Of a stretch of DNA of 64,000 bases, positions 1-64,000 are shown in pieces. The DNA lies in contig JADBKN010000008.1 of NCBI GenBank assembly GCA_014896375.1, positions 1-64,000 of the forward strand. Reading direction: 5' to 3'. Each line of letters opens with the position of its first letter. The first letter of the stretch is position 1. Under the pieces are notes generated by a model, which did no database searches, was not told where the DNA came from, and saw only the letters and a list, made by a program, of their open reading frames with translations. The translations under genes and the position numbers were made by a program. The DNA is from Bacillota bacterium. Lineage in GTDB: Bacteria > Bacillota > Sulfobacillia > RBS10-35 > Bu92.

Positions 1-68
1 GCGCACGGTTCACGGCTCAGAAACCCGACCAGTCTTTCGAATGAAGCATCGTGGAAGGAGTTCCTGCG

Positions 69-1349
69 GTGGATCGCATCGTGATTCGTGGGGGTTACCG
101 ACTGGGAGGGAGCGTGCGCGTCAGCGCCGCCAAGAACGCCGTGCTGCCGATCCTCGCGGCCACCCTTTTGACAGGGGACGAGTGCCGCATCCGGGATATC
201 CCGGAGATTCAGGACGTCCTGACGATGCACCGGCTGATCGAGCTCCTCGGCGCCGAGATCCGGCGCGAGGAAGAGGAGTGGGTGCTCCGCACGCCCGCCG
301 TCCTCACTTCCGAGGCCTCATATGACCTTGTCCGCATGATGCGCGCGTCGATCCTCGTCATGGGGCCGCTCCTCGCCCGCACCGGGCAGGCTGTGGCCGG
401 ACTGCCGGGCGGCTGCGCCATCGGCGTGCGGCCGATCGACCTGCACCTGAAGGGCTTCGCCGCCTTGGGCGCCGAGATCTCCCTGTCCCACGGGCGCGTC
501 CAGGCTGTGGCAAACGGCCGGCTGCGCGGCGCGCACATCTACCTGGACTACCCCAGCGTCACCGCGACGGAGAACATCCTCATGGCCGCCGTCCTGGCGG
601 AGGGCACGACAACCATCGAGAACGCCGCCGAGGAGCCGGAGGTCGTGGACCTCGCCAACTTCCTCAACAGCATGGGTGCGCGCGTCAGCGGCGCCGGCAC
701 CCGCCTCGTGCGCGTGGAAGGCGTCAAGGAGCTGCACGGCAGCTCCTACACGCCCATTCCCGACCGCATCGAGGCCGGCACCTTCCTCGTGGCCGCCGCC
801 GCGACCGGCGGCTGGGTGGCGCTGGAGAACGTCGTGCCGGACCACCTGGCGGCCGTCATCGCCAAGCTGCGCGAGGCCGGCGTGGCCGTGGAGACGGAGG
901 GCGACCGCGTCGTCGCCGAGGGGCCGGCGCGTCCGTCGGCGACGAACGTCAAGACGCTGCCCTACCCCGGCTTCCCCACCGACATGCAGGCGCCCTTCAT
1001 GGCGCTCCTCACCATCGCCCAGGGCACCAGCGTGATCACGGAGACGGTGTTCGAGAACCGCTTCCGCCACGTGGAGGAGCTGAAGCGGATGGGGGCGCGC
1101 ATCGACATCGAGGGGCCGTCGGCCATCGTGCACGGCGTGGAGCGGCTGACGGGCGCGCCCGTGACGGCGAGCGACCTGCGCGCCGGTGCGGCGCTGGTGG
1201 TGGCCGGCCTCGTGGCGGAGGGTGAGACGGAGATCGCCGGCGTGCACCACATCGACCGCGGCTACAAGGACCTCGTGGAGCGGCTGCGGAGCCTCGGCGC
1301 GAACATCGAGCGCGTCAGCGGCGTGCCGTCGCTGCAGTTCGAGGAGTAG
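69..1349 (+). CDS. murA: UDP-N-acetylglucosamine 1-carboxyvinyltransferase
   Basis: Transfers enolpyruvate from PEP to UDP-GlcNAc, the first committed step of peptidoglycan synthesis in the cytoplasm. The 426-residue product has the family length and carries the conserved Lys22-Asn23 pair (AAKNAVLP) and the catalytic loop [15 protein letters not shown] with Cys116, the target of fosfomycin. I chose the GTG at 69 because GGAAGGAG at 53-60 sits 8 bases upstream; an in-frame GTG at 51 lies before that site. The next gene is spoIID, the same order as murAA-spoIID in Bacillus. Seen: motif and length. Known: family function. Very confident of the family. Confidence 0.96.
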
Positions 1350-1634
1350 GGGCGCGGCCAGGCCGTGGCCGCGGCCGGCCGCTGGCGCGGGGCCGGCGGC
1401 GCGGTGGCGGCGGGCGCGGGGGCGGTGGCGAGAGGGCGGTGGAGCGGCTCGGCGCGGGCGCCGGCGACGGGACCGGTCGAGGTGTGGGGACCGCTTGCGT
1501 GGAGCGGAGCCGGAGAGGTGAGTCGCAAAAGCGAACTTATACATGCTGGACTCAGATCAGACTGAAGTCCGGAGGATCAATTCGCGCCTTATTTCCTTGG
1601 CAGTGAACCGTAAATGGTCAATCCGTTCACCCAT

Positions 1635-1655
1635 AAGGTGCGACTCGCACCTTTT
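1635..1655. terminator. Terminator-like hairpin
   Basis: AAGGTGCG (1635-1642), loop ACT, CGCACCTT (1646-1653), then two more T. The perfect 8-bp stem ending in a short T run fits an intrinsic terminator for murA or a palindromic operator ahead of spoIID. The sequence also reads as a 19-bp dyad, so protein binding is equally possible. Confidence 0.4.
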
Positions 1656-1839
1656 CACCTCATTTTGCCCCTGGTGTCCGCCCGATAAGGAATGCTTTGC
1701 GCCTTCCGGCCTGGCGGTCGGACGAAACGGCCCGCGCCCAGGGTGAGAGCGGGACGGCGACGGCGCCGTTCCTTCGTGCGTCTGTACGCCGTCGGTCATT
1801 TCCAGCGCGGGACCCCGCATAGCCTGCCATGAAGCGCCC

Positions 1840-1985
1840 GCGGTCCGCGCCCGCGCCCGCGGCCTGCGCCCCCGCGGCCCGCACCCGCGCCCGCGGCCCG
1901 CACCCACGGCCCGCACCCGCGCGCCCGCGCCCGCGACCGTGCCCGGGGCCCGCGCCCGCGGCCCGCGCGCGGGCACCGTCGCCGG
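1840..1985. repeat. Degenerate CCCGCGCCCGCGGC-type low-complexity repeat
   Basis: Roughly 145 bases of imperfect tandem copies built from CCGCGCCCGCGG, GCCCGCACCCGC and similar words, with almost no A or T. It ends just before the ribosome-binding site of spoIID. It stays open as an Ala/Arg/Pro-rich frame on the plus strand joined to spoIID, but that looks like composition and not protein. Confidence 0.65.
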
Positions 1986-2007
1986 CGCCTTCCGGGGAGG
2001 TCGTCTG

Positions 2008-2982
2008 TTGCGCCGTCTCCTCGTCTGGATCCTGGCCGCGGCGCTGGTCCTGGCTGTCCCGGCGATCATCGTCCTGATGCTGCGACCTGCCGCTCCGCCC
2101 GCGCCGCCGGAGCCGGTCGTGCTCCTCTACGACGACGCCCGCCGTGCGTTCCTCAAGTTGCCGCTGGAGACCTACCTCGCCGGCGTGGTGGCAGCGGAGA
2201 TGCCGGCCTCCTTCGCGCCGGAGGCGCTCAAGGCGCAGGCCGTCGTGGCGCGGACGTACACGCTGCAGCACCTGCGCGCGTTCGGCGGCGCCGGCTGTGC
2301 CGCGCACCCGCCGGCGGATGTCTGCAGCCTCCCCGAGGAGAGTCAGGCCTGGCTCCCGCAGAGCGCGCTGCGCCAGCGCTGGGGCGCCGCCTTCCGGGCC
2401 AACTGGCGCAAGGTGAACGCGGCCGTTCAGGCCACGCGCGGGCTGGTCGCTCTCTATGGCGGCCAGCCCATCGACGCCGTCTACTTCGCGGCGTCCGGCG
2501 GCCGCACCGAGGACGCGCGTTTTGTCTGGGGACGCGTCGTCCCCTATCTGAAGAGCGTGCCGTCTCCGGGCGAGCGGGATCCCTACGAGGGCGCGGCGGC
2601 GCGCTTCACCTGGCCGGAGCTGGCCCAGCGCCTGCAGCTCGACACCGCGTCCCTGGAAAGACGGCCGCCGCCCGACCGCTTCGCCGTGCTCTCACGTACG
2701 CCGAGCGGGCGGGCGTTCTACGTGCGCGTCGGCGACGAGATCCTCAAGGCCACGGAACTGCGCGACCGCCTCGACCTCCGTTCGACGTGGATCGTCGCTG
2801 AGCGGGCGGATCATCAAGGGTTGACACTTTACACGAAGGGCTGGGGCCACGGGGTGGGTCTCTCGCAATACGGCGCCCAGGCGATGGCGGAGCGCGGCGT
2901 CGACTTCCGCACGATCATCCGCTGGTACTATCAGGGAGTCGAGGTGGCGCCCTGGACTTCCTGGACCGGGACGACGCGGTAA
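2008..2982 (+). CDS. spoIID: Stage II sporulation protein D, lytic transglycosylase
   Basis: SpoIID is the membrane-anchored glycan-strand-cleaving enzyme that works with SpoIIP and SpoIIM to drive engulfment of the forespore. The 324-residue product has one N-terminal membrane helix (about 4-26), the segment LETYLAGVVAAEMP containing the family's catalytic glutamate, ALKAQAVVARTYT, the two-cysteine segment GCAAHPPADVC and the terminal motif GWGHGVGLSQYGAQ. I chose TTG 2008 because GGGGAGG (1994-2000) lies 7 bases upstream; the frame stays open further upstream only through the low-complexity repeat. Its last 52 bases overlap the convergent deaminase gene. It would be expected to be under sigma-E in the mother cell. 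Confidence 0.93.
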   Translation: MRRLLVWILAAALVLAVPAIIVLMLRPAAPPAPPEPVVLLYDDARRAFLKLPLETYLAGVVAAEMPASFAPEALKAQAVVARTYTLQHLRAFGGAGCAAHPPADVCSLPEESQAWLPQSALRQRWGAAFRANWRKVNAAVQATRGLVALYGGQPIDAVYFAASGGRTEDARFVWGRVVPYLKSVPSPGERDPYEGAAARFTWPELAQRLQLDTASLERRPPPDRFAVLSRTPSGRAFYVRVGDEILKATELRDRLDLRSTWIVAERADHQGLTLYTKGWGHGVGLSQYGAQAMAERGVDFRTIIRWYYQGVEVAPWTSWTGTTR

Positions 2983-3431
2983 CCGTGGCCCTGCACCGGG
3001 ACCGCGCGGCAGAGCTCCACCCCGCCCGCGCGCAAGATTGCGGCCGAGTGGGGATCCGGGTACTCGCTGAGGTAGATCACCTTGACCACGCCCGCCTGCA
3101 CGATCGCCTTGGCGCAGTGGACGCAGGGGAAGTCGGTCACCACGAGCGTGCAGCCGACGCTGCTGACGCCGTTGACGGCGCACTGGATGATGGCGTTCAG
3201 CTCCGCATGCACGGCGCGCACGCAGCTTTCGCGGTCGCCGTTGCGCACGAGGATGCAACCCTCGTCCTCGCAGTGCGGCGCGCCGCGCACGGCGCCGTTG
3301 TAGCCCGTGGCCACCACGCGGTGATCCTTGACGAGCACGCACCCGACCTGCCGCCGCGGGCAGGTGGAGCGCGTCGCCGCGAGCTTGGCCATCTCGATGA
3401 AGTACTCGTCCCAAGTGGGCCGCCGCCGCAT
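2931..3431 (-). CDS. dCMP deaminase / ComEB family cytidine deaminase
   Basis: Zinc-dependent deaminase that converts dCMP to dUMP for thymidylate synthesis. The 166-residue product shows the two zinc motifs VHAELNAI (His and catalytic Glu) and PCVHC (two Cys), and begins RPTWDEYFIEMAKLAATRSTC as in the ComEB family, including extra Cys/His residues (HCEDEGC) of the dCMP-type group. ATG 3431 has GGAGGCG just upstream. It is inverted between spoIID and spoIIID, and its 3' end overlaps that of spoIID by 52 bases. In Bacillus spoIIQ occupies this general position. ComEB is normally in a competence operon; here it stands alone. Confidence 0.92.
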   Translation of the reverse strand: MRRRPTWDEYFIEMAKLAATRSTCPRRQVGCVLVKDHRVVATGYNGAVRGAPHCEDEGCILVRNGDRESCVRAVHAELNAIIQCAVNGVSSVGCTLVVTDFPCVHCAKAIVQAGVVKVIYLSEYPDPHSAAILRAGGVELCRAVPVQGHGYRVVPVQEVQGATSTP

Positions 3432-3899
3432 GGTGACGCCTCCTTCTCCCGGTTGCCCGGCGACGGGCGTTGTTGTCGGCCGCGTCATGCTTCGGCGCGG
3501 CGTGCCTCGCCGCGGCCTATTTCGGCACGCCATTCTTCGCCACGTACAGCCGTCTTTCCCGCTCCGCCCCACCCTGCATGAATTCGCCATAACTGGGAAG
3601 GCTATCCCCACGAAGTGGGGGAGTGCCACATGGACGAACGCGAACGAAGGGGCACGGCGCCGGGGGACGCCCCTAGTGAGGTGGCGGGACGCGGAGCGGG
3701 CCAGGGGGTCCGCGGGCCTGCCGTGGACGCAGCCGCCCCCGGTGACGGCGCGGGACCGCGCGCGGGCGCCGCGGCCGGCCGGCCGCGCGACATGCGCCGC
3801 CTGCTCCCAGCACGGCCTTTGCGGATGGGAGGCGGGGCGACCGAATAGCCGGCGGGAGCCATATACTGTACCAGACGGTTGAGCGTCTGTCTGGCGAGG
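3432..3899. other. Gap upstream of spoIIID without a confident gene
   Basis: Contains two short hairpins: CGCGGCG/CGCCGCG (3496-3514, loop TGCCT), which would lie in the 5' leader of the deaminase gene, and CCCCAC/GTGGGG (3606-3620, loop GAA). A 72-codon frame from ATG 3630 to 3848 has GGGGGAG at 3616-3622 but encodes only Gly/Ala/Arg/Pro-rich sequence, so I do not call it. No spoIIQ or its remnant was seen. Confidence 0.45.
3844..3889 (+). promoter_or_regulatory. Possible sigma-E/sigma-K type promoter and start-site hairpin for spoIIID
   Basis: CATATACT at 3860-3867 fits the -10 pattern CATAYANT of sporulation sigma-E/K, with a weak -35 candidate (GAATAG, about 3843-3848) 11-13 bases upstream. 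A 6-bp hairpin CAGACG/CGTCTG (3872-3877 and 3884-3889) falls where transcription would start. spoIIID is a sigma-E gene in Bacillus, so the position is right, but the -35 match is poor. Confidence 0.35.
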
Positions 3900-4183
3900 A
3901 TGTGGCGAGGGGGCGAGGCAGTTCATGATTACATCAAGGAGCACGGGCGGTTCAGATCCGTTACCTCGTAAAGAAAAGCGCCAGACCGTCCGCGCCGTCG
4001 CCAAAGCGTTCGGCGTCTCCAAACACCGTTCACAAGGACCTCACGCAGGAACGGCTCCCCGAAATCGACGCCGAGCTGGCCCGACAGGTGAAGGAAGTAC
4101 CGAATACCACAAGGCGATCCGACACCTGCGGGGCGGAGAAGGCGACCCGCAACAAATATCGCCGCGACGGAACAGGCGCCTGA
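3900..4183 (+). pseudogene. spoIIID: spoIIID, sporulation transcription factor, broken by several frame changes
   Basis: SpoIIID is the small HTH factor that reshapes mother-cell sigma-E transcription. Recognisable SpoIIID blocks follow each other in the correct order but in different frames: HDYIKEHG (from 3924), RYLVKK (from 3959), QTVRAVAKAFGVSK (3982-4023), TVHKDLTQERLPEIDAELAR continuing QVKEV (4025-4099), EYHKAIRHLRGGE (4102-4140), then ATRNKYRRDGTGA and a stop at 4181-4183. At least five small insertions or deletions are needed to join them. The expected GTG/ATG start before HDY reads GTT (3921); an ATG at 3900 is in the same frame. The residues between the breaks are well conserved, so the damage is either very recent or an error in the sequence. 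mbl follows as in Bacillus. Confidence 0.85.
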
Positions 4184-4193
4184 AGCCTCGCCC

Positions 4194-4222
4194 TGGCCAT
4201 CGACACCCTCATCCGTTATACT
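4194..4222 (+). promoter_or_regulatory. Candidate promoter of mbl
   Basis: TATACT at 4217-4222 is a good -10 for the housekeeping sigma factor, lying in a locally AT-rich stretch (CGTTATACTAATT) 42 bases before the start codon. The -35 at 17-bp spacing (TGGCCA, 4194-4199) is weak. Confidence 0.5.
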
Positions 4223-4264
4223 AATTGGAAGCGGAGACCCCCGCCGCCCGGGAAGGGGAGAGCC

Positions 4265-5278
4265 GTGTTCCCGATGACGCGCGACATCGGCGTCGACCTC
4301 GGCACCGCGAACACGCTCGTCCATGTGCAGGGCCGCGGCATCGTGATCCGGGAGCCCTCAGTGGTCGCGCTCGACCGCGACACGCACCGTGTCCTGGCCG
4401 TGGGAGCGGAGGCCCAGCGCATGGTCGGCCGCACGCCCGGGCACATCGTGGCCGTGCGGCCGCTGCGGGACGGCGTGATCGCGGACTACGCCGCCACCCA
4501 GGCGATGTTGCGCCACTTCCTCCAGCTCGCGGCCGGCCGCCGGCCGCTCGTGCGCCCCCGCGTCATGGTCTGCGTGCCCTCCGGCGTGACGTCCGTGGAG
4601 CGGCGGGCGGTGGTGGAGTGCGCGCTGGAGGCCGGCGCGCGGCGCGCCTATCTCATCGAGGAGCCGCTGGCGGCCGCCCTGGGGGCGGGACTGCCGATCG
4701 ACGAGCCGCGCGGGTGCATGGTCGTCGACATCGGCGGCGGGACGAGCGACGTCGCCGTGCTCTCCCTGGGCGGCATCGTGACGAGCCAGTCGCTGCGGCT
4801 GGGCGGAGATCGCCTGGACGAGGCCATCGTCCGCCACATCAAGCGGGAGTGGAACCTCTTGATCGGCGAGCGCACGGCGGAAGAGGTGAAGATCCGCATC
4901 GGCACGGTGGATCCTGAGGAGAACCGCGGCACGATGGAAGTCCGCGGACGCGACGTGGTCACCGGGCTGCCGAAGGTGATCGAGATCCGCAGCGCCGACG
5001 CCTGCCGCGCGATGCAGGAGCCGATCGCGGAGCTCGTCGCCATGATCCGCCAGGTGCTGGAGCGCATGCCGCCGGAGCTGGCGGCCGACATCTTTGAGTC
5101 CGGCGTCGTGCTCACCGGGGGCGGTGCGCTGCTCAGCGGACTCGACCGCATGCTGGCGGCGGACCTCGGCGTGCCGGTGATCGTCGCCGAGGATCCGCTC
5201 TCTTGCGTGGCGAAGGGGACGGGTGTCGCGCTGGCGCGGCTGGGGCACCTGGACCACCTGTTGCAGTCCGGCCCGTGA
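4265..5278 (+). CDS. mbl: Rod-shape determining actin homolog, Mbl/MreB family
   Basis: Bacterial actin that polymerises on the inner membrane face and guides cylindrical wall synthesis. The 337-residue product has the phosphate-1 loop VDLGTANT near the N-terminus, the phosphate-2 loop VVDIGGGTSDVAVLSLGGIV and the adenosine motif VVLTGGGALLSG. Position after spoIIID points to Mbl and not MreB. GGAAGGGGAG (4251-4260) could serve GTG 4265 (close, 4 bases) or ATG 4274 (13 bases); I kept the longer form. In Bacillus the flhO-flhP pair follows, as here. Which of the three actin paralogues it is rests on context only. Confidence 0.92.
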   Translation: MFPMTRDIGVDLGTANTLVHVQGRGIVIREPSVVALDRDTHRVLAVGAEAQRMVGRTPGHIVAVRPLRDGVIADYAATQAMLRHFLQLAAGRRPLVRPRVMVCVPSGVTSVERRAVVECALEAGARRAYLIEEPLAAALGAGLPIDEPRGCMVVDIGGGTSDVAVLSLGGIVTSQSLRLGGDRLDEAIVRHIKREWNLLIGERTAEEVKIRIGTVDPEENRGTMEVRGRDVVTGLPKVIEIRSADACRAMQEPIAELVAMIRQVLERMPPELAADIFESGVVLTGGGALLSGLDRMLAADLGVPVIVAEDPLSCVAKGTGVALARLGHLDHLLQSGP

Positions 5279-5358
5279 GGCCGGGCGCCCGCCGGCCCTG
5301 GCGATGTCTCCCAAGGAAGCGGCAGGAATCCGCCGCCCCGCGGCGAATCGATGCGCGA

Positions 5359-5451
5359 ATCCCCGATAAGGGCAAACCCGGCGAAAGCCGGGGGCGCAAA
5401 GCTACGGGTCTACAGCCGCATAGGCCATGACCGCCGGGCTGCCGCAGGGAT
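5359..5451 (+). promoter_or_regulatory. Cyclic di-GMP-I (GEMM) riboswitch aptamer
   Basis: The stretch matches the class I c-di-GMP aptamer along its length: outer stem ATCCC/GGGAT (5359-5363, 5447-5451), the GGCAAACC start, a hairpin closed by a GAAA tetraloop (CGGCGAAAGCCG), the invariant GCGCAAAGC junction (5394-5402), then ACGGGTCTA and the second hairpin ending CCGCCGGGCTGCC. It sits ahead of flhO-flhP with an intrinsic terminator 10 bases downstream. CCGGGC of the aptamer (5434-5439) could pair with GCCCGG of the terminator (5469-5474), which suggests termination when ligand holds the aptamer folded; that polarity is inference. Confidence 0.93.
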
Positions 5452-5461
5452 GGAGTCTTCC

Positions 5462-5489
5462 CCCGTCGGCCCGGGCCGACGGGATTTTT
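5462..5489 (+). terminator. Riboswitch-controlled intrinsic terminator
   Basis: A perfect 22-bp palindrome, CCCGTCGGCCC then GGGCCGACGGG (5462-5483), followed by ATTTTT. It lies between the c-di-GMP aptamer and the flhO start and is the obvious expression platform. Confidence 0.9.
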
Positions 5490-5528
5490 GTCGGCGGTCG
5501 CGGCCGGGTGCGGCGGGAGGTGGAGCGG

Positions 5529-6341
5529 ATGCTGCGGGGTCTCTACACGGCCGCCAACGGCATGGTCGCGCAGAGCATGGCGGAGGCGGTGCTGGCGAAC
5601 AACCTCGCCAACCAGGAGACGCCCGGTTTCAAGCGGGCACAGCCGGCGACGGGCGCTTTTCCCTGGCAGATCGTCGTGCTGGGGGCGGGGGCGGCCGTGC
5701 CGGGGTCGACGCTTACGGCGACGGCGATGCCGGGCGCCGGCGTGGCGGCCGCCGGCGGGGCTTTCCTGGCGGCCGCGCCGAAGGCGGCGCTGGGCACAGG
5801 GGCGCTATTGGACCGCACCGGCATCGACTGGTCGGAGGGGGAGGTGGCCGCGGGCGGCCCGCTGGACGTGGCCATCGAGGGGGAGGGCTTCTTCCGCGTG
5901 GACGCCGGCGGCATGGAGCTCTACACGCGGGCCGGCACGTTCCACGTGTCCCCGCAGGGCGTGCTCGTCGACGCCGCGGGGCGCCCCGTGGAAGGAGAGT
6001 CGGGCCCCATCCGGTTGCAGGGCCGCGGCCGTGCGGCCATCCTGCCCGACGGCACGGTGATGGACGGCGACCGGCCCGCCGGGCGTCTCGCGGTGTTCAT
6101 GCCGGCGCCGGGCGCGACCGTCACGGCCGTCACCGAGGGGGCCTACGCCATCCAGGGAGGCGCACAGGCGGCGGCGGGCGCGCGGTTGCGGCCGGGCGCG
6201 GTGGAGACGTCGAACGTCGACCCGGTCCGGGAGATGACGGAGCTCATGAGCGTGGCGCGCACATACGAGGCGAGCCGCCAGGCCTTCACGGCCGAGGACC
6301 AGGCGGCGCAGCAGGCGGCGCGGGACGTCGGCCGGTACTAG
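5529..6341 (+). CDS. flhO: Flagellar hook-basal body (rod) protein, FlhO type
   Basis: Member of the FlgF/FlgG family of rod and hook proteins exported by the flagellar type III apparatus and built into the distal rod. The 270-residue product begins MLRGLYTAANGMVAQSM with the flagellar rod N-terminal signature ANNLANQETPGFKR, and ends with the family C-terminal motif ETSNVDPVREMTELM. ATG 5529 follows GGGAGGTGGAGCGG; in-frame starts further upstream would fall in the terminator. The gene follows mbl and precedes a paralogue, matching mbl-flhO-flhP of Bacillus. Transcription reaching it must pass the c-di-GMP riboswitch. Confidence 0.93.
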   Translation: MLRGLYTAANGMVAQSMAEAVLANNLANQETPGFKRAQPATGAFPWQIVVLGAGAAVPGSTLTATAMPGAGVAAAGGAFLAAAPKAALGTGALLDRTGIDWSEGEVAAGGPLDVAIEGEGFFRVDAGGMELYTRAGTFHVSPQGVLVDAAGRPVEGESGPIRLQGRGRAAILPDGTVMDGDRPAGRLAVFMPAPGATVTAVTEGAYAIQGGAQAAAGARLRPGAVETSNVDPVREMTELMSVARTYEASRQAFTAEDQAAQQAARDVGRY

Positions 6342-6476
6342 GCGCGCCGCGCGTGCGGCGGCGCCGGCACCGGGGCGCGCGTGCGCCGGCGCCCGCACCG
6401 GGACGCGCCGCAGCGCGCCGCGCAGCGGCATCAGGCAAACGGCTCAAGTGAACGGGCGAGGAGAGGGGCGAAGGCG

Positions 6477-7289
6477 ATGCTCAGCGGGATTTGGGCGTCC
6501 GCGAGCGGCCTGGCGGCCGGCAGCCTGAAGCTGGACGCGCTGGCGGACGACCTGGCGAACGTGAACACGCCTGGCTTTAAGCGGAACGTGGTGGATTTCG
6601 CGGAGGCGGAGGAGAGCGCCCGCTACCGCGCCGACCGCGCGGCTGCGGCGGCCGGGCGCGCCGGCTGGGACTGGGTCCTGCTCGGCGCCGGCGTCCGGCC
6701 GGACGGCGCGCGCCGCGACTTCGCCGCCGGGGCGCTCATGGAGACCGGCCAGCCGTTCGACCTGGCGATCCAAGGCGACGGCTTCTTCGCCGTGCGGCTG
6801 GCCGACGGGTCGATCGGGTACACGCGCGCGGGTGCCTTCCGCCTCGACGGCTCCGGGCGCCTCGTGGACCCGCAGGGCCGGCCCGTGCTCAGCGACCGCG
6901 GCACGGAGATCCGCCTGCCGGCGGGGGCGGTGGAGCCGTCCGTCGCGCCGGACGGCACGCTCACCGTGCTCGCCCCCGGGACGGGCGGCGCGGTGCAGCC
7001 GGTCACGGTGGCGCGCGTCGGCGTGGCGCTGGCGCAAGCCGACACTCTGGAGCCGTCCGAGGGCGTGTACGTCCCCGCGGCCGGCGCGGCGGCGCCGCAG
7101 CTGGGCGCGGCCGGCCAGGGAGGCCGCGGGGCGCTGGTCCAAGGGGCGCTGGAGGCTTCGAACGTGGACCTGGCGCAGGCCATGACCGGCCTCATCCTCA
7201 CGCAGCGGGCGTACGCGCTGAACGCGCGCGCGCTCTCCACGGCCGACGAGATGTGGCAGGAAGCGAACCGGCTCTACGGGTCAGCATAG
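6477..7289 (+). CDS. flhP: Flagellar hook-basal body (rod) protein, FlhP type
   Basis: Second FlgF/FlgG-family rod protein, also 270 residues. It opens MLSGIWASASGLAAGSLK with DDLANVNTPGFKRNVVDF and closes with ALEASNVDLAQAMTGLI, the two paired helices that build the rod lattice. ATG 6477 follows GAGGAGAGGGG. The 135 bases separating it from flhO are low-complexity GC-rich sequence without a clear terminator, so both are probably co-transcribed under the same riboswitch. FlhO and FlhP are distinguished only by order. Confidence 0.92.
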   Translation: MLSGIWASASGLAAGSLKLDALADDLANVNTPGFKRNVVDFAEAEESARYRADRAAAAAGRAGWDWVLLGAGVRPDGARRDFAAGALMETGQPFDLAIQGDGFFAVRLADGSIGYTRAGAFRLDGSGRLVDPQGRPVLSDRGTEIRLPAGAVEPSVAPDGTLTVLAPGTGGAVQPVTVARVGVALAQADTLEPSEGVYVPAAGAAAPQLGAAGQGGRGALVQGALEASNVDLAQAMTGLILTQRAYALNARALSTADEMWQEANRLYGSA

Positions 7290-7293
7290 GAGC

Positions 7294-8253
7294 GTGGACG
7301 AGCGGCGCGACGACGGGGCGGAGCGAGAGCGCGAGGCGGCGCCGCCGGGCGCCGGCCCGGCCGTCGTGCGCCGTTTTCAGGACGCCGCCGGCGGCGCGGC
7401 GTGGGTGGATGTCGCCGGCCTGCCGGACGCCGCGCAGGAAATGGAGATCGCCGCGCTCCTGGGCATCGAGCGCGAGACGCTGCAGCGCGCGTGGTCGCGC
7501 GGCACCTTCCCGCGCTTCCACGCGCGGGGCGACACCCTGTTCCTGCGCCTGCGGATCGCGCCGGAGGGCCGCGAGGACCGCCACGACCGCCTGCTCGCCT
7601 GGCTGCGGCCGGGGCTCCTTGTCACCTGGCACCCGCGGCCGCTGCCCTGGCTGCGCGGCGCGGAGGAGCGGCTGGCGAAGGGGCCGGCCTTCGTGTTGGA
7701 CGAGGTCATCGACCGCCTTCTGGAGCGCGAGTTCATGCGCTTTGAGGCTTGGCGCCAGCGGCTGGACCGGGTGGAGTCGATGCTCCTCGGCCGCCGGCGC
7801 GCCGCCGCCTTCCGAGAGCTCGTGGCGGCGCGGCAGGAGCTCCTGCGCCTCTCGCAGGGGGTGGAGCTGCAACACGAGGCCGTGGCCAAGCTGGCGCGCG
7901 TGGAACCGCCGCTCGTGCCGCCGGAGGCCGGGGCGCGCTTCGCCGAGCTGGCGGAGCGGGCGGCCCACAGCGCCGCCTTCGCGGCTCACGCGCGCGACAG
8001 CGTCCAGCACCTCTTCGACCTGCACACGGCCCTGGACTCCCAGCGCGCCAACGCCATCATGCAGCGGTTGACGGTCGTCACCGCCGTCTTCCTGCCCCTC
8101 ACGCTGATCACCGGCATTTACGGCATGAATTTTGACTGGATGCCGGAACTGCATTGGCACTGGGGATATCCTGCCGTGCTGCTGTTCATGGCCTCGCTCG
8201 GCACGGGGCTTTTCGTGTATTTCCGGCGCACCGGATGGTTCCGCGAGGATTGA
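7294..8253 (+). CDS. corA: CorA-family divalent cation transporter
   Basis: Homopentameric inner-membrane channel family for Mg2+ or Co2+. The 319-residue product has a soluble alpha/beta N-terminal part, a long helical stalk (about 160-255), and two C-terminal membrane helices with the selectivity motif YGMN (after LPLTLITGI). The acidic/aromatic loop after GMN is FDWMPELHW. The start is GTG 7294, only a base after AGGAG, which itself overlaps the end of flhP; this suggests tight coupling but leaves the start uncertain. A second CorA-like gene lies at 60.96 kb and shares the general plan. Ion specificity cannot be read from the sequence. Confidence 0.88.
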   Translation: MDERRDDGAEREREAAPPGAGPAVVRRFQDAAGGAAWVDVAGLPDAAQEMEIAALLGIERETLQRAWSRGTFPRFHARGDTLFLRLRIAPEGREDRHDRLLAWLRPGLLVTWHPRPLPWLRGAEERLAKGPAFVLDEVIDRLLEREFMRFEAWRQRLDRVESMLLGRRRAAAFRELVAARQELLRLSQGVELQHEAVAKLARVEPPLVPPEAGARFAELAERAAHSAAFAAHARDSVQHLFDLHTALDSQRANAIMQRLTVVTAVFLPLTLITGIYGMNFDWMPELHWHWGYPAVLLFMASLGTGLFVYFRRTGWFRED

Positions 8254-8285
8254 GTTTCCTCCCCAAAAGTAGACAAGCCGCGTGC

Positions 8286-8291
8286 TATACT
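8286..8291 (+). promoter_or_regulatory. Extended -10 promoter of the BMP operon
   Basis: TATACT at 8286-8291 preceded by TGC, giving TGCTATACT, an extended -10 element. No -35 at the usual distance: TAGACA at 8270-8275 is only 10 bases away. Start codon lies 39 bases downstream. Confidence 0.5.
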
Positions 8292-8329
8292 TGCGCTGGC
8301 AACGACTCTGCCAAGGGGAGGAACTCTGC

Positions 8330-9436
8330 GTGAGGATCAAGCGCTTGGCGGTTGCGGCGCTGCTCGTCCTGGCGCTCGTCGCCGTGGCGGCTTGCGGCGG
8401 CACGGCGAAGAACACCGGCACACAGACAGCCAGCGAGAGCGGCTCCGAGCAGGGCCAGGGCGGCAAGGTCATCAAGGTCGGCCTTGTGACGGACGTCGGC
8501 GGCCTCGATGACCACGGCTTCAACGAGCTGGCGTACAAGGGCCTCCAGAAGGCGGCCCAGGATCTCGGCGTCCAGGTGAACGTCGTCCAGTCCAAGCAGC
8601 AGTCGGACTACATCCCGAACCTGACGAACTTCGCCAACCAGGGCTATGACCTCGTCATCGCCGTCGGCTTCCTCATGACGGACGCCGTGCACCAGGTGGC
8701 GCCGCAGTTCCCGAACACGAAGTTCGGCATCATCGATGTGGACTACAACAGCGTCGTGACCGACTCCGGCCAGGACGCGAACGCGGACAAGAGCAAGTAC
8801 GCGAACGTCGCCGGCACGATCTTCAAGACGGAGCAGTGCGGCTACCTCGCCGGCGTGCTGGCCGGGCTTGTGGAGAAGAACAACGCGCTTCCGGGCCTGC
8901 AGGGCAAGAACACGGTCGGCGTCGTCGGCGGCATCGCCATTCCGCCGGTGGACAGCTACATCGCGGGCTTCCAGCAGGGCGTGAAGGCCGTCAACCCGGA
9001 CGCGAAGGTGCTGCTTGAGTACGCCAACGCCTTCGACAACCCGCAGGGCGGCAAGGAGATCGCCCTGGCGGAGTATGCGCAGGGTGCGGACATCGTGTTC
9101 CAGGTCGCGGGCGGCACGGGCCTCGGCGTGATCGACGCGGCCAAGGAGAAGCACCTGTACGCGATCGGCGTCGACGCGGACCAGAACTACCTGGGTCCGG
9201 ACAACGTGATCACCAGCGCCATGAAGGGCGTCGACACGGCGACCTACCAGCTGATCAAGGCGGTCGTGGACGGCACCTTCAAGGCCGGCGACTTCACGTT
9301 CGACCTGGCGAACGGCGGCGTGGGGCTGGGCGTCTTCGCCAAGTCCGTGCCGCAGGACATCATCGACCAGGTCAACCAGGCGGCCGAGGACATCAAGGCC
9401 GGCAAGATCCAGATCTCGGCCCAGGTGCAGAAGTAA
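8330..9436 (+). CDS. BMP/PnrA-family nucleoside-binding lipoprotein
   Basis: Substrate-binding lipoprotein of an ABC importer; the BMP family typically binds purine nucleosides. The 368-residue product has a Lys/Arg start (RIKRL), a hydrophobic helix and the lipobox VAAC at about residues 20-23, then a Ser/Gly/Gln-rich linker and two lobes with family blocks KVGLVTDVGGLDDHGFN, GYDLVIAVGFL and GVDADQNYLGPDNV. GTG 8330 is placed by GGGGAGG (8316-8322). It heads an operon with the ATPase and two permeases. The ligand call is from family knowledge. Confidence 0.93.
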   Translation: MRIKRLAVAALLVLALVAVAACGGTAKNTGTQTASESGSEQGQGGKVIKVGLVTDVGGLDDHGFNELAYKGLQKAAQDLGVQVNVVQSKQQSDYIPNLTNFANQGYDLVIAVGFLMTDAVHQVAPQFPNTKFGIIDVDYNSVVTDSGQDANADKSKYANVAGTIFKTEQCGYLAGVLAGLVEKNNALPGLQGKNTVGVVGGIAIPPVDSYIAGFQQGVKAVNPDAKVLLEYANAFDNPQGGKEIALAEYAQGADIVFQVAGGTGLGVIDAAKEKHLYAIGVDADQNYLGPDNVITSAMKGVDTATYQLIKAVVDGTFKAGDFTFDLANGGVGLGVFAKSVPQDIIDQVNQAAEDIKAGKIQISAQVQK

Positions 9437-9453
9437 CGGCGTCGCGGTGGACT

Positions 9454-9479
9454 GCGGGGCTGCCGTGAGGCAGCCCCGC
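9454..9479 (+). terminator. Intercistronic hairpin after the binding-protein gene
   Basis: GCGGGGCTGCC, tetraloop GTGA, GGCAGCCCCGC: a perfect 11-bp stem with a GNRA loop 17 bases after the stop codon. There is no T run, so it is more likely an RNA-stabilising or attenuating structure that keeps the binding protein more abundant than the downstream ABC parts. Confidence 0.6.
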
Positions 9480-9541
9480 TGCTGTTCCTGCGCGGAATCG
9501 GCAGATCGCGCCACCGCCGCCAGGGATTGCGGGGGTGTTCC

Positions 9542-11109
<1,568 letters not shown>

Positions 11110-11113
<4 letters not shown>

Positions 11114-12159
11114 CATCCACGCGTGCGACGGCTGTGCTGGTGCCCGTCCTCTCGGTGCTGCTCTCCTTCCTTGTGGGCGGCGTGATCGTCGTCATCAGCG
11201 GCCACGATCCGCTGGCTGCCTATGTCGCTCTCCTTCAGGGCGCCTTCGGCAGCGTCTTCAACCTCGCCAACACGTTGACGGTCGCGGTGCCCCTCATGCT
11301 GGCCGGCCTGGGCGTCGCCTTCACCTTCCGGGCGGGCCTCTTCAACATCGGCGCGGAAGGCCAGTATTGGCTCGGCAGCATCGCCGCGGCGTGGGTGGGC
11401 TATGCCGTACACGGGCTGCCGGTCTGGGTGCACCTGCCGCTGGCGCTTCTCGCCGGCACGCTGGCCGGGGCGCTGTGGGCGGCGCTCATCCCGGGCGTGC
11501 TGAAGGCCTGGACGGGCGCCCATGAAGTCATCACGACGATGATGATGTCCTACATCGCCATCAACCTGGCGCGCTACCTCATCGAGGGCGGCCCGATGAT
11601 GGCGCCGGGGTACACGCCGCAGTCCCCGGCCGTGCTGCCGACGGCCACGCTGCCGGCGCTCGTGCCCGGCACGCAGCTCAGCTGGGGCCTGGTGCTGGCC
11701 GTGCTGGCGGCCGTCGCCGTGTGGTTCGTGCTCTACCGCACGACGTTCGGCTTCGAGGTGCGCGCCGCCGGGCTCAACGGACGCGCGGCGCGCTACGCCG
11801 GCATGAACGTGGCGCGCATCATCGTGCTCGCGATGTTCGTGAGCGGCGCCCTGGCGGGTCTGGCCGGCGCCGTGCAGACGCTGGGCGTCAACCATCGCCT
11901 GTTTGACGCCTTCAACGCCGGGTACGGCTACACGGCCATCGTGGTCGCGCTCCTCGGCAAGAACAATCCCTGGGGCGTCCTGGCGGCCGCCGTGCTCTTC
12001 GGCGCCCTGAACGCCGGCGCCTCGGCGATGCAGATGCAGGCCGGTGTGCCGGCCCACCTCGTGGACGTCGTGCAGGGCATGATCATCTTCTTCATCGCCG
12101 TCGACGGCATCATCCGCAGCGTTCTCCGGAGGACGCGGAAGGAGGCGGCACAAGCGTGA
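11110..12159 (+). CDS. Nucleoside ABC transporter permease 1
   Basis: Membrane subunit of the BPD_transp_2 family. The 349-residue product is hydrophobic throughout with about 8-9 membrane helices; it contains the family block FRAGLFNIGAEGQYWLG and the coupling-helix region AARYAGMNV. GTG 11110 overlaps the ATPase stop (GTGA), a sign of translational coupling, and it overlaps the second permease in the same way. It corresponds to YufP in Bacillus-type systems. Confidence 0.93.
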
Positions 12160-13091
12160 ACGGGTCGGAGATCTTCAACGCCCAGCTCTGGATGACGGCG
12201 CTCTCCTCCGCCACGCCGCTCGCACTGGCCGCGCTGGGCGGCACGTTCAGCGAGCGCACGGGGGTCGTGAACATCGCCATGGAAGGCATGATGCTCACGG
12301 GCGCCTTCGTGGCCGTGCTGGCCTCGGCCACGCTGCACAGCGCCTTCCTGGGTCTGGCGGCGGCCATCCTCTCCGGCATGCTCATGGCGGTCCTCTTCGC
12401 CTGGGGGACGATCCGGTACAAGGCGGACCAGGTCGTCGTGGGCATGGCGATCAATGTGCTTGCGGCGGGCCTCACCGGGTACCTTCTCAACGCCATCTAC
12501 GGCTTCACCGGCACGCCGCCGGACACGCCGCGCCTTCCTGACGTGACGATCCCGGGGCTCGCACAGATGCCGGGCATCGGCGCGGTGCTCGGCCGGGCGG
12601 ATCTTTTGGTCTACGTGATGCTCCTTCTTGTGCCGCTCTCGCATTACTTCCTCTTCCGCACGCCGCTGGGCCTGCGCATGCGTGCGGTGGGCGAGCACCC
12701 GCAGGCGGCCGACACGGCCGGCATCGACGTGAACCGGCTGCGTTTCCTGGGCGTGCTCATCTCCGGTGCGCTTTCCGGGATGGCCGGCGCGTACATCTCC
12801 ATCGGCGTGCTCAACGCCTTCAACGTCAACATGACGAACGGGCGCGGCTACATCGCGCTGGCGGCGATGATCTTCGGCAACTGGAAGCCGGTGGGCGCCT
12901 TCCTCGCGGCTGCGCTCTTCGGGCTGGCGAACGCCCTGGCCATCAACCTGCAGGGGCTGGAGGGCTGGCACGTCTCCAAGGACTTCGTGCTCATGATCCC
13001 GTACGCGCTGACGATCCTCGCGCTGGCGGGCATCGTGCGGCGCACGACGCCGCCTGCGGCCGACGGCATCCCGTACGAGCCCGGTCACTGA
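12156..13091 (+). CDS. Nucleoside ABC transporter permease 2
   Basis: Second BPD_transp_2 membrane subunit, 311 residues, shorter than its partner as usual (YufQ type). It has the block FSERTGVVNIAMEGMMLTGAF and the coupling region AVGEHPQAADTAGIDV, and about eight membrane helices. GTG 12156 overlaps the stop of permease 1. It ends the operon; no clear terminator follows. Confidence 0.93.
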   Translation: MNGSEIFNAQLWMTALSSATPLALAALGGTFSERTGVVNIAMEGMMLTGAFVAVLASATLHSAFLGLAAAILSGMLMAVLFAWGTIRYKADQVVVGMAINVLAAGLTGYLLNAIYGFTGTPPDTPRLPDVTIPGLAQMPGIGAVLGRADLLVYVMLLLVPLSHYFLFRTPLGLRMRAVGEHPQAADTAGIDVNRLRFLGVLISGALSGMAGAYISIGVLNAFNVNMTNGRGYIALAAMIFGNWKPVGAFLAAALFGLANALAINLQGLEGWHVSKDFVLMIPYALTILALAGIVRRTTPPAADGIPYEPGH

Positions 13092-13255
13092 GGGCGGGGG
13101 TCGGGGCTGGATCGTTGCCGAAACCGTGGCGCGCGTCGGGCACTCAGAGCCGATGCTCAAACGCCTCGGCTTCCGGGAGTTCTCCCGCTACACCTTTCCC
13201 GCGAGAACGGCCGCAATGGCCTAAATTGGCGGGCATTTGGGCGCACGCGGGCGCC

Positions 13256-13284
13256 TTGACGAGGTTATACTGGCATGGTACATT
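13256..13284 (+). promoter_or_regulatory. Candidate promoter of the metK leader
   Basis: TTGACG (13256-13261), 17-bp spacer, TACATT (13279-13284). This places the start about 40 bases before the SAM-I aptamer. Another -10-like word, TATACT (13266-13271), lies inside the spacer. Confidence 0.5.
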
Positions 13285-13328
13285 GACAGCCGATCTACGG
13301 CTTGGAGCTTGACATTTCAACAGGACGT

Positions 13329-13438
13329 TCATCGAGAGCGGGCGGAGGGGACTGGCCCAAGGAAGCCCCGGCAACCGGTGGACACACGGTGCCAAACCCA
13401 GCAGATGGGACGCGTTCAAGCTCCAATCTGAAGGATGA
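13329..13438 (+). promoter_or_regulatory. SAM-I riboswitch (S-box)
   Basis: The core matches the S-box aptamer: outer stem TCATC/GATGA (13329-13333, 13434-13438), CGAGAGCGGGCGGAGGG, ACTGGCCC, GAAGCCCCGGCAACC, and GGTGCCAAACCCAGCAG. An antiterminator strand CCAATCTGAAGG (13423-13434) complements CCTTCAAATTGG (13456-13467) of the terminator at 11 of 12 positions. SAM binding holds the outer stem and frees the terminator, so metK is turned off when SAM is plentiful. Confidence 0.95.
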
Positions 13439-13451
13439 CCGGACGGATCAG

Positions 13452-13482
13452 GACCCCTTCAAATTGGAAGGGGTCTTTTTTT
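13452..13482 (+). terminator. SAM-I riboswitch terminator
   Basis: GACCCCTTC (13452-13460), loop AAATTG (13461-13466), GAAGGGGTC (13467-13475), then seven T. Classic intrinsic terminator and expression platform of the S-box ahead of metK. Confidence 0.95.
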
Positions 13483-13494
13483 GGAGGTGCGCCC

Positions 13495-14730
13495 ATGACC
13501 GAAGCCCAGAAGAGCCGCCGGCTGTTCACGTCGGAATCCGTCACCGAGGGCCATCCGGACAAGATGGCCGACCAGGTCGCGGACGCCATCCTGGACGCGG
13601 TGATCGAGCTCGACCCCGAGGCGCGGGTCGCCATCGAGGCGTCGCTCACCACGGGGCTCATCCTCGTCTTCGGCGAGCTGACGTGCAACTGCTACGTGGA
13701 CATTCCCGCCGTCGTGCGCCAGGTCATCCGCGACATCGGCTACACCCGGGCGAAGTACGGCTTCGACGCCGACACGTGCGCCGTGCTCACCGCCATCGAC
13801 GAGCAGTCGCCGGACATCGCGCAGGGCGTGACGCGCGCGTGGGAGCTGCGGGAGGGCAAGGAGGCCGGCGACCCGTTCTCGGCGATCGGCGCGGGGGACC
13901 AGGGCCTCATGTTCGGCTACGCCACGGACGAGACGGAGACGTACATGCCGATGCCCATCGCTCTCGCGCATGCGCTGGCGCGGCGCCTCGCCGTCGTGCG
14001 CAAGGAGGGCATCGTGCCCTACCTCCTGCCGGACGGCAAGACCCAGGTGACGATCGAGTACGAGGGCGACCGGCCGGTGCGCGTGGACACGGTGGTCGTC
14101 TCCACGCAGCACGCGCCGGACGTCACGCGGGAGCAGATCGAGCGCGACGTGCGCCGCGAGGTCGTCGAGGCCGTCGTGCCCTCGCACCTCTGGGACGAGC
14201 GCACCCGCCTGCTCGTCAACCCGAGCGGCCGCTTCGTCGTCGGCGGGCCGCACGGGGACTCCGGCCTCACCGGTCGGAAGATCGTGGTGGACACGTACGG
14301 CGGCTTCGCGCGCCACGGCGGCGGTGCCTTCTCCGGAAAGGATCCCACCAAGGTGGACCGCTCCGCCGCCTACGCGGCGCGCCACGTGGCGAAGAACCTC
14401 GTGGCGGCGGGCCTCGCGCGCCGTTGCGAGGTGCAGGTGGCCTACGCCATCGGCGTGGCGCGGCCGGTGAGCATCATGGTCGACTCCCACGGCACAGGAG
14501 CGCTGCCGGACGACGTGCTCGCGCGCATCGTGCAGGAGGTCTTCGACCTGCGCCCGGCGGCCATCATCCAGGCCTTCGACCTGCGCCGGCCCATCTACCG
14601 CCAGCTGGCAGCCTACGGCCACTTCGGCCGGCCGGACCTCGACCTTCCTTGGGAGCGCCTCGACCGCGTGGCGGACGTACGCCGCGCGGCCGTGCGGTAT
14701 GGGGCGCAGCTGGAGCCGGCGAAGTCGTAA
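13495..14730 (+). CDS. metK: S-adenosylmethionine synthetase
   Basis: Makes SAM from methionine and ATP in the cytoplasm. The 411-residue product has the family length, with [16 protein letters not shown] near the N-terminus, the ATP-site hexapeptide region [16 protein letters not shown] and the P-loop-like [18 protein letters not shown] 13495 follows TTTGGAGGTGC directly after the riboswitch terminator. SAM represses it through the leader. Confidence 0.97.
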
Positions 14731-14757
14731 CGGTCGCCTGCCTGCGCATACCCTCCG

Positions 14758-14788
14758 ACCGGGGCGCCGAACCCCGGCGGGGGGTTTT
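14758..14788 (+). terminator. Possible metK terminator
   Basis: CCGGGG/CCCCGG and the overlapping AACCCC/GGGGTT pairings around 14758-14786, followed by TTTT. Stems are short and alternative, so the call is moderate. It lies just before the next gene. Confidence 0.5.
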
Positions 14789-14791
14789 GCT

Positions 14792-15256
14792 TTGGTCTGG
14801 ATCGCGCTGGCCGCGGCCATCCTGGTGTACGCGGCGGCGGACCTGTGGCTGCGCTGGCGCCGCCGCCGCCAGGTCCGCGTGCTCCTCTTGGTGGGGGCGG
14901 GGACAGAGGACGCGCTCGAAGGCGTGCTGCGCGCGGCGGCGGCCCTGGTGGGCGGCGTGAGCGGGGGGCGTCTCGTGGCGGTGGTGGAGCGCCCGGCGCA
15001 CCCTTCGCCGGAGTGGGCCGCCATGCTGCGCGCGCTGGGGCGCGCGCTGCCAGGCGTGCGGCTCCACGCCGCGCCCCACGGCGCCGACCTCCTTGTGAGC
15101 GGCCTGGCGGCGGCCGGTGGGCGCGTCGACGTGGTCCTGAGCTTCGACGGCCGCCAGACGCTGCCCGCCTGGCTCCGGGACGCGCGGCGGCTCTTGCGGG
15201 CGACGGCGAAGGCGAGAGAGGAAGGAACAGGAAAGCGCGGACGGGGGGCGAATTAA
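14792..15256 (+). CDS. Small membrane-anchored hypothetical protein
   Basis: About 154 residues. One N-terminal membrane helix (ALAAAILVYAAADLWLRW) followed by basic residues and a soluble part that looks like an alpha/beta fold (VRVLLLVGAGTEDALEGVL, VDVVLSFDGRQTLP). TTG 14792 is the first plausible start after the hairpin, but has only a poor ribosome-binding site; the open frame extends upstream into metK. It sits between metK and the diguanylate cyclase. I do not recognise the family. The Arg-rich tail (about 135-154) is probably cytoplasmic. Confidence 0.6.
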   Translation: MVWIALAAAILVYAAADLWLRWRRRRQVRVLLLVGAGTEDALEGVLRAAAALVGGVSGGRLVAVVERPAHPSPEWAAMLRALGRALPGVRLHAAPHGADLLVSGLAAAGGRVDVVLSFDGRQTLPAWLRDARRLLRATAKAREEGTGKRGRGAN

Positions 15257-15292
15257 CTCCGGAGACTTGGACGAGCGGGCGGGGTTGCGCGG

Positions 15293-16903
15293 TTGTTCAG
15301 GGATCGATCCGTCGCTCATCTTTATGAGACGACCGTCAACGTCACGGGCCTGGCGCTGCTCGCGGGGCTCGTCTTCGCCATGCCGCCGTCTCCGTGGTTC
15401 GTCCTCTTCGCCGCGCTCGCCGCGGCGGCGGACTACTGGAACTTCCGCACGCCCTTCGGCTACGTGTCGTTCAGTTTCGCCCTCACGCTGCCGGCGGAGG
15501 TGCTCTACGGCCCGAGCACCGCGGCGCTCGTCTGCGCGCTCGGCAACATCGCCGGCAACACCATTCCCCTGCGCCGCCCGGCGCGCATCGGCGCCTTCAA
15601 CGCGGCGCAGTTCACCCTCAGCGTCTTCTGCGGCTGGCTGGCGCAGGAAGGCGTGGCGCGTCTCGTGCAGACGGGGCCTGCGGCCCTCGTGGCGCCCTAC
15701 GTCGCCTTTGTGGCGGTTTTCTTCGTCGTCAACAATTCCCTCGTGGCGTGCATGGTGTCCCTGGAACATGGGCTGCCGCTGCGCTCGGTCACGGCGCACC
15801 TGCACTGGGAGGCGTTCGCCCACCTGGTCACGGCCGTGTTGGGGACGATGTTCATCGTCGTGGAGCGCACCAGCGGCACGCTCACGGCGCTACTCGCCGT
15901 GGTGCCGGCCCTGGCGCTCTCGTATCTCCTGAACGTCCAGCACCGCCTGGACACGCGCAACCGGGAGCTGGAGGCGCTCTATGACGCCTCCCAGTCGCTC
16001 GCCGGCTCCCTCAACTGGGACACGGTGTGCGAGGTCGTCGTGCGCTCCTCGGCGCGCCTCGCGAGCGCGAGCCGTGCGGAGCTCTGGGTGGCCAGCGAGG
16101 ACGGGAAGTGGCTGATGAGCGCGGCCGTCTTCGGCCCGGGCGAAGCGGCGGCGCTGGGCACGCAGATCGCCGCCGGGGAAGGCGTGGTCGGACAAGCCTT
16201 CGTGAGAGGGGAGTCCGGCCTCGAGCGGCTCCGCGGCCCGGACGGGCACGCGCGCCACATCCTGGCCGTGCCGCTCGTGCACGGGGAGACGCGCCTCGGC
16301 GTGCTGGAGCTCGAGGCACGCCAACCCTTCAGCGACGACCACCGCCGTCTCCTCTCCATCCTCTCGCCCCAGGTGGCGAGCGCCCTGCGCAACGTCATGC
16401 AGTACCGGGAGACGGAGCAGCAGGCGCAGACAGACCCCATGACCGGGCTCGCCAACTTCCGGCGCTTCTCCACGGAGCTGCCGCGCAAGCTGGAGGCGGC
16501 CTCGCAGGCGGGGCAGCCGCTGGCGCTCGTCTACCTCGACCTCGACAATTTCCGGGACTTCAACAACCGTTTCGGGCACCAGGTGGGCGACGAGGTTCTG
16601 CGCTCGTTCGCCCGCATCCTCCTCGACTCCGTCCGTCAGGGCGATCTCGTCGCCCGCTACGGCGGGGACGAGTTCGTCATCGTGCTCCCCGGCGCCGGCC
16701 CCGAGGAGGCCGCGGCCGTCGTGGACCGCATCCTGCAGCGCGTGCACCGGCTGCGGATCAACGTCGGCTCCAACGTGTCGCCCACCCTGGCGGTGAGCGC
16801 CGGCTTCGCCGTGTACCCGGAGGACGGGCGGGACGCCGACCACCTCATCCGCACCGCAGATGAGGCCATGTACCGGCAAAAGCGCCGCTTCGGAGCCGGG
16901 TGA
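15293..16903 (+). CDS. Membrane GAF-GGDEF diguanylate cyclase
   Basis: Synthesises cyclic di-GMP from two GTP. The 536-residue product has an N-terminal region of about six membrane helices (1-215), a GAF-type sensor (about 240-370) and a GGDEF domain (about 380-535). The active-site loop RYGGDEF is intact (GGDEF at 457-461) and the inhibitory site RQGD lies exactly five residues before it, so feedback inhibition is expected. The membrane part shares the pattern F-x-V-N-x3-V-x2-MVSL-x-H with the HD-GYP protein at 26.5 kb. TTG 15293 is the assumed start and is uncertain. The gene overlaps comFC by one base (TGATG). Confidence 0.92.
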   Translation: MFRDRSVAHLYETTVNVTGLALLAGLVFAMPPSPWFVLFAALAAAADYWNFRTPFGYVSFSFALTLPAEVLYGPSTAALVCALGNIAGNTIPLRRPARIGAFNAAQFTLSVFCGWLAQEGVARLVQTGPAALVAPYVAFVAVFFVVNNSLVACMVSLEHGLPLRSVTAHLHWEAFAHLVTAVLGTMFIVVERTSGTLTALLAVVPALALSYLLNVQHRLDTRNRELEALYDASQSLAGSLNWDTVCEVVVRSSARLASASRAELWVASEDGKWLMSAAVFGPGEAAALGTQIAAGEGVVGQAFVRGESGLERLRGPDGHARHILAVPLVHGETRLGVLELEARQPFSDDHRRLLSILSPQVASALRNVMQYRETEQQAQTDPMTGLANFRRFSTELPRKLEAASQAGQPLALVYLDLDNFRDFNNRFGHQVGDEVLRSFARILLDSVRQGDLVARYGGDEFVIVLPGAGPEEAAAVVDRILQRVHRLRINVGSNVSPTLAVSAGFAVYPEDGRDADHLIRTADEAMYRQKRRFGAG

Positions 16904-17625
16904 TGCGCGGCGGGCTCCTGAGGGAGGTCGCCGGCGGCGTCGTCGACCTTCTCTGGCCGCTGCCCCAAGGGTGCCCGGCCTGCGGCCGCGCGTCGCGCGG
17001 GGGACGCTTCTGCGAGGCGTGCCGGCGCCAGCTGGGCTTCCCGCCCGTGCCGTCCTGCCCGCGCTGCGGGCTGCCGGCGCCGGTCGCGGCGCGGCCCTCC
17101 GGCCTCTGCGACGTCTGCGCCGCGCAGCTCTGGCCCTTCACGCGGCTCCTCGCGGCGGCCCCCTACCGGGAGCCCCTGCGGGGCCTGCTGCACTGCCTGA
17201 AGTTCCGCCGGGAGCGCCACCTCGCGCGGCCTCTCGGCGAGTTTCTCGCGGAGCGCCTGGCGGGGCGCTGGGAGGGCGCGGAGGTGGCCGTGCCGGTGCC
17301 GCTGTCCGCGGCGCGCCTGCGGGAGCGCGGCTTCAACCAGGCCCAACTCTTGGCGGAGGCCATGGTGCGGGGGCGCGTGCCGGTGGTGGAGGCCTTGCGC
17401 CGCGCGCCGGGCGGCGCCCGCCAGTCCCTGGCCCGGGACCGCGCCGAGCGCCGCGCCAACCGTCCGCAACTCGCCTGCGTCCGGCAGGAAACTGTCGCCG
17501 GCAGGCGCATTCTTCTCGTGGACGACGTCTTCACCACAGGCGTGACGATGACGGCCTGCGCGGACGCCCTCTTGCGCGCGGGCGCCCGCTCGGTCACGGC
17601 CGCCGTCCTCTGCCGGGACCTTTGA
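16903..17625 (+). CDS. comFC: ComF family protein, phosphoribosyltransferase fold
   Basis: ComFC acts at the cytoplasmic face in natural transformation with the ComFA translocase. The 240-residue product has an N-terminal zinc module (CPACG, FCEAC, CPRCG, CDVC) and a C-terminal phosphoribosyltransferase motif ILLVDDVFTTGVTM. ATG 16903 overlaps the stop of the cyclase gene. In Bacillus comFC precedes yvyF-flgM, the same order as here; comFA and comFB are not present in the window. Confidence 0.93.
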   Translation: MRGGLLREVAGGVVDLLWPLPQGCPACGRASRGGRFCEACRRQLGFPPVPSCPRCGLPAPVAARPSGLCDVCAAQLWPFTRLLAAAPYREPLRGLLHCLKFRRERHLARPLGEFLAERLAGRWEGAEVAVPVPLSAARLRERGFNQAQLLAEAMVRGRVPVVEALRRAPGGARQSLARDRAERRANRPQLACVRQETVAGRRILLVDDVFTTGVTMTACADALLRAGARSVTAAVLCRDL

Positions 17626-17712
17626 GGCCGCGCCGCGAGGCCGGAGGCGGCGCGCGGCGGCGTCCGGCAGGCGGGTGCCGGCGAGGCGGCGGGTGCGGAA
17701 GGAGGGATGGGG

Positions 17713-18081
17713 ATGCTTCGGAACTGCCGGCAGTGCGGGGCGCTCTTCGCTTCCAGCGGGTCGGACGTCTGCCCGGAGTGCCTCGCGCGCGAGGAGGAGG
17801 TCTTCCGCTCCGTTCGCGCGTACGTCGTCGACCATCCGGACGCCAGCGTGGAAGAGGTGGCGGAGGCCGTGGCCGTCGAGCCGGCCGTGATCCTGCGTTT
17901 TCTGAAGCAAGGCCGGCTGATCGGCGTGCGCGCGGAGCTGACCTGCGAGAGCTGCGGCCGGCCGATCAGCGAGGGCCGCTTCTGCTCCGCGTGCGTGGCC
18001 GCACTGCGCAGCGGGCTCGGCGACCACACCGGGCCGCGGTCGACGTTCTACGGCGCGCCGCGCCGCCGCCCACGCCCCTAA
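17713..18081 (+). CDS. yvyF: YvyF-type flagellar operon protein (TIGR03826-like)
   Basis: About 122 residues with two zinc-ribbon-like Cys pairs at each end: CRQCG and CPEC at the N-terminus, CESCG and CSAC near the C-terminus, around a helical segment that resembles a winged or HTH motif (VEEVAEAVAVEPAVILRFL). This is the layout of the YvyF proteins found before flgM in Bacillota. ATG 17713 is preferred because the GGAAGGAGGG site touches ATG 17707. Function is not established; context ties it to flagellar export or its control. Confidence 0.88.
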   Translation: MLRNCRQCGALFASSGSDVCPECLAREEEVFRSVRAYVVDHPDASVEEVAEAVAVEPAVILRFLKQGRLIGVRAELTCESCGRPISEGRFCSACVAALRSGLGDHTGPRSTFYGAPRRRPRP

Positions 18082-18142
18082 GCGTTTCCAGGCGCCGCGA
18101 TGCACCGCCTCGCGAGTCGCGCGGAGGAGAAAAGTGAAGCAG

Positions 18143-18234
18143 AAGGGCGACTTTCCGCCCTTTCACGTCGGAAACGGCCTCTCACGTCGGTCAAGAATTC
18201 GCGGCCGTGTTCGAAACACGGTGTAGCAGGCCGC
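18143..18234 (+). promoter_or_regulatory. Structured leader ahead of flgM
   Basis: Within the 184-base gap: hairpin AAGGGCG/CGCCCTT (18143-18162, loop ACTTTC) ending in TTTC, a 9-bp direct repeat TCACGTCGG (18163-18171 and 18182-18190), and the paired words GCGGCC/GGCCGC (18201-18206, 18229-18234) enclosing CGTGTT/AACACG (18206-18220). The first hairpin may end the comFC-yvyF transcript. No convincing sigma-D (TAAA-N15-GCCGATAA) site was found. Confidence 0.4.
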
Positions 18235-18265
18235 GAAGGCCCGACCGCCATGGGAGGCGTGCGTC

Positions 18266-18580
18266 GTGAAGGTGTCGCACGGGCAAGTGCATGAGGCCGC
18301 TCAGGCGTACTTGCGGGAACTGCAGCGGGCCGCGCGCCGCGAGGGAGGCCCGGCACCGGCTGGGGCGCCGCCGCAGGACGGCGTGGTGCTCAGCCGTGAT
18401 GCCAAGGAGGCGCGGCGCTGGCTGGACCGGCTGGCCGCCCTGCCGGACCTCGACCCGTCGCGCCTGGCCGATTTGAAACAGCGCGTCGCGGACGGCACGT
18501 ACGCCCCGGACGCATCCGCCATCGCCGACCAGATCCTGGCGCGCTCCCTTGCGGACCGCCTGGCGGGCGGTCGCGCATGA
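18266..18580 (+). CDS. flgM: Anti-sigma-28 factor
   Basis: FlgM binds and holds the flagellar sigma factor until the hook is finished, then is exported. The 104-residue product shows the family C-terminal pattern RLADLKQRVADGTYAPDA followed by AIADQILARSLADRL, the sigma-binding helices. GTG 18266 follows GGGAGGCG. Overlaps flgN by ATGA. Size and position before flgN-flgK match Bacillus. Confidence 0.93.
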   Translation: MKVSHGQVHEAAQAYLRELQRAARREGGPAPAGAPPQDGVVLSRDAKEARRWLDRLAALPDLDPSRLADLKQRVADGTYAPDASAIADQILARSLADRLAGGRA

Positions 18581-19068
18581 CGGCCCTGGAAGCGCTGCAG
18601 GCGGCGCTGGACGAGGAGCTGTCCGTCTACCGGGAGCTCCACCGCCTCACGCGCGAGAAGCGCCAGCAGATCCTGCAGGGCGACTGGCCGGGGCTGCGGG
18701 GGACCGTCGAACGGGAGCTCGAACTGCTCGCGCAGCTCGACCGTTGGGAGAGCCGGCGCCTCGCGGCCACGGCCGCGGTGGCCGCCGACCTCGACTTGGA
18801 ACCGCGCGCCACGCTGCAGGAGCTCACGCGCCACCTGCCCCCGGAGCCGGCCCGCGCGCTCACGGAGCGCCGCCTCGCCCTCCTCACGGTGATGGATGAA
18901 GTGGCGCGCCTCAACGCCACGAACGAGTCGCTTCTTTCGCAATCGCTCGCCTACGTGGACTTCTCCCTCAACCTTCTCCGCCGCGCCGCCGGCACGGCCT
19001 ACGACGCCGCGGGCCGCGCGCAGCCGGCCGTCGCGCCGGCGCCGGCGCGCTGGCAGCGGAGGGCCTGA
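18577..19068 (+). CDS. flgN: FlgN-family export chaperone for hook-associated proteins
   Basis: Cytoplasmic chaperone that delivers FlgK and FlgL to the flagellar exporter. The 163-residue product is almost wholly helical, with FlgN-type segments LHRLTREKRQQILQGD and ARLNATNESLLSQSLAYVDF. Its ATG overlaps the flgM stop, and flgK starts two bases after its stop, the standard flgM-N-K arrangement. Sequence identity in this family is low, so context carries much of the call. Confidence 0.9.
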   Translation: MTALEALQAALDEELSVYRELHRLTREKRQQILQGDWPGLRGTVERELELLAQLDRWESRRLAATAAVAADLDLEPRATLQELTRHLPPEPARALTERRLALLTVMDEVARLNATNESLLSQSLAYVDFSLNLLRRAAGTAYDAAGRAQPAVAPAPARWQRRA

Positions 19069-19070
19069 CG

Positions 19071-20492
19071 ATGCGCAGCACGTTCTTCGGGCTGGAGACG
19101 GCGCTGCGCGCGCTGGAAGCCCAACGGGGCGCGGTGGACGTCACGGCGCACAACGTCGCCAACGCGAGCACCCCGGGCTACCGGCGGCAGGTGGCGCGGC
19201 TGCAGGCCACGCCGCCCTACCGCCCGGCCGACATGGACGGCCCCACCGGCGCCGGCTCCTGGGGCACCGGGGTGGCGATCGTCGACATCTCCAGCGCGAG
19301 GGACGCCTTCCTCGACCGCCAGGTGCGCGCCCAGTCCGCCTGGCAGGGCCGCTACGACGCGATGGACAAGGCGCTGGGGGAGATCGAGGCCACGCTGAAC
19401 GAGCCCAGCTCCACCGGCCTCGGATCCTCTCTGGACGCCTACTGGAAGGCCTGGCAGGCGGTGGGCGACGATCCCTCCAACCTGGCCGCGCGCCAGGTGC
19501 TCTTGCAGACGGCCGCGGCGCTGGGCGAGGACTTCACTCACCTCGACCAGCAGTGGATCTCCGTGCGCGACGACGTCGACCGCCAGATCCAGGACCAGGT
19601 GGCGCAGCTCAACCGCCTGGCGCAGCAGGTGGCGGAACTCAACCGCGACATCGCCGGCGTCAAGGCCATGGGCCAGAACCCGAACGACCTCATCGACCAG
19701 CGCGACGACCTACTCAGCCAGATGGGGCAGATCGCCCCGCTGCAGACGCGCCTGAACGACGACGACACGGTCGACGTGTGGGTGCAGGGCTACGCGCTGG
19801 TCAGCGGCGCGCGCGCGGATGCGGTCACGGTCACGGTGGGCGGCGGCTCGCTGTCGCTCGCCTGGCAGTCCACGGGCGCCACGCTGGCGCTCCCGCGGGG
19901 ATCCGCCGGCTCCCTGGGCGGGCTGCTCGACCTGCGCGAGGCCGTCATCCCCGGCTACCGCGCGCAGCTGGACGCCATCGCGCAGGCGGTGGCGAACGCC
20001 ACGAACGCGCTGCACCGCACGGGCTACGACCTCAACGGCAATCCCGGTCTGGACGTGTTCAACTACACCGCCGGCGGCCCGGCGCAGCCGGTGCTCCTTC
20101 AGCTGAACCCAGCGCTCGTGGGGCGTCCGGAGCGGGTCGCGGCCGCGGCGCAGCCGGGCGCGAACGGCGACGGCACGGTGGCGCTTGACATCGCCGCCGC
20201 CGTGGACCAGCCGGGGACGGTGGGCGCGGCCAGCATCCACGAGGCGTACCGCGGGCTTGTGGGGCAGGTCGGCGCGGACCGCCTGGAGGCCGGCACGCGC
20301 GCGGAGAACGCCCAGGCGCTCTTGCAGAACCTCGAGGTCCAGCGCCAGTCGGCGGAGGGCGTGTCGCTCGACGAGGAGATGGCGCGCCTCGTGCAGTACC
20401 AGCAGGCCTACCAGGCGGCGGCGCGCACGCTGACCGCCATCGACGACATGATCGGCACCGTGGTGGAGCGGCTGGGCCGCGCGGGCCTGTAA
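19071..20492 (+). CDS. flgK: Flagellar hook-associated protein 1
   Basis: First junction protein between hook and filament. The 473-residue product begins with the rod/hook N-terminal motif AHNVANASTPGYRRQ, has the FlgK helical segment DQVAQLNRLAQQVAELNRDI, and ends SLDEEMARLVQYQQAYQAAA, the FlgK C-terminal signature. ATG 19071 follows GCGGAGGG. It is somewhat shorter than many FlgK proteins because the variable middle is small. Confidence 0.95.
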   Translation: MRSTFFGLETALRALEAQRGAVDVTAHNVANASTPGYRRQVARLQATPPYRPADMDGPTGAGSWGTGVAIVDISSARDAFLDRQVRAQSAWQGRYDAMDKALGEIEATLNEPSSTGLGSSLDAYWKAWQAVGDDPSNLAARQVLLQTAAALGEDFTHLDQQWISVRDDVDRQIQDQVAQLNRLAQQVAELNRDIAGVKAMGQNPNDLIDQRDDLLSQMGQIAPLQTRLNDDDTVDVWVQGYALVSGARADAVTVTVGGGSLSLAWQSTGATLALPRGSAGSLGGLLDLREAVIPGYRAQLDAIAQAVANATNALHRTGYDLNGNPGLDVFNYTAGGPAQPVLLQLNPALVGRPERVAAAAQPGANGDGTVALDIAAAVDQPGTVGAASIHEAYRGLVGQVGADRLEAGTRAENAQALLQNLEVQRQSAEGVSLDEEMARLVQYQQAYQAAARTLTAIDDMIGTVVERLGRAGL

Positions 20493-20525
20493 GCGGCCGG
20501 CCGCAGCGGGTGGGGAGGAGACCTC

Positions 20526-21416
20526 GTGCGCGTCACATCCAGCATGGTGTACCAGCAGGTGCTCGGCGACCTTCGCCGCGCGCAGACCCGGCTGGCGCAG
20601 CTCCAGGAGCAGATGGCCTCGGGGCGGCGCATCAACCGCCCGTCGGACGATCCGTCCGGCGTCCAGTACACGCTGGACCTCTCCCATGGTGTGGCGCAGA
20701 ACGAGCGCTACCTCGCCAACGCGCAGGCCGCCCAGGACCGGCTCGACACGACGGACCAGGCGCTCTCCAGCATCGGCGACCTCATCACGCGGGCGCGCCA
20801 GCTGGCCATCCAGGGAAGCGACAGCTCCCTCCCCCTCTCCGCCCACCGCGCGCTGGCGGCGGAGGTGCGCCAGCTGCGGGACCAGCTCGTCGACACGGCG
20901 AACACGGAGATGGCCGGCCACTACCTTTTTGCCGGGGCCCGCGACGACACGAAGCCCTGGAGCGTGGACCCGGTCACCGGCCTCCTCCAGTACGCCAACG
21001 CCGCCTACCCGCAGACGATCGTGCGGGAGATCGGGCCCGGCGTGCGCGTGCCGGTGAACGTCGACGCCTCCAAAGACATTCAGGACCTCTACACCGCGCT
21101 CGACAAGCTGGCGCAGGACCTCGACGCGCAGGACGTGACCTCCGTCTCCGGAGCGGACCTCACCGAGATCTCGCGCCTGCAGGACGCCTTCCTGCAGCAC
21201 CGCGCGGTCGTGGGGGCGCTCTCCGCGCGCATGCAGATGGCCATCGACCGGCTGGGCGCGGCCGGCTTCGAGCTGCAGAAGCTCTTGAGCGACACCGAGG
21301 ACGCGGATGTGACGAAGACGGTGATGGACGCCCTGCAGAGCGAGAACGCGTATCGCATGGCGCTCCAGGTGGGCGCGCGCCTCCTCCAGCCCACGCTGCT
21401 CGACTTCCTGCGCTAG
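20526..21416 (+). CDS. flgL: Flagellar hook-associated protein 3
   Basis: Second junction protein, with a flagellin-like D0/D1 fold. The 296-residue product starts RVTSSMVYQQVLGDLRRAQ and has ASGRRINRPSDDPSG, the flagellin/FlgL N-terminal motif, and the ending ESENAYRMALQVGARLLQPTL-like C-terminal helix (SENAYRMALQVGARLLQP). GTG 20526 follows GTGGGGAGGAG. In Bacillus fliW-csrA-hag follow; here a sugar phosphomutase comes next. Confidence 0.94.
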   Translation: MRVTSSMVYQQVLGDLRRAQTRLAQLQEQMASGRRINRPSDDPSGVQYTLDLSHGVAQNERYLANAQAAQDRLDTTDQALSSIGDLITRARQLAIQGSDSSLPLSAHRALAAEVRQLRDQLVDTANTEMAGHYLFAGARDDTKPWSVDPVTGLLQYANAAYPQTIVREIGPGVRVPVNVDASKDIQDLYTALDKLAQDLDAQDVTSVSGADLTEISRLQDAFLQHRAVVGALSARMQMAIDRLGAAGFELQKLLSDTEDADVTKTVMDALQSENAYRMALQVGARLLQPTLLDFLR

Positions 21417-21472
21417 CCCCTCCGACGCCGCCGCGGCGAGTGGTATGCTCATCCGCGGGGGTGGGTGGGGGC

Positions 21473-22894
<1,422 letters not shown>

Positions 22895-22895
22895 C

Positions 22896-23594
22896 GTGAG
22901 CAAGCTGGCGCCGCTGGAGAGCCACCTGGAGGAACTGCGCTACCGCCTGATCGTGTCGCTGGTCGCCGTGGCGGCCGGCGTGGCGGCAGCCTGGTTCCGC
23001 GCGCCCTGGCTCCTTCACGAGGTGGTCCGGCGGCTCGATTCGCGCCTCGTCTTCGTGCAGCCGGGCGAGGCTTTCTCGGCCGTGCTCAACATCGCCATCG
23101 TGGCCGGCCTGGCGCTGGCCTCGCCGGTGGTGCTCTACCAGCTCGTGGCCTTCGTGGTGCCGGGGCTGACGCCCCGGGAACGACGCCTCCTCTATGCGGC
23201 GCTGCCGGCGGCCGCCGTGCTCTTCTTCTGCGGCGCGGCCTTCGCCTACGTGTACCTCGTGCCCTTCGCCTGGCGCTTCCTCCTGGGCTTCGCCACCCCG
23301 GACGTGCAGCCGTTCATCACCGTCTCGGCCTTTCTGAGCTTTCTCCTGGGGCTCGTGGTGCCGGTGGGGCTCGTCTTCGAGTGGCCGCTCGTCGTGCTCG
23401 CCCTCGCGCGCCTGGGGCTCGTCTCGCCCCGCGCGCTGCGCTCCGGCCGGCGCCTTGCCTACCTGCTGATCCTCATCGTGGCGGGGGCCGTGACGCCGCC
23501 GGACGTGACCTCGCAGATGCTCGTGAGCCTGCCGCTCTTCGTGCTCTATGAGGCCGGTATCCTGCTCAGCCGCTGGGCGTACCGCGAGCGATGA
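22896..23594 (+). CDS. tatC: Sec-independent protein translocase TatC
   Basis: Core membrane subunit of the twin-arginine translocase. The 232-residue product has the N-terminal motif LESHLEELRYRL and about six membrane helices, with the conserved periplasmic/transmembrane blocks SPVVLYQLVAFVVPGLTP ERR-like junction and GAVTPPDVTSQM. GTG 22896 begins one base after the preceding stop. No TatA gene was seen in the window, so the partner must be elsewhere. Confidence 0.94.
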   Translation: MSKLAPLESHLEELRYRLIVSLVAVAAGVAAAWFRAPWLLHEVVRRLDSRLVFVQPGEAFSAVLNIAIVAGLALASPVVLYQLVAFVVPGLTPRERRLLYAALPAAAVLFFCGAAFAYVYLVPFAWRFLLGFATPDVQPFITVSAFLSFLLGLVVPVGLVFEWPLVVLALARLGLVSPRALRSGRRLAYLLILIVAGAVTPPDVTSQMLVSLPLFVLYEAGILLSRWAYRER

Positions 23595-23638
23595 CGGCAT
23601 TCGACATAATTCGTGCCGCTTTCCCGTTCAGCACAGGG

Positions 23639-23699
23639 TTATCCACAACCCGCCCCCCGGATTTCCGGCTTGTGAACAGGGTTGTCCACATTATCCACA
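23639..23699 (+). promoter_or_regulatory. Cluster of three DnaA boxes
   Basis: TTATCCACA at 23639-23647, TTGTCCACA at 23682-23690 and TTATCCACA at 23691-23699, all on the plus strand, the last two directly abutting. Two are exact matches to the strong DnaA box. They lie in the 236-base gap between tatC and hpf, with no dnaA or dnaN nearby. Could be a DnaA titration or reactivation site or DnaA control of hpf. Confidence 0.75.
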
Positions 23700-23830
23700 G
23701 CTTTTCCGGTCGACGGCATTCTGTTACGAGCCCCGTCCGGACGTCGGCGGCGACAGGATGCGACACGCCGGAGGGGCGCGGGCGGGCGGGCTAGAATGGT
23801 CTTGAGAGGTCGGGTAAGGGGGGCGCGCCC

Positions 23831-24376
23831 ATGCCGGTGAACCTGCAACTGCACGGCAAGAACATCGAGGTCACGCCCGCGCTGCGAGAGTACGCGGAAA
23901 AGAAGCTCTCGCGGCTCGGCCGCTACTTCGAGGAGCCGCTCCACGTGCAGGTGAGCTTCGAGGTGGAGCGAGGACGGCACATCGTCGAGGTGACGGCGCC
24001 CGTGGCGGGCTACATCCTGCGCGGCGAGGAGGCGACGGCGGACATGTACGCCTCCCTGGACCGCGTCTGGGACAAGCTCGAGCGCCAGATCCACAAGTAC
24101 AAGACGCGCCTCAACCGCAAGGCCCGCCAGGACGGCGTGCCGCGCAAGGCTGAGCCGGCCCGCGCGGAGCACGAGGAGGCGGAGGCCGGGGAGGCGCCGC
24201 AGATCGTGCGCGTTAAGCGCTTCCACCTCAAGCCGATGCACGTCGATGAGGCCGTGCTGCAGATGGACCTCCTCGGCCACGACTTTTACGTGTTCCAGAA
24301 CGCGGAGACGGGCGTGGTCAACGTGCTGTACCGCCGCCGCGAGGGCGGCTACGGCCTGATCGAGCCCGCCCGCTGA
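23831..24376 (+). CDS. hpf: Ribosome hibernation promoting factor, long form
   Basis: Binds 30S subunits and pairs 70S ribosomes into silent 100S dimers when growth stops. The 181-residue product has the S30AE N-terminal domain (about 1-100; NLQLHGKNIEVTPALREYAE) and the C-terminal dimerisation domain (about 122-181; RVKRFHLKPMHVDEAVLQMD), which defines the long form of Bacillota. ATG 23831 follows GTAAGGGGGG; TAGAAT at 23792-23797 may be its -10. As in Bacillus it lies on the secA side of the flagellar genes. Confidence 0.95.
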   Translation: MPVNLQLHGKNIEVTPALREYAEKKLSRLGRYFEEPLHVQVSFEVERGRHIVEVTAPVAGYILRGEEATADMYASLDRVWDKLERQIHKYKTRLNRKARQDGVPRKAEPARAEHEEAEAGEAPQIVRVKRFHLKPMHVDEAVLQMDLLGHDFYVFQNAETGVVNVLYRRREGGYGLIEPAR

Positions 24377-24386
24377 AGGGCCCTGC

Positions 24387-25553
24387 ATGCCAGCGGGACA
24401 CGCGCCGCGCGTGCACGCGGTCATCTTCGAGGGAGGGCGCGCCGCGGGCCCGTGGACGGCCGCCATGGCGCGCGCGCGGGAGGCCGTGACGCTCCTGCGC
24501 GTGCGCCTGCTCCGCGCCGCCGGCGCCGAAGCCGTCTACGTGGTCAGCGACCGGCCGGCGCTCTTGGAGGCGGCGCGCGCGGCCGGCGCGGAGGCGCTGC
24601 CGAGCGTCCGGCCCTTCCGCTTCGGCCGGGAGCTGGCGCGCGCGGCGCGGCGGGCCGCGGCGGCCGGGCCGGGCACATGGCTCCTCTACTTCGGCGGGGG
24701 CGCCGCGGCCACGCTGGACCTCGACGGCTTACGGGAACTGATCGCGCACCTAAGGGAGCCGGACGTCGCCTGGCTCAACAATCCCCAGTCCCCGGACGTG
24801 TTTGCCGCGCCGGCCGCCGCGCTCGCGGGAGCGCGCGGCGCCTGGCCCTCGCGCGACAACGCGGCGGGCGAGTTCCTCGCGCGCGCCGGGCTGCGGCGGG
24901 CGCTCTGGCCGAACCGCGCCGCCCTGAACCTCGACCTGGACACGCCGGCGGACGCGTACGTGCTGCGCTGGCTGGCGGAGCGCGGTCTCGCGCCGGGGCC
25001 GGTGAGCGCGGACGCGGACCTGCGGCGCGCGCTGGCGGCCGTGCCGGCGGCGGGCGGCATGGGCGCGCGGCTGGAGGCCGTGGCGCGCGTGCTGCAGGAG
25101 GGCGGGGAACTCGCGCTCCTCGGGCGCGTCGCGCCGACGACCGTGCTGCGCCTCAACGAACGTTGGAAGTGCCGCGTGCGCGTCTTCTCCGAAGAGCGCG
25201 GCATGAAGGCGCTAGGGAGGGAGGCGGCGGGCGCCGTCCGCTCCCTTGTGGCCGAGTTCGTCGCGCGCGCCGGCCCTGAGGCGTTCTTCGCGGCCCTCGC
25301 GCGCGTGGCCGACGCCGCGCTCTTCGACACGCGGGTGCTCCTCGCCGCCTGGGGCTGCCGCGCCGGCGAGGAGGAGCGCTTCGCGGCCGATGCGGGCGAC
25401 CTGGACCGCGTCACCGACCCGCCCTTGGCCCGCTTCGCCGCGGCCGCGCACGGCGCGCCCCTGCCGGTGCTCCTCGGCGGCCACACGCTTGTCAACGGCG
25501 CCCTGTGGACGCTGTCGGACGCGCTTGCCCAAGCGGCCCCCAATTCGCGTTGA
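24387..25553 (+). CDS. Hypothetical protein with nucleotidyltransferase-like N-terminal half
   Basis: 388 residues. The first ~200 residues resemble MobA/CofC-type nucleotidyltransferases: HAVIFEGGRAAGPWTAAMAR at the start, a Rossmann-like alternation, and NLDLDTPADAYVLRWLAERG, similar to the D-x-DTPED motif of those enzymes. The usual GG-x-S-x-RMG-x-K loop is not evident, so activity is doubtful. The second half is mostly helical with LLGGHTLVNGALWTLSDAL near the end. It starts 10 bases after hpf. I do not recognise the full-length family; the similarity is by eye only. Confidence 0.65.
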   Translation: MPAGHAPRVHAVIFEGGRAAGPWTAAMARAREAVTLLRVRLLRAAGAEAVYVVSDRPALLEAARAAGAEALPSVRPFRFGRELARAARRAAAAGPGTWLLYFGGGAAATLDLDGLRELIAHLREPDVAWLNNPQSPDVFAAPAAALAGARGAWPSRDNAAGEFLARAGLRRALWPNRAALNLDLDTPADAYVLRWLAERGLAPGPVSADADLRRALAAVPAAGGMGARLEAVARVLQEGGELALLGRVAPTTVLRLNERWKCRVRVFSEERGMKALGREAAGAVRSLVAEFVARAGPEAFFAALARVADAALFDTRVLLAAWGCRAGEEERFAADAGDLDRVTDPPLARFAAAAHGAPLPVLLGGHTLVNGALWTLSDALAQAAPNSR

Positions 25554-25649
25554 GCGGAATTCCATGGAAGGATTGCCGAAATTGCGCTCGAATGTTTCCG
25601 GCGGAGGTCACTTTTTCTGTCGAGGGACACGCTGCAGCTCGAACGGTGG

Positions 25650-26222
25650 TTGAGCAGCCTGCCGGGTGTCCGCTCCGCGCGCGTCCTGCAGGGAGACGGC
25701 GGCGTGCAGCGCGTGCACCTGCTCATCACCGGGGACCCGGCCGCGGCGGTCAGCGACGCGCACACCCTGATCTACACACTCACCGGGCGGCGCCTGCCCG
25801 CGGACGCGATCGTCGTCACGCCCATCGGGGAGAGCGGCGGCTGGGACGAGTACGGGCGCTGGCGTCTGGCGGAGATCGGCGTGGTGCGTGACGAGGACGA
25901 GCGGATCGAGGTGACGGTGCGCCTCACGGAGGGGGAGCGCGCCACAACCGGGCTCGTGCGGGGGGCGGCGGAGCGGGAAGTGCGGCTGACGGCGCTGGCC
26001 GCGGTGGAGGCGCTGGAGGCGGCGCTGGGCGAGGGGGTGGCGCTGGTGTTGGGGGACCTGCAACGCCTGCGGCTGGTCGGGCAGCCGGCGTACGTGGCCG
26101 CCCTGCTGCTGGAGATGGACGGGGAGACGCGCACGCTTTTGGGAGTGGCCGCCGTGCAGGAGGACGACCGCACCGCGGCCGCCCGCGCCGTCCTGGACGC
26201 GGCCAACCGCGCCTTCCGATGA
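25650..26222 (+). CDS. Hypothetical protein, ACT-like N-terminal part
   Basis: 190 residues from TTG 25650, of unknown function. The N-terminal part (LPGVRSARVLQGDGGVQRVH, then HTLIYTLTGRRLPADAIVV) has an alternating beta-alpha-beta pattern. The frame stays open upstream, and a CTG at 25617 lies 9 bases after GGAGG (25603-25607), giving 11 more coherent residues; if CTG is used, the protein has 201 residues. It overlaps a small frame by ATGA. No signal peptide or membrane helix. Confidence 0.6.
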   Translation: MSSLPGVRSARVLQGDGGVQRVHLLITGDPAAAVSDAHTLIYTLTGRRLPADAIVVTPIGESGGWDEYGRWRLAEIGVVRDEDERIEVTVRLTEGERATTGLVRGAAEREVRLTALAAVEALEAALGEGVALVLGDLQRLRLVGQPAYVAALLLEMDGETRTLLGVAAVQEDDRTAAARAVLDAANRAFR

Positions 26223-26350
26223 GACGCGTGGACAGGCTTCAAGAGGATTTCCGCTTTTTCGGGTTTCCGGTCTCGCGCCCGAGCGAAGGGCCCGTGCACC
26301 CTATAGCGGAGTTTCGCCGGGCTAATGTGGGTCGAGGGGTTGTTTCTCAG

Positions 26351-26425
26351 ATGGTGCGTGTGCTGAAGGTTCTTGCGACGTTGGCGCTGCTGGCCGTTGC
26401 GGCCGGTGCGAGCTACCGCTGGTAA
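26351..26425 (+). CDS. Possible 24-residue hydrophobic peptide
   Basis: ATG 26351 to stop 26425 encodes a 24-residue peptide with a basic start (VRVLKV), a hydrophobic core (LATLALLAVAAGA) and a SYRW end. GAGGGG lies about 12 bases upstream. The same frame is open from an ATG at 26219 that overlaps the previous stop, so a 68-residue version is possible. It lies 70 bases before the HD-GYP gene. Whether it is translated cannot be judged from sequence alone. Confidence 0.35.
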   Translation: MVRVLKVLATLALLAVAAGASYRW

Positions 26426-26495
26426 GAGCGTGATCGCAAGACGCATGCATTAGACCCCGTGCGGGCCGAGACCGGAAAAGGATAGGAGGCGCGCT

Positions 26496-27893
26496 TTGCA
26501 ACCCTCGATCCACCGTCATCATTACACGCTACTTGTGGCGCTGGTGCTGGCGGACGCCGCCGCGGCCGCCTGGCTCTGGGACCCCTCGGTGCTCCTCGCC
26601 TGGCCGCTCTGGGCGCTCGTGGCCCTCACGGCCGTGGCGGAGGCGCTGCCGGTGGAGCTGCCGCAGGGCCGCGGTTCGGTGTCTGTGAGCTTCCCGCTGA
26701 TCTTCACCTCGTCGATGGTGCTCGGTCCATTCGCCGGCTTCGTCGTCGGCCTGCTCGGCACGCTTACGGCGGACGAGCTCCGCGGCCGCGTCCCCTGGCT
26801 GCGCATGGCGCTGAACCACCTGCAGCTGGCGCTGGCGGGCGCCGTCTCCGGGCTCGCGTACGTGTCTTTGGAGCGGCTCTGGGGCTCCCCATTGGGCGTG
26901 TGGACAGGGCTCCTGGCGGGAGGATTGCTCTACTTCATCGTCAACGCCGGGAGCGTATCTTTGATGGTGTCGCTGTACCATCGGATGTCGGTCCTACACT
27001 ATTTCAAGTCCAGCGTATTGGGCACGGTACCCAACTACCTCGCCCTCATCCCGATCTCCTACGTGATGGCCTCCGTGTACCAGTCGCTGGGCGTGGCCGC
27101 GCTCGCCGTCTTCTTCCTGCCGCTCCTTGTGGCGCGCCAGTCGTTCAAGCTCTATTCGGAGATGCGCCAGTCCTACCGGGAGATGATCGTCGCGCTCACG
27201 CGGGCGCTGGAGGCCAAGGACCCGTACACGGCCGGCCACGCGGAGCGCGTGAGCGGCATCGCCGTGCACCTGGGCAAGGTCATGGAGATGCCGGAGGAGG
27301 ACCTCGAGATCCTGGAGATCGTCGGGCTCCTGCACGACATCGGCAAGATCGCCGTGCCGGACTCCATCCTCAACAAGCGCGGCCGGCTCACGCCGGAAGA
27401 GTACGCACTCATGAAGAAGCACCCGGTGACGGGGCATGAGATCGTCCGCAACATCCACTTCCTGGGGAAGGGCCAGGAGTGGGTGCTGCACCACCACGAG
27501 CACTGGGACGGCCGCGGCTACCCGGACGGCCTGGCCGGGGAGGCGATCCCGCTGGGCGCGCGCGTGCTCTCCATCGCCGACGCCGCGGACGCGATGCTCT
27601 CCGACCGGCCCTACCGCCGCGCCATGCGGCTCATCGAGGCCTGCCGCCAGCTCGCGCGCGCGAGCGGCGAGCAGTACGACCCGACCGTCCTGCGCCGCTT
27701 CTTCGAGCTCTGCGCCGACGAGCGCTTCGCCAAGGAGATCCTGCGCCAGCCGGCGCCGATCTCCGCGGCGGAGCTGGGGGAGCTCATCGCTCTACCGGAG
27801 ATGGCGGCGGCACGCCGCGAGGCGGCCGCGGCGCGGCCGCGGGACTCCGCGCCCGCGGACGGCGGGGCGCCGGAAGGCTCCGAGCGCGCATGA
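26496..27893 (+). CDS. Membrane HD-GYP phosphodiesterase
   Basis: Hydrolyses cyclic di-GMP. The 465-residue product has a membrane region of about six helices (1-215) and a complete HD-GYP domain (about 230-410): EAKDPYTAGHAERV, LLHDIGKIAVPD with His280-Asp281, HHEHWDGRGYPDG with GYP at 341-343, and SIADAADAMLSDRPYR. TTG 26496 follows GGATAGGAGGCGC. Its membrane domain shares F-x-V-N-x3-V-x2-MVSL-x-H with the GGDEF protein at 15.3 kb. The C-terminal 60 residues are Ala/Arg-rich. Overlaps the next gene by ATGA. Confidence 0.93.
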   Translation: MQPSIHRHHYTLLVALVLADAAAAAWLWDPSVLLAWPLWALVALTAVAEALPVELPQGRGSVSVSFPLIFTSSMVLGPFAGFVVGLLGTLTADELRGRVPWLRMALNHLQLALAGAVSGLAYVSLERLWGSPLGVWTGLLAGGLLYFIVNAGSVSLMVSLYHRMSVLHYFKSSVLGTVPNYLALIPISYVMASVYQSLGVAALAVFFLPLLVARQSFKLYSEMRQSYREMIVALTRALEAKDPYTAGHAERVSGIAVHLGKVMEMPEEDLEILEIVGLLHDIGKIAVPDSILNKRGRLTPEEYALMKKHPVTGHEIVRNIHFLGKGQEWVLHHHEHWDGRGYPDGLAGEAIPLGARVLSIADAADAMLSDRPYRRAMRLIEACRQLARASGEQYDPTVLRRFFELCADERFAKEILRQPAPISAAELGELIALPEMAAARREAAAARPRDSAPADGGAPEGSERA

Positions 27894-28471
27894 TCTTCGT
27901 CTGGGCCCTTCTCGCCGCGGTGCTCGTCGGCCTCCTGCGCGGCGGGCGCGTGGGCCGCTTCGCCGACCTGGACGTGCGCCACTGGGGGCTCATCCTCCTG
28001 GGCTTCGCGGGCCGCTTCTTCCTCCACTGGGCGGGCTACGCCGGTTGGGGCTGGGTGGCGCCGTGGGCGGCCTGGATCCACGCCGCCTCGTACCTCTGCC
28101 TTCTCTACGCCCTTGGCGCCAACCTCCGCCTGCCGTACTTCTCCCTCGTGTGGCTGGGCACGCTGGCGAACTTCGCCGTCATCGCGCTCAACGGGGCGCG
28201 CATGCCCGTCGCGCGCCAGGCGCTCGAGGCCACCGGCCAGGGCGCGCAGGCCGCCTTCCTGCAGGGCGCCGGGGACTACATGCACACCCTCATGGCGCCC
28301 GCCACACGGCTCTGGTGGCTGGGCGACTGGCTCTACCTGCCGCCGCCCTTTCCGCGCCCGACAGCCTTCAGCCCCGGGGACGCGCTCGTGGCGCTCGGCC
28401 TCTTTCTCTTCGTCCAGCGCGTGATGACGGGCGCCGAGGCCGGCCGGTGGCGGCTCGAGCGCGCCGGCTGA
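27890..28471 (+). CDS. DUF5317-type membrane protein
   Basis: 193 residues with about five membrane helices. It shows the family features I know from DUF5317 proteins: an N-terminal [11 protein letters not shown] segment, [14 protein letters not shown] in the middle, and [15 protein letters not shown] before the last helix. Translationally coupled to the HD-GYP gene (ATGA), which suggests a joint role. No catalytic motif. Function unknown. Confidence 0.75.
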
Positions 28472-28476
28472 GTTCG

Positions 28477-28506
28477 TTGCCCCCCGTTTTTCCGCCGTGC
28501 TACACT
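28477..28506 (+). promoter_or_regulatory. Candidate secA promoter
   Basis: TTGCCC (28477-28482), 18-bp spacer, TACACT (28501-28506), with TGC before the -10 (TGCTACACT). The start would fall at about 28513, at the base of the following hairpin. Confidence 0.5.
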
Positions 28507-28513
28507 GGTGCAA

Positions 28514-28546
28514 GGCGCGGGCGCCGGACACGGACGCGCCTTTTTT
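28514..28546 (+). terminator. Hairpin with T run just upstream of secA
   Basis: GGCGCG (28514-28519), 15-base loop that can pair further, CGCGCC (28535-28540), then six T. It looks like an intrinsic terminator, either for the upstream operon or as an attenuator at the very 5' end of the secA message; secA starts 23 bases later. Confidence 0.65.
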
Positions 28547-28568
28547 CACCGCACTGGGGGGCATCCAC

Positions 28569-31391
<2,823 letters not shown>

Positions 31392-31443
31392 ACGGCCGGC
31401 GGCAGAGAAAGAGAATGTGAGAACGGCAAGGGGAATGTGGACC

Positions 31444-32575
31444 ATGTACGAAGAGGAACGGCGGAACCTGGGCGCGCTGGCGGCGCGGCTCGACGAACTC
31501 GGGAGGTCTCTTTGACCACGCCGGCCTGAAGGCGGCGGTGGCGGAGGGGGAGCGCCGCATGGCGGAGCCGTCCTTCTGGGACGATCCGGACGCGGCGCAG
31601 GCCTTCATCCGCCAGCACCGCGTGCGCCAGAACCGGCTGGAGCGCTACGAGGAACTGCGGCACGAGCACGAGGAACTGACGGTCCTCTGCGACCTTCTGG
31701 AGGCCGAGCCGGGCGATGCCGCCCTGGAGCGCGAGCTGCGCAGCCGGCTCGCGTCCCTTGAGCAGTCCCTGGAACGGTTCGAGGTGGAGCTTCTCCTCAC
31801 CGGGCCGTACGACCAGAAGGACGCGCTCCTCTCCATCCACCCCGGCGCGGGCGGCACGGAGTCCCAGGACTGGGCCGCCATGCTCATGCGCATGTACACG
31901 CGCTGGGCGGAGGACCACGGCTACAAGGTGGAGACGCTCGACTACCTCGAGGGCGAGGAGGCCGGCATCAAGAGCGTGACGCTCGCCATCCGCGGGCCGA
32001 ACGCCTACGGTTTCTTGCGCCCGGAGCGGGGCGTGCACCGGCTCGTGCGCCACTCTCCCTTCGACGCCTCGGGGCGGCGGCACACGTCCTTCGCGTCCGT
32101 CGACGTGCTGCCGGTCCTGGAGGAGGCCGAGGTGGAGATCCGCCCGGAGGACCTGCGCATCGACACGTACCGCGCGAGCGGCGCCGGCGGCCAGCACGTG
32201 AACAAGACCGAGTCGGCGGTGCGCATCACGCACCTGCCCACGGGCATCGTGGTCACCTGCCAGAACGAGCGCTCCCAGCACGCCAACCGCGAATCGGCCA
32301 TGACGATGCTGCGCGCGCGCCTGGCCCAGCGCATGATGGAGGAGCGGGAGAAAGAGCTGCAGGCGGAGCGCGGGCAGGTCGGCGAGATCGCCTGGGGCAA
32401 CCAGATCCGCTCCTACGTCTTCGAACCGTACACGCTCGTCAAGGACCACCGCACGGACCTCGCCGTCGGCAACATCAAGGCGGTGATGGACGGCGAGATC
32501 GACCCCTTCATCTTCGCCTACCTGAGGCAGCAGATGGCGGCGGCCGGCGCGGAGCGAAGCGGGTCGCGGGCATGA
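31444..32575 (+). CDS. prfB: Peptide chain release factor 2, with programmed +1 frameshift
   Basis: Releases peptides at UGA and UAA. Translation starts at ATG 31444, runs 23 codons to CTT-TGA (31510-31515), and must slip +1 to read GAC at 31514 for the remaining 354 codons. The product has the GGQ motif (RASGAGGQHVNKTESAVRI) and the anticodon-like SPF (RHSPFDASGRRHTSF). The only in-frame stop is UGA, so low RF2 raises its own synthesis. secA lies upstream and a DUF2993 gene overlaps the stop. Confidence 0.97.
31501..31516 (+). promoter_or_regulatory. prfB +1 frameshift site
   Basis: GGGAGGTCTCTTTGAC: a Shine-Dalgarno-like GGGAGG, the slippery CTT and the UGA-C stop context, spaced exactly as in the autoregulatory frameshift site of bacterial prfB. 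Confidence 0.96.
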
Positions 32576-33372
32576 CGGCGCCGGGGGCGCGGTCGCGGCT
32601 CGCGGGCGCGGCGCTTTTCGCCGCCTGCCTGGCGCTGGGCGTGGAATTCCTCGTGCCGCCGCTCGCCGGCAGCGTGGCCGCGGCCGCGCTGGCGCCGAGC
32701 TTCGGGCCGGGCGCGGAGGTGCGCGTGGACGTGCGCGGCTCGGGCTTCCGCCTCCTTGAAGGGCGCGCCGAGGAGGTGCGCGTGGAGGCGCGCCGCGCCG
32801 TGGTGGGCGGCCTGCCGGTCTCGCAGCTCAGCGGCTCGCTCTACGGCGTGCGCCTCGACCCGCTCTCCCCCTGGCGCGGCGGCCGGCCGGCGCTGCGCGC
32901 GGTGACGCGCAGCCGCGCCACCTTCCGCATCTCCCAAGGCGACATCGCCCGCTGGCTCGCCGAACGGGGCGCCCGCGCGCGCGCGGCGGGGCAGGACGGC
33001 TGGTTCGAGGCGCCCTCCGTGACGATCGGCGACGGCTGGATCGAGGTGCGCGGCACCGCGCACTATCTGGGCGCCGCCCTCCCCGTGGCGGCGCGCGGGC
33101 GGATCGTGGCCGAAGCGCAGGAGAGCGCCCTGGCCTTCCGCTTCGACGAGCTCACAGTGGGCGGCCGGGCCGTGCCCGCGGCGCTGGCCAACGCCGTCTT
33201 CCAGCTGCTCGGCGGCGGCGCGCGCGTGCAGTTCAACCTGGGGAGCCTGCCGCTTCAGGTCACGGGCGTGGAGCTCTCCAGCGGCTGGGCCACCGTCACG
33301 GCGGCCGGCGGCGCGTGGGCGGCGCCGTCGGGGGCGACGGCGGCGGCGCCTTTGGGGCGTGCGGTGCTGTGA
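32572..33372 (+). CDS. DUF2993 (LmeA-like) secreted protein
   Basis: 266 residues with an N-terminal membrane/signal helix (GAALFAACLALGVEFLVPPLAG) and an extracytoplasmic domain of the DUF2993 type: EVRVEARRAVVGGLPVSQLS, FRISQGDIARWLAERG and a final beta-rich part. Members are found in actinobacteria and Bacillota; LmeA in mycobacteria acts in mannan elongation. Coupled to prfB by ATGA and to the glycosyltransferase downstream by GTGA. The link to cell-wall glycan is inference from the neighbour. Confidence 0.8.
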   Translation: MTAPGARSRLAGAALFAACLALGVEFLVPPLAGSVAAAALAPSFGPGAEVRVDVRGSGFRLLEGRAEEVRVEARRAVVGGLPVSQLSGSLYGVRLDPLSPWRGGRPALRAVTRSRATFRISQGDIARWLAERGARARAAGQDGWFEAPSVTIGDGWIEVRGTAHYLGAALPVAARGRIVAEAQESALAFRFDELTVGGRAVPAALANAVFQLLGGGARVQFNLGSLPLQVTGVELSSGWATVTAAGGAWAAPSGATAAAPLGRAVL

Positions 33373-34142
33373 CCGGCGGCCGCGTGCTCGTGCTGGGCGT
33401 CGCCGTGGACCGCGTGGACGCGGCGGCGGCGCTGGAGCGCGCCAGCGAGATCGTGGAGTCCGGCGCGGGCGGGCTGATCGTCACCGTCAACCCGGAGATG
33501 ATCATGGCGTCCGCGAACGACGCGGCGCTCGCGGAGGCGCTGCGCCGGGCGGAACTGGCCGTGGCCGACGGCGCCGGGGTGGTGTGGGCCGCGCGGCGCC
33601 TGGGGGACCCGCTGCCGGAGCGCGTGCCGGGCATCGAGCTGGCGGAGGGGTTGCTCGCCCGGGCCGAGGCGCGCGGCTGGAGCGTCTACTTCCTCGGTGC
33701 GCGGCCGGAGGTGGTGAGGGCGGCAGTGGCGCGCCTCAAGGAGCGCCATCCGCGCCTGCGCGTGGCCGGCGCGCGCGACGGCTACTTCCGCCCGGAGGAG
33801 GCGCCCGCGGTGGCGCGCTCTGTGGCGGAGAGCGGCGCGCAGCTGCTCCTCATGGGCATGGGCGTGCCGCGGGAGCAGCACTTCTGGCTGCGCCAGCGCG
33901 CCCTTTTGGGCGGCGTGGCGGCGATGGGGGTGGGCGGCAGCTTCGACGTGTGGAGCGGCACGGCGCGGCGCGCGCCGGCCTGGATGCGCCGGCGGAACCT
34001 GGAGTGGCTCTACCGGCTTGTGACGGAGCCGCGCCGCTGGCGCCGGCAGCTGGCGCTGCCGGCGTTCGCCCTACGCGTGCTCGCGGCCGCGGCGCGCGCC
34101 CGGCGCGGCCGCGGGGGCCGGGGGCGGCGCGCCGGCGCCTGA
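33369..34142 (+). CDS. WecG/TagA/CpsF family glycosyltransferase
   Basis: Family adds N-acetylmannosamine (uronic acid) to undecaprenyl-linked GlcNAc in wall teichoic acid or enterobacterial common antigen synthesis. The 257-residue product has VTVNPEMIMASANDAALAEA, VADGAGVVWAARRLG, ERVPGIELAEGLL and MGMGVPREQHFW, the family blocks. GTG 33369 overlaps the preceding stop. An Arg-rich tail ends the protein, and its last 72 bases overlap the convergent csaB gene. Acceptor and sugar are unknown here. Confidence 0.9.
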   Translation: MTGGRVLVLGVAVDRVDAAAALERASEIVESGAGGLIVTVNPEMIMASANDAALAEALRRAELAVADGAGVVWAARRLGDPLPERVPGIELAEGLLARAEARGWSVYFLGARPEVVRAAVARLKERHPRLRVAGARDGYFRPEEAPAVARSVAESGAQLLLMGMGVPREQHFWLRQRALLGGVAAMGVGGSFDVWSGTARRAPAWMRRRNLEWLYRLVTEPRRWRRQLALPAFALRVLAAAARARRGRGGRGRRAGA

Positions 34143-35261
34143 TGCGCCCGGCGGCGCGGGCGCCTGCAGGAGCGCCGCCGCCAGCGCCGCGTTGCGCCGG
34201 GCGCCCGCCTGCAGCTCCGGGCGCCGGCGCGCCAGCTCCTCCGCGCGCCGTGGCTGCTCCCGCAGGGCGGCGTCCATGCGGCGCAGGAGGGTGTCGAGGT
34301 CCGGCAGGGACTCGATGCGGCCGAGGATCGGCAGCCCGAGTTCCCGCGCCACGCCGTCCACTTTGGGGTCATAGGAGATGGCGATGGCCGGTTGCGCCGC
34401 CACGGCCGCCAGCACCAGGGCGTGCAGGCGCATGGTGACGACGGCCCCCGCCTGCCCGAGGAGCGCCAAAAGGCCCGCCGTGTCCGCCGGGTCGAGGTCC
34501 GGCACCAGGGCACCGGCGCCGGTGCGCGCCACGAGTTCCCTCGCGAGCCCGAGGTCCACGCGCGGGTGCATGGCCAGGAAGACGGGCCGCAGGCCGTGGC
34601 GCTCGGCCACCTGCCGCGCCAGGATGACGAGGTCGTCGAGGCGCGCGGCCACGCCCGGCCACGGCCGCAGGGCGTAGAGCGCGTACGAGCCGCGCGCCAG
34701 ACGCCAGCGCGCCAACATGCCGGCGGCCGCGGCCGGGCGGTATTCCAGCGCGAAGGCGGCGTCGGCCGTCACCTCGGCGGGGATCGCGTCGCCCGCCCAT
34801 TCGCGCAGCGTCTCAAGGGAATCGTGGTCGCGCAGGGTGACGAGGTCGGCCGCAGCGAGGGCGCGCAGCGCGAGCCGCCGGCCCAGCGGGCTGCGGACGG
34901 GCCCGAGGCCGTTCGCGTAGAAGATCACGCGCGCGCCCAGCCGCCGCGCGAGAAGGATCATGCCGGCGTAGTAGACGAGGGAGCGCAGGCTCGTGACATC
35001 CTGGAGGAGCGTGCCGCCGCCGAGGATGAGCGCGTCGGCGCGGCGCAGGGCGAGGGCCGCCGCCGGCCGCAGGCGGTGGACGGCGCGCACACCGAAGTGG
35101 CGCGCGGTGGCCGCCGGGTCCGCGGAGAGCACGGTGAGGTCGATGCCGGGACAGGCGGCGCGAAGGTCGCCGATCACAGCGCGCAGGAGCGCCTCGTCGC
35201 CGGCGTTGCCGAAGCCGTAGTACCCGAGGAGCGCTGCGCGCGGCGGCCGGGCGGCCGTCAT
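34071..35261 (-). CDS. csaB: Polysaccharide pyruvyl transferase CsaB
   Basis: Adds ketal-pyruvate to the secondary cell-wall polysaccharide so that SLH-domain S-layer proteins can bind. The 396-residue product begins ALLGYYGFGNAGDEALLRAV, the csaB signature, and has ILGGGTLLQDVTS and MRLHALVLAAVAAQP with the conserved HALV. ATG 35261 is coupled to the upstream glycosyltransferase stop. Last gene of a minus-strand envelope operon. The tail (about 365-396) is Ala/Pro-rich and overlaps the WecG-type gene on the other strand. Confidence 0.94.
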   Translation of the reverse strand: MTAARPPRAALLGYYGFGNAGDEALLRAVIGDLRAACPGIDLTVLSADPAATARHFGVRAVHRLRPAAALALRRADALILGGGTLLQDVTSLRSLVYYAGMILLARRLGARVIFYANGLGPVRSPLGRRLALRALAAADLVTLRDHDSLETLREWAGDAIPAEVTADAAFALEYRPAAAAGMLARWRLARGSYALYALRPWPGVAARLDDLVILARQVAERHGLRPVFLAMHPRVDLGLARELVARTGAGALVPDLDPADTAGLLALLGQAGAVVTMRLHALVLAAVAAQPAIAISYDPKVDGVARELGLPILGRIESLPDLDTLLRRMDAALREQPRRAEELARRRPELQAGARRNAALAAALLQAPAPPGASGAGAPPPAPAAAPGARRGREHA

Positions 35262-36490
35262 GCGGCGCGGCCCCCCAGGAGGCGCAGGTAGAGGTCCCGC
35301 AGCGCCTGCGCCATCTGCGGCGCGCTGTGGTGCGCGAGCGCGTGGCGTCTGGCGGCCTCGCCCATGCGCGCGCGCAGCGCGGCGTCGGCCGCGAGGCGCG
35401 CGGCGGCGCGGGCGGCGGCCTCCGCGTCCCCCGGCGGCACGACGAAGCCCGCCACGCCGTCCGGCACCGCCTCCGGAAGCCCGCCCACCCCCGTGACGAC
35501 GCACGGCCGACCCGCCATGCACGCCTCCACGGCCGCGAGAGGCAGCGCCTCCGTGCGGGAGAGGAGCATGAAGACGTCGGCCGCGGCCAGGAGGCCCGGG
35601 ACGTCCTCGACAAAGCCGAGCAAGACCTCGCCTGGCAGGCGCGCGCGCGCCGCCGCGGCGCGCAGTTCCGCCGCCAGGGGCCCGTCGCCGGCGATGGCGA
35701 AGCGCAGGCGGGGCGGGCGCGCCCCGGCCGCTGCGGGCGCGGGCCCGTCCGCCGGCGTGCGCCCGGCCGCAGCCCCGGGTGCGGGCGCGTCCGCCCGCGC
35801 CCCCGCGTCCGCGGCCATCCCCTCACCGGCCAGCAGCCGGCCGGCCGCCGCGAGCCACGTGTCCCAGCCTTTCTCCGGCACGAGGCGCCCCGTGCCGAGG
35901 ATGAGGACATCGTCCTCCTCAAGCCCCAGGCGCGCGCGCCACAGCGGGCGCCGCGCACCGGCCTCGAGGAACGGCGCCGGGTCGACGCCCGAAGGGATGA
36001 CGTGCACGCGCGCGGGCGGGACGCCGTCCTGCAGCAACTCCTCCGCCACGGCGCGGGAGACGGCCACCGCCACATGAGGAAGGGCGGCCTCGGCGCGCCG
36101 CCGGAGGAACGACCAGCGCCCGCCCTGCCACTGGGCGCTCTCACGGCGGCTCGAGCCGTGGCGCGTGTAGACGACGAGCGGCACGCCGGTGCAGGCGGCC
36201 GCAAGGCGCGCGCTGAGGCTGGCGTGGGCGTGGACCACGTTCGGGCGCAGCCGGCGCAGGCGCCGCGCGAGGTGCCAGACGGAGCGCGCGTCGAGGGAGC
36301 GCGCGGGCAGGTCGGGCGCCTCCACGCGCCAGCGCCCGCGCGCGGCCGCCTCCAGGCGCGCGGCCAGCTCCCCGCGCGGCGCGATCACCGTCAGCTCGTC
36401 GCCGGCCCAGGCGGGCTGTTCCAAGAGCGTCCAGAGGTAGCGGCCGGCGCCTCCCAGGCCACGGTCGCTGATCACGTGGACGATGCGCAT
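35258..36490 (-). CDS. GT4-family glycosyltransferase
   Basis: 410 residues with the GT-B two-domain fold: N-terminal MRIVHVISDRGLGGAGRYLW and VVHAHASLSARLAA, C-terminal VIPSGVDPAPFL, ILGTGRLVPEKGWDTWL and the EX7E region SRTEALPLAAVEACMAG. Probably adds a sugar to the wall polysaccharide. An Ala/Asp/Pro-rich insert of about 25 residues lies in the middle (PAPGAAAGRTPADGPAPAAA). Overlaps the downstream csaB by four bases and the upstream ligase-like gene by 19. Confidence 0.92.
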   Translation of the reverse strand: MRIVHVISDRGLGGAGRYLWTLLEQPAWAGDELTVIAPRGELAARLEAAARGRWRVEAPDLPARSLDARSVWHLARRLRRLRPNVVHAHASLSARLAAACTGVPLVVYTRHGSSRRESAQWQGGRWSFLRRRAEAALPHVAVAVSRAVAEELLQDGVPPARVHVIPSGVDPAPFLEAGARRPLWRARLGLEEDDVLILGTGRLVPEKGWDTWLAAAGRLLAGEGMAADAGARADAPAPGAAAGRTPADGPAPAAAGARPPRLRFAIAGDGPLAAELRAAAARARLPGEVLLGFVEDVPGLLAAADVFMLLSRTEALPLAAVEACMAGRPCVVTGVGGLPEAVPDGVAGFVVPPGDAEAAARAAARLAADAALRARMGEAARRHALAHHSAPQMAQALRDLYLRLLGGRAA

Positions 36491-38067
36491 GCCGCGCCCC
36501 CCTCCGCCGCCTCCTTCTGTGCCTCCGCCGGCGCCTCGCCCGGCGCGCCCGCGGCGCGCAGGAGGCGCGCGCAGGCCGCGCCCAGGCCCGCCCCCAGCCA
36601 GAGGCCCATGGCGGCGCGCGGGCTGAACCAGACGTTGTCCGTCAGCCCCTCGAAGAGCAGCGCCACGCAGGCCGCCAGCGCCGCCGCAGCCGCGAGGCGT
36701 GTGCCTTCCGCTCCCGACGCCACGCGCCGCAGGGCCGCGCGCAGGAACGTGAACGCCAGGGCGGCGGCCAGCCAGAGGAAGAGCAGGAGCCCCGGCAGGC
36801 CGGTCTCCGCCAGAAGCTCAAGGTAGATGTCGTGCGCGTGGGCGGCTTCCGTGCCGGCGATCATGAAGTGCGGGTACACGGCCGCGAAGGCCGACTGGCC
36901 GAGGCCCACGCCCGTCCAGAGGTAGGCGCGCACCATGTGCAGCACGCCCGTCCAGATGGCGAAGCGGTACTGAATCGACGTGTCCTGACCGCTGGCCAGG
37001 GACTCCAGCCGCACCTGGATGGCGTGCGGCCCGGCGGCGACAAGCGCGGCGAGGGCGGCCGCCATGGCCGCCCAGGCGAGCGGGAAGTAGCGCGGCCGCC
37101 AGAGGCTGCCGAGGATGGCGAAGGCCAGCACGGCCGCCAGCCAGCCGCCGCGGGAGAACGTGTACAGGTCGCCCGCGAGCGTCACGCCGAGGAGCGTCAG
37201 CGCCCCGAGCTTCAGCAGCCAGCGCCGCTCCGAGAGCACGAGCGCCGCGATGAAGGGCAGCGTGGCGGTGAAATAGGACGCCAGCGCGTTCGGGTCGTCA
37301 AAGACGGAGAACACCCGCGTGCTGAGGCCCGGGTTGGCCTGCTCGTCGATCCAGCGGGGCGTCTGGATGCCGGCGTAGGCCTGCGCGAGCCCGATGACGG
37401 AGGTGAGGGCGGCGCCGAGCGCGAGGCTCCACTGCACGCCGCGCACCGCCGCCGGCGAGGTGACGGCCTCGAACATGAAGAGGAAGAGCAGGAATTGGCT
37501 GAGCCAAAGGACGAGGCTCACGAGGCTGGGCAGGGGCGTGACGCTCGCGAGCGCGGAGATGGCCACGGCCGCCGCGAAGAGACCGAGCGGCCAGGCGGCC
37601 GCCGGGCGGCGCAGGAGCGCCTGCCCGCGCGCCCAGCGGCGCAGGAGAAGCGCCACGGCCGCCGCCCAGATCAGGGCCACGTCCAATGACGTGGGGAGCA
37701 GCGGGAAGGCCATGGCCAGGTAGGCCGGCAGCCGGTCCAGCGGCGCGGCGCGCAGGAGCGCGCTGCCGGCCGCCCACGGCCGCAGCGCCTCCAGCCGCCG
37801 GGCCGCGCGCCGCGCGGCCGTCCCGGCGAGGCTTGAGGGCCAGGCGGCGCCCGCGCGCGCCGCTTCCCGGGAGAGCCGGCCGAAGAGGCTGCCCTCCCAG
37901 ACGATGGCCGCGAGGCGCCAGAGGGCCCCGAGCGCGCCGGCCGTGCGGCTTTCGCGCACCACGAGCCCGGCCGCCTCCCAGAATGACGCCGCCGCGCGCG
38001 CGACGGCGCTGCCGCGGATGATCGTCCCCGCGTTTACTTGCCCTCGCCTCCCACCTCGATGTTCCAC
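36472..38067 (-). CDS. O-antigen ligase/polymerase-like membrane protein
   Basis: 531 residues, with more than ten membrane helices and the Wzy/WaaL-type periplasmic loop: DPNALASYFTATLPF, FSRGGWLAA, and AHAHDIYLELLAETGLPGLL, which carries the H-x-x-Y-x-E-x-x-x-x-x-G signature. Likely polymerises or ligates wall polysaccharide on the outer membrane face. The start is uncertain: GTG 38067 overlaps the upstream gene by 34 bases, and no ATG/GTG with a good site follows closely. Internal to the csaB operon. Confidence 0.85.
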   Translation of the reverse strand: MEHRGGRRGQVNAGTIIRGSAVARAAASFWEAAGLVVRESRTAGALGALWRLAAIVWEGSLFGRLSREAARAGAAWPSSLAGTAARRAARRLEALRPWAAGSALLRAAPLDRLPAYLAMAFPLLPTSLDVALIWAAAVALLLRRWARGQALLRRPAAAWPLGLFAAAVAISALASVTPLPSLVSLVLWLSQFLLFLFMFEAVTSPAAVRGVQWSLALGAALTSVIGLAQAYAGIQTPRWIDEQANPGLSTRVFSVFDDPNALASYFTATLPFIAALVLSERRWLLKLGALTLLGVTLAGDLYTFSRGGWLAAVLAFAILGSLWRPRYFPLAWAAMAAALAALVAAGPHAIQVRLESLASGQDTSIQYRFAIWTGVLHMVRAYLWTGVGLGQSAFAAVYPHFMIAGTEAAHAHDIYLELLAETGLPGLLLFLWLAAALAFTFLRAALRRVASGAEGTRLAAAAALAACVALLFEGLTDNVWFSPRAAMGLWLGAGLGAACARLLRAAGAPGEAPAEAQKEAAEGGAACASST

Positions 38068-38531
38068 ACGGTCCCGGTGACGCCCCAGATGCGCGTCTGG
38101 AACTGCAGCGCCGTGCCGATGTGGATCTGCTGCGTGCCCACCATCACGGAGGTCGGTGTGGCCTTGCCCCGCCCGCTGATCGTGACGTAGACGTCCTTGT
38201 AGACGGTGGAGCGCTCCTGGGTCTGCGTGCCGTCCGGGTTCTGCACGAGGACCAGCGAGGGCTCCACCTTGACGGCCGTCACCTTGCCGAGATAGCTGTT
38301 CGTGCGCGTCTCGTAGACGGCGTCTCCCACGTGGATGGCGTCCGCCGTGGGGCCGCGCACGGCGGCGACGAGCGCCGTGAACGTGATGGGGACGTCGCTC
38401 TCCGCGGCCACCGTGCGCCCCGGTCCCAGCCAGCTGTAGGCGAGGCGCGCGGCCAGGGCCACGACCAGCAACACCACGAGGAAGTCGAGCACGTTGATGC
38501 GGCCGAAGAGCCGCCCTTGACGGTCGATCAT
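38034..38531 (-). CDS. DUF4330 membrane-anchored protein
   Basis: 165 residues: short cytoplasmic start DRQGRLFGRINVLDF, one membrane helix (LVVLLVVALAARLAY), and a beta-rich outer domain ending WGVTGTVWNIEVGGEGK. This start is typical of DUF4330 proteins, which are found in polysaccharide operons of Bacillota. ATG 38531 overlaps the upstream glycosyltransferase stop. Function unknown; it may work with the ligase-like protein. Confidence 0.85.
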   Translation of the reverse strand: MIDRQGRLFGRINVLDFLVVLLVVALAARLAYSWLGPGRTVAAESDVPITFTALVAAVRGPTADAIHVGDAVYETRTNSYLGKVTAVKVEPSLVLVQNPDGTQTQERSTVYKDVYVTISGRGKATPTSVMVGTQQIHIGTALQFQTRIWGVTGTVWNIEVGGEGK

Positions 38532-39676
38532 GCCGTCACCTCCGTTGCCGTTCGATCCGTCCGCCGCAGGCGGAGCGCGTCCTCATACGCGGCCACCACC
38601 GCCCGCACCATGGACTCGATGGAATATCGCGCGACGACCACGTCCCGCCCGAAGGACCCCAGCCGGCGGAGTTCCTCCGGGCGCTCGAGGCCCGCCGCGA
38701 GCAGCGCCGCGAGCGCCTCGCCCGTGGCCGGCACGCCGCCGCCGCGCCCGGAGAGGTTCGTGCGCGCGAGCGCCTCCCAGGTCTCCGGCGCGGCCCAGCC
38801 GGCGAGGCCGCCGGCGCCGGCCACGATGAGCGGCCGGCCGCAGGCCATGGCCTCGAGGGCGGCGCGGCCGGCGGCCACGACGGCGTCCGCGCGCTGCAGG
38901 TAGGGGAGCGGGTCCGGCCGCGCGCCCACGAGGCGCACGACCTCGCGGCCGGCGCGCGCGTTGGCCTCCCGCGCGCGCGCGGCCACGGCCGCTTCGCCGC
39001 GGCCGCCGCCCACGATGAGCGCGCGCAGGCGCGGCCAGCGCGGCGCAAGGGCCGCGGCCGCGTCGCAGAGCGCCAGGGCGGGCTCCAGGACCTCGTCGAG
39101 CCGGCTCACATGCACGATCACCGGGCCGTCGTCCGGCGCGGCTCCCTCCACCGGCGGCGGCGCCGCGGCCGGCGCGAAGTGCTCCGTGTCGACGCCGTTC
39201 GGGATCACGCGCACGCGCTCCTCGGGCGCGCCCAGGCGCTCGACGAGATGCTCCTTCACCTCGGCGCTGACGGCGATCGTGACGTCGCCCCAGCGGCTCA
39301 CGCGCCGCCAGAACCAGCCGGCCTGGTACACGCCGTGGTAGGTCGTGACGAGCGGCAGGCCCAAGCCGCGCCGCGCCGTCTCGCTCACCCACGCCGGAAT
39401 GCGCGCGTGCGCGTGCAGCACGTCCGGCGCTTCCTCGCGCAGCGCGCGCCGCACGCGGCCCAGCGCGCGCAGCACGTCCAGCGGCGAACGGCTGGCGAGC
39501 GGCGCGCGCAGGTGGCGGATGCCGGCCGCCTCCAGGCGCGCCACGAGGCGCCCGCCGGCGGAGACGACGACCGGCGTCCAGCCGTGCCGCAGGAGGCCTT
39601 CGGCCAGGGTGACGACGTGCGTCTCCGCGCCGCCGAGATCGAGCGCCATGGCCAAGAGCATCACCTTGCGCGCCAC
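38528..39676 (-). CDS. GT4-family glycosyltransferase, first gene of the csaB operon
   Basis: 382 residues, GT-B fold: MALDLGGAETHVVTLAEGLL at the start, DVLHAHARIPAWV, RVIPNGVDTEHFAP and a C-terminal YLQRADAVVAAGRAALEAMA donor-binding region. GTG 39676 follows GGGAGCGGTGAGG; the open frame extends further up without support. It transcribes away from ftsE. It resembles glycosyltransferases that head spore-coat or wall-polysaccharide clusters. Sugar unknown. Confidence 0.9.
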   Translation of the reverse strand: MARKVMLLAMALDLGGAETHVVTLAEGLLRHGWTPVVVSAGGRLVARLEAAGIRHLRAPLASRSPLDVLRALGRVRRALREEAPDVLHAHARIPAWVSETARRGLGLPLVTTYHGVYQAGWFWRRVSRWGDVTIAVSAEVKEHLVERLGAPEERVRVIPNGVDTEHFAPAAAPPPVEGAAPDDGPVIVHVSRLDEVLEPALALCDAAAALAPRWPRLRALIVGGGRGEAAVAARAREANARAGREVVRLVGARPDPLPYLQRADAVVAAGRAALEAMACGRPLIVAGAGGLAGWAAPETWEALARTNLSGRGGGVPATGEALAALLAAGLERPEELRRLGSFGRDVVVARYSIESMVRAVVAAYEDALRLRRTDRTATEVTA

Positions 39677-39968
39677 CGACGCCTCACCGCTCCCGCCGCG
39701 GGCCCGCGCCGCCCGTGATGCGCATGTCCAGCGCGCGGGCGGCGCCATTCCGTTCTATGATCACGCAGGAACCGGCACCGGACAAGGCGCAGCACAAGTT
39801 TACATTTTTCTTACAGGGGCGCCACCGCGCAGGAACAGCCGAAATTCTGTCGAACTGCGGAGGGTGCGGCCCGGCCGGACAAGCCCCGCGCGCCCGCGGC
39901 GCGCTCTTGACCGTGCGGTGCCGGCCCGGCCGCGACGCCGCGGCCGTCGGCCGTGCCCTGAGAGCGAG
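39677..39968. other. Divergent control region between the csaB operon and ftsE
   Basis: 292 bases. It includes an AT-rich stretch around 39795-39820 (AAGTTTACATTTTTCTTACA) unlike its surroundings, a likely place for the divergent promoters. No clean -35/-10 pair could be fixed and no gene was seen. Confidence 0.4.
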
Positions 39969-40664
39969 GTGGCCGGTACGATCACGCTGATCGGCGTTTC
40001 CAAGGTGTACCCGTCGCGCCGGCCGGCGCTGGTGGACGTCAACGTCCACATCGATAAGGGCGAGTTCGTGTTCCTCACCGGTTCCTCGGGCGCCGGCAAG
40101 ACGACGTTCATGCGGCTTCTCTATTGCGAGGAGCGCGCCACGGAAGGCCAGATCATCGTCAACGGGCGCGACCTCAACCGCATCCGCCCGCGCCACATCC
40201 CATATCTCAGGCGGCAGATCGGGGTCGTGTTCCAGGATTACCGGCTCCTGCCGGAGCGCACCATCTGGGAGAACGTCGCCTTCCCGCTCGTGGTCACGGA
40301 GTGGTCCCGCCGGGAGATCGAACGGCGCGTGCCGGCCGTGCTGGAGCTCGTGGGCCTGAGGGACCACGCGCAGTCCCTGCCGCGGGAGCTCTCCGGCGGG
40401 GAGCAGCAGCGCGCCGCCCTCGCGCGCGCCATCGCGCTCAATCCAAGCATCCTCCTAGCCGACGAGCCGACGGGCAATCTCGACCCGGCGAACGCCAACG
40501 CCATCATGGACCTCATGGAAGAGATCAACCGTATGGGGACGACGGTCGTCGTCGCCACGCATGCCGAGACCATCGTCAACCGCATGCGGCGGCGCGTCGT
40601 GCACCTGCACGCGGGGCGCGTCGTCAGCGACGAGGATCCCGGGAGGTACCGCCATGAGGCTTAG
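39969..40664 (+). CDS. ftsE: Cell division ABC ATPase FtsE
   Basis: ATPase of the FtsEX complex that controls peptidoglycan hydrolases across the membrane. The 231-residue product has Walker A GSSGAGKT (38-45), Q-loop FQDYRLLPERTIWENVAFPL typical of FtsE, signature LSGGEQQR and Walker B ILLADEPTGNLDP. GTG 39969 follows GAGCGAGG. Overlaps ftsX by 11 bases. Confidence 0.96.
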   Translation: MAGTITLIGVSKVYPSRRPALVDVNVHIDKGEFVFLTGSSGAGKTTFMRLLYCEERATEGQIIVNGRDLNRIRPRHIPYLRRQIGVVFQDYRLLPERTIWENVAFPLVVTEWSRREIERRVPAVLELVGLRDHAQSLPRELSGGEQQRAALARAIALNPSILLADEPTGNLDPANANAIMDLMEEINRMGTTVVVATHAETIVNRMRRRVVHLHAGRVVSDEDPGRYRHEA

Positions 40665-41544
40665 GACGTGGGGGTATTACCTGCGGGAGGCGTGGAAGGG
40701 CATCCGCGTGAACGGGCTGATGAGCCTCGCCTCCGCGAGCACTGTGGCCATCTCCCTTCTGGTGCTGGCCTTGACGCTCATCCTGGCCGTCAACCTGCAG
40801 CACATGACGGACGTGCTGGAGAGCCAGGTGCAGATCGTGGCCTATCTCCAGCCGGACTTCGATCGGCAGTGGAAGGACGAGCTCATCGCGAAGGCGCGCG
40901 CCATCCCGCATGTGGAGCGCGTCGCCTTCGTCACCAAGGAGGAGGGCTTGGCGCGGCTGCGGGAGCAGCTGGGCAGCGACGCGGAACTCTTGGCCGCCGC
41001 GGACGAGGTGGGCAACCCGCTGCCGGACGCGCTGGACGTGTGGGTGGATGACCCGAGCCACATCCCGGGCGTCGTCCAGGCGCTGCGGAGCATCGAAAGC
41101 GTCGACGCCGTCGACTACAAGCAGGATGTGGTGCAGCGCCTGACGACGCTCTCGGACGGCGTGCGCACGCTGGGCCTGGCCCTTGTGGCGATGCTCTCCG
41201 CGGCCACGCTCTTCATCATCTCCAACACCATCCGCCTCACCGTCTTCGCGCGGCGGCGCGAGGTGGCGATCATGAAGCTCGTGGGCGCGACGAACGGCTT
41301 CATCCGCTGGCCGTTCCTCCTGGAGGGGGCCATCCTGGGCCTCGCCGGCGCGCTCGCCGCGGCCGCCGCCGCCTGGTTCGGCTACGAGTGGTTCGTGCAG
41401 CGCGTCACCCAGGGCCTGCCGTTCGTGCCCATCATCCGCGCGCAGCCGTTCCTCGCCCGGCTCAGCGAGGTGCTGCTGCTTCTGGGCATGCTGCTCGGCG
41501 CGGCGGGCAGCGCGCTGTCGTTGCGGAGGTTCCTGAGGGTTTGA
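40654..41544 (+). CDS. ftsX: Cell division protein FtsX
   Basis: Membrane partner of FtsE. The 296-residue product has four membrane helices (about 20-45, 170-195, 220-245, 265-290) and a large extracellular loop between the first two (about 50-160) that contacts the hydrolase. ATG 40654 follows GGGAGG inside the end of ftsE. The extracellular M23 protein encoded next is the likely partner. Confidence 0.95.
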   Translation: MRLRTWGYYLREAWKGIRVNGLMSLASASTVAISLLVLALTLILAVNLQHMTDVLESQVQIVAYLQPDFDRQWKDELIAKARAIPHVERVAFVTKEEGLARLREQLGSDAELLAAADEVGNPLPDALDVWVDDPSHIPGVVQALRSIESVDAVDYKQDVVQRLTTLSDGVRTLGLALVAMLSAATLFIISNTIRLTVFARRREVAIMKLVGATNGFIRWPFLLEGAILGLAGALAAAAAAWFGYEWFVQRVTQGLPFVPIIRAQPFLARLSEVLLLLGMLLGAAGSALSLRRFLRV

Positions 41545-41567
41545 GCCGGCGGGAGGGAGGGCGCGGC

Positions 41568-42749
41568 GTGCGGGGCAAGCGCGGGCGTGCGTGGCTGGGC
41601 GTGCTTCTGGCGCTGGTCCTCGTCATGGGGGCGCCGGCGGCGCCGGCGCACGCGGGCGGGTCGCTCCTCGACCAGATCCGCCAGGCGCAGCAGCGGCTGG
41701 AGGAGCTGAAGCGGCAGATCCAGGAGAAGCAGCGCCAGCTCCAGCAGAACCGCAACCAGGCGAAGAGCCTCCTAAGGGAGATCGACCAGCTCGACCAGCA
41801 GCTCACGGCGACGCAGAAGAAGCTCGACGACCTCAACCGCCAGCTTCAGCAGACGGAGGCGGAGCTGCAAAAGACCACGCGCGACCTGCAACAGGCCGAG
41901 GCGGAGCTGCAGCGCCGGCAGGGGCTCGTCAACGACCGTCTCGTGGCCATGTACAAGGCCGGCAGCGTGAGCTACATCGAGGTGCTCCTGAGTTCGAAGA
42001 GCTTCAGCGACTTCGTCGAGCGCTGGGAGCTGCTCCGGCGGATCGCGGAAAACGACGCGCGGCTCATGCGCCAGACGCAGGCTTTGAGGGACGCCATCGC
42101 GGCCAAGAAAGAGCGAATCACGGAGCAGAAGAACCAGATCGCCGCGCTCAAGGCGCAGGTGGCGGCGACGAAAGCGACGCTCCAGTCCCAGGTGGCGGCG
42201 CGCCAGTCCAAGGTGGCGCAGCTCAACCGCGACGCCGAGGCCTACCGCCAGGCGCTGGATGAGCTTGAGGCCAGCTCCAAGCAGGTGACGCAACTCCTGC
42301 AGCACCTCCAGAGCGAGTTCCAGCGGCAGCGGACCGGTTTCGGCATGGCCTACCCGCTGGAAGGGGGGCCGTACCGTGTGACGAGTCCCTTCGGGCGGCG
42401 CTGGCACCCGATTCTCCACGAGTACCGCATGCACGACGGCGTCGACCTGGCCGCGCCGTACGGCACGAAGATCCTCGCCGCGGAGGACGGCCGCGTCGTC
42501 TACGCAGGGTGGATGGCCGGCTACGGCAACGCGACCGTCATCGACCACGGCGTCGTCAACGGGAAGTCGATCGCCACGCTCTACGGCCACCAGAGCGCGA
42601 TCTACGTCCATGCCGGGCAGATCGTGCACCGCGGGGATGCGATCGGCGCGGTCGGCAGCACGGGGCAGTCGACGGGCCCGCACTTGCACTTCGAGGTGCG
42701 CGTCAACGGCGTGCCGGTCGATCCGGCCGGATATGTGAACCTGCGTTGA
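41568..42749 (+). CDS. Coiled-coil murein hydrolase or activator, M23 family (EnvC-like)
   Basis: 393 residues: signal peptide ending in PAAPAHA (about 1-26), a long coiled coil (about 28-250) rich in Gln, Glu and Lys, and a C-terminal LytM/M23 domain with HDGVDLAAPYGT, LYGHQSAIYVHAGQ and GPHLHFEVRVNG. The zinc ligands appear intact, so it may be an active endopeptidase. GTG 41568 follows GGGAGGGAGG. The layout ftsE-ftsX-M23 is the standard FtsEX effector arrangement. Confidence 0.94.
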   Translation: MRGKRGRAWLGVLLALVLVMGAPAAPAHAGGSLLDQIRQAQQRLEELKRQIQEKQRQLQQNRNQAKSLLREIDQLDQQLTATQKKLDDLNRQLQQTEAELQKTTRDLQQAEAELQRRQGLVNDRLVAMYKAGSVSYIEVLLSSKSFSDFVERWELLRRIAENDARLMRQTQALRDAIAAKKERITEQKNQIAALKAQVAATKATLQSQVAARQSKVAQLNRDAEAYRQALDELEASSKQVTQLLQHLQSEFQRQRTGFGMAYPLEGGPYRVTSPFGRRWHPILHEYRMHDGVDLAAPYGTKILAAEDGRVVYAGWMAGYGNATVIDHGVVNGKSIATLYGHQSAIYVHAGQIVHRGDAIGAVGSTGQSTGPHLHFEVRVNGVPVDPAGYVNLR

Positions 42750-42755
42750 CGTACG

Positions 42756-42761
42756 TATAAT
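42756..42761 (+). promoter_or_regulatory. -10 element upstream of the ctp gene
   Basis: A perfect TATAAT at 42756-42761, shortly after the M23 stop codon, in a gap of 81 bases. No good -35 is visible. A GC-rich hairpin CCGCCC/GGGCGG followed by CTTT (about 42778-42804) lies between it and the start codon. Confidence 0.5.
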
Positions 42762-42830
42762 TGCATTCGGACCGCGCCCGCCCTCGGGGATCCGGGGGCG
42801 GCTTTGCACACGGAGAAGGGAAGTGCGCCG

Positions 42831-44195
42831 ATGGCCGCAGGGTCCGGCTTCGAAGGCGCGCCGCGGCCGCGCTGGCGGCGGTTCTTGGCCCCGGCGGCGC
42901 TCGTCGTGGCCACGGCTGTAGTCACCTACGCGGTGACGGACGCCGTCAACGGCTACATCTACACGCAGCGCATGAAGCGCCTGGGCGTGGCCGAGAAGAT
43001 CGTCAACACGCCGAATTTCGGCAAGCTTTTGGACGTCCTCAACCTCATCGAGGAGAACTACTACCAGAACCCCAAGGATCCCGAGGCCCACGGGCGCTCG
43101 GGGCCGCCGCCTCTGGACACGCTGATGGAGGGCGCCGTGGCCGGCGCCGTGGCGGCCCTGCACGACCCGTACTCCATGTACTTCGACGCCTCCGCGCTCA
43201 AGGACTTCAAGACGGAGACGAGCGGCCGCTACGCGGGCATCGGCGTGCTGGTGGAGCAGAAGGAGGGCTACACCATCGTGCTGCGGCCATTCCCGGGCAC
43301 GCCCGCGGCGGAGACGCCCTATGAGGGCGCGCCGCCCGGAGCGCCGAAGGGGCTGCAACCCGGGGACCGCATCGTCGCCGTGGACGGCAAGAACGTGGTG
43401 GACCAGGACGTGGCCGACGTGGCCGCGGCCATCAAGGGCCAGCCCGGCACGGAGGTGCGCATCACGGTTCTGCGCGCCACGCCGGACGGCGATGAGAAGC
43501 TCGACTTCGTCTTCCGCCGCGCCACCATCGAGGTGCCGCTCGTGGAGACGAAGATGCTCACGGGCTCCATCGGCTACATCGGGCTCAGCGAGTTCGACGA
43601 GGTGGCCGTGGACGAGTTTCGCCAGGGGCTTCAGAAGCTCCGCGACCAGGGCGCGAAGGCCATCGTGCTCGACCTGCGCAACAACCCGGGGGGCCTCCTG
43701 GACGTGGCCTCGTCCATCGCCGGCCAGCTCCTGCCGCCGGGCCCGCTGGCGTATGTCGTCGACCGCAGCGGCAAGACCCAGGTGTGGGAGACGAAGGGCG
43801 AAAGCGGCGGCCTCGGCCTGCCGATGGCGGTGCTCGTCAACGGCTACACGGCGAGCGCGGCGGAGATCCTCGCCGGCGCCATCCAGGACTACGGCGCGGG
43901 CACGATCATCGGCGAGCGCACCTTCGGCAAGGCCGTCGTGCAGCGCACGTACACCTATGACGACAACACCGGCGTCAAGCTGACGGTGGCGCAGTGGCTC
44001 ACCCCCAAGAAGCGCAGCTTCAACAAGACCGGGCTCACGCCGGACGTCGAGGTGAAGGAGCCGTCCGACGCGATCCAGGGCGACCTGGCCCGCGACCCGC
44101 AACTACAGCAGGCGGTGCGCACGCTGGCAGCGAAGCTCGGCGAGGCGGCGCCGGCCTTCCCGGCGCCGCCGGCCTCGCCCAAGCCGTCGCAGTGA
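42831..44195 (+). CDS. Carboxyl-terminal processing protease, S41 family
   Basis: 454 residues: N-terminal membrane anchor (about 19-40), helical region, PDZ domain (about 120-220) and S41 protease core. Catalytic Ser342 (NGYTASAAEIL) and Lys367 (ERTFGKAVVQ) are 25 apart, as in CtpA/CtpB. ATG 42831 follows GAGAAGGGAAG; a TTG at 42804 is in frame. In Bacillus ctpB lies near ftsEX and acts in SpoIVFA cleavage during sporulation; a wall-hydrolase role is equally possible here. Confidence 0.94.
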   Translation: MAAGSGFEGAPRPRWRRFLAPAALVVATAVVTYAVTDAVNGYIYTQRMKRLGVAEKIVNTPNFGKLLDVLNLIEENYYQNPKDPEAHGRSGPPPLDTLMEGAVAGAVAALHDPYSMYFDASALKDFKTETSGRYAGIGVLVEQKEGYTIVLRPFPGTPAAETPYEGAPPGAPKGLQPGDRIVAVDGKNVVDQDVADVAAAIKGQPGTEVRITVLRATPDGDEKLDFVFRRATIEVPLVETKMLTGSIGYIGLSEFDEVAVDEFRQGLQKLRDQGAKAIVLDLRNNPGGLLDVASSIAGQLLPPGPLAYVVDRSGKTQVWETKGESGGLGLPMAVLVNGYTASAAEILAGAIQDYGAGTIIGERTFGKAVVQRTYTYDDNTGVKLTVAQWLTPKKRSFNKTGLTPDVEVKEPSDAIQGDLARDPQLQQAVRTLAAKLGEAAPAFPAPPASPKPSQ

Positions 44196-45073
44196 GGCCG
44201 GGCACGGACGACGCCTACGCGGGAGGGATCGACGTGGAGGAGGCGGTGCGCGCCATCGAGCGCATCGTCGCCGAGGCCGGCGGACGATGGGGCATCGTGA
44301 TCGAGGAGCTGGGCGCGCCGGGCGGCGGGACGGCCGCCGGCGGCGCCTTCCGCTACGCGCTGAACGAGCACGACACGTTCTACGCCGCCTCGGTGATCAA
44401 GGTCCCGATCATGGCGGCGGCGTACGTGGCGGCGGACCGCGGCCGCTTCCGCTTCAGCGACCGCGTCATCCTGCGGCCGGAGGATCAGGTGCTGGGCAGC
44501 GGCGTGCTCCACGCGCTCACCCCGGGCACGGAGTGGACCGTGGCGGACCTCGTCACACTGATGATCATCGTCAGCGACAACACCGCGACGAACATGATCA
44601 TCGACCTCGTGGGCGCGGACCTCATCCGCGAGACCATGGCGCGCCACGGCATGGTGCGAAGCCGCTTCTACAACAAGCTCCAGGTCATCCCGGCGGAGCT
44701 CGAGGGCCGCAACACGATCACGGCCGCGGACGTGGTCGCGCTCTACCGCGCCATCGCGCGCGGCGAGGTCGTGTCCTGGGACGCGTGCCGGCGCATGGTG
44801 GAGACGCTGAAGCGGCAGCAGCTGACCCACGGGATCGGTGGGCTCCTGCCGGAGGCCGGCGACGAGCCCGTGGGGGCGCTGCCGCCCTGCGAGATCGCCA
44901 CGAAGAGCGGGTCCGTGACGGGGATCGTGCACGACACGGGCTTCGTGTTTCTCCCGGGGCGGAGCTTCGCGATGGCCTTCCTGAGCGAGGGCGTGCCGGA
45001 CGCCGGGCGCGCGCGGCGCGCGATCGCCGAGATGGCGCGCGCCGTGATCGACGCGGCGTCGGGCGCCGGCTAG
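44192..45073 (+). CDS. Serine hydrolase with class A beta-lactamase fold, no signal peptide
   Basis: 293 residues with the class A motifs in order: SVIK (Ser67-Lys70), SDN (128-130), an omega-loop-like AELEGRNTITAAD and KSGSV (238-242). No signal peptide or lipobox is present. GTG 44192 overlaps the protease stop, so translation is coupled and an upstream start would run back into ctp. It may be a cytoplasmic muropeptide or peptide hydrolase. True penicillinase activity is not implied. Confidence 0.88.
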   Translation: MRPGTDDAYAGGIDVEEAVRAIERIVAEAGGRWGIVIEELGAPGGGTAAGGAFRYALNEHDTFYAASVIKVPIMAAAYVAADRGRFRFSDRVILRPEDQVLGSGVLHALTPGTEWTVADLVTLMIIVSDNTATNMIIDLVGADLIRETMARHGMVRSRFYNKLQVIPAELEGRNTITAADVVALYRAIARGEVVSWDACRRMVETLKRQQLTHGIGGLLPEAGDEPVGALPPCEIATKSGSVTGIVHDTGFVFLPGRSFAMAFLSEGVPDAGRARRAIAEMARAVIDAASGAG

Positions 45074-45086
45074 CCGGCGGAGCGCC

Positions 45087-45357
45087 ATGGCCAAGTCGGA
45101 CCGGCTGCTGGCCGTCCTGTGGCTACTGCACGTTCGGCGGAAGCTGACGGCGCGCGAGCTTGCCGGGGCGCTGGAAGTCGACGTGCGGACCGTGTACCGG
45201 GACATCCAGTCGCTCAGCATGGCCGGCGTCCCGGTGATCGCCGAACCGGGGCCCGGCGGGGGCTACCGGCTGGCCGACGACTTCACGGCCGCGCCCCTGT
45301 ACTTCGCCCCCGATGAAGCCCGCGAGCTGTTCGTGGCCGCGCATCTGGCGCGCGCCA
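45087..45357 (+). pseudogene. YafY/WYL-type transcriptional regulator, 5' fragment
   Basis: Encodes the first ~90 residues of an HTH_11 plus WYL regulator: KSDRLLAVLWLLHVRRKLTA, the HTH ELAGALEVDVRTVYRDIQSL and GPGGGYRLADDF, then FAPDEARELFVAAHLARAT. The homology stops abruptly at about 45357. The frame continues to 45635 with Arg/Pro/His-rich nonsense. The WYL domain is missing. Confidence 0.75.
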
Positions 45358-45606
45358 CGCGACCCGACCGGCTATCTGACTCGACATCGCGTGCTCGCCA
45401 TCAGCCTGGCGGTCATGGCCATGTTCAGCGTCACGGGCGAGGCGGCGAACGTCGTCCTCGTCCCGTGGGTGGCCACCGTTCACCTGCACGGAAGCCCGGC
45501 CGTCCTCTCCGCGACATGGATCTGCTTCTCCCTCGGCGGGCTGCTGGCCACGATGACGCTGGGGTCGATGCGCAACCTCCGCCGCCGCGGGCCCTGGCCA
45601 CGCTGA
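45358..45606 (+). pseudogene. MFS transporter fragment fused to the broken regulator
   Basis: In a different frame from the regulator, 45358-45606 encodes RDPTGYLTRHRVLAISLAVM, then VTGEAANVVLVPWVATVHLH and SATWICFSLGGLLATMTLGS: a mid-protein piece of an MFS permease with two membrane helices and no start or end. It directly abuts the regulator fragment, which points to a deletion joining two genes. The sequence ends 46 bases before the convergent S66 gene. Confidence 0.65.
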
Positions 45607-45651
45607 CCGGTCGCGAGGTGCGCGCGCTCGACTAGCCGGCCGCCGGAAGCG

Positions 45652-46581
45652 TCAGGACACCGCCCGGTCCTCGATGCGGAGCCCCGACGCGTCTACGGAG
45701 GCGACGCAGCCGATGGGCAGCGTCACGTTGGGAACCATGTGCCCGAAGCCTTCCATTCGGAACACTGGGAGGCCGGACCGCGGGAGGGCGTTGTCCACCG
45801 CCCACGCCAGCCCCTCCTCGGGCGAGGGCCAGTCGGCGCAGCACCGTTCCAAGTGCCCGAACACGAGCGCCGCGGCACGTTCGATGCCGCCTGCCAAGCG
45901 CAGGTGGACGAGCCAGCGCATCAGGGCCACCGACGAGAGCCCGACCGCCTCGAGACACACGATGGCGCCGGTGGGGTCGGGCCAGTACGGCGTGCCGACA
46001 AGGTGCCCGATGCACGGGAGGTTACCCGCGATCAGCCGGCCCCGCGCCGAGCCCGGACGCAGGACCCGGACGGGCCCCGCCCAGTCGGGAAGCGGACCCG
46101 CCGGGGCCGCGCGCCCCGTCACCGCGAGGAAGTGCGGCGCCTCAAGCTGCGCGTCCTCCGTGGCAAAGCCTTCGAGGACGTGCGTGCCGTGGAACGTCAC
46201 GAGACCGGTGCGCGCGTGGATGGCGACGAGCAGGGTGCTGACGTCGCTCATGCCCATGAACACCTTGGGGTTGCGGCGGACAAGGTCGTAGTCCAGGCGG
46301 TCGACCAGCGCCGCGCACCCGAAGCCTCCGGTGGCGGCCACGATGGCGCGGACGTCCGGATCGGCCCAGGCGGAGTGCAAATCGCGCAGCCGTTCCTCCG
46401 CGCTTCCAGCCAGGGGCCCGTCCTGCAGGAAGCAGGTGCGGCCCATCCGGGTGCGGAAACCCAGCGCCTCAAGGCGACGCGCACCCTGCAACAGGTCTTC
46501 CTGGCACGTCGCGACCTGGTTCGACGGTGCGACGATCGCGATCAGGTCCCCGGGCTTCAACCGCGGCGGGCAGGATATCAT
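45652..46581 (-). CDS. S66-family serine carboxypeptidase (LD-carboxypeptidase/MccF-like)
   Basis: 309 residues. Shows KPGDLIAIVAPSN at the start, VAATGGFGCAALVDRLDYDL and the nucleophile region MGMSDVSTLL (in place of the usual GFSD), then CLEAV and FRMEGFGHMVPNVTLPIG with the Glu and His of the triad. Removes a D-amino acid from L,D-bonds in murein peptides or cleaves acyl-sulfamoyl nucleotides (MccF). ATG 46581. The choice between the two cannot be made here. It lies in a scarred accessory segment. Confidence 0.9.
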   Translation of the reverse strand: MISCPPRLKPGDLIAIVAPSNQVATCQEDLLQGARRLEALGFRTRMGRTCFLQDGPLAGSAEERLRDLHSAWADPDVRAIVAATGGFGCAALVDRLDYDLVRRNPKVFMGMSDVSTLLVAIHARTGLVTFHGTHVLEGFATEDAQLEAPHFLAVTGRAAPAGPLPDWAGPVRVLRPGSARGRLIAGNLPCIGHLVGTPYWPDPTGAIVCLEAVGLSSVALMRWLVHLRLAGGIERAAALVFGHLERCCADWPSPEEGLAWAVDNALPRSGLPVFRMEGFGHMVPNVTLPIGCVASVDASGLRIEDRAVS

Positions 46582-46624
46582 TGAAGAGCTGATCCTCCTC
46601 GAGCCGAAGGGGTGCTCGGAACGT

Positions 46625-47008
46625 TCAGTCCGCGGGCCGGGGTGGGAGTTGCACCCCGATCTCCGCCGACCAGGCCGCGAACTCGCCGACCACGTCGGCC
46701 TCCAGTTGCGCCGCGGCGTCGATCAGGTGGCCGAGGAGCCAGCCGAGGGCACACCGCATTTCCGCAAGGGTGCGCTCACGGTCTTCCGTTCCGAAGGGGA
46801 GCCCCTGGGACGCATGCTGAAGCTGCACCGCGCGGATGGCGAAGTGGCCGACGTCCCGGGTGAGCATGCCGGCGATGTCCAGCAGGCGGACTTCCAACGG
46901 CATGCGGCGGAAACGCTGCCAGTAGGTGGGGTCAACCGCATCGGGGACGGTCTGCGTCTGAAAGCGGTACAGTTCCGCCCAAGTGTATCCGTCATAGTCC
47001 GCGGGCAT
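46625..47008 (-). CDS. Hypothetical helical protein
   Basis: 127 residues, all-helical in appearance: YTWAELYRFQTQTVPDAVDP, then LDIAGMLTRDVGHFAIRAVQ and MRCALGWLLGHLIDAAAQLE. ATG 47008 follows GGGAAGG by 9 bases; ATG 47017 touches that site. The helical pattern weakly recalls MazG-like or DinB-like bundles, but no diagnostic metal motif is visible, so no function is given. Lies 43 bases from the S66 gene on the same strand. Confidence 0.6.
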   Translation of the reverse strand: MPADYDGYTWAELYRFQTQTVPDAVDPTYWQRFRRMPLEVRLLDIAGMLTRDVGHFAIRAVQLQHASQGLPFGTEDRERTLAEMRCALGWLLGHLIDAAAQLEADVVGEFAAWSAEIGVQLPPRPAD

Positions 47009-47125
47009 GGGCGACATCCTTCCCGAACACGCGTTCTTCAAACACATGTTCGACCATTGGGTGGCCAAACCCTTCCAGTGGCCGGCCGCGTGTCGAGCGA
47101 CATCGCCAAGCAGAACGACCTGCTG

Positions 47126-48511
47126 TCAATGAAGGCCGAGCATCATCCGCGCGACCGTGAAGTAGATGAACAGCCCCGTGCCGTCGACCAGCGTGGCGAT
47201 GAGCGGGCCCGACACGACCGCCGGGTCGACGCCCAGGCGATGCAGCACGAGCGGCAGGAACGCCCCGACGAGCGAGGCCCAGATCACGATGAAGAGGGCG
47301 CTTGTGGCGACGACGACGCCGAGATGGGGTCCGACGCCGACGATGAGCGCGCGGACGAAGCCGGCCGCGCCCATCGCCAGGCCGAGCAGGATGCCGGTGG
47401 CCGCTTCCCGCAGGATCACGCGGAAGAGGTCGCGGAACGTGACCTCGTGCACGGCCAAAGCGCGTACGAGCGTGGCGACCGTCTGCGAGCCGGTGTTGCC
47501 GCCCGTCCCGACGAGCAAGGGGACGAAGAACGCGAGCGCCACGTCGGCGGAGAGCGTCGTCTCGAAGTGCTTGAGCACCGTCGTCGTGTAGGCTTCAGCC
47601 ACAAAGAGCACCAAAAGCCAACCCACGCGCTTCCGGAAGAGGTCCTGCACCGGCGTCCGGAAGTACGACTCCGTCAGTGGCTGGCTGCCGCCCAGCTTCT
47701 GAATGTCTTCCGACGCCTCGTCGCGGATGACGTCGACGACGTCGTCGACGGTGATGATGCCGACGAGCCGGTCCTCGTCGTCGACGACGGGCAGCGCCAC
47801 GAAGTCGTACTTGGACAGGAGCCGCGCGGCCTCTTCCTGGTCGTCCAGCGCGTAGGCCGCGATCACGTCGCGGTTCGCGACGTCCGCCAGGCGCGCATTC
47901 GGGTCCGCGAGGAAGATCTCCCGCAGCGACACGACGCCCGTCAAGCGGCCGCGCGCGTCCAGCACGTACACGTAGGAGAGCGTCTCCGCCTCCCGGGCCA
48001 CCTTGCGGATGTGGCGCAGGGTCTGGTCGACGGTCCAGTTCTCCCGTGCGGCGACGTAGTCGACGGCCGCGAGGCTGCCCGCGGTGTTCGGCGGGAAGGT
48101 CATGAGGCGGTCGATCTGCTCCCGGTACTCGGACGGCAGCCAGCCGAGGAGCTTCGCCGCCTGGTTCGGGTGCACGGCGAGGAGCAGGTCGACGACGACG
48201 TCGCTCGACATCTCAAGGAGCAGCTCCGAGCCGACGTCCGGGCTGAGCTGGTGGAGGAGCTGGTACTGCTCGACCGGCTCCAGGTACTCTAGGGCCGCCG
48301 CGGCGTAGTCCCGCGGCAGGAGAGGGATCAGCGCGAGCTGCTCGTACGGGTGCAGCTCACGTAGGAGTTCGGCGAAGTCGTAGGGCTGCAGCGAGCGCAC
48401 GCGCTCCAGCCAGGCCGTCCCGCCGGCCGCCGGGCCGCCCGGGGCGTTGAGATGCCCGCGGATCGTCTCCAGGAGCTCTTCGCGATCCGTCGCTTCCACG
48501 CATGCCACCAC
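47126..48511 (-). CDS. mgtE: Magnesium transporter MgtE
   Basis: Mg2+-gated Mg2+ channel. The 461-residue product has the N domain (helical repeats, [18 protein letters not shown]), two CBS domains (about 140-265; [20 protein letters not shown]) and five C-terminal membrane helices with [18 protein letters not shown], the MgtE pore motif. GTG 48511 with GGAAGGCGG upstream; GTG 48508 is equally possible. Divergent from uvrB with 92 bases between; no room for an M-box riboswitch. Confidence 0.95.
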
Positions 48512-48591
48512 CCGCCGCCTTCCGATGCTTGCGCCGCCTCACACTCCCTCATAGTAGCCGGGGCGCCGTGCTTCCGCCAGCAGCGGGGCTC

Positions 48592-48597
48592 TATAAT
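48592..48597 (+). promoter_or_regulatory. -10 element of uvrB
   Basis: A perfect TATAAT at 48592-48597. With normal spacing, transcription would begin at or within a base or two of the ATG at 48604, so the uvrB message is probably leaderless. The -35 is weak. Confidence 0.6.
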
Positions 48598-50572
48598 GGA
48601 GCCATGCCACCGTTCAAGGTCCGCGCGCCGTTCCAACCGAGCGGCGATCAGCCCAAGGCCATCGAAGAGGTCGTCGAGGCGTTCGAGGCGGGCGCCAAGG
48701 ATGTCACGCTGCTCGGCGTGACGGGTTCCGGCAAGACGGCGCTCATGTCCTGGGTCATCGAGCGCCTGCAGCGCCCCACGCTGGTCATCGCGCCGAACAA
48801 GACCCTCGCGGCGCAGCTCTGCGCGGAGATGAAGGAGTTCTTCCCGGACAACGCCGTGGAGTACTTCGTCTCCTACTACGACTACTACCAGCCGGAGGCG
48901 TACATCGCCGCCACCGACACCTACATTGAGAAGGACGCGCTGCGCAACAACGAGATCGACAAGCTCCGCCACTCGGCGACCATGGCGCTCTTCGAGCGGC
49001 GCGACGTGATCATCGTGGCGAGCGTCTCCTGCATCTACGGCTTGGGCTCTCCTGAGGACTACAGCTCCCTCGTGCTCTCCCTGCGCGTGGGGATGGAGAA
49101 GCCGCGCCACGAGATCGTGAGGAAGCTCGTCGACCTCCAATACCAGCGCAACGACATGCAGCTGGAGCGCGGCCGCTTCCGCGTGCGCGGCGACGTGATC
49201 GAGATCTGCCCCGTGGGCTCCACGGACCGCGCCATCCGCGTGGAGCTCTTTGGAGACGAGATCGAGCGGCTGGTCGAGTTCGACACCCTGACGGGCGAGA
49301 TCCTCGCGGAGAACCGCCATGTGGCGATCTATCCCGCCAGCCACTACCTCACGTCGCCGGAGAAGATGGAGCGCGCCATCGCGTCCATCGAGGCGGAGCT
49401 GGAGGAGCGGCTGAAGGAGCTGCGGGCGGCCGGCCGCCTTCTGGAGGCGCAGCGGCTGGAGCAGCGCACGCGCTACGACCTGGAAATGCTGCGCGAGGTC
49501 GGCTACTGTAGCGGCATCGAGAACTACAGCCGCCATCTGACGGGACGGCGGCCCGGGGAGCCGCCCTACACGCTGCTCGACTTCTTCCCGAAGGACTTCC
49601 TCTGCTTCATCGACGAGTCGCACCAGACGATCCCGCAAATCCGCGGCATGTATGAAGGTGACCGCTCCCGCAAGCTGGAGCTCGTGGAATACGGCTTCCG
49701 CCTGCCCTCCGCGCTCGACAACCGCCCGCTCACGTTTGAGGAGTTCGAGCGGCGCATCGGGCAGACGCTCTACGTCTCGGCCACGCCCGGCCCGTACGAG
49801 CTGCAGCGCAGCCAGCGCGTCGTGGAGATGATCGTGCGGCCGACGGGGCTCGTCGACCCGGAGGTCGAGGTGCGCCCCACGCGCGGCCAGATCGACGACC
49901 TCCTCGGCGAGATCCGCAAGCGGGTGGCCAAAGGGCAGCGCGTGCTCGTGACGACGCTCACGAAGAAGATGGCCGAGGAGCTGACGGACTACCTGCGCGA
50001 GGTCGGCGTCAAGGTGCGCTACATGCACTCGGACGTCGAGACGCTGGAGCGCATGGAGATCGTGCGCGACCTGCGCCTCGGCGTCTTCGACGTGCTCGTC
50101 GGCATCAACCTCCTGCGCGAGGGGCTGGACCTGCCCGAAGTGAGCCTCGTCGCCATCCTGGACGCGGACAAGGAGGGCTACCTCCGCTCCGAGCGCAGCC
50201 TCATCCAGACGATCGGCCGCGCGGCGCGCAACGCCGAGGGCAAGGTCATCATGTACGCCGACCGCGTCACCGACTCCATGGCGGCCGCCATCCGGGAGAC
50301 GGAGCGCCGCCGCCGCATCCAGACGGAGTACAACCGCCGGCACGGCATCACGCCGCGGACCATCGAGAAGCCTGTGCGCGACGTGATCGAGAACACCCGC
50401 GTGCTGGCGAAGGGCGAGGGATACTGGGAGGGCCGCAGCCTCAAGGACGTGCCGCCGCGCCAGATCCCGAAGCTCGTCGAGAAGCTTCGCAAGGAGATGA
50501 AGGAGGCGGCGAAGGCGCTGGAGTTCGAGCGGGCCGCGCTCTTACGGGACATGATCATCGAGCTGGAGACGC

Positions 50573-53470
<2,898 letters not shown>

Positions 53471-53473
53471 GCT

Positions 53474-54772
53474 GTGGTGGCGGCGGTGATCGTCACGTCG
53501 GGGACCGTCTGGGGTGTGCTGCGCCGCCCACGTGGGCTGGGGCCGGGGGCCGTGGCCTGGCTGGGCGCGGCGCTCATGCTCTCGCTGGGGCTCGTGCGGC
53601 CGGCGGACGTCGTCGCGGTGTTCCGTCTCACGTGGGACGCCACGCTCGCGCTCATCGGCATGGTTCTGACGGCGGAGATCCTCGATCAAGCCCGCTTCTT
53701 CCGCGCGGGCGCGCTCTTTGTGGCGCGCGCCGCGCGCGGGCGGCCGGCGGCGTTGTTTTTCGGGCTCACGCTTCTCACGGCGGCGGTGGCGGCGTTTTTC
53801 ACCAACGATGCGGCCGTGCTGATCCTCACGCCGATCGCCTGCGAGCTGGCGGCGGCTTTCGGGTGGAGCGCGGCCCAGGCGCTGCCGCTCCTCTTCGCCG
53901 TGGGGTTCGTGGCGGACACGTTCAGCCTGCCGTTCACGACGAGCAACCTTGTGAACATCATGAGCGCGGACGCCGCCAGACTGCCGTTCGGAGCGTATGC
54001 GCGGGCGATGGCCGTGCCGAGCGCCGTGAGCCTCGCGGTTTCGCTGGCGGTGCTCTGGTGGCGCTTCGGCGGGAGGTCGGGGCACGCGCGCCCATTTGCG
54101 CCGGGCGCCGGCGTCCCGCTCCCCCCGTTACCGGCGCCGGGCGCAGCGGTGCGCGACCGCGTGCTGGTGGCGGCAGGCGCGGTGGTGCTGATCCTTGAGA
54201 TGGTGTGCCTCTTCTGGGCGTCGCGCCACCGCGTGCCGACGGCGGCGATCGTCGGCGGCGGTGCCCTGCTCCTCGCCCTCCTCGCCGCTTGGCGCCCGGG
54301 GGTCAGCGTACGCGGGGCGCTTCTACGTGCGCCCTGGCAGGTAATCTTCTTCGCCGCGGGGATGTTTCTCGTCGTCGATGGGCTCGGCCGCGCCGGATGG
54401 GCGCAGCTCTGGGCACGCAACCTGGAGATCTGGGCCGCTCACCCGTAGGGGGCCATCGCCGTTCAGGGCGCAGTGGCGGGGGCCCTCGCCTCGGTGGGCA
54501 ACAACCTACCGGCCACCATGCTCGGCCTTCTGGGCATCGGCGCCGCGCATGTGCCTCCGGATCTGCGGGAGGGCCTCGTCCTCGCCAACGTCCTGGGCAA
54601 CGACATCGGTCCCAAGTTGACGCCGATCGGCTCTTTGGCCACGTTGCTTTGGCTGGGGATCCTGGAGCGGCGCGGTTACCGCGTCACGGGGAAGGAGTAC
54701 CTGGCGATGGGCCTCCTTCTGACGCCGCCGGTGCTGGCGGCGGCGCTGGCGGCGCTGGCCGTCCTACGGTAA
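53474..54772 (+). pseudogene. ArsB/NhaD-type anion permease with an in-frame TAG
   Basis: Reads as one 432-residue permease with about eleven membrane helices, but codon 325 is TAG (54446-54448). The frame goes on without loss after it: GAVAGALASVGNNLPATMLG and NDIGPKLTPIGSLATLLWLG are typical ArsB/citrate-permease blocks (SNN-P and GANLTPIGS-like). The N-terminal half has FFTNDAAVLILTPIACELAA. Arsenite efflux is the likely ancestral role, but no arsR or arsC is near. GTG 53474 lies three bases after uvrA. Single-base nonsense or sequencing error. Confidence 0.85.
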
Positions 54773-54842
54773 CGGCCGTCCTGCGGTGACGGCCCGTGCT
54801 GCGGTGAAGGCCGCGCTGCGGTCACGGCCGTCCTGCGGTCAC
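54757..54842 (+). repeat. Tandem 17-bp repeat, five units
   Basis: Units of GGCCGTCCTGCGGTCAC: 54757-54773, 54774-54790, 54791-54808 (18 bp), 54809-54825, 54826-54842, with a decayed sixth after that. The first unit is the last codons and stop of the arsB-like gene (GGCCGTCCTACGGTAAC), so the array looks like a copy-out of the 3' end of that gene. Confidence 0.85.
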
Positions 54843-55308
54843 GGCGGCGCGATGCGCCCCCGCACCTGCTTCGGCCAGCCGATGACCTTCGAGGGGCGCG
54901 TCATCGATCGCGGTAGGCCGGGGACCGCGGCCGGCCGGCACCCCGGGTAGCCCGGGACCGGGGTAAGCGGGGACCGTGTCGCCGGGTGGGGCTCGGTGTG
55001 GCTCGGTGCTAGGCGCGGCCCCTTTAGCCAAGATCGTTGGCCTATTTCCAAAAAACCGCTGGCATCGGCCTCGATAAGCCAAAAACGTTGGCCTCATTCT
55101 TGGGAAATGGCGCGTAAGGCCGGGAAATAAGAAATTAGGCCAACGAGTTTGGCTTATTTGGGCCCGGGGAAGCCGGTACGCGAAAATAGACCAACGTTTT
55201 TGGCTTATCGGTGGACGCCGATGCCGGGCGGGACCCGGGGCCACTGCCGCGCACACACGTCTGCCATTCGCCGCTGCCGTGCGCCGTCCCTACCCATCGC
55301 TCGTTCGC
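54773..55308. other. Gene-free stretch after the arsB-like gene
   Basis: 536 bases. Holds the tandem 17-bp array (to 54842), then GC-rich sequence with CCCGGG-type words (54930-54990), then the four-copy dyad repeat (55025-55209), which is markedly richer in A and T. No protein-coding frame is credible on either strand. Confidence 0.7.
55025..55209. repeat. Four copies of a ~22-bp dyad element in inverted pairs
   Basis: Consensus AGGCCAACGNNNTTGGCTTATC. Minus-strand copies at 55025-55049 and 55073-55094; plus-strand copies at 55137-55159 and 55188-55209. Copies two and four share a perfect 19-bp inverted repeat, CCAACGTTTTTGGCTTATC. Each unit has an inner GCCAA/TTGGC dyad. Copies one and three differ at the NNN and flanks. 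Could be operators, the ends of a small MITE-like element, or a REP-like family. No known family recognised. Confidence 0.8.
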
Positions 55309-55505
55309 TCACGCCGGCCGGAACGTGGCCATGGCGCCGCGGATGCGCTGCGTCTCCTTATAGATGCAGCGGTTCATGACGACGTCCATCCCCGCCTCCG
55401 AGGCGAGCCGCGCCGCCTCTGGGCTCACGACGCCCGCCTGCATCCAGAAGATGCGCACGCCCTTCTTCCCGGGCCCGCGCCGGGCCTGCGCCCACTCTAG
55501 CGCTG
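55309..55505 (-). pseudogene. CoA-binding domain protein, 3' remnant
   Basis: About 55 residues on the minus strand match the C-terminus of YccU-type CoA-binding proteins: KKGVRIFWMQAGVVSPEAAR, EAGMDVVMNRCIYKE. Upstream, the frame runs into the antisense of the DedA-LmbE gene, so start and most of the domain are gone. Probably the stump of a gene cut off by rearrangement. Confidence 0.6.
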
Positions 55506-55508
55506 CGG

Positions 55509-57671
55509 CTAGCGCGTCACGCGGAAGAGCGCCCAGCCCGTGCGGTCGAGGACGATGCGTCCCACGCCGGATTCGCATTCCATGAGGAGGTCCGTCGTGC
55601 CGGTGAGCGCTTCCCACGGGATCTCGACGAGAAACCCGTCCGTGCGCAGCGTGACGCGCACGGCCTGGCCGGCCGGCCAGGCGGGGCCGCCGGCGGCGAG
55701 GGGGCGGACGTCGGCCGCACCGCGGTCCAGCGTGATGACGTAGCCGCGCGCGGCGCCGTGCGAAAACGCCCAGAAGCGCAGGCGATAGTCCGTGAGCGGG
55801 TTGGGCGGGGCCAGCGTCTCCACGGCCGCGACCAGCTCCGGGCCGACGCGCTCCACGCGCACCGCGCGCAGCGCCGAACCGGGGTCGAGCCGCGTCTTCA
55901 AAGGCGGCGGCAGGACGGGCAGCGCCTCGCCGCCGCTCGCCACGTCGCGCGCCAGCTCGTCGCGGGACCGCATCGCCGGCACGGCCTCGTGAGGCGCCAG
56001 CACCGCCTGCGGCGCCGGCTGAAAGAGTTCGTCGGAGCGCGCGAAGGTGCGCAGCCAACCCCCCATCACGCGCATCTGGGAGATGTAGGCCTCGATGGCG
56101 TCCAGCTTGCGCTCGATCTCCCCGCGGGAGAGGGCGACGTGCACCCAGTGCCCCACGTGGCGCAGGTCCCGCGGCGGCACGAGCGGCGTGAACGGTTCCA
56201 CGCCCCAGCCGGCGGGCCAGTCTCCGTGGTGGACGAGGTAGGTGTAGACGGAGGTCGAGGAGCGCTGCGCCGCTGCCAGGGCATACATCGTGAAGTCGTA
56301 CGCGGCGCGGTGGTCGGGGTGGCCGTCGAGCGGGTAGGGCGCGATCACGACGGTCGGGTCGAAGGTCTCGATGACCGACCGCAGCGCCGCCGCGAGGGAG
56401 TCGGCGTCGTACGGCAGGCCCCGGTCCGCGAGGCGGTACGGCACGGAGGAGGCTCGGGAGAAGGGGCTCAGGTACGGCTCCGGCGCACCCCAGTAGTCGT
56501 ACCAGAGGCGCTCGAGGCCCTTGTCCGGGAAACCGAGCTCCGTCAGCTGGTCGGGGCGCAGGCCGAGGATGGCCGTGGCGCGCTGGCTCTCATGCAGGCG
56601 CTCCACCCCGAGCGCGCGGTAGTCGGCCGGGCCCGGCTTGAGGTGGCCCGTCCAGAGGATGGTGGCGCGGCTGAAGGAGTCGCCCGCCGTGACGACGACG
56701 ACGTGCACCTGGCCGCCGGCCGCCAGCGTGCGTTGGATGAGGCCGCCGGCGCCGAGCGTCTCGTCGTCCGGGTGCGGCGCAATGACCAGGAGCCGCGTGG
56801 CGGCGTTGGGCACGGGCAGCTGGTCCGGCGGCACCGGCGCGCGGCCGCCCGCCTCCGCGTGGAAGAGGAGGAAGGAGGCCGGCGCGGCGAGGGAGACGCC
56901 ACCGACGACGAGCGCGGCCAGGGTCTTGCGCGCGGGACGGCGCCAGCGGCGGAGGCGCGCGGCGGCGCCCCCCGCGCCGCCCGTGACACCGCCGGCGGCC
57001 GCGCCTCCCGCGCCGCCCGCCGCGGCTCGCGCGCCGCCGCCCCCCGCGCCGCCCGCTCCGCGGCGCCCGCGCCGCCGGCGGCGGCGACGCAGCTGCCACG
57101 CCGCCCACGCGAGCGCGGCCGCACCCAGGAGCGCCGCCGCGAGCCAGCCGGCGCGCCGCTGCCAGAGGTCGACGGCCGTGCGGCCGAGCCAGGTGAAGGC
57201 CAGCTGGTAGACCGCCGTCCAACTGAGCGCCGCCGCCGCCGAGGCCAGCGCATAGCGCGGCAGCGGCACGCGCGCGTCGCCGGCGAAGAGGATGGCCGGT
57301 GTGCGGATGGGGCCGAACCAGCGCCCGATGAAGACTGTCCACGCGCCGTAGCGCTGGAACCAGCCGCGCGCCTCCTCCAGCCGCTCCGGCGTCAAGCCCA
57401 GCCGCGGGCCCACGCGCCGCAGGAGCGGCTCCAGCGATGCCCGCCCCAGCGCGTAGCCCGCCAGGTTGCCCGCGAAGTTGCCGGCCGCCGCCGCCAGCCA
57501 GGCGCCGAGGAAGGGCATGCGCCCGCGGCCGACCAAGACGCCCGTGGCGAGGAAGAACGGTTCCACGAAGATGCCGGGCAGCCCGGTGCCCTCAAGGAAC
57601 AGCGCCAGGAACTGCACGGCGTACAAGGCAGGCTCGGGCAGCTGCTCCAGCCAGTGCAGCACGGCGCTCAC
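55509..57671 (-). CDS. DedA-family membrane protein fused to LmbE/PIG-L deacetylase
   Basis: 720 residues in three parts. Residues about 1-200: DedA/SNARE-associated domain with EGTGLPGIFVEPFFLATGVL and FIGRWFGPIRTPAILFAGDA. About 200-285: basic stretch, Ala/Gly-rich linker and a further membrane helix. About 290-560: PIG-L/LmbE zinc hydrolase with APHPDDETLGAGG and the second ligand DGHPDHRAAYDF; then a beta-rich C-terminal domain. A scramblase-like membrane part joined to a deacetylase suggests work on a lipid-linked amino sugar. GTG 57671 is coupled to psd. Biochemistry is inference. Confidence 0.88.
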   Translation of the reverse strand: MSAVLHWLEQLPEPALYAVQFLALFLEGTGLPGIFVEPFFLATGVLVGRGRMPFLGAWLAAAAGNFAGNLAGYALGRASLEPLLRRVGPRLGLTPERLEEARGWFQRYGAWTVFIGRWFGPIRTPAILFAGDARVPLPRYALASAAAALSWTAVYQLAFTWLGRTAVDLWQRRAGWLAAALLGAAALAWAAWQLRRRRRRRGRRGAGGAGGGGARAAAGGAGGAAAGGVTGGAGGAAARLRRWRRPARKTLAALVVGGVSLAAPASFLLFHAEAGGRAPVPPDQLPVPNAATRLLVIAPHPDDETLGAGGLIQRTLAAGGQVHVVVVTAGDSFSRATILWTGHLKPGPADYRALGVERLHESQRATAILGLRPDQLTELGFPDKGLERLWYDYWGAPEPYLSPFSRASSVPYRLADRGLPYDADSLAAALRSVIETFDPTVVIAPYPLDGHPDHRAAYDFTMYALAAAQRSSTSVYTYLVHHGDWPAGWGVEPFTPLVPPRDLRHVGHWVHVALSRGEIERKLDAIEAYISQMRVMGGWLRTFARSDELFQPAPQAVLAPHEAVPAMRSRDELARDVASGGEALPVLPPPLKTRLDPGSALRAVRVERVGPELVAAVETLAPPNPLTDYRLRFWAFSHGAARGYVITLDRGAADVRPLAAGGPAWPAGQAVRVTLRTDGFLVEIPWEALTGTTDLLMECESGVGRIVLDRTGWALFRVTR

Positions 57672-58384
57672 CGAAGTCTCGCGAGGGGTGTGAGGGCGCC
57701 GTAGACCTGGTCGCCGACGCGGACGAGGATATCGACGTCGGTCGTCTCAAGGAACACGTCGACCTGGCTGCCGCGGCGGATGAAGGACAGCTTCTGGCCC
57801 GCGCGGACGTCGTCGCCCGGCTTCACAAAGCAGTCGATCTTGTTGACGAAGCGGTCCGCGATCTCCACCACGGCGAGGCGCACCGCGCGGCCGCCGGCCT
57901 CCGTGCGCAGGAAGATCGTGTTGCGCTCGTTCTCCAGGTGGTAGCGCTTCCCAAAGAGGTCCATGGCGCGCCGCAGGTAGGTGAGGTTGACGTACTCCCA
58001 CAGGTCGACCATCGGCCAGTTGCGCGCGGCCGGCGTGTGCACCACGGCCTCCACGCGGCCGTCGACGGGCGCGTAGTTGAAGTGGACGTCCAGCGGGGAC
58101 ATGTAGACGCCCACGAGCCAGCCGTCCAGCTCCCCCTCCGCGCGCCCGCGCGTGATCTCCTCCACGCGGATGGCGCGGCCCAGCTTGCGGCTCTCCACCA
58201 TGCCGCCCTGCACGCGCCGCACGTACACGACCTTGCCGTCGGCCGGGGAGAGCACGAGCCCCGGCTCCCGGGGGGACACGCGGACGGGGTCCCGGAAGAA
58301 CCAGACGTTGCGCAGGAACCAGACGCCCGCCGCCACGGCCGCGGCGAGGACCAGTAGAACCAGAAGCCACCCGGCGAACGTCAT
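57668..58384 (-). CDS. psd: Phosphatidylserine decarboxylase-related protein
   Basis: Makes phosphatidylethanolamine (or the archaetidyl analogue) from the serine lipid. The 238-residue product is of the short Psd type, with an N-terminal membrane helix (LLVLLVLAAAVAAGVWFL), FFRDPVR, SPADGKVVYV, YMSPLDVHFNYAPVDG and the self-cleavage site FIRRGSQVD (Ser about 206), where the pyruvoyl group forms. ATG 58384 overlaps the upstream ligase and the stop overlaps the DedA-LmbE start. No pssA gene was seen nearby. Confidence 0.92.
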   Translation of the reverse strand: MTFAGWLLVLLVLAAAVAAGVWFLRNVWFFRDPVRVSPREPGLVLSPADGKVVYVRRVQGGMVESRKLGRAIRVEEITRGRAEGELDGWLVGVYMSPLDVHFNYAPVDGRVEAVVHTPAARNWPMVDLWEYVNLTYLRRAMDLFGKRYHLENERNTIFLRTEAGGRAVRLAVVEIADRFVNKIDCFVKPGDDVRAGQKLSFIRRGSQVDVFLETTDVDILVRVGDQVYGALTPLARLR

Positions 58385-59394
58385 CCGTGCCCCCCTCCCG
58401 AGCGCGGCCGCTCCACGAGCGCCTTCCAGACAGTATAGGGCAGGCGCGGCACGTAATAGCCAAAGAAGCCGGCCGCCGCGCGCCAGGCGCGCGGCCGCGG
58501 CGCCGGCCGCGCGTCTCCCGCCGGCGCGCCGCGATAGGCCGCGTCGATGCGGCGGTAGGCCGCTTCCACGCCGCCCTCGGCCGCCCAGCGGCGCACCGCG
58601 TCCGCCGGCGGCGCGGCGAAGAGCGCCTCCGGCAGGGTCACGATCTCCGAGAGCTCCAGGAAGAGCGGCCGCACGTGCGTCCCGTAGCCCTCGGCCGCCA
58701 CGGCGGCCCGCAATCGATTATAGCGGTCGCGGTCGAGCGGCCAGCGGCGGCCGCTGCCGAGCACGGCCGAGACGGCCTTGAGCACCAGCGCGAGCCGCTC
58801 CGTGTCCCAGACCGGGTCGAAGCAGCGGATTTCGACGGTCGGCAGCCGGTAAGGGAGGATGAGGTCCTGGAAGCGGAAGCGCGGGTCCTCCCGCAGCGGC
58901 CCGATGGCGTAGGAGCGCGCGAAGCGGAAGGACGGGCGCGGGCGCCCGCCCTCCTCGTACGGCGCGTTGAGGAAGGCGCAGGCGAAGAGCGGCAGGAAGT
59001 GGGCGACGGCCGCGTACGCGGCCGCGAGGTCGTCCACGCCGCCGATGTGCACGTGCAGGCCGCAGGTGTTCGTCCGCGCCTCAAGGCCCATGAGGCTGCC
59101 CATGGGCACGATGTACGCGTCGGCCACGGCCGCCAGCCGGCGCCGCTGCTCAAGGAGCGCCGCCACGGCCGCTTCCGCGCCGCGGCGCGGGGGCGTGGAG
59201 AGCTCCACGCCGCTCATCACGGCGCGGCGCAGGTCGGCGCCGCGGGCGAAGTTGGAGGCGCTGCGCGTGTAGTAGTAGCGGGGGTCCTCCCAGAGAAGGC
59301 GCGCGAGCGGCCAGAGCGCGTCCAGCGCCGGGCGCACCGGGTAGGTGAGGAAGACCTCCTCCTCGATGCCGTAAAGGGGCTCGTCCATGAGCAC
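58381..59394 (-). CDS. GCS2-type carboxylate-amine ligase (YbdK-like)
   Basis: 337 residues of the glutamate-cysteine ligase family 2: GIEEEVFLTYP at the start, GVELSTPPRRG, TCGLHVHIGGVDD and YRLPTVEIRCFDPVWDTER. Such enzymes join an amino acid to a carboxylate using ATP; gamma-glutamyl-cysteine synthesis or a peptide-like side product are both possible. ATG 59394 or 59388. First of a coupled operon with psd and DedA-LmbE, which suggests that the product modifies lipids or a sugar thiol. Substrate unknown. Confidence 0.88.
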   Translation of the reverse strand: MLMDEPLYGIEEEVFLTYPVRPALDALWPLARLLWEDPRYYYTRSASNFARGADLRRAVMSGVELSTPPRRGAEAAVAALLEQRRRLAAVADAYIVPMGSLMGLEARTNTCGLHVHIGGVDDLAAAYAAVAHFLPLFACAFLNAPYEEGGRPRPSFRFARSYAIGPLREDPRFRFQDLILPYRLPTVEIRCFDPVWDTERLALVLKAVSAVLGSGRRWPLDRDRYNRLRAAVAAEGYGTHVRPLFLELSEIVTLPEALFAAPPADAVRRWAAEGGVEAAYRRIDAAYRGAPAGDARPAPRPRAWRAAAGFFGYYVPRLPYTVWKALVERPRSGGGHG

Positions 59395-59444
59395 AGTATG
59401 GCACGGACTCCCAAGGGGAAGACTTCGGCGCGGAGGGACGCGCC

Positions 59445-60962
59445 ATGCCGAACACCACGACGCCGTTCGTCGACGGTCACAGGATCACGTCCGCCGCCTC
59501 CATCGACAACTATACGCGTTACATCACAACGGAGCTGGAGACGAACGTCCGCTACCTGGACGAGCTGCTCGGCGTGGGGAAGACGTTCGACGTGCTGAGC
59601 CAGCCGTACACCTTCGGGGGGCGGCGCATGCACGTCTACGTCGTCAACGGCTTCTTCGACGCCCGCACGGTGATGCAGATGCTGGCCGAGCTGGCCGTGC
59701 TCAACGAGGGCGCCCTGGACGAGGACGCGCTCGACAAGATCACGCACCAGCGCATCACGCTGCCGTCGATCACCGTCGTCCGCACGCTGGACGAGTTCGT
59801 GACCATGGTGCTGTCCGGCACGGTCGGCATCCTCATCGAGGGCGTGAGCCGGGGCCTCGTCATCGACGCGCGCGTCTACCCGGCCCGGCTGCCCAACGTG
59901 CCGGAGACGGAGAAGGTGGTGCTGGGCCCGCACGACGGCTTCGTCGAGACGCTTCTTTACAACACGACCCTCCTCCGCCGCCGGCTGCGCGATCCGCGCC
60001 TGCGCTGCGAGATCGTGCACGTGGGCCGGCACTCGCATACGGACGTCGCCATCTGTTACCTGGAAGGCGTCGCCGACCCGCGCATGGTGGAGGACGTGCG
60101 GCGCCGGCTGCAGAACGCGACGGTGCGCAACATCTCCATGTCGGAGCGCTCCGTGGCGACGCTCCTCAGCGACCACCCCTGGAACCCCCTGCCCACCGTG
60201 CGCTTCACCGAGCGCGCCGACATGGCGGCGGCGCAGGTGGCGGAGGGGCGCATCCTCGTCGTCGTGGACACGACGCCGCAGGCGATCATCGTGCCGGCGC
60301 CGTTCTTCGCGCACGTGCCGCACCCGGAGGACTTCCACATCGGCGCGCCGGCCGGCACCTACCTCCGCTGGATCATCCTCATGGCGACGGTGATGTCCGT
60401 CTTCCTGCCGGCGCTGTGGCTCCTGGCCGCGACGGAGCCCAGCCTCCTGCCGAAGAGCCTGAAGTTCGTGGGTCCGCGCCAGCCGCCCACGGGCATGTCG
60501 CTCGCCACGCAGTTCATCGTGGCCGAACTCGGCATCGAGGTCGTGCGGCGCGCCATCCTCAACACGCCCTCCTCAGTGGCCTCCGCCATGTCGATCTTCG
60601 GCGCCGTGATCCTGGGGGACGCGCTCTTCAAGACAGGGCTCTTCCTGCCGGAGGTGATCATCTACCTGGGCGTGGCGACCGTCTTCACCTTCGCCATCTC
60701 CTCCGTGGAGATGATGATCGTGGCGCGCCTCTTCCGGCTCTCCCTGCTGCTCTCGGTGGCGTTCTTCAAGCTGCCGGGCCTCATCCTCGCCACCCTGGCC
60801 TTCTTCGTGCTGGCCCTGGCCACGCGCTCCCTGGGAGTGCCCTACCTGTGGCCGCTCGTGCCCTTCAACTGGTCGGCGTTCAAGTCGATCTTCATCGTCT
60901 CTCCCGTCACCTCGGACATGGCCTCCTCGGGACCGGTGACGCGCCCCGGGACGCCGAGTTGA
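59445..60962 (+). CDS. spoVAF: Spore germination protein, SpoVAF/GerA family
   Basis: 505 residues. N-terminal soluble domain (about 1-300) with ITTELETNVRYLDELLGVGK and TLVSGTVGILIEG-like core, then five or so membrane helices with PTGMSLATQFIVAELGIEVV, LNTPSSVASAMSIFGAVILG and LVPFNWSAFKSIF, the SpoVAF signature region. GerA-family A-type subunits act at the spore inner membrane in germinant response; SpoVAF helps signal to the SpoVA channel. ATG 59445 follows GGAGG. No spoVA neighbours here. The CorA gene is coupled downstream. Confidence 0.9.
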   Translation: MPNTTTPFVDGHRITSAASIDNYTRYITTELETNVRYLDELLGVGKTFDVLSQPYTFGGRRMHVYVVNGFFDARTVMQMLAELAVLNEGALDEDALDKITHQRITLPSITVVRTLDEFVTMVLSGTVGILIEGVSRGLVIDARVYPARLPNVPETEKVVLGPHDGFVETLLYNTTLLRRRLRDPRLRCEIVHVGRHSHTDVAICYLEGVADPRMVEDVRRRLQNATVRNISMSERSVATLLSDHPWNPLPTVRFTERADMAAAQVAEGRILVVVDTTPQAIIVPAPFFAHVPHPEDFHIGAPAGTYLRWIILMATVMSVFLPALWLLAATEPSLLPKSLKFVGPRQPPTGMSLATQFIVAELGIEVVRRAILNTPSSVASAMSIFGAVILGDALFKTGLFLPEVIIYLGVATVFTFAISSVEMMIVARLFRLSLLLSVAFFKLPGLILATLAFFVLALATRSLGVPYLWPLVPFNWSAFKSIFIVSPVTSDMASSGPVTRPGTPS

Positions 60963-61906
60963 GCGCGGCGGCGCGCTACTGCGCGCTGGCCGGCGGCGGG
61001 CGCTGGCTGGACGTGGAAGGGGCGCCCGCGGAGATCGCCCGGGCGCTCGAGGCGGAGGGGTTCGCGACGTCGCTGCCCGACCTCATCCGCCGGCGGCTGG
61101 AGGAGCCCTTCCGCCGGCCGCGCGTGACGGCGCTCGGGGACGCCGTCTTCTTCGCGTTCTGGTGGCCGCTCGCCGGGGTCCCGGATCCGGCGCGCGTCCT
61201 GCGCACGACCGTGCCGCCCGCCTTCGAGGTGCGGCGCGCGCCCTTCGGGCTTCTTCTCGCGCCCGGCTGGCTCGTGACGATCCACCCCGGCGCGGCGCCG
61301 CCCGTGCAGGAGATCATGGCCTCCGCGGGGGCGCGCGCGGACGGTGTGGACGGCGCCGTCTACGCTCTCCTGGAGCGGGCGGTGGGCGACTTCGAACGGC
61401 TGGCCCTCGACCTCGCGCAGGTGGCGGAGGAGGCGGCCGCGGCGCTGCGCCGCGGCACACGGGACAAGTTCTACTTCGACCTGCTCGACGTGCGCCGCGA
61501 GGCGCTGCGCCTGCGCGTGGCCCTGGGCCCCGCGCGGGCGGTGGTGGAGCTTCTGCGCGCGCGCGACTTCCGCCTCGTGGAGGACCGCTGGCGCCCGTAC
61601 TTCGACGACCTCGCGGAGCGCGTGCGCCAGCTCGTGGACGATGTCGAGGACACGCGCCTCGCGCTGCGGGAGACGCTGGAGTCCCACGTGAGCATCCACA
61701 ACGAGCGTCAGAACAACTTCATGCAGGTCCTGACGGTGATCTCCACCTTCACCCTGCCCACCACGCTCGTGGCCAGCATCTACGGCATGAACTTCCGAAT
61801 GCCGGAGTACCAGTGGCCGCACGGCTACATCTACGCGCTGGGGCTGATGCTGGCGCTCAACATGGCGCTCTTCGCGTACCTCTGGTGGCGCGGCTGGTTC
61901 CGCTGA
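60959..61906 (+). CDS. CorA-family transporter coupled to spoVAF
   Basis: 315 residues. N-terminal alpha/beta domain, helical stalk and two C-terminal membrane helices with YGMNFRMPEYQWPHGY. TTG 60959 overlaps the spoVAF stop (TTGA), so its translation depends on the germination gene. It is a paralogue of the CorA at 7.3 kb, but the N-terminal third differs strongly. A role in ion movement of the spore is a reasonable guess from the coupling. The start is not certain; no other in-frame start lies close. Confidence 0.85.
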   Translation: MSAAARYCALAGGGRWLDVEGAPAEIARALEAEGFATSLPDLIRRRLEEPFRRPRVTALGDAVFFAFWWPLAGVPDPARVLRTTVPPAFEVRRAPFGLLLAPGWLVTIHPGAAPPVQEIMASAGARADGVDGAVYALLERAVGDFERLALDLAQVAEEAAAALRRGTRDKFYFDLLDVRREALRLRVALGPARAVVELLRARDFRLVEDRWRPYFDDLAERVRQLVDDVEDTRLALRETLESHVSIHNERQNNFMQVLTVISTFTLPTTLVASIYGMNFRMPEYQWPHGYIYALGLMLALNMALFAYLWWRGWFR

Positions 61907-61988
61907 GCGCCGCCGGCGCAGGGTGCCGACGGTGCCGCGCCGCGCCGCCGGCGCCGCGCGCGGGGGCTGCGCCGCACTCGCGCGCCCG

Positions 61989-62882
61989 TCAGCGCGGCGC
62001 ACCGCGCGCTCGCGCCAGGCGGCGGCGGGCCATGCGCCGCCGGTGGCCCGCCACCTCCAGCACCAGCGTGTGGCGTGCGGCGTCCTCGGCGTCGTCGAAG
62101 TCCGGGTCCGCCGGCACGTAGGTGATGTAGAGCGAGCCCGTCGAGTGGTCGTACTTGGCCTGGGGCCGCGCGATCTCCAGGTCCGGGCTGAGCACTCCGG
62201 AGGACGAGGCCACCTCGTAGACGAGCGCCTGGATCTGCGCGGGGCTCGAGAGCACCAGCCGGTCCTGCGGCCGCCGCGCTGTGAGCCGCAGCGCGCGCAC
62301 GCACTGCGGGTCGAGCGCCGTGCCCTCCGGGAGCTTGAGACGGATAGGACCGGCCTGCAGGCCCTCGGGCGTGGCCTCGAGCGGCACGCGCTCCACCCGC
62401 GCCACCGACTCGATCTTCTGCGCCCGCAGCACGTAGCGCGTGAGCACGATCGACCAGAGCCCGATCGTCAACCCCACTTCCCAGCCCCAGAGCGAGGTGC
62501 TGAAACTCGTGACGAGCGCCGCCGCCAGGACCATGTAGTTGCGCGCCTCGAAGCCCATCGCGATCGCCTCCACGTACGCCGGGCCGCGCGGCACGATCTC
62601 CGCCTTGTCGAGCGACTGTAACATGTCGCGCTCGATCATGCGCACCTGGTGGAACTGCTGCGCGCCGGCGACGAGGAACACGCCGGCGATGAAGTTCTTC
62701 GTGAGGATGGCCGGCACGGCCAGCGCCCCGACGAGCGAGGCAATGAGCCCCAGGAAGATGTGGATGATGCGGTTATGGGGGTAGGTCGGGTACTGGCGCA
62801 CGTCCGCCCAGAGGAAGTAGAAGCGCTCCAGGAGGCCCACGGCCAGGCCGAAGATGATCGCCACGACGGGATCCGTGGTCAT
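61989..62882 (-). CDS. YIEGIA-family sporulation-linked membrane protein
   Basis: 297 residues. About four membrane helices in the first 160, the family motif reads AYVEAIAMGFEARNY (YVEAIA in place of YIEGIA), and HNRIIHIFLGLIASLVGA precedes it. The C-terminal part (about 165-297) is soluble and beta-rich. YIEGIA proteins are restricted to spore formers and their function is not known to me. ATG 62882. Divergent from uvrC with 63 bases between. Confidence 0.82.
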   Translation of the reverse strand: MTTDPVVAIIFGLAVGLLERFYFLWADVRQYPTYPHNRIIHIFLGLIASLVGALAVPAILTKNFIAGVFLVAGAQQFHQVRMIERDMLQSLDKAEIVPRGPAYVEAIAMGFEARNYMVLAAALVTSFSTSLWGWEVGLTIGLWSIVLTRYVLRAQKIESVARVERVPLEATPEGLQAGPIRLKLPEGTALDPQCVRALRLTARRPQDRLVLSSPAQIQALVYEVASSSGVLSPDLEIARPQAKYDHSTGSLYITYVPADPDFDDAEDAARHTLVLEVAGHRRRMARRRLARARGAPR

Positions 62883-62930
62883 GAACGGGCGGCAGTCCTC
62901 CTGACGGGAGTCTGTCCGCGCGCCGGGCCG

Positions 62931-62939
62931 TGCGATACT
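62931..62939 (+). promoter_or_regulatory. Extended -10 of uvrC
   Basis: TGCGATACT at 62931-62939: an extended -10 ending 7 bases before the ATG at 62946. Transcription would start at or next to the start codon, so the message is likely leaderless. Confidence 0.55.
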
Positions 62940-62945
62940 GAAGGC

Positions 62946-64000
62946 ATGAGCGACGAAGAACGCTGGACCGGCCATCCTGAGACGGACGCGGACGGGCCCG
63001 AGCCGCTCGCGCCGCCGCCTGCCGTGAAGGAGAAGCTCGCGCGCCTGCCGGACCGGCCGGGCGTCTACGTATACAAGGACGCGCGCGGCGACGTGATCTA
63101 CGTGGGCAAGGCGGCCTCCCTGCGCTCGCGCGTGCGCTCCTACTGGCACGCCTCCCGCGCGCGTGAGGGGCGCGTGCAGCTCATGCTGCGGCGCGTCGCC
63201 GACCTGGAAACGATCGTCTGCGACAACGAGGTCGAGGCGCTGGTGCTCGAATCGAACCTCATCAAGAAGCACCGGCCCCGGTACAACGTGCGCCTGCGGG
63301 ACGACAAGCAGTACCCCTGGCTGCGCATCGACCTCGCCGAGAAGTGGCCGCGCCTCCTCATCGTCCGCCAGCGGCGCGACGACGGCGCCCGCTACTTCGG
63401 ACCCTACGCCGACGCCGGAGCGCTCAAGGCGACCGTCGCAGTCCTGCGCCGCGTCTTCCCCTACCGCACCTGCAGCGACCGGCGCCTCGCCCAGGGCGGC
63501 CGTCCATGCCTCTACTACCACATCCGGCGCTGCCCGGCGCCCTGCGTGGGCTACGTCACGGAAGAGGCGTACATGCGGGAGATGCGGCGCCTGGTCGAGT
63601 TCCTCGAGGGGCGCGACGCCTCGCTCCTACGCTCCCTTGAGGAGGAGATGGAGGCGGCCGCGGAGGCGCTGGAATTCGAGCGCGCTGCCGACCTGCGCGA
63701 CCGCATCCGCGCGCTGCGGGAGGTGGGCGAGTCGCAGAAGGTGGTGCTGCGCCGCGTGGCCGACCGCGACGTCGTCGCCCTGGCGCGCCGCGGCGACCTG
63801 ATCGCAGCGCAGGTCTTCTTCGTGCGCGAGGGCCGCGTGGAGGGAAGGGAGTCGTTCCTCCTGCAGGCGGGCGTGGACGAGTCCCCGACGGCAGCCATGG
63901 CCGCGTTCCTGGAGCAATACTATACGGACGGGGCGGCCGTGCCGGGCGAGGTGCTGGTCGATGTCGAGCCCGAGGGCCGCGCCACCCTGGAGGCCTATCT
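62946..64000 (+). CDS. uvrC: Excinuclease ABC subunit C, partial
   Basis: Makes the two cuts in nucleotide excision repair. The first 351 residues are in the window. They have the GIY-YIG nuclease domain (LPDRPGVYVYKDARGDVIYV, then GKAASLRSRVRSYW, LVLESNLIKKHRPRYNVRLR), the Cys cluster (PYRTCSDRR...CLYYHIRRCPAPCVG) and the UVR motif ([20 protein letters not shown]). An extra N-terminal ~30 residues, acidic and Pro-rich, precede the domain. The gene runs off the right edge. uvrB and uvrA lie 10 kb upstream. Confidence 0.96.
   Translation, partial: MSDEERWTGHPETDADGPEPLAPPPAVKEKLARLPDRPGVYVYKDARGDVIYVGKAASLRSRVRSYWHASRAREGRVQLMLRRVADLETIVCDNEVEALVLESNLIKKHRPRYNVRLRDDKQYPWLRIDLAEKWPRLLIVRQRRDDGARYFGPYADAGALKATVAVLRRVFPYRTCSDRRLAQGGRPCLYYHIRRCPAPCVGYVTEEAYMREMRRLVEFLEGRDASLLRSLEEEMEAAAEALEFERAADLRDRIRALREVGESQKVVLRRVADRDVVALARRGDLIAAQVFFVREGRVEGRESFLLQAGVDESPTAAMAAFLEQYYTDGAAVPGEVLVDVEPEGRATLEAY

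Follow-up and report, generated by a model that had tools for sequence, protein, structure and literature searches.

A Bacillales-type spoIIID reading broken by frame changes upstream of mbl in a Sulfobacillia genome, possibly a local assembly or sequence fault

SpoIIID is a mother-cell regulator under sigma-E control. The window, that is the whole stretch of 64,000 nucleotides analyzed here (contig JADBKN010000008.1, positions 1 to 64,000, assembly GCA_014896375.1), contains a broken reading of its gene between a truncated spoIIQ and an intact mbl. The features used in this study are listed below; G001 is the one genome of the same genus, and all of the SpoIIID blocks were read directly from the DNA.

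1939-2982, + strand: spoIID, intact and native
2931-3431, − strand: dCMP/cytidine deaminase family gene, intact and native
3631-3848, + strand: native spoIIQ remnant (M23/LytM-type), identified by comparing its open reading frame with that of G001 spoIIQ
3860-3876, + strand: CATATACTGTACCAGAC, a sigma-E-like −10 element about 60 bp upstream of the spoIIID remnant
3921-4183, + strand: Bacillales-type spoIIID reading with five frame changes, two in-frame length changes and GTT at the start position
3921-3941, + strand: SpoIIID block VHDYIKE
3953-3976, + strand: SpoIIID block QIRYLVKK
3985-4023, + strand: SpoIIID block TVRAVAKAFGVSK
4025-4045, + strand: SpoIIID block TVHKDLT
4049-4099, + strand: SpoIIID block ERLPEIDAELARQVKEV
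4102-4140, + strand: SpoIIID block EYHKAIRHLRGGE
4142-4171, + strand: SpoIIID block ATRNKYRRDG
4265-5278, + strand: mbl/mreB-type gene, intact and native, 81% DNA identity to G001
59391-60956: GerA/SpoVAF-family gene, open frame

Three-frame translation of positions 3881-4260 showed that the order of the SpoIIID protein is kept across the changing frames. The frame changes lie between 3941 and 3953, 3976 and 3985, 4023 and 4025, 4099 and 4102, and 4140 and 4142; those within 3941-3985 are placed with an uncertainty of several bases. In addition, one residue is lost near 3958 and one codon is added at about 4046-4048, giving a total of seven length changes in about 250 bp. The start position is occupied by GTT (3921-3923), and the in-frame TGA is at 4181-4183. 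In a frame-tolerant alignment with Bacillus subtilis SpoIIID, 55 of the 79 aligned codons gave identities, and length differences of two, one and three bases fell at the sites proposed by the initial annotation. The alignment score was 267, compared with a maximum of 58 for 150 shuffles of the same bases and 46 for 79 other stretches of the window. The initial annotation had described SpoIIID blocks in order with a changed frame at each step, five frame-change sites and a GTT in place of the start codon; direct reading and the alignment led to the same order of blocks, the same sites and the same triplet, and added the two in-frame length changes, which were absent from its list. It had seen neither the truncated spoIIQ just upstream nor the Bacillales type of the remnant described below.

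Conservation of residues across frames is the one point favoring expression of this reading by several programmed frameshifts or other recoding. Such a mechanism would have to cope with five frame changes within 80 codons, and with the additional codon and the missing residue as well, and we know of no case of SpoIIID made through several programmed frameshifts. A search for structured RNA gave no RNA family match. We give this explanation next to no chance.

Membership in the SpoIIID family was examined with TIGR02844, a functional equivalog for SpoIIID with a cut-off of 111.5 bits. Read in single frames, the remnant scored 36.1 and 26.4 bits, both below the cut-off; a composite of the blocks, with unknown positions masked, scored 117.4 bits and matched 2L0K, the B. 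subtilis SpoIIID structure, with an E value of 2.4e-33. The helix-turn-helix residues and the RHLRGG segment were retained, as were 20 of the 20 residues that are invariant in 77 references, and where it deviates at 90%-conserved positions, twice in all, it has the Bacillales state. The remnant, lying upstream of mbl, resembles SpoIIID block by block over the whole 80-residue domain, but differs from it in having no single coding frame, no start codon where one is expected, and an additional codon within the conserved KDLT-ERLP stretch.

The element CATATACTGTACCAGAC was identical at 15 of 17 positions to the region upstream of Paenibacillus spoIIID and at 13 of 17 in two class relatives; none of 2000 shuffles reached 14 matches. 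In other spoIIID genes a similar −10-like element is located 38-43 bp upstream, rather than the 60 bp or so found here; the remnant has neither a start codon at the start position nor a −10-like element at the usual distance. Because class relatives share part of the element, the promoter likeness was rejected as proof of a Bacillales origin. A CATATA-TGTACCA-like element recurs 38-43 bp before spoIIID in Paenibacillus (L201) and in L029 and L030. These groups are far apart, and the element is a candidate for a conserved, extended sigma-E −10 region.

The spoIIQ remnant is in frame with the G001 protein for about 58 codons (MDERER...GRPRDMRRLLP; 3631 to about 3805) and diverges after that point, and the LytM domain is absent; the DNA at 3555-3646 matches G001 at 84%. 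No spoIIQ orthologue was found elsewhere in the genome, where the best matches were unrelated M23 proteins at 32-40%. Besides the 81% at mbl, DNA identity between G001 and the window was 87% over murA and 84% over spoIID-deaminase, and spoIIID did not align. The order in G001 is deaminase, spoIIQ-like M23 gene, glycosyltransferase, small membrane protein, spoIIID and mbl. In most other relatives spoIIQ and spoIIID are only 60-660 bp apart; therefore the window shows the common order, and it is G001 that has gained the glycosyltransferase by insertion. That spacing, together with the presence of the extra glycosyltransferase on contig C23 of this assembly, led us to reject a 4-kb deletion relative to G001. 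The spoIIID remnant thus occupies the same slot between spoIIQ and mbl as in most relatives, with spoIIQ truncated. Contig C23 ends within the 3' end of the glycosyltransferase gene, the end that abuts spoIIQ in G001. On C23:1-2567 (L247) the 5' neighbor of the glycosyltransferase gene is an acyl-CoA dehydrogenase-like cluster and not spoIIID.

The affinity of the remnant was determined with a tree of 109 SpoIIID sequences in which its ambiguous positions were masked. The remnant was sister to the B. subtilis, Priestia and Paenibacillus proteins with support of 99/92, and G001 SpoIIID grouped with same-order relatives. Placing the remnant with its native relatives cost 22-28 log-likelihood units, a placement that the AU test on 82 columns did not reject (p 0.16 and 0.14). 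Five residues (H, K, L, H and I) were common to the remnant, B. subtilis, Priestia and Paenibacillus and were present in none of 74 other proteins. When 154 class genomes were queried with the remnant (153 besides this one), the best class match had no more than 58% identity, whereas Bacillales references matched at about 74%, and this makes the remnant look out of place; G001 and the other class genomes with a match carry a different SpoIIID version. The GC3 of its readable codons was 0.72. Long genes of the window mostly stand at about 0.93, and spoIIID in seven relatives falls within 0.84-0.96. Judged by these sequence characters, the remnant is Bacillales-type and probably not the lineage's own gene. 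No near-identical Bacillales donor emerged from the collections covered: the genome groups within reach gave no close match, and among plasmids and phages the matches were limited to Priestia and Paenibacillus, at 68-69%.

A second, intact spoIIID, the search for which the initial annotation had proposed as a check, was not found anywhere in the assembly. Matches of 316 amino acids on contigs C7 and C47 were set aside as probably a different protein whose DNA-binding domain is similar, as judged by length and score. Among the 61 genomes of a first set, 52 had a spoIIID match, including the broken one of this genome, and the matches in relatives were open frames. The class itself is probably GC-rich and made up of spore formers resembling Bacillota. 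Both sampled species of genera g5 (G005 and G008), g17 (G019 and G044) and g39 (G041 and G057) were without a spoIIID match; these genera may represent lineages in which sporulation has been lost.

Other sporulation genes were sought with B. subtilis sequences, which serve only as probes. Open frames were found for Spo0A, SpoIVA, sigma-E, a sigma-K-like factor, a sigma-F-like factor, SpoIVB, SpoVAD, SpoIIIAA, SpoIIIAH, small acid-soluble proteins and a GerA-family gene. The sigG gene was not found in the assembly, in which the contig carrying sigE stops before the place of sigG in G001. The suggestion that the organism lost the regulator while keeping spoIID, mbl and spoVAF stood in its second half, in that spoIID, mbl and the GerA/SpoVAF-family gene are intact; loss of the regulator is at most a possibility, because an intact spoIIID could sit in a gap of the 93% complete assembly. 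A long-standing loss of sporulation is disfavored, since the time needed for seven indels in 250 bp should also have damaged other sporulation genes.

Ordinary vertical decay of the lineage's own spoIIID into a pseudogene would fit the locus and the gene order, which are those of relatives, and the damage to spoIIQ as well. It would not account for the affinity with Bacillales instead of the genus type, for the other sporulation genes being open, or for seven length changes in about 250 bp that left all 20 invariant residues in place; an ordinary pseudogene would be expected to have lost some of these residues, with comparable decay in the tested sporulation genes. The density of indels, already described as odd for ordinary decay, is indeed so, and we give this explanation a small chance.

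The assembly consists of 2.19 Mb in 65 contigs and is 93.5% complete and 2% contaminated. In about 400 kb of it, only about seven frame changes were not explained by gene boundaries, two of them being the same duplicated site, and none were clustered as in the spoIIID remnant. Frame changes elsewhere in the window fell at gene boundaries, and the long non-coding gaps of C7 contained small intact genes and a tRNA, with no broken genes. General poor sequence quality was therefore rejected, and bad sequencing as the initial annotation had put it, if taken generally, does not hold. A stretch of 57,325 bp occurs twice with 100% identity in different contexts, at C7:48090-105414 and, inverted, at C47:156456-213780. 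The C7 copy looks native on both flanks; the C47 copy interrupts other sequence, is flanked by a short GGCGG repeat and adjoins rRNA-spacer-like sequence. The two copies reflect either a duplication that is very recent or a fault of the assembly.

The reading that we prefer, with a probability that we judge to be just short of even, is that positions 3805-4235 or so are a local assembly or sequence fault holding foreign, uncorrected DNA. Some 0.4 kb of foreign DNA of the Bacillales spoIIID type, its indels left uncorrected, would have been placed between the true start of the native spoIIQ and the native mbl, and the organism's own spoIIQ and spoIIID would be in sequence that the assembly failed to resolve; we infer that the real sequence of the cell differs from this patch. 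Retention of the 20 residues invariant across 77 references despite seven length changes is an indel-dominated pattern typical of uncorrected reads, and the remnant looks out of place, with at most 58% identity among the 153 other class members compared with about 74% for Bacillales. The remaining tested sporulation genes, which neutral decay at seven indels per 250 bp would have struck, are open. The break of C23 inside the glycosyltransferase gene, the end of which adjoins spoIIQ in G001, indicates that the assembly was not resolved around a gene linked to the locus, and the 57,325-bp exact duplication in two contexts is a possible assembly problem. Against a fault, a foreign gene in the right slot and orientation is not readily made by an accidental chimera, about 400 kb contained no further indel-ridden patch, and a near-identical donor sequence was not found.

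The slot and orientation beside the native mbl are instead what a real, recently broken import would produce, an explanation that we consider possible but tentative. A Bacillales-type fragment would have recombined in through an anchor in conserved sequence near mbl, with an illegitimate join within spoIIQ at its other end, replacing native spoIIID and the end of native spoIIQ; the truncated spoIIQ is expected from such a one-sided join. Homology-facilitated illegitimate recombination during natural transformation would put a foreign orthologue in a native slot and truncate its neighbor, and by analogy the locus may be likened to such an event. The tree position with Bacillales (99/92), the five diagnostic residues, the GC3 of 0.72 and the otherwise clean contig are also in its favor. 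A burst of indels would then have followed, either since functional copies exist elsewhere or since sporulation was very recently lost. Seven length changes without the loss of an invariant residue would, however, require an indel-biased spectrum: by a Poisson estimate made by hand from residue counts, the chance of no change at the 20 invariant codons is about 0.28, 0.08, 0.02 and 0.002 at 1, 2, 3 and 5 substitutions per indel, respectively. The tested sporulation genes elsewhere are undamaged, and the AU test leaves a native placement formally unrejected (p 0.14-0.16). That the native spoIIQ-spoIIID segment was genuinely and very recently replaced by a piece of Bacillales spoIIID, and this piece then broken in a burst of indels alone, we hold to be slightly more doubtful still.

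In a third arrangement only the indels would be errors, and an intact, functional Bacillales-type spoIIID would truly be present with spoIIQ truncated or replaced. The constrained appearance of the residues and the intact sporulation genes elsewhere agree with this, but both an import and local errors are required and the truncated spoIIQ is left to explain; its chance appears very small. The local fault agrees with damage by indels alone and with a pathway that is otherwise intact, whereas an import agrees with the slot and orientation. Because neutral decay of sporulation would have damaged other genes, we place the fault slightly ahead.

It has been documented before that sporulation genes can appear broken by a frameshift or a possible sequencing error. 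Such causes were given for core sporulation genes noted as missing, one of which is spoIIID (Galperin et al. 2012, PMC3533761), and in Lysinibacillus sphaericus C3-41 frameshifts were found in spoIVA, spoIVB and spoIVFB, where the sequence was judged insufficiently reliable (PMC3533761). The present case differs: a single gene of 250 bp and of foreign type carries five or more frame changes, with no similar damage found elsewhere in about 400 kb. If the patch is an artefact, a clean-looking contig can hold a short foreign patch that mimics the loss of a core developmental gene, which would be a caution for surveys in which loss of sporulation is read from assemblies. If it is real, a core sporulation regulator would have been replaced from a taxonomically remote source and then disrupted before the remaining pathway decayed. 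An import would leave a strain with a nearly whole set of sporulation genes but without a central regulator and an engulfment protein, and would thus be either a snapshot of sporulation loss or an instance of sporulation without SpoIIID.

Elsewhere in the window, positions 54764-55320 are non-coding and contain direct and inverted repeats of 23-73 nt around GGCCAACG-type motifs.

Follow-up and report, generated by a model that had tools for sequence, protein, structure and literature searches.

A predicted c-di-GMP-I riboswitch in the leader of the flagellar rod genes flhO-flhP of a Bacillota bacterium

We found that the leader of flhO-flhP, in a 64,000-nucleotide stretch of DNA from a Bacillota bacterium (hereafter the window), contains a complete class-I c-di-GMP aptamer, an intrinsic terminator and an antiterminator, and by computation on the sequence the terminator and the antiterminator are mutually exclusive. 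From its folding, we consider it probable (at roughly 0.8) that this element is a transcriptional OFF switch for flhO-flhP resembling Cd1 of C. difficile. Control of these genes by a riboswitch had been proposed in the initial annotation, and is supported, with a class-I aptamer and mutually exclusive terminator and antiterminator (Table 1).

Table 1 Features of the flhO-flhP locus and c-di-GMP enzymes within the window
Feature	Position	Strand	Details and basis
mbl (MreB/Mbl family), upstream gene	4265..5278	+	Pfam PF06723, E 4e-141; NCBIfam MreB models
Candidate sigma-H-type promoter	5322..5350	+	-35 GCAGGAATC 5322-5330, 11-nt spacer, -10 GGCGAATCG 5342-5350
Class-I c-di-GMP aptamer	5361..5447	+	P1 5362-5365/5443-5447, P2 5377-5392, P3 5400-5440
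G, equivalent of Vc2 G20, ligand contact	5371	+	Invariant G in alignment of 25 aptamers
A, equivalent of Vc2 A47, stacks between ligand guanines; G in RF03167 consensus	5398	+	
CC, one of the two Cs equivalent to Vc2 C92	5442..5443	+	Rfam match and alignment
Predicted antiterminator	5434..5474	+	5434-5450 paired with 5459-5474, 14 pairs; folding
Predicted intrinsic terminator	5462..5489	+	Stem 5462-5483, then ATTTTT; folding; stem kept in sister species
Shine-Dalgarno GGGAGGTGG of flhO	5515..5523	+	Sequence
flhO (FlgF/G-type distal rod protein)	5529..6341	+	Pfam; NCBIfam FlgEFG subfamily
flhP (FlgG-type distal rod protein)	6477..7289	+	Pfam; NCBIfam FlgEFG subfamily
GAF-GGDEF protein (diguanylate cyclase)	15293..16900		Intact GGDEF motif; open frame 15293-16903
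HD-GYP protein	26496..27890		HDIGK and HHEHWDGRGYP

Gene content of the locus

Both rod proteins scored above the NCBIfam cut-off for the FlgEFG subfamily and below the cut-offs of the flgF and flgG equivalogs (the best equivalog for FlhO was flgF), and the names FlhO and FlhP therefore rest on family and on position by mbl, which the flhO-flhP genes of B. subtilis also follow. The flhO-flhP operon of B. subtilis likewise encodes distal rod proteins (PMC12153297) and its flhO is counted among the SigD-controlled genes (PMC5540618). The available excerpts of these two papers mention no riboswitch for the B. subtilis genes, whereas one is predicted in the window leader.

The aptamer starts 83 nt past the mbl stop codon and ends approximately 80 nt before the flhO start. 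It had been suggested that the element insulates the mbl message; we rejected this claim, as the terminator lies about 180 nt past the mbl stop, is conditional and is predicted to be absent at low c-di-GMP, a separate candidate promoter serves the leader, and a hairpin just 3' of mbl has no T-run. Immediately upstream of mbl, a spoIIID-like gene (3890-4130) is broken by frameshifts into pieces in three frames; the frame is open in the sister species (L072), so the copy in the window is a pseudogene unless the assembly is wrong at this point.

Identity of the aptamer

Only one class-I c-di-GMP aptamer was found by Rfam in the window. It was matched by RF03167 (c-di-GMP-I-GGC) at 5362-5447 with 78 bits and E 8.3e-17 (cmscan of the window) and by RF01051 (c-di-GMP-I, or GEMM-I) at 5361-5446 with 80.2 bits and E 2.9e-16 (search of the whole genome), above the gathering cut-offs of 59 and 35 bits respectively. 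These scores confirm the complete aptamer of the initial annotation, in which a covariance search with the Rfam GEMM model had been put forward as a check. The match and its conservation are not due to chance; the aptamer alone is no more stable than shuffled sequences (folding z -0.56). The aptamer type is known and ordinary, and the RNA itself is not new.

Vc2 numbering was placed on window positions using what we take to be the Vc2 sequence together with the Rfam consensus line. According to the available excerpts, the ligand contacts of Vc2 are G20, A47 and C92 (PMC4744006), with A47 stacked between the two guanines of the ligand (PMC9049102). All of these positions are retained in the Rfam match and the alignment (G5371, A5398 and C5442/C5443), and the A at the A47 position and the G at the G20 position were present in 25/25 aligned aptamers.

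Terminator, antiterminator and predicted polarity

The terminator hairpin comprises 9 bp with a CCGG loop, followed by ATTTTTG (dG -19.6). 4/200 dinucleotide shuffles fold equally well, and the same hairpin-plus-T energy was reached in 26/500 mononucleotide shuffles of the leader; because the DNA is GC-rich and so many shuffles match its energy, the terminator taken alone is only modestly beyond chance. Its earlier description as a perfect terminator is apt for the stem. The alternative pairing proposed between 5434-5439 (CCGGGC) and 5469-5474 (GCCCGG) is exactly complementary, and forms part of the longer antiterminator of 14 pairs (dG -23.5), which 2/200 shuffles equal. By taking up the 3' strand of both P3 and P1, the antiterminator destroys these helices; the terminator shares no bases with the aptamer, and the two can coexist.

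With the 3' arm of the terminator still absent (transcript end 5474), the antiterminator was ahead of the aptamer by 8.3 kcal/mol. In constrained ensembles without ligand its lead over the combination of aptamer and terminator was 5.2 kcal/mol at end 5484, and ligand-free leads of 6.8-6.9 and 2.6-5.0 kcal/mol were obtained at ends 5488-5492 and 5494-5498; these energies describe secondary structure only, with tertiary docking, ligand, Mg2+ and transcription speed lying outside the model. As the antiterminator is favoured in folding and destroys P1 and P3, we read the element as an OFF switch. At low c-di-GMP, the aptamer 3' strand (P3/P1, 5434-5450) would pair with the terminator's 5' arm (5459-5474), which would prevent the hairpin from forming and allow the distal-rod genes to be transcribed. 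With c-di-GMP bound, P1 and P3 would be held and the antiterminator precluded, so that the 5462-5483 hairpin could form and RNA polymerase would halt before flhO; high c-di-GMP would consequently block distal-rod synthesis, and the proximal rod would be blocked in the same way by a further class-I switch that this genome has upstream of flgB.

The layout is that of Cd1, in that the terminator is separate from the aptamer and the antiterminator draws on the aptamer 3' strand. The excerpts available to us describe Cd1 as an OFF switch in vitro and in vivo (PMC6366702) whose aptamer and terminator share no bases, in contrast to the ON switch pilM, where the two are mutually exclusive (PMC9262584). 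Cd1 and the window element thus have in common a class-I aptamer, an intrinsic terminator, an antiterminator formed from the aptamer 3' strand, a flagellar target and OFF polarity, predicted in our case. Unlike Cd1, the window element has flhO-flhP beside mbl as its target, a locus distinct from the flgB operon, where this genome has another copy, and the leader appears to begin at a sigma-H-type promoter.

A candidate sigma-H-type promoter

The class to which this genome belongs consists of spore-forming Bacillota, and sigma-H is the sigma factor which leads into sporulation; its promoters have spacers of 11-12 nt. Between mbl and the aptamer we found what looks like a sigma-H-type promoter belonging to the leader itself, with a spacer of 11 nt and 12/15 matches to the consensus RNAGGAWWW / RNNGAATWW (PMC8510167, in excerpt), a score which 0/1000 shuffles reached. 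Across the 64 kb, the score of 12/15 was reached by 14 rows on the + strand (including 5322-5350) and by 8 on the - strand. The position of the motif would put the transcription start at the aptamer's 5' edge. No sigma-70-type promoter was found in a scan of 4200-8400, and a best-hexamer promoter scan gave no candidate in the window leader.

It should be noted that the motif was first noticed by eye while reading leaders and that the subsequent tests are post hoc, the more independent checks being a de novo count of gapped pairs and spoVG, which sigma-H controls in B. subtilis. AGGA followed by GAAT was among the top gapped pairs de novo, occurring in 15/24 flhO loci against a maximum of 7 in 30 shuffled sets, and upstream of spoVG, our positive control, the spacing was 21 nt in 15/28 loci and 22 nt in 11/28. 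A start distance of 21 nt from AGGA to GAA was present in 19/24 flhO leaders (next best distance in 3; shuffle mean 0.25) and 17/26 flgB leaders (next best in 5; shuffle mean 0.32), compared with 149/20000 windows of 96 nt drawn at random from these loci. FlhO loci lacking the aptamer had this spacing in 2/21 cases (200 nt searched). Among other riboswitch leaders 4/20 carried the motif, three of these four upstream of flgB, a count which is only rough since leaders were labelled by a shared 30-mer, which put several flgB leaders under the wrong label. The sigH gene scored above cut-off in 57/61 genomes, including this one.

Distribution of the switch across the class

We compared this genome with 60 relatives (61 genomes in total), of which 58 contained RF01051 matches and 45 contained FlhO homologues at E ≤ 1e-15. 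A c-di-GMP-I aptamer was found by Rfam scan in 23 of the 44 FlhO loci besides the window (24/45 with it, leaving 21/45 without), a share which may be a lower bound because the denominator may include FlgF/FlgG paralogues. All 24 aptamers precede FlhO in the same orientation, and Mbl was upstream in 26 of the 44 loci. Within 80 FlhO-family loci from named genomes only two had the aptamer, both from members of this class, and none was seen outside it.

Strong hairpin-plus-T terminators (dG ≤ -17) were present in 16/24 leaders compared with 22/480 shuffles; a laxer threshold had been passed by 124/240 dinucleotide shuffles, and was replaced by stricter thresholds and mononucleotide shuffles. Antiterminator complementarity exceeded 95% of platform shuffles in only 8/24 loci, ranking 20/300 in the window and 87/300 in the sister species. 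No terminator was found in the flhO leaders of two relatives from one genus (L074 and L077). Since their Shine-Dalgarno region is instead folded into a stem, the predicted structures suggest translational platforms with the same aptamer and logic, and a change from transcriptional to translational control is likely in these two.

The bacterium's own genome contains four class-I aptamers. Besides that in the window, one is upstream of flgB (contig C14), approximately 20 kb from a FliA/sigma-D gene on the same strand (C14:19729-20406). Another (contig C65; L068 6485-6569) precedes a TPR-HD_5 protein. Since the HD_5 family includes HD-GYP-type phosphodiesterases, this aptamer may provide feedback control of an enzyme that degrades c-di-GMP. 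The last (contig C56; L070 6598-6687) is upstream of a 466-aa protein with no Pfam or NCBIfam match. Using a model built here, none of whose building sequences came from the loci searched, we found the aptamer in 25/30 flgB loci of relatives. In one relative (G013) two class-I aptamers stand in tandem upstream of flgB (L215 2008-2308).

Alternative readings

The best Rfam label by E-value is RF03167, which might indicate that the aptamer prefers another ligand, either as a member of the 'GGC' variant class or by binding 3',3'-cGAMP. We think this very unlikely. By bit score RF01051 leads, and the window, while passing the RF03167 cut-off, has A5398 where the RF03167 consensus has G and the RF01051 consensus has A; the G at the A47 position, which judging by the RF03167 consensus line defines c-di-GMP-I-GGC, is absent, and we rejected this subclass. 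Preference for cGAMP accompanies A at G20, whereas every aligned aptamer has G there. As A5398 and the G20 position are kept and RF01051 scores higher in bits, we conclude that the aptamer is canonical c-di-GMP-I, which should bind c-di-GMP; its match to RF01051 reveals no defining difference. An Rfam subclass label can therefore mislead on ligand if the deciding nucleotide is left unchecked. The sign of the response also has to be weighed, as class-I switches of either sign are known (PMC9262584, PMC6366702) and polarity is not transferable between species, Bc2 of B. thuringiensis being an ON switch (PMC6366702, all in excerpt). An ON switch of the kind seen in Bc2 or in pilM, which senses cGAMP, where ligand binding would promote read-through, is nevertheless improbable here, given that the terminator leaves the aptamer 3' strand unused and is compatible with the aptamer, that the antiterminator disrupts the aptamer and is the favoured fold in the absence of ligand, and that Cd1, the known flagellar case, is OFF (PMC6366702); folding and this precedent led us to reject it as the main reading. 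That the riboswitch is degenerate seems hardly credible: the frameshifted spoIIID nearby could mean that the locus is partly decayed, but the conserved aptamer positions are kept, as is the terminator stem in the sister species.

A more substantial, though still unlikely, alternative to promoter use is that most transcription of the leader comes from mbl by read-through, with the sigma-H-type motif left unused. The short distance from mbl to the aptamer and the imperfect window motif are in its favour, as is the 21-nt spacing in the 96 nt upstream of Mbl in 9/26 relative loci, which makes this region an unclean negative control and suggests that sigma-H may also drive mbl itself in some members of the class. 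Against the read-through alternative are the frequency of the spacing in flhO and flgB leaders relative to random windows and the start expected at the aptamer edge. We favour a leader whose transcription would begin at a sigma-H-type promoter of its own, immediately 5' of the aptamer.

Significance for rod gene control

Taking the two loci together, we lean slightly towards a class-wide arrangement in which both the flgB operon and flhO-flhP are under a sigma-H start stacked with a c-di-GMP cut-off of their leaders. If true, assembly of the rod would depend on the decision for stationary phase and sporulation, with the biofilm signal able to veto it, in contrast to B. subtilis, where flhO is left to sigma-D. 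Neither flhO-flhP as a riboswitch target nor sigma-H/c-di-GMP wiring of flagellar rod genes was found described in the open-licence PMC literature (titles and abstract starts), and repeated use of the aptamer on rod genes behind a sigma-H-type promoter in this little-known group appears to be undescribed. What would matter is the wiring: a second-messenger switch present at each of the two rod loci in many families of the class, in combination with the promoter, offers a way to test directly whether flagellum assembly is linked to c-di-GMP and to entry into sporulation.

Other c-di-GMP and riboswitch features of the window

The c-di-GMP synthase and hydrolase which the initial annotation placed in the window correspond to the GAF-GGDEF and HD-GYP proteins and are confirmed by the motifs listed in Table 1. 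The highest-scoring sigma-H-type match in the window (14/15) lies at 15227-15255, approximately 40 nt upstream of the GAF-GGDEF frame. A SAM riboswitch (RF00162, 70 bits) was found at 13326-13441, upstream of metK, and SAM riboswitches also occur downstream of flhO-flhP in several relatives (L090, L091, L093, L094, L098, L099, L101 and L112).
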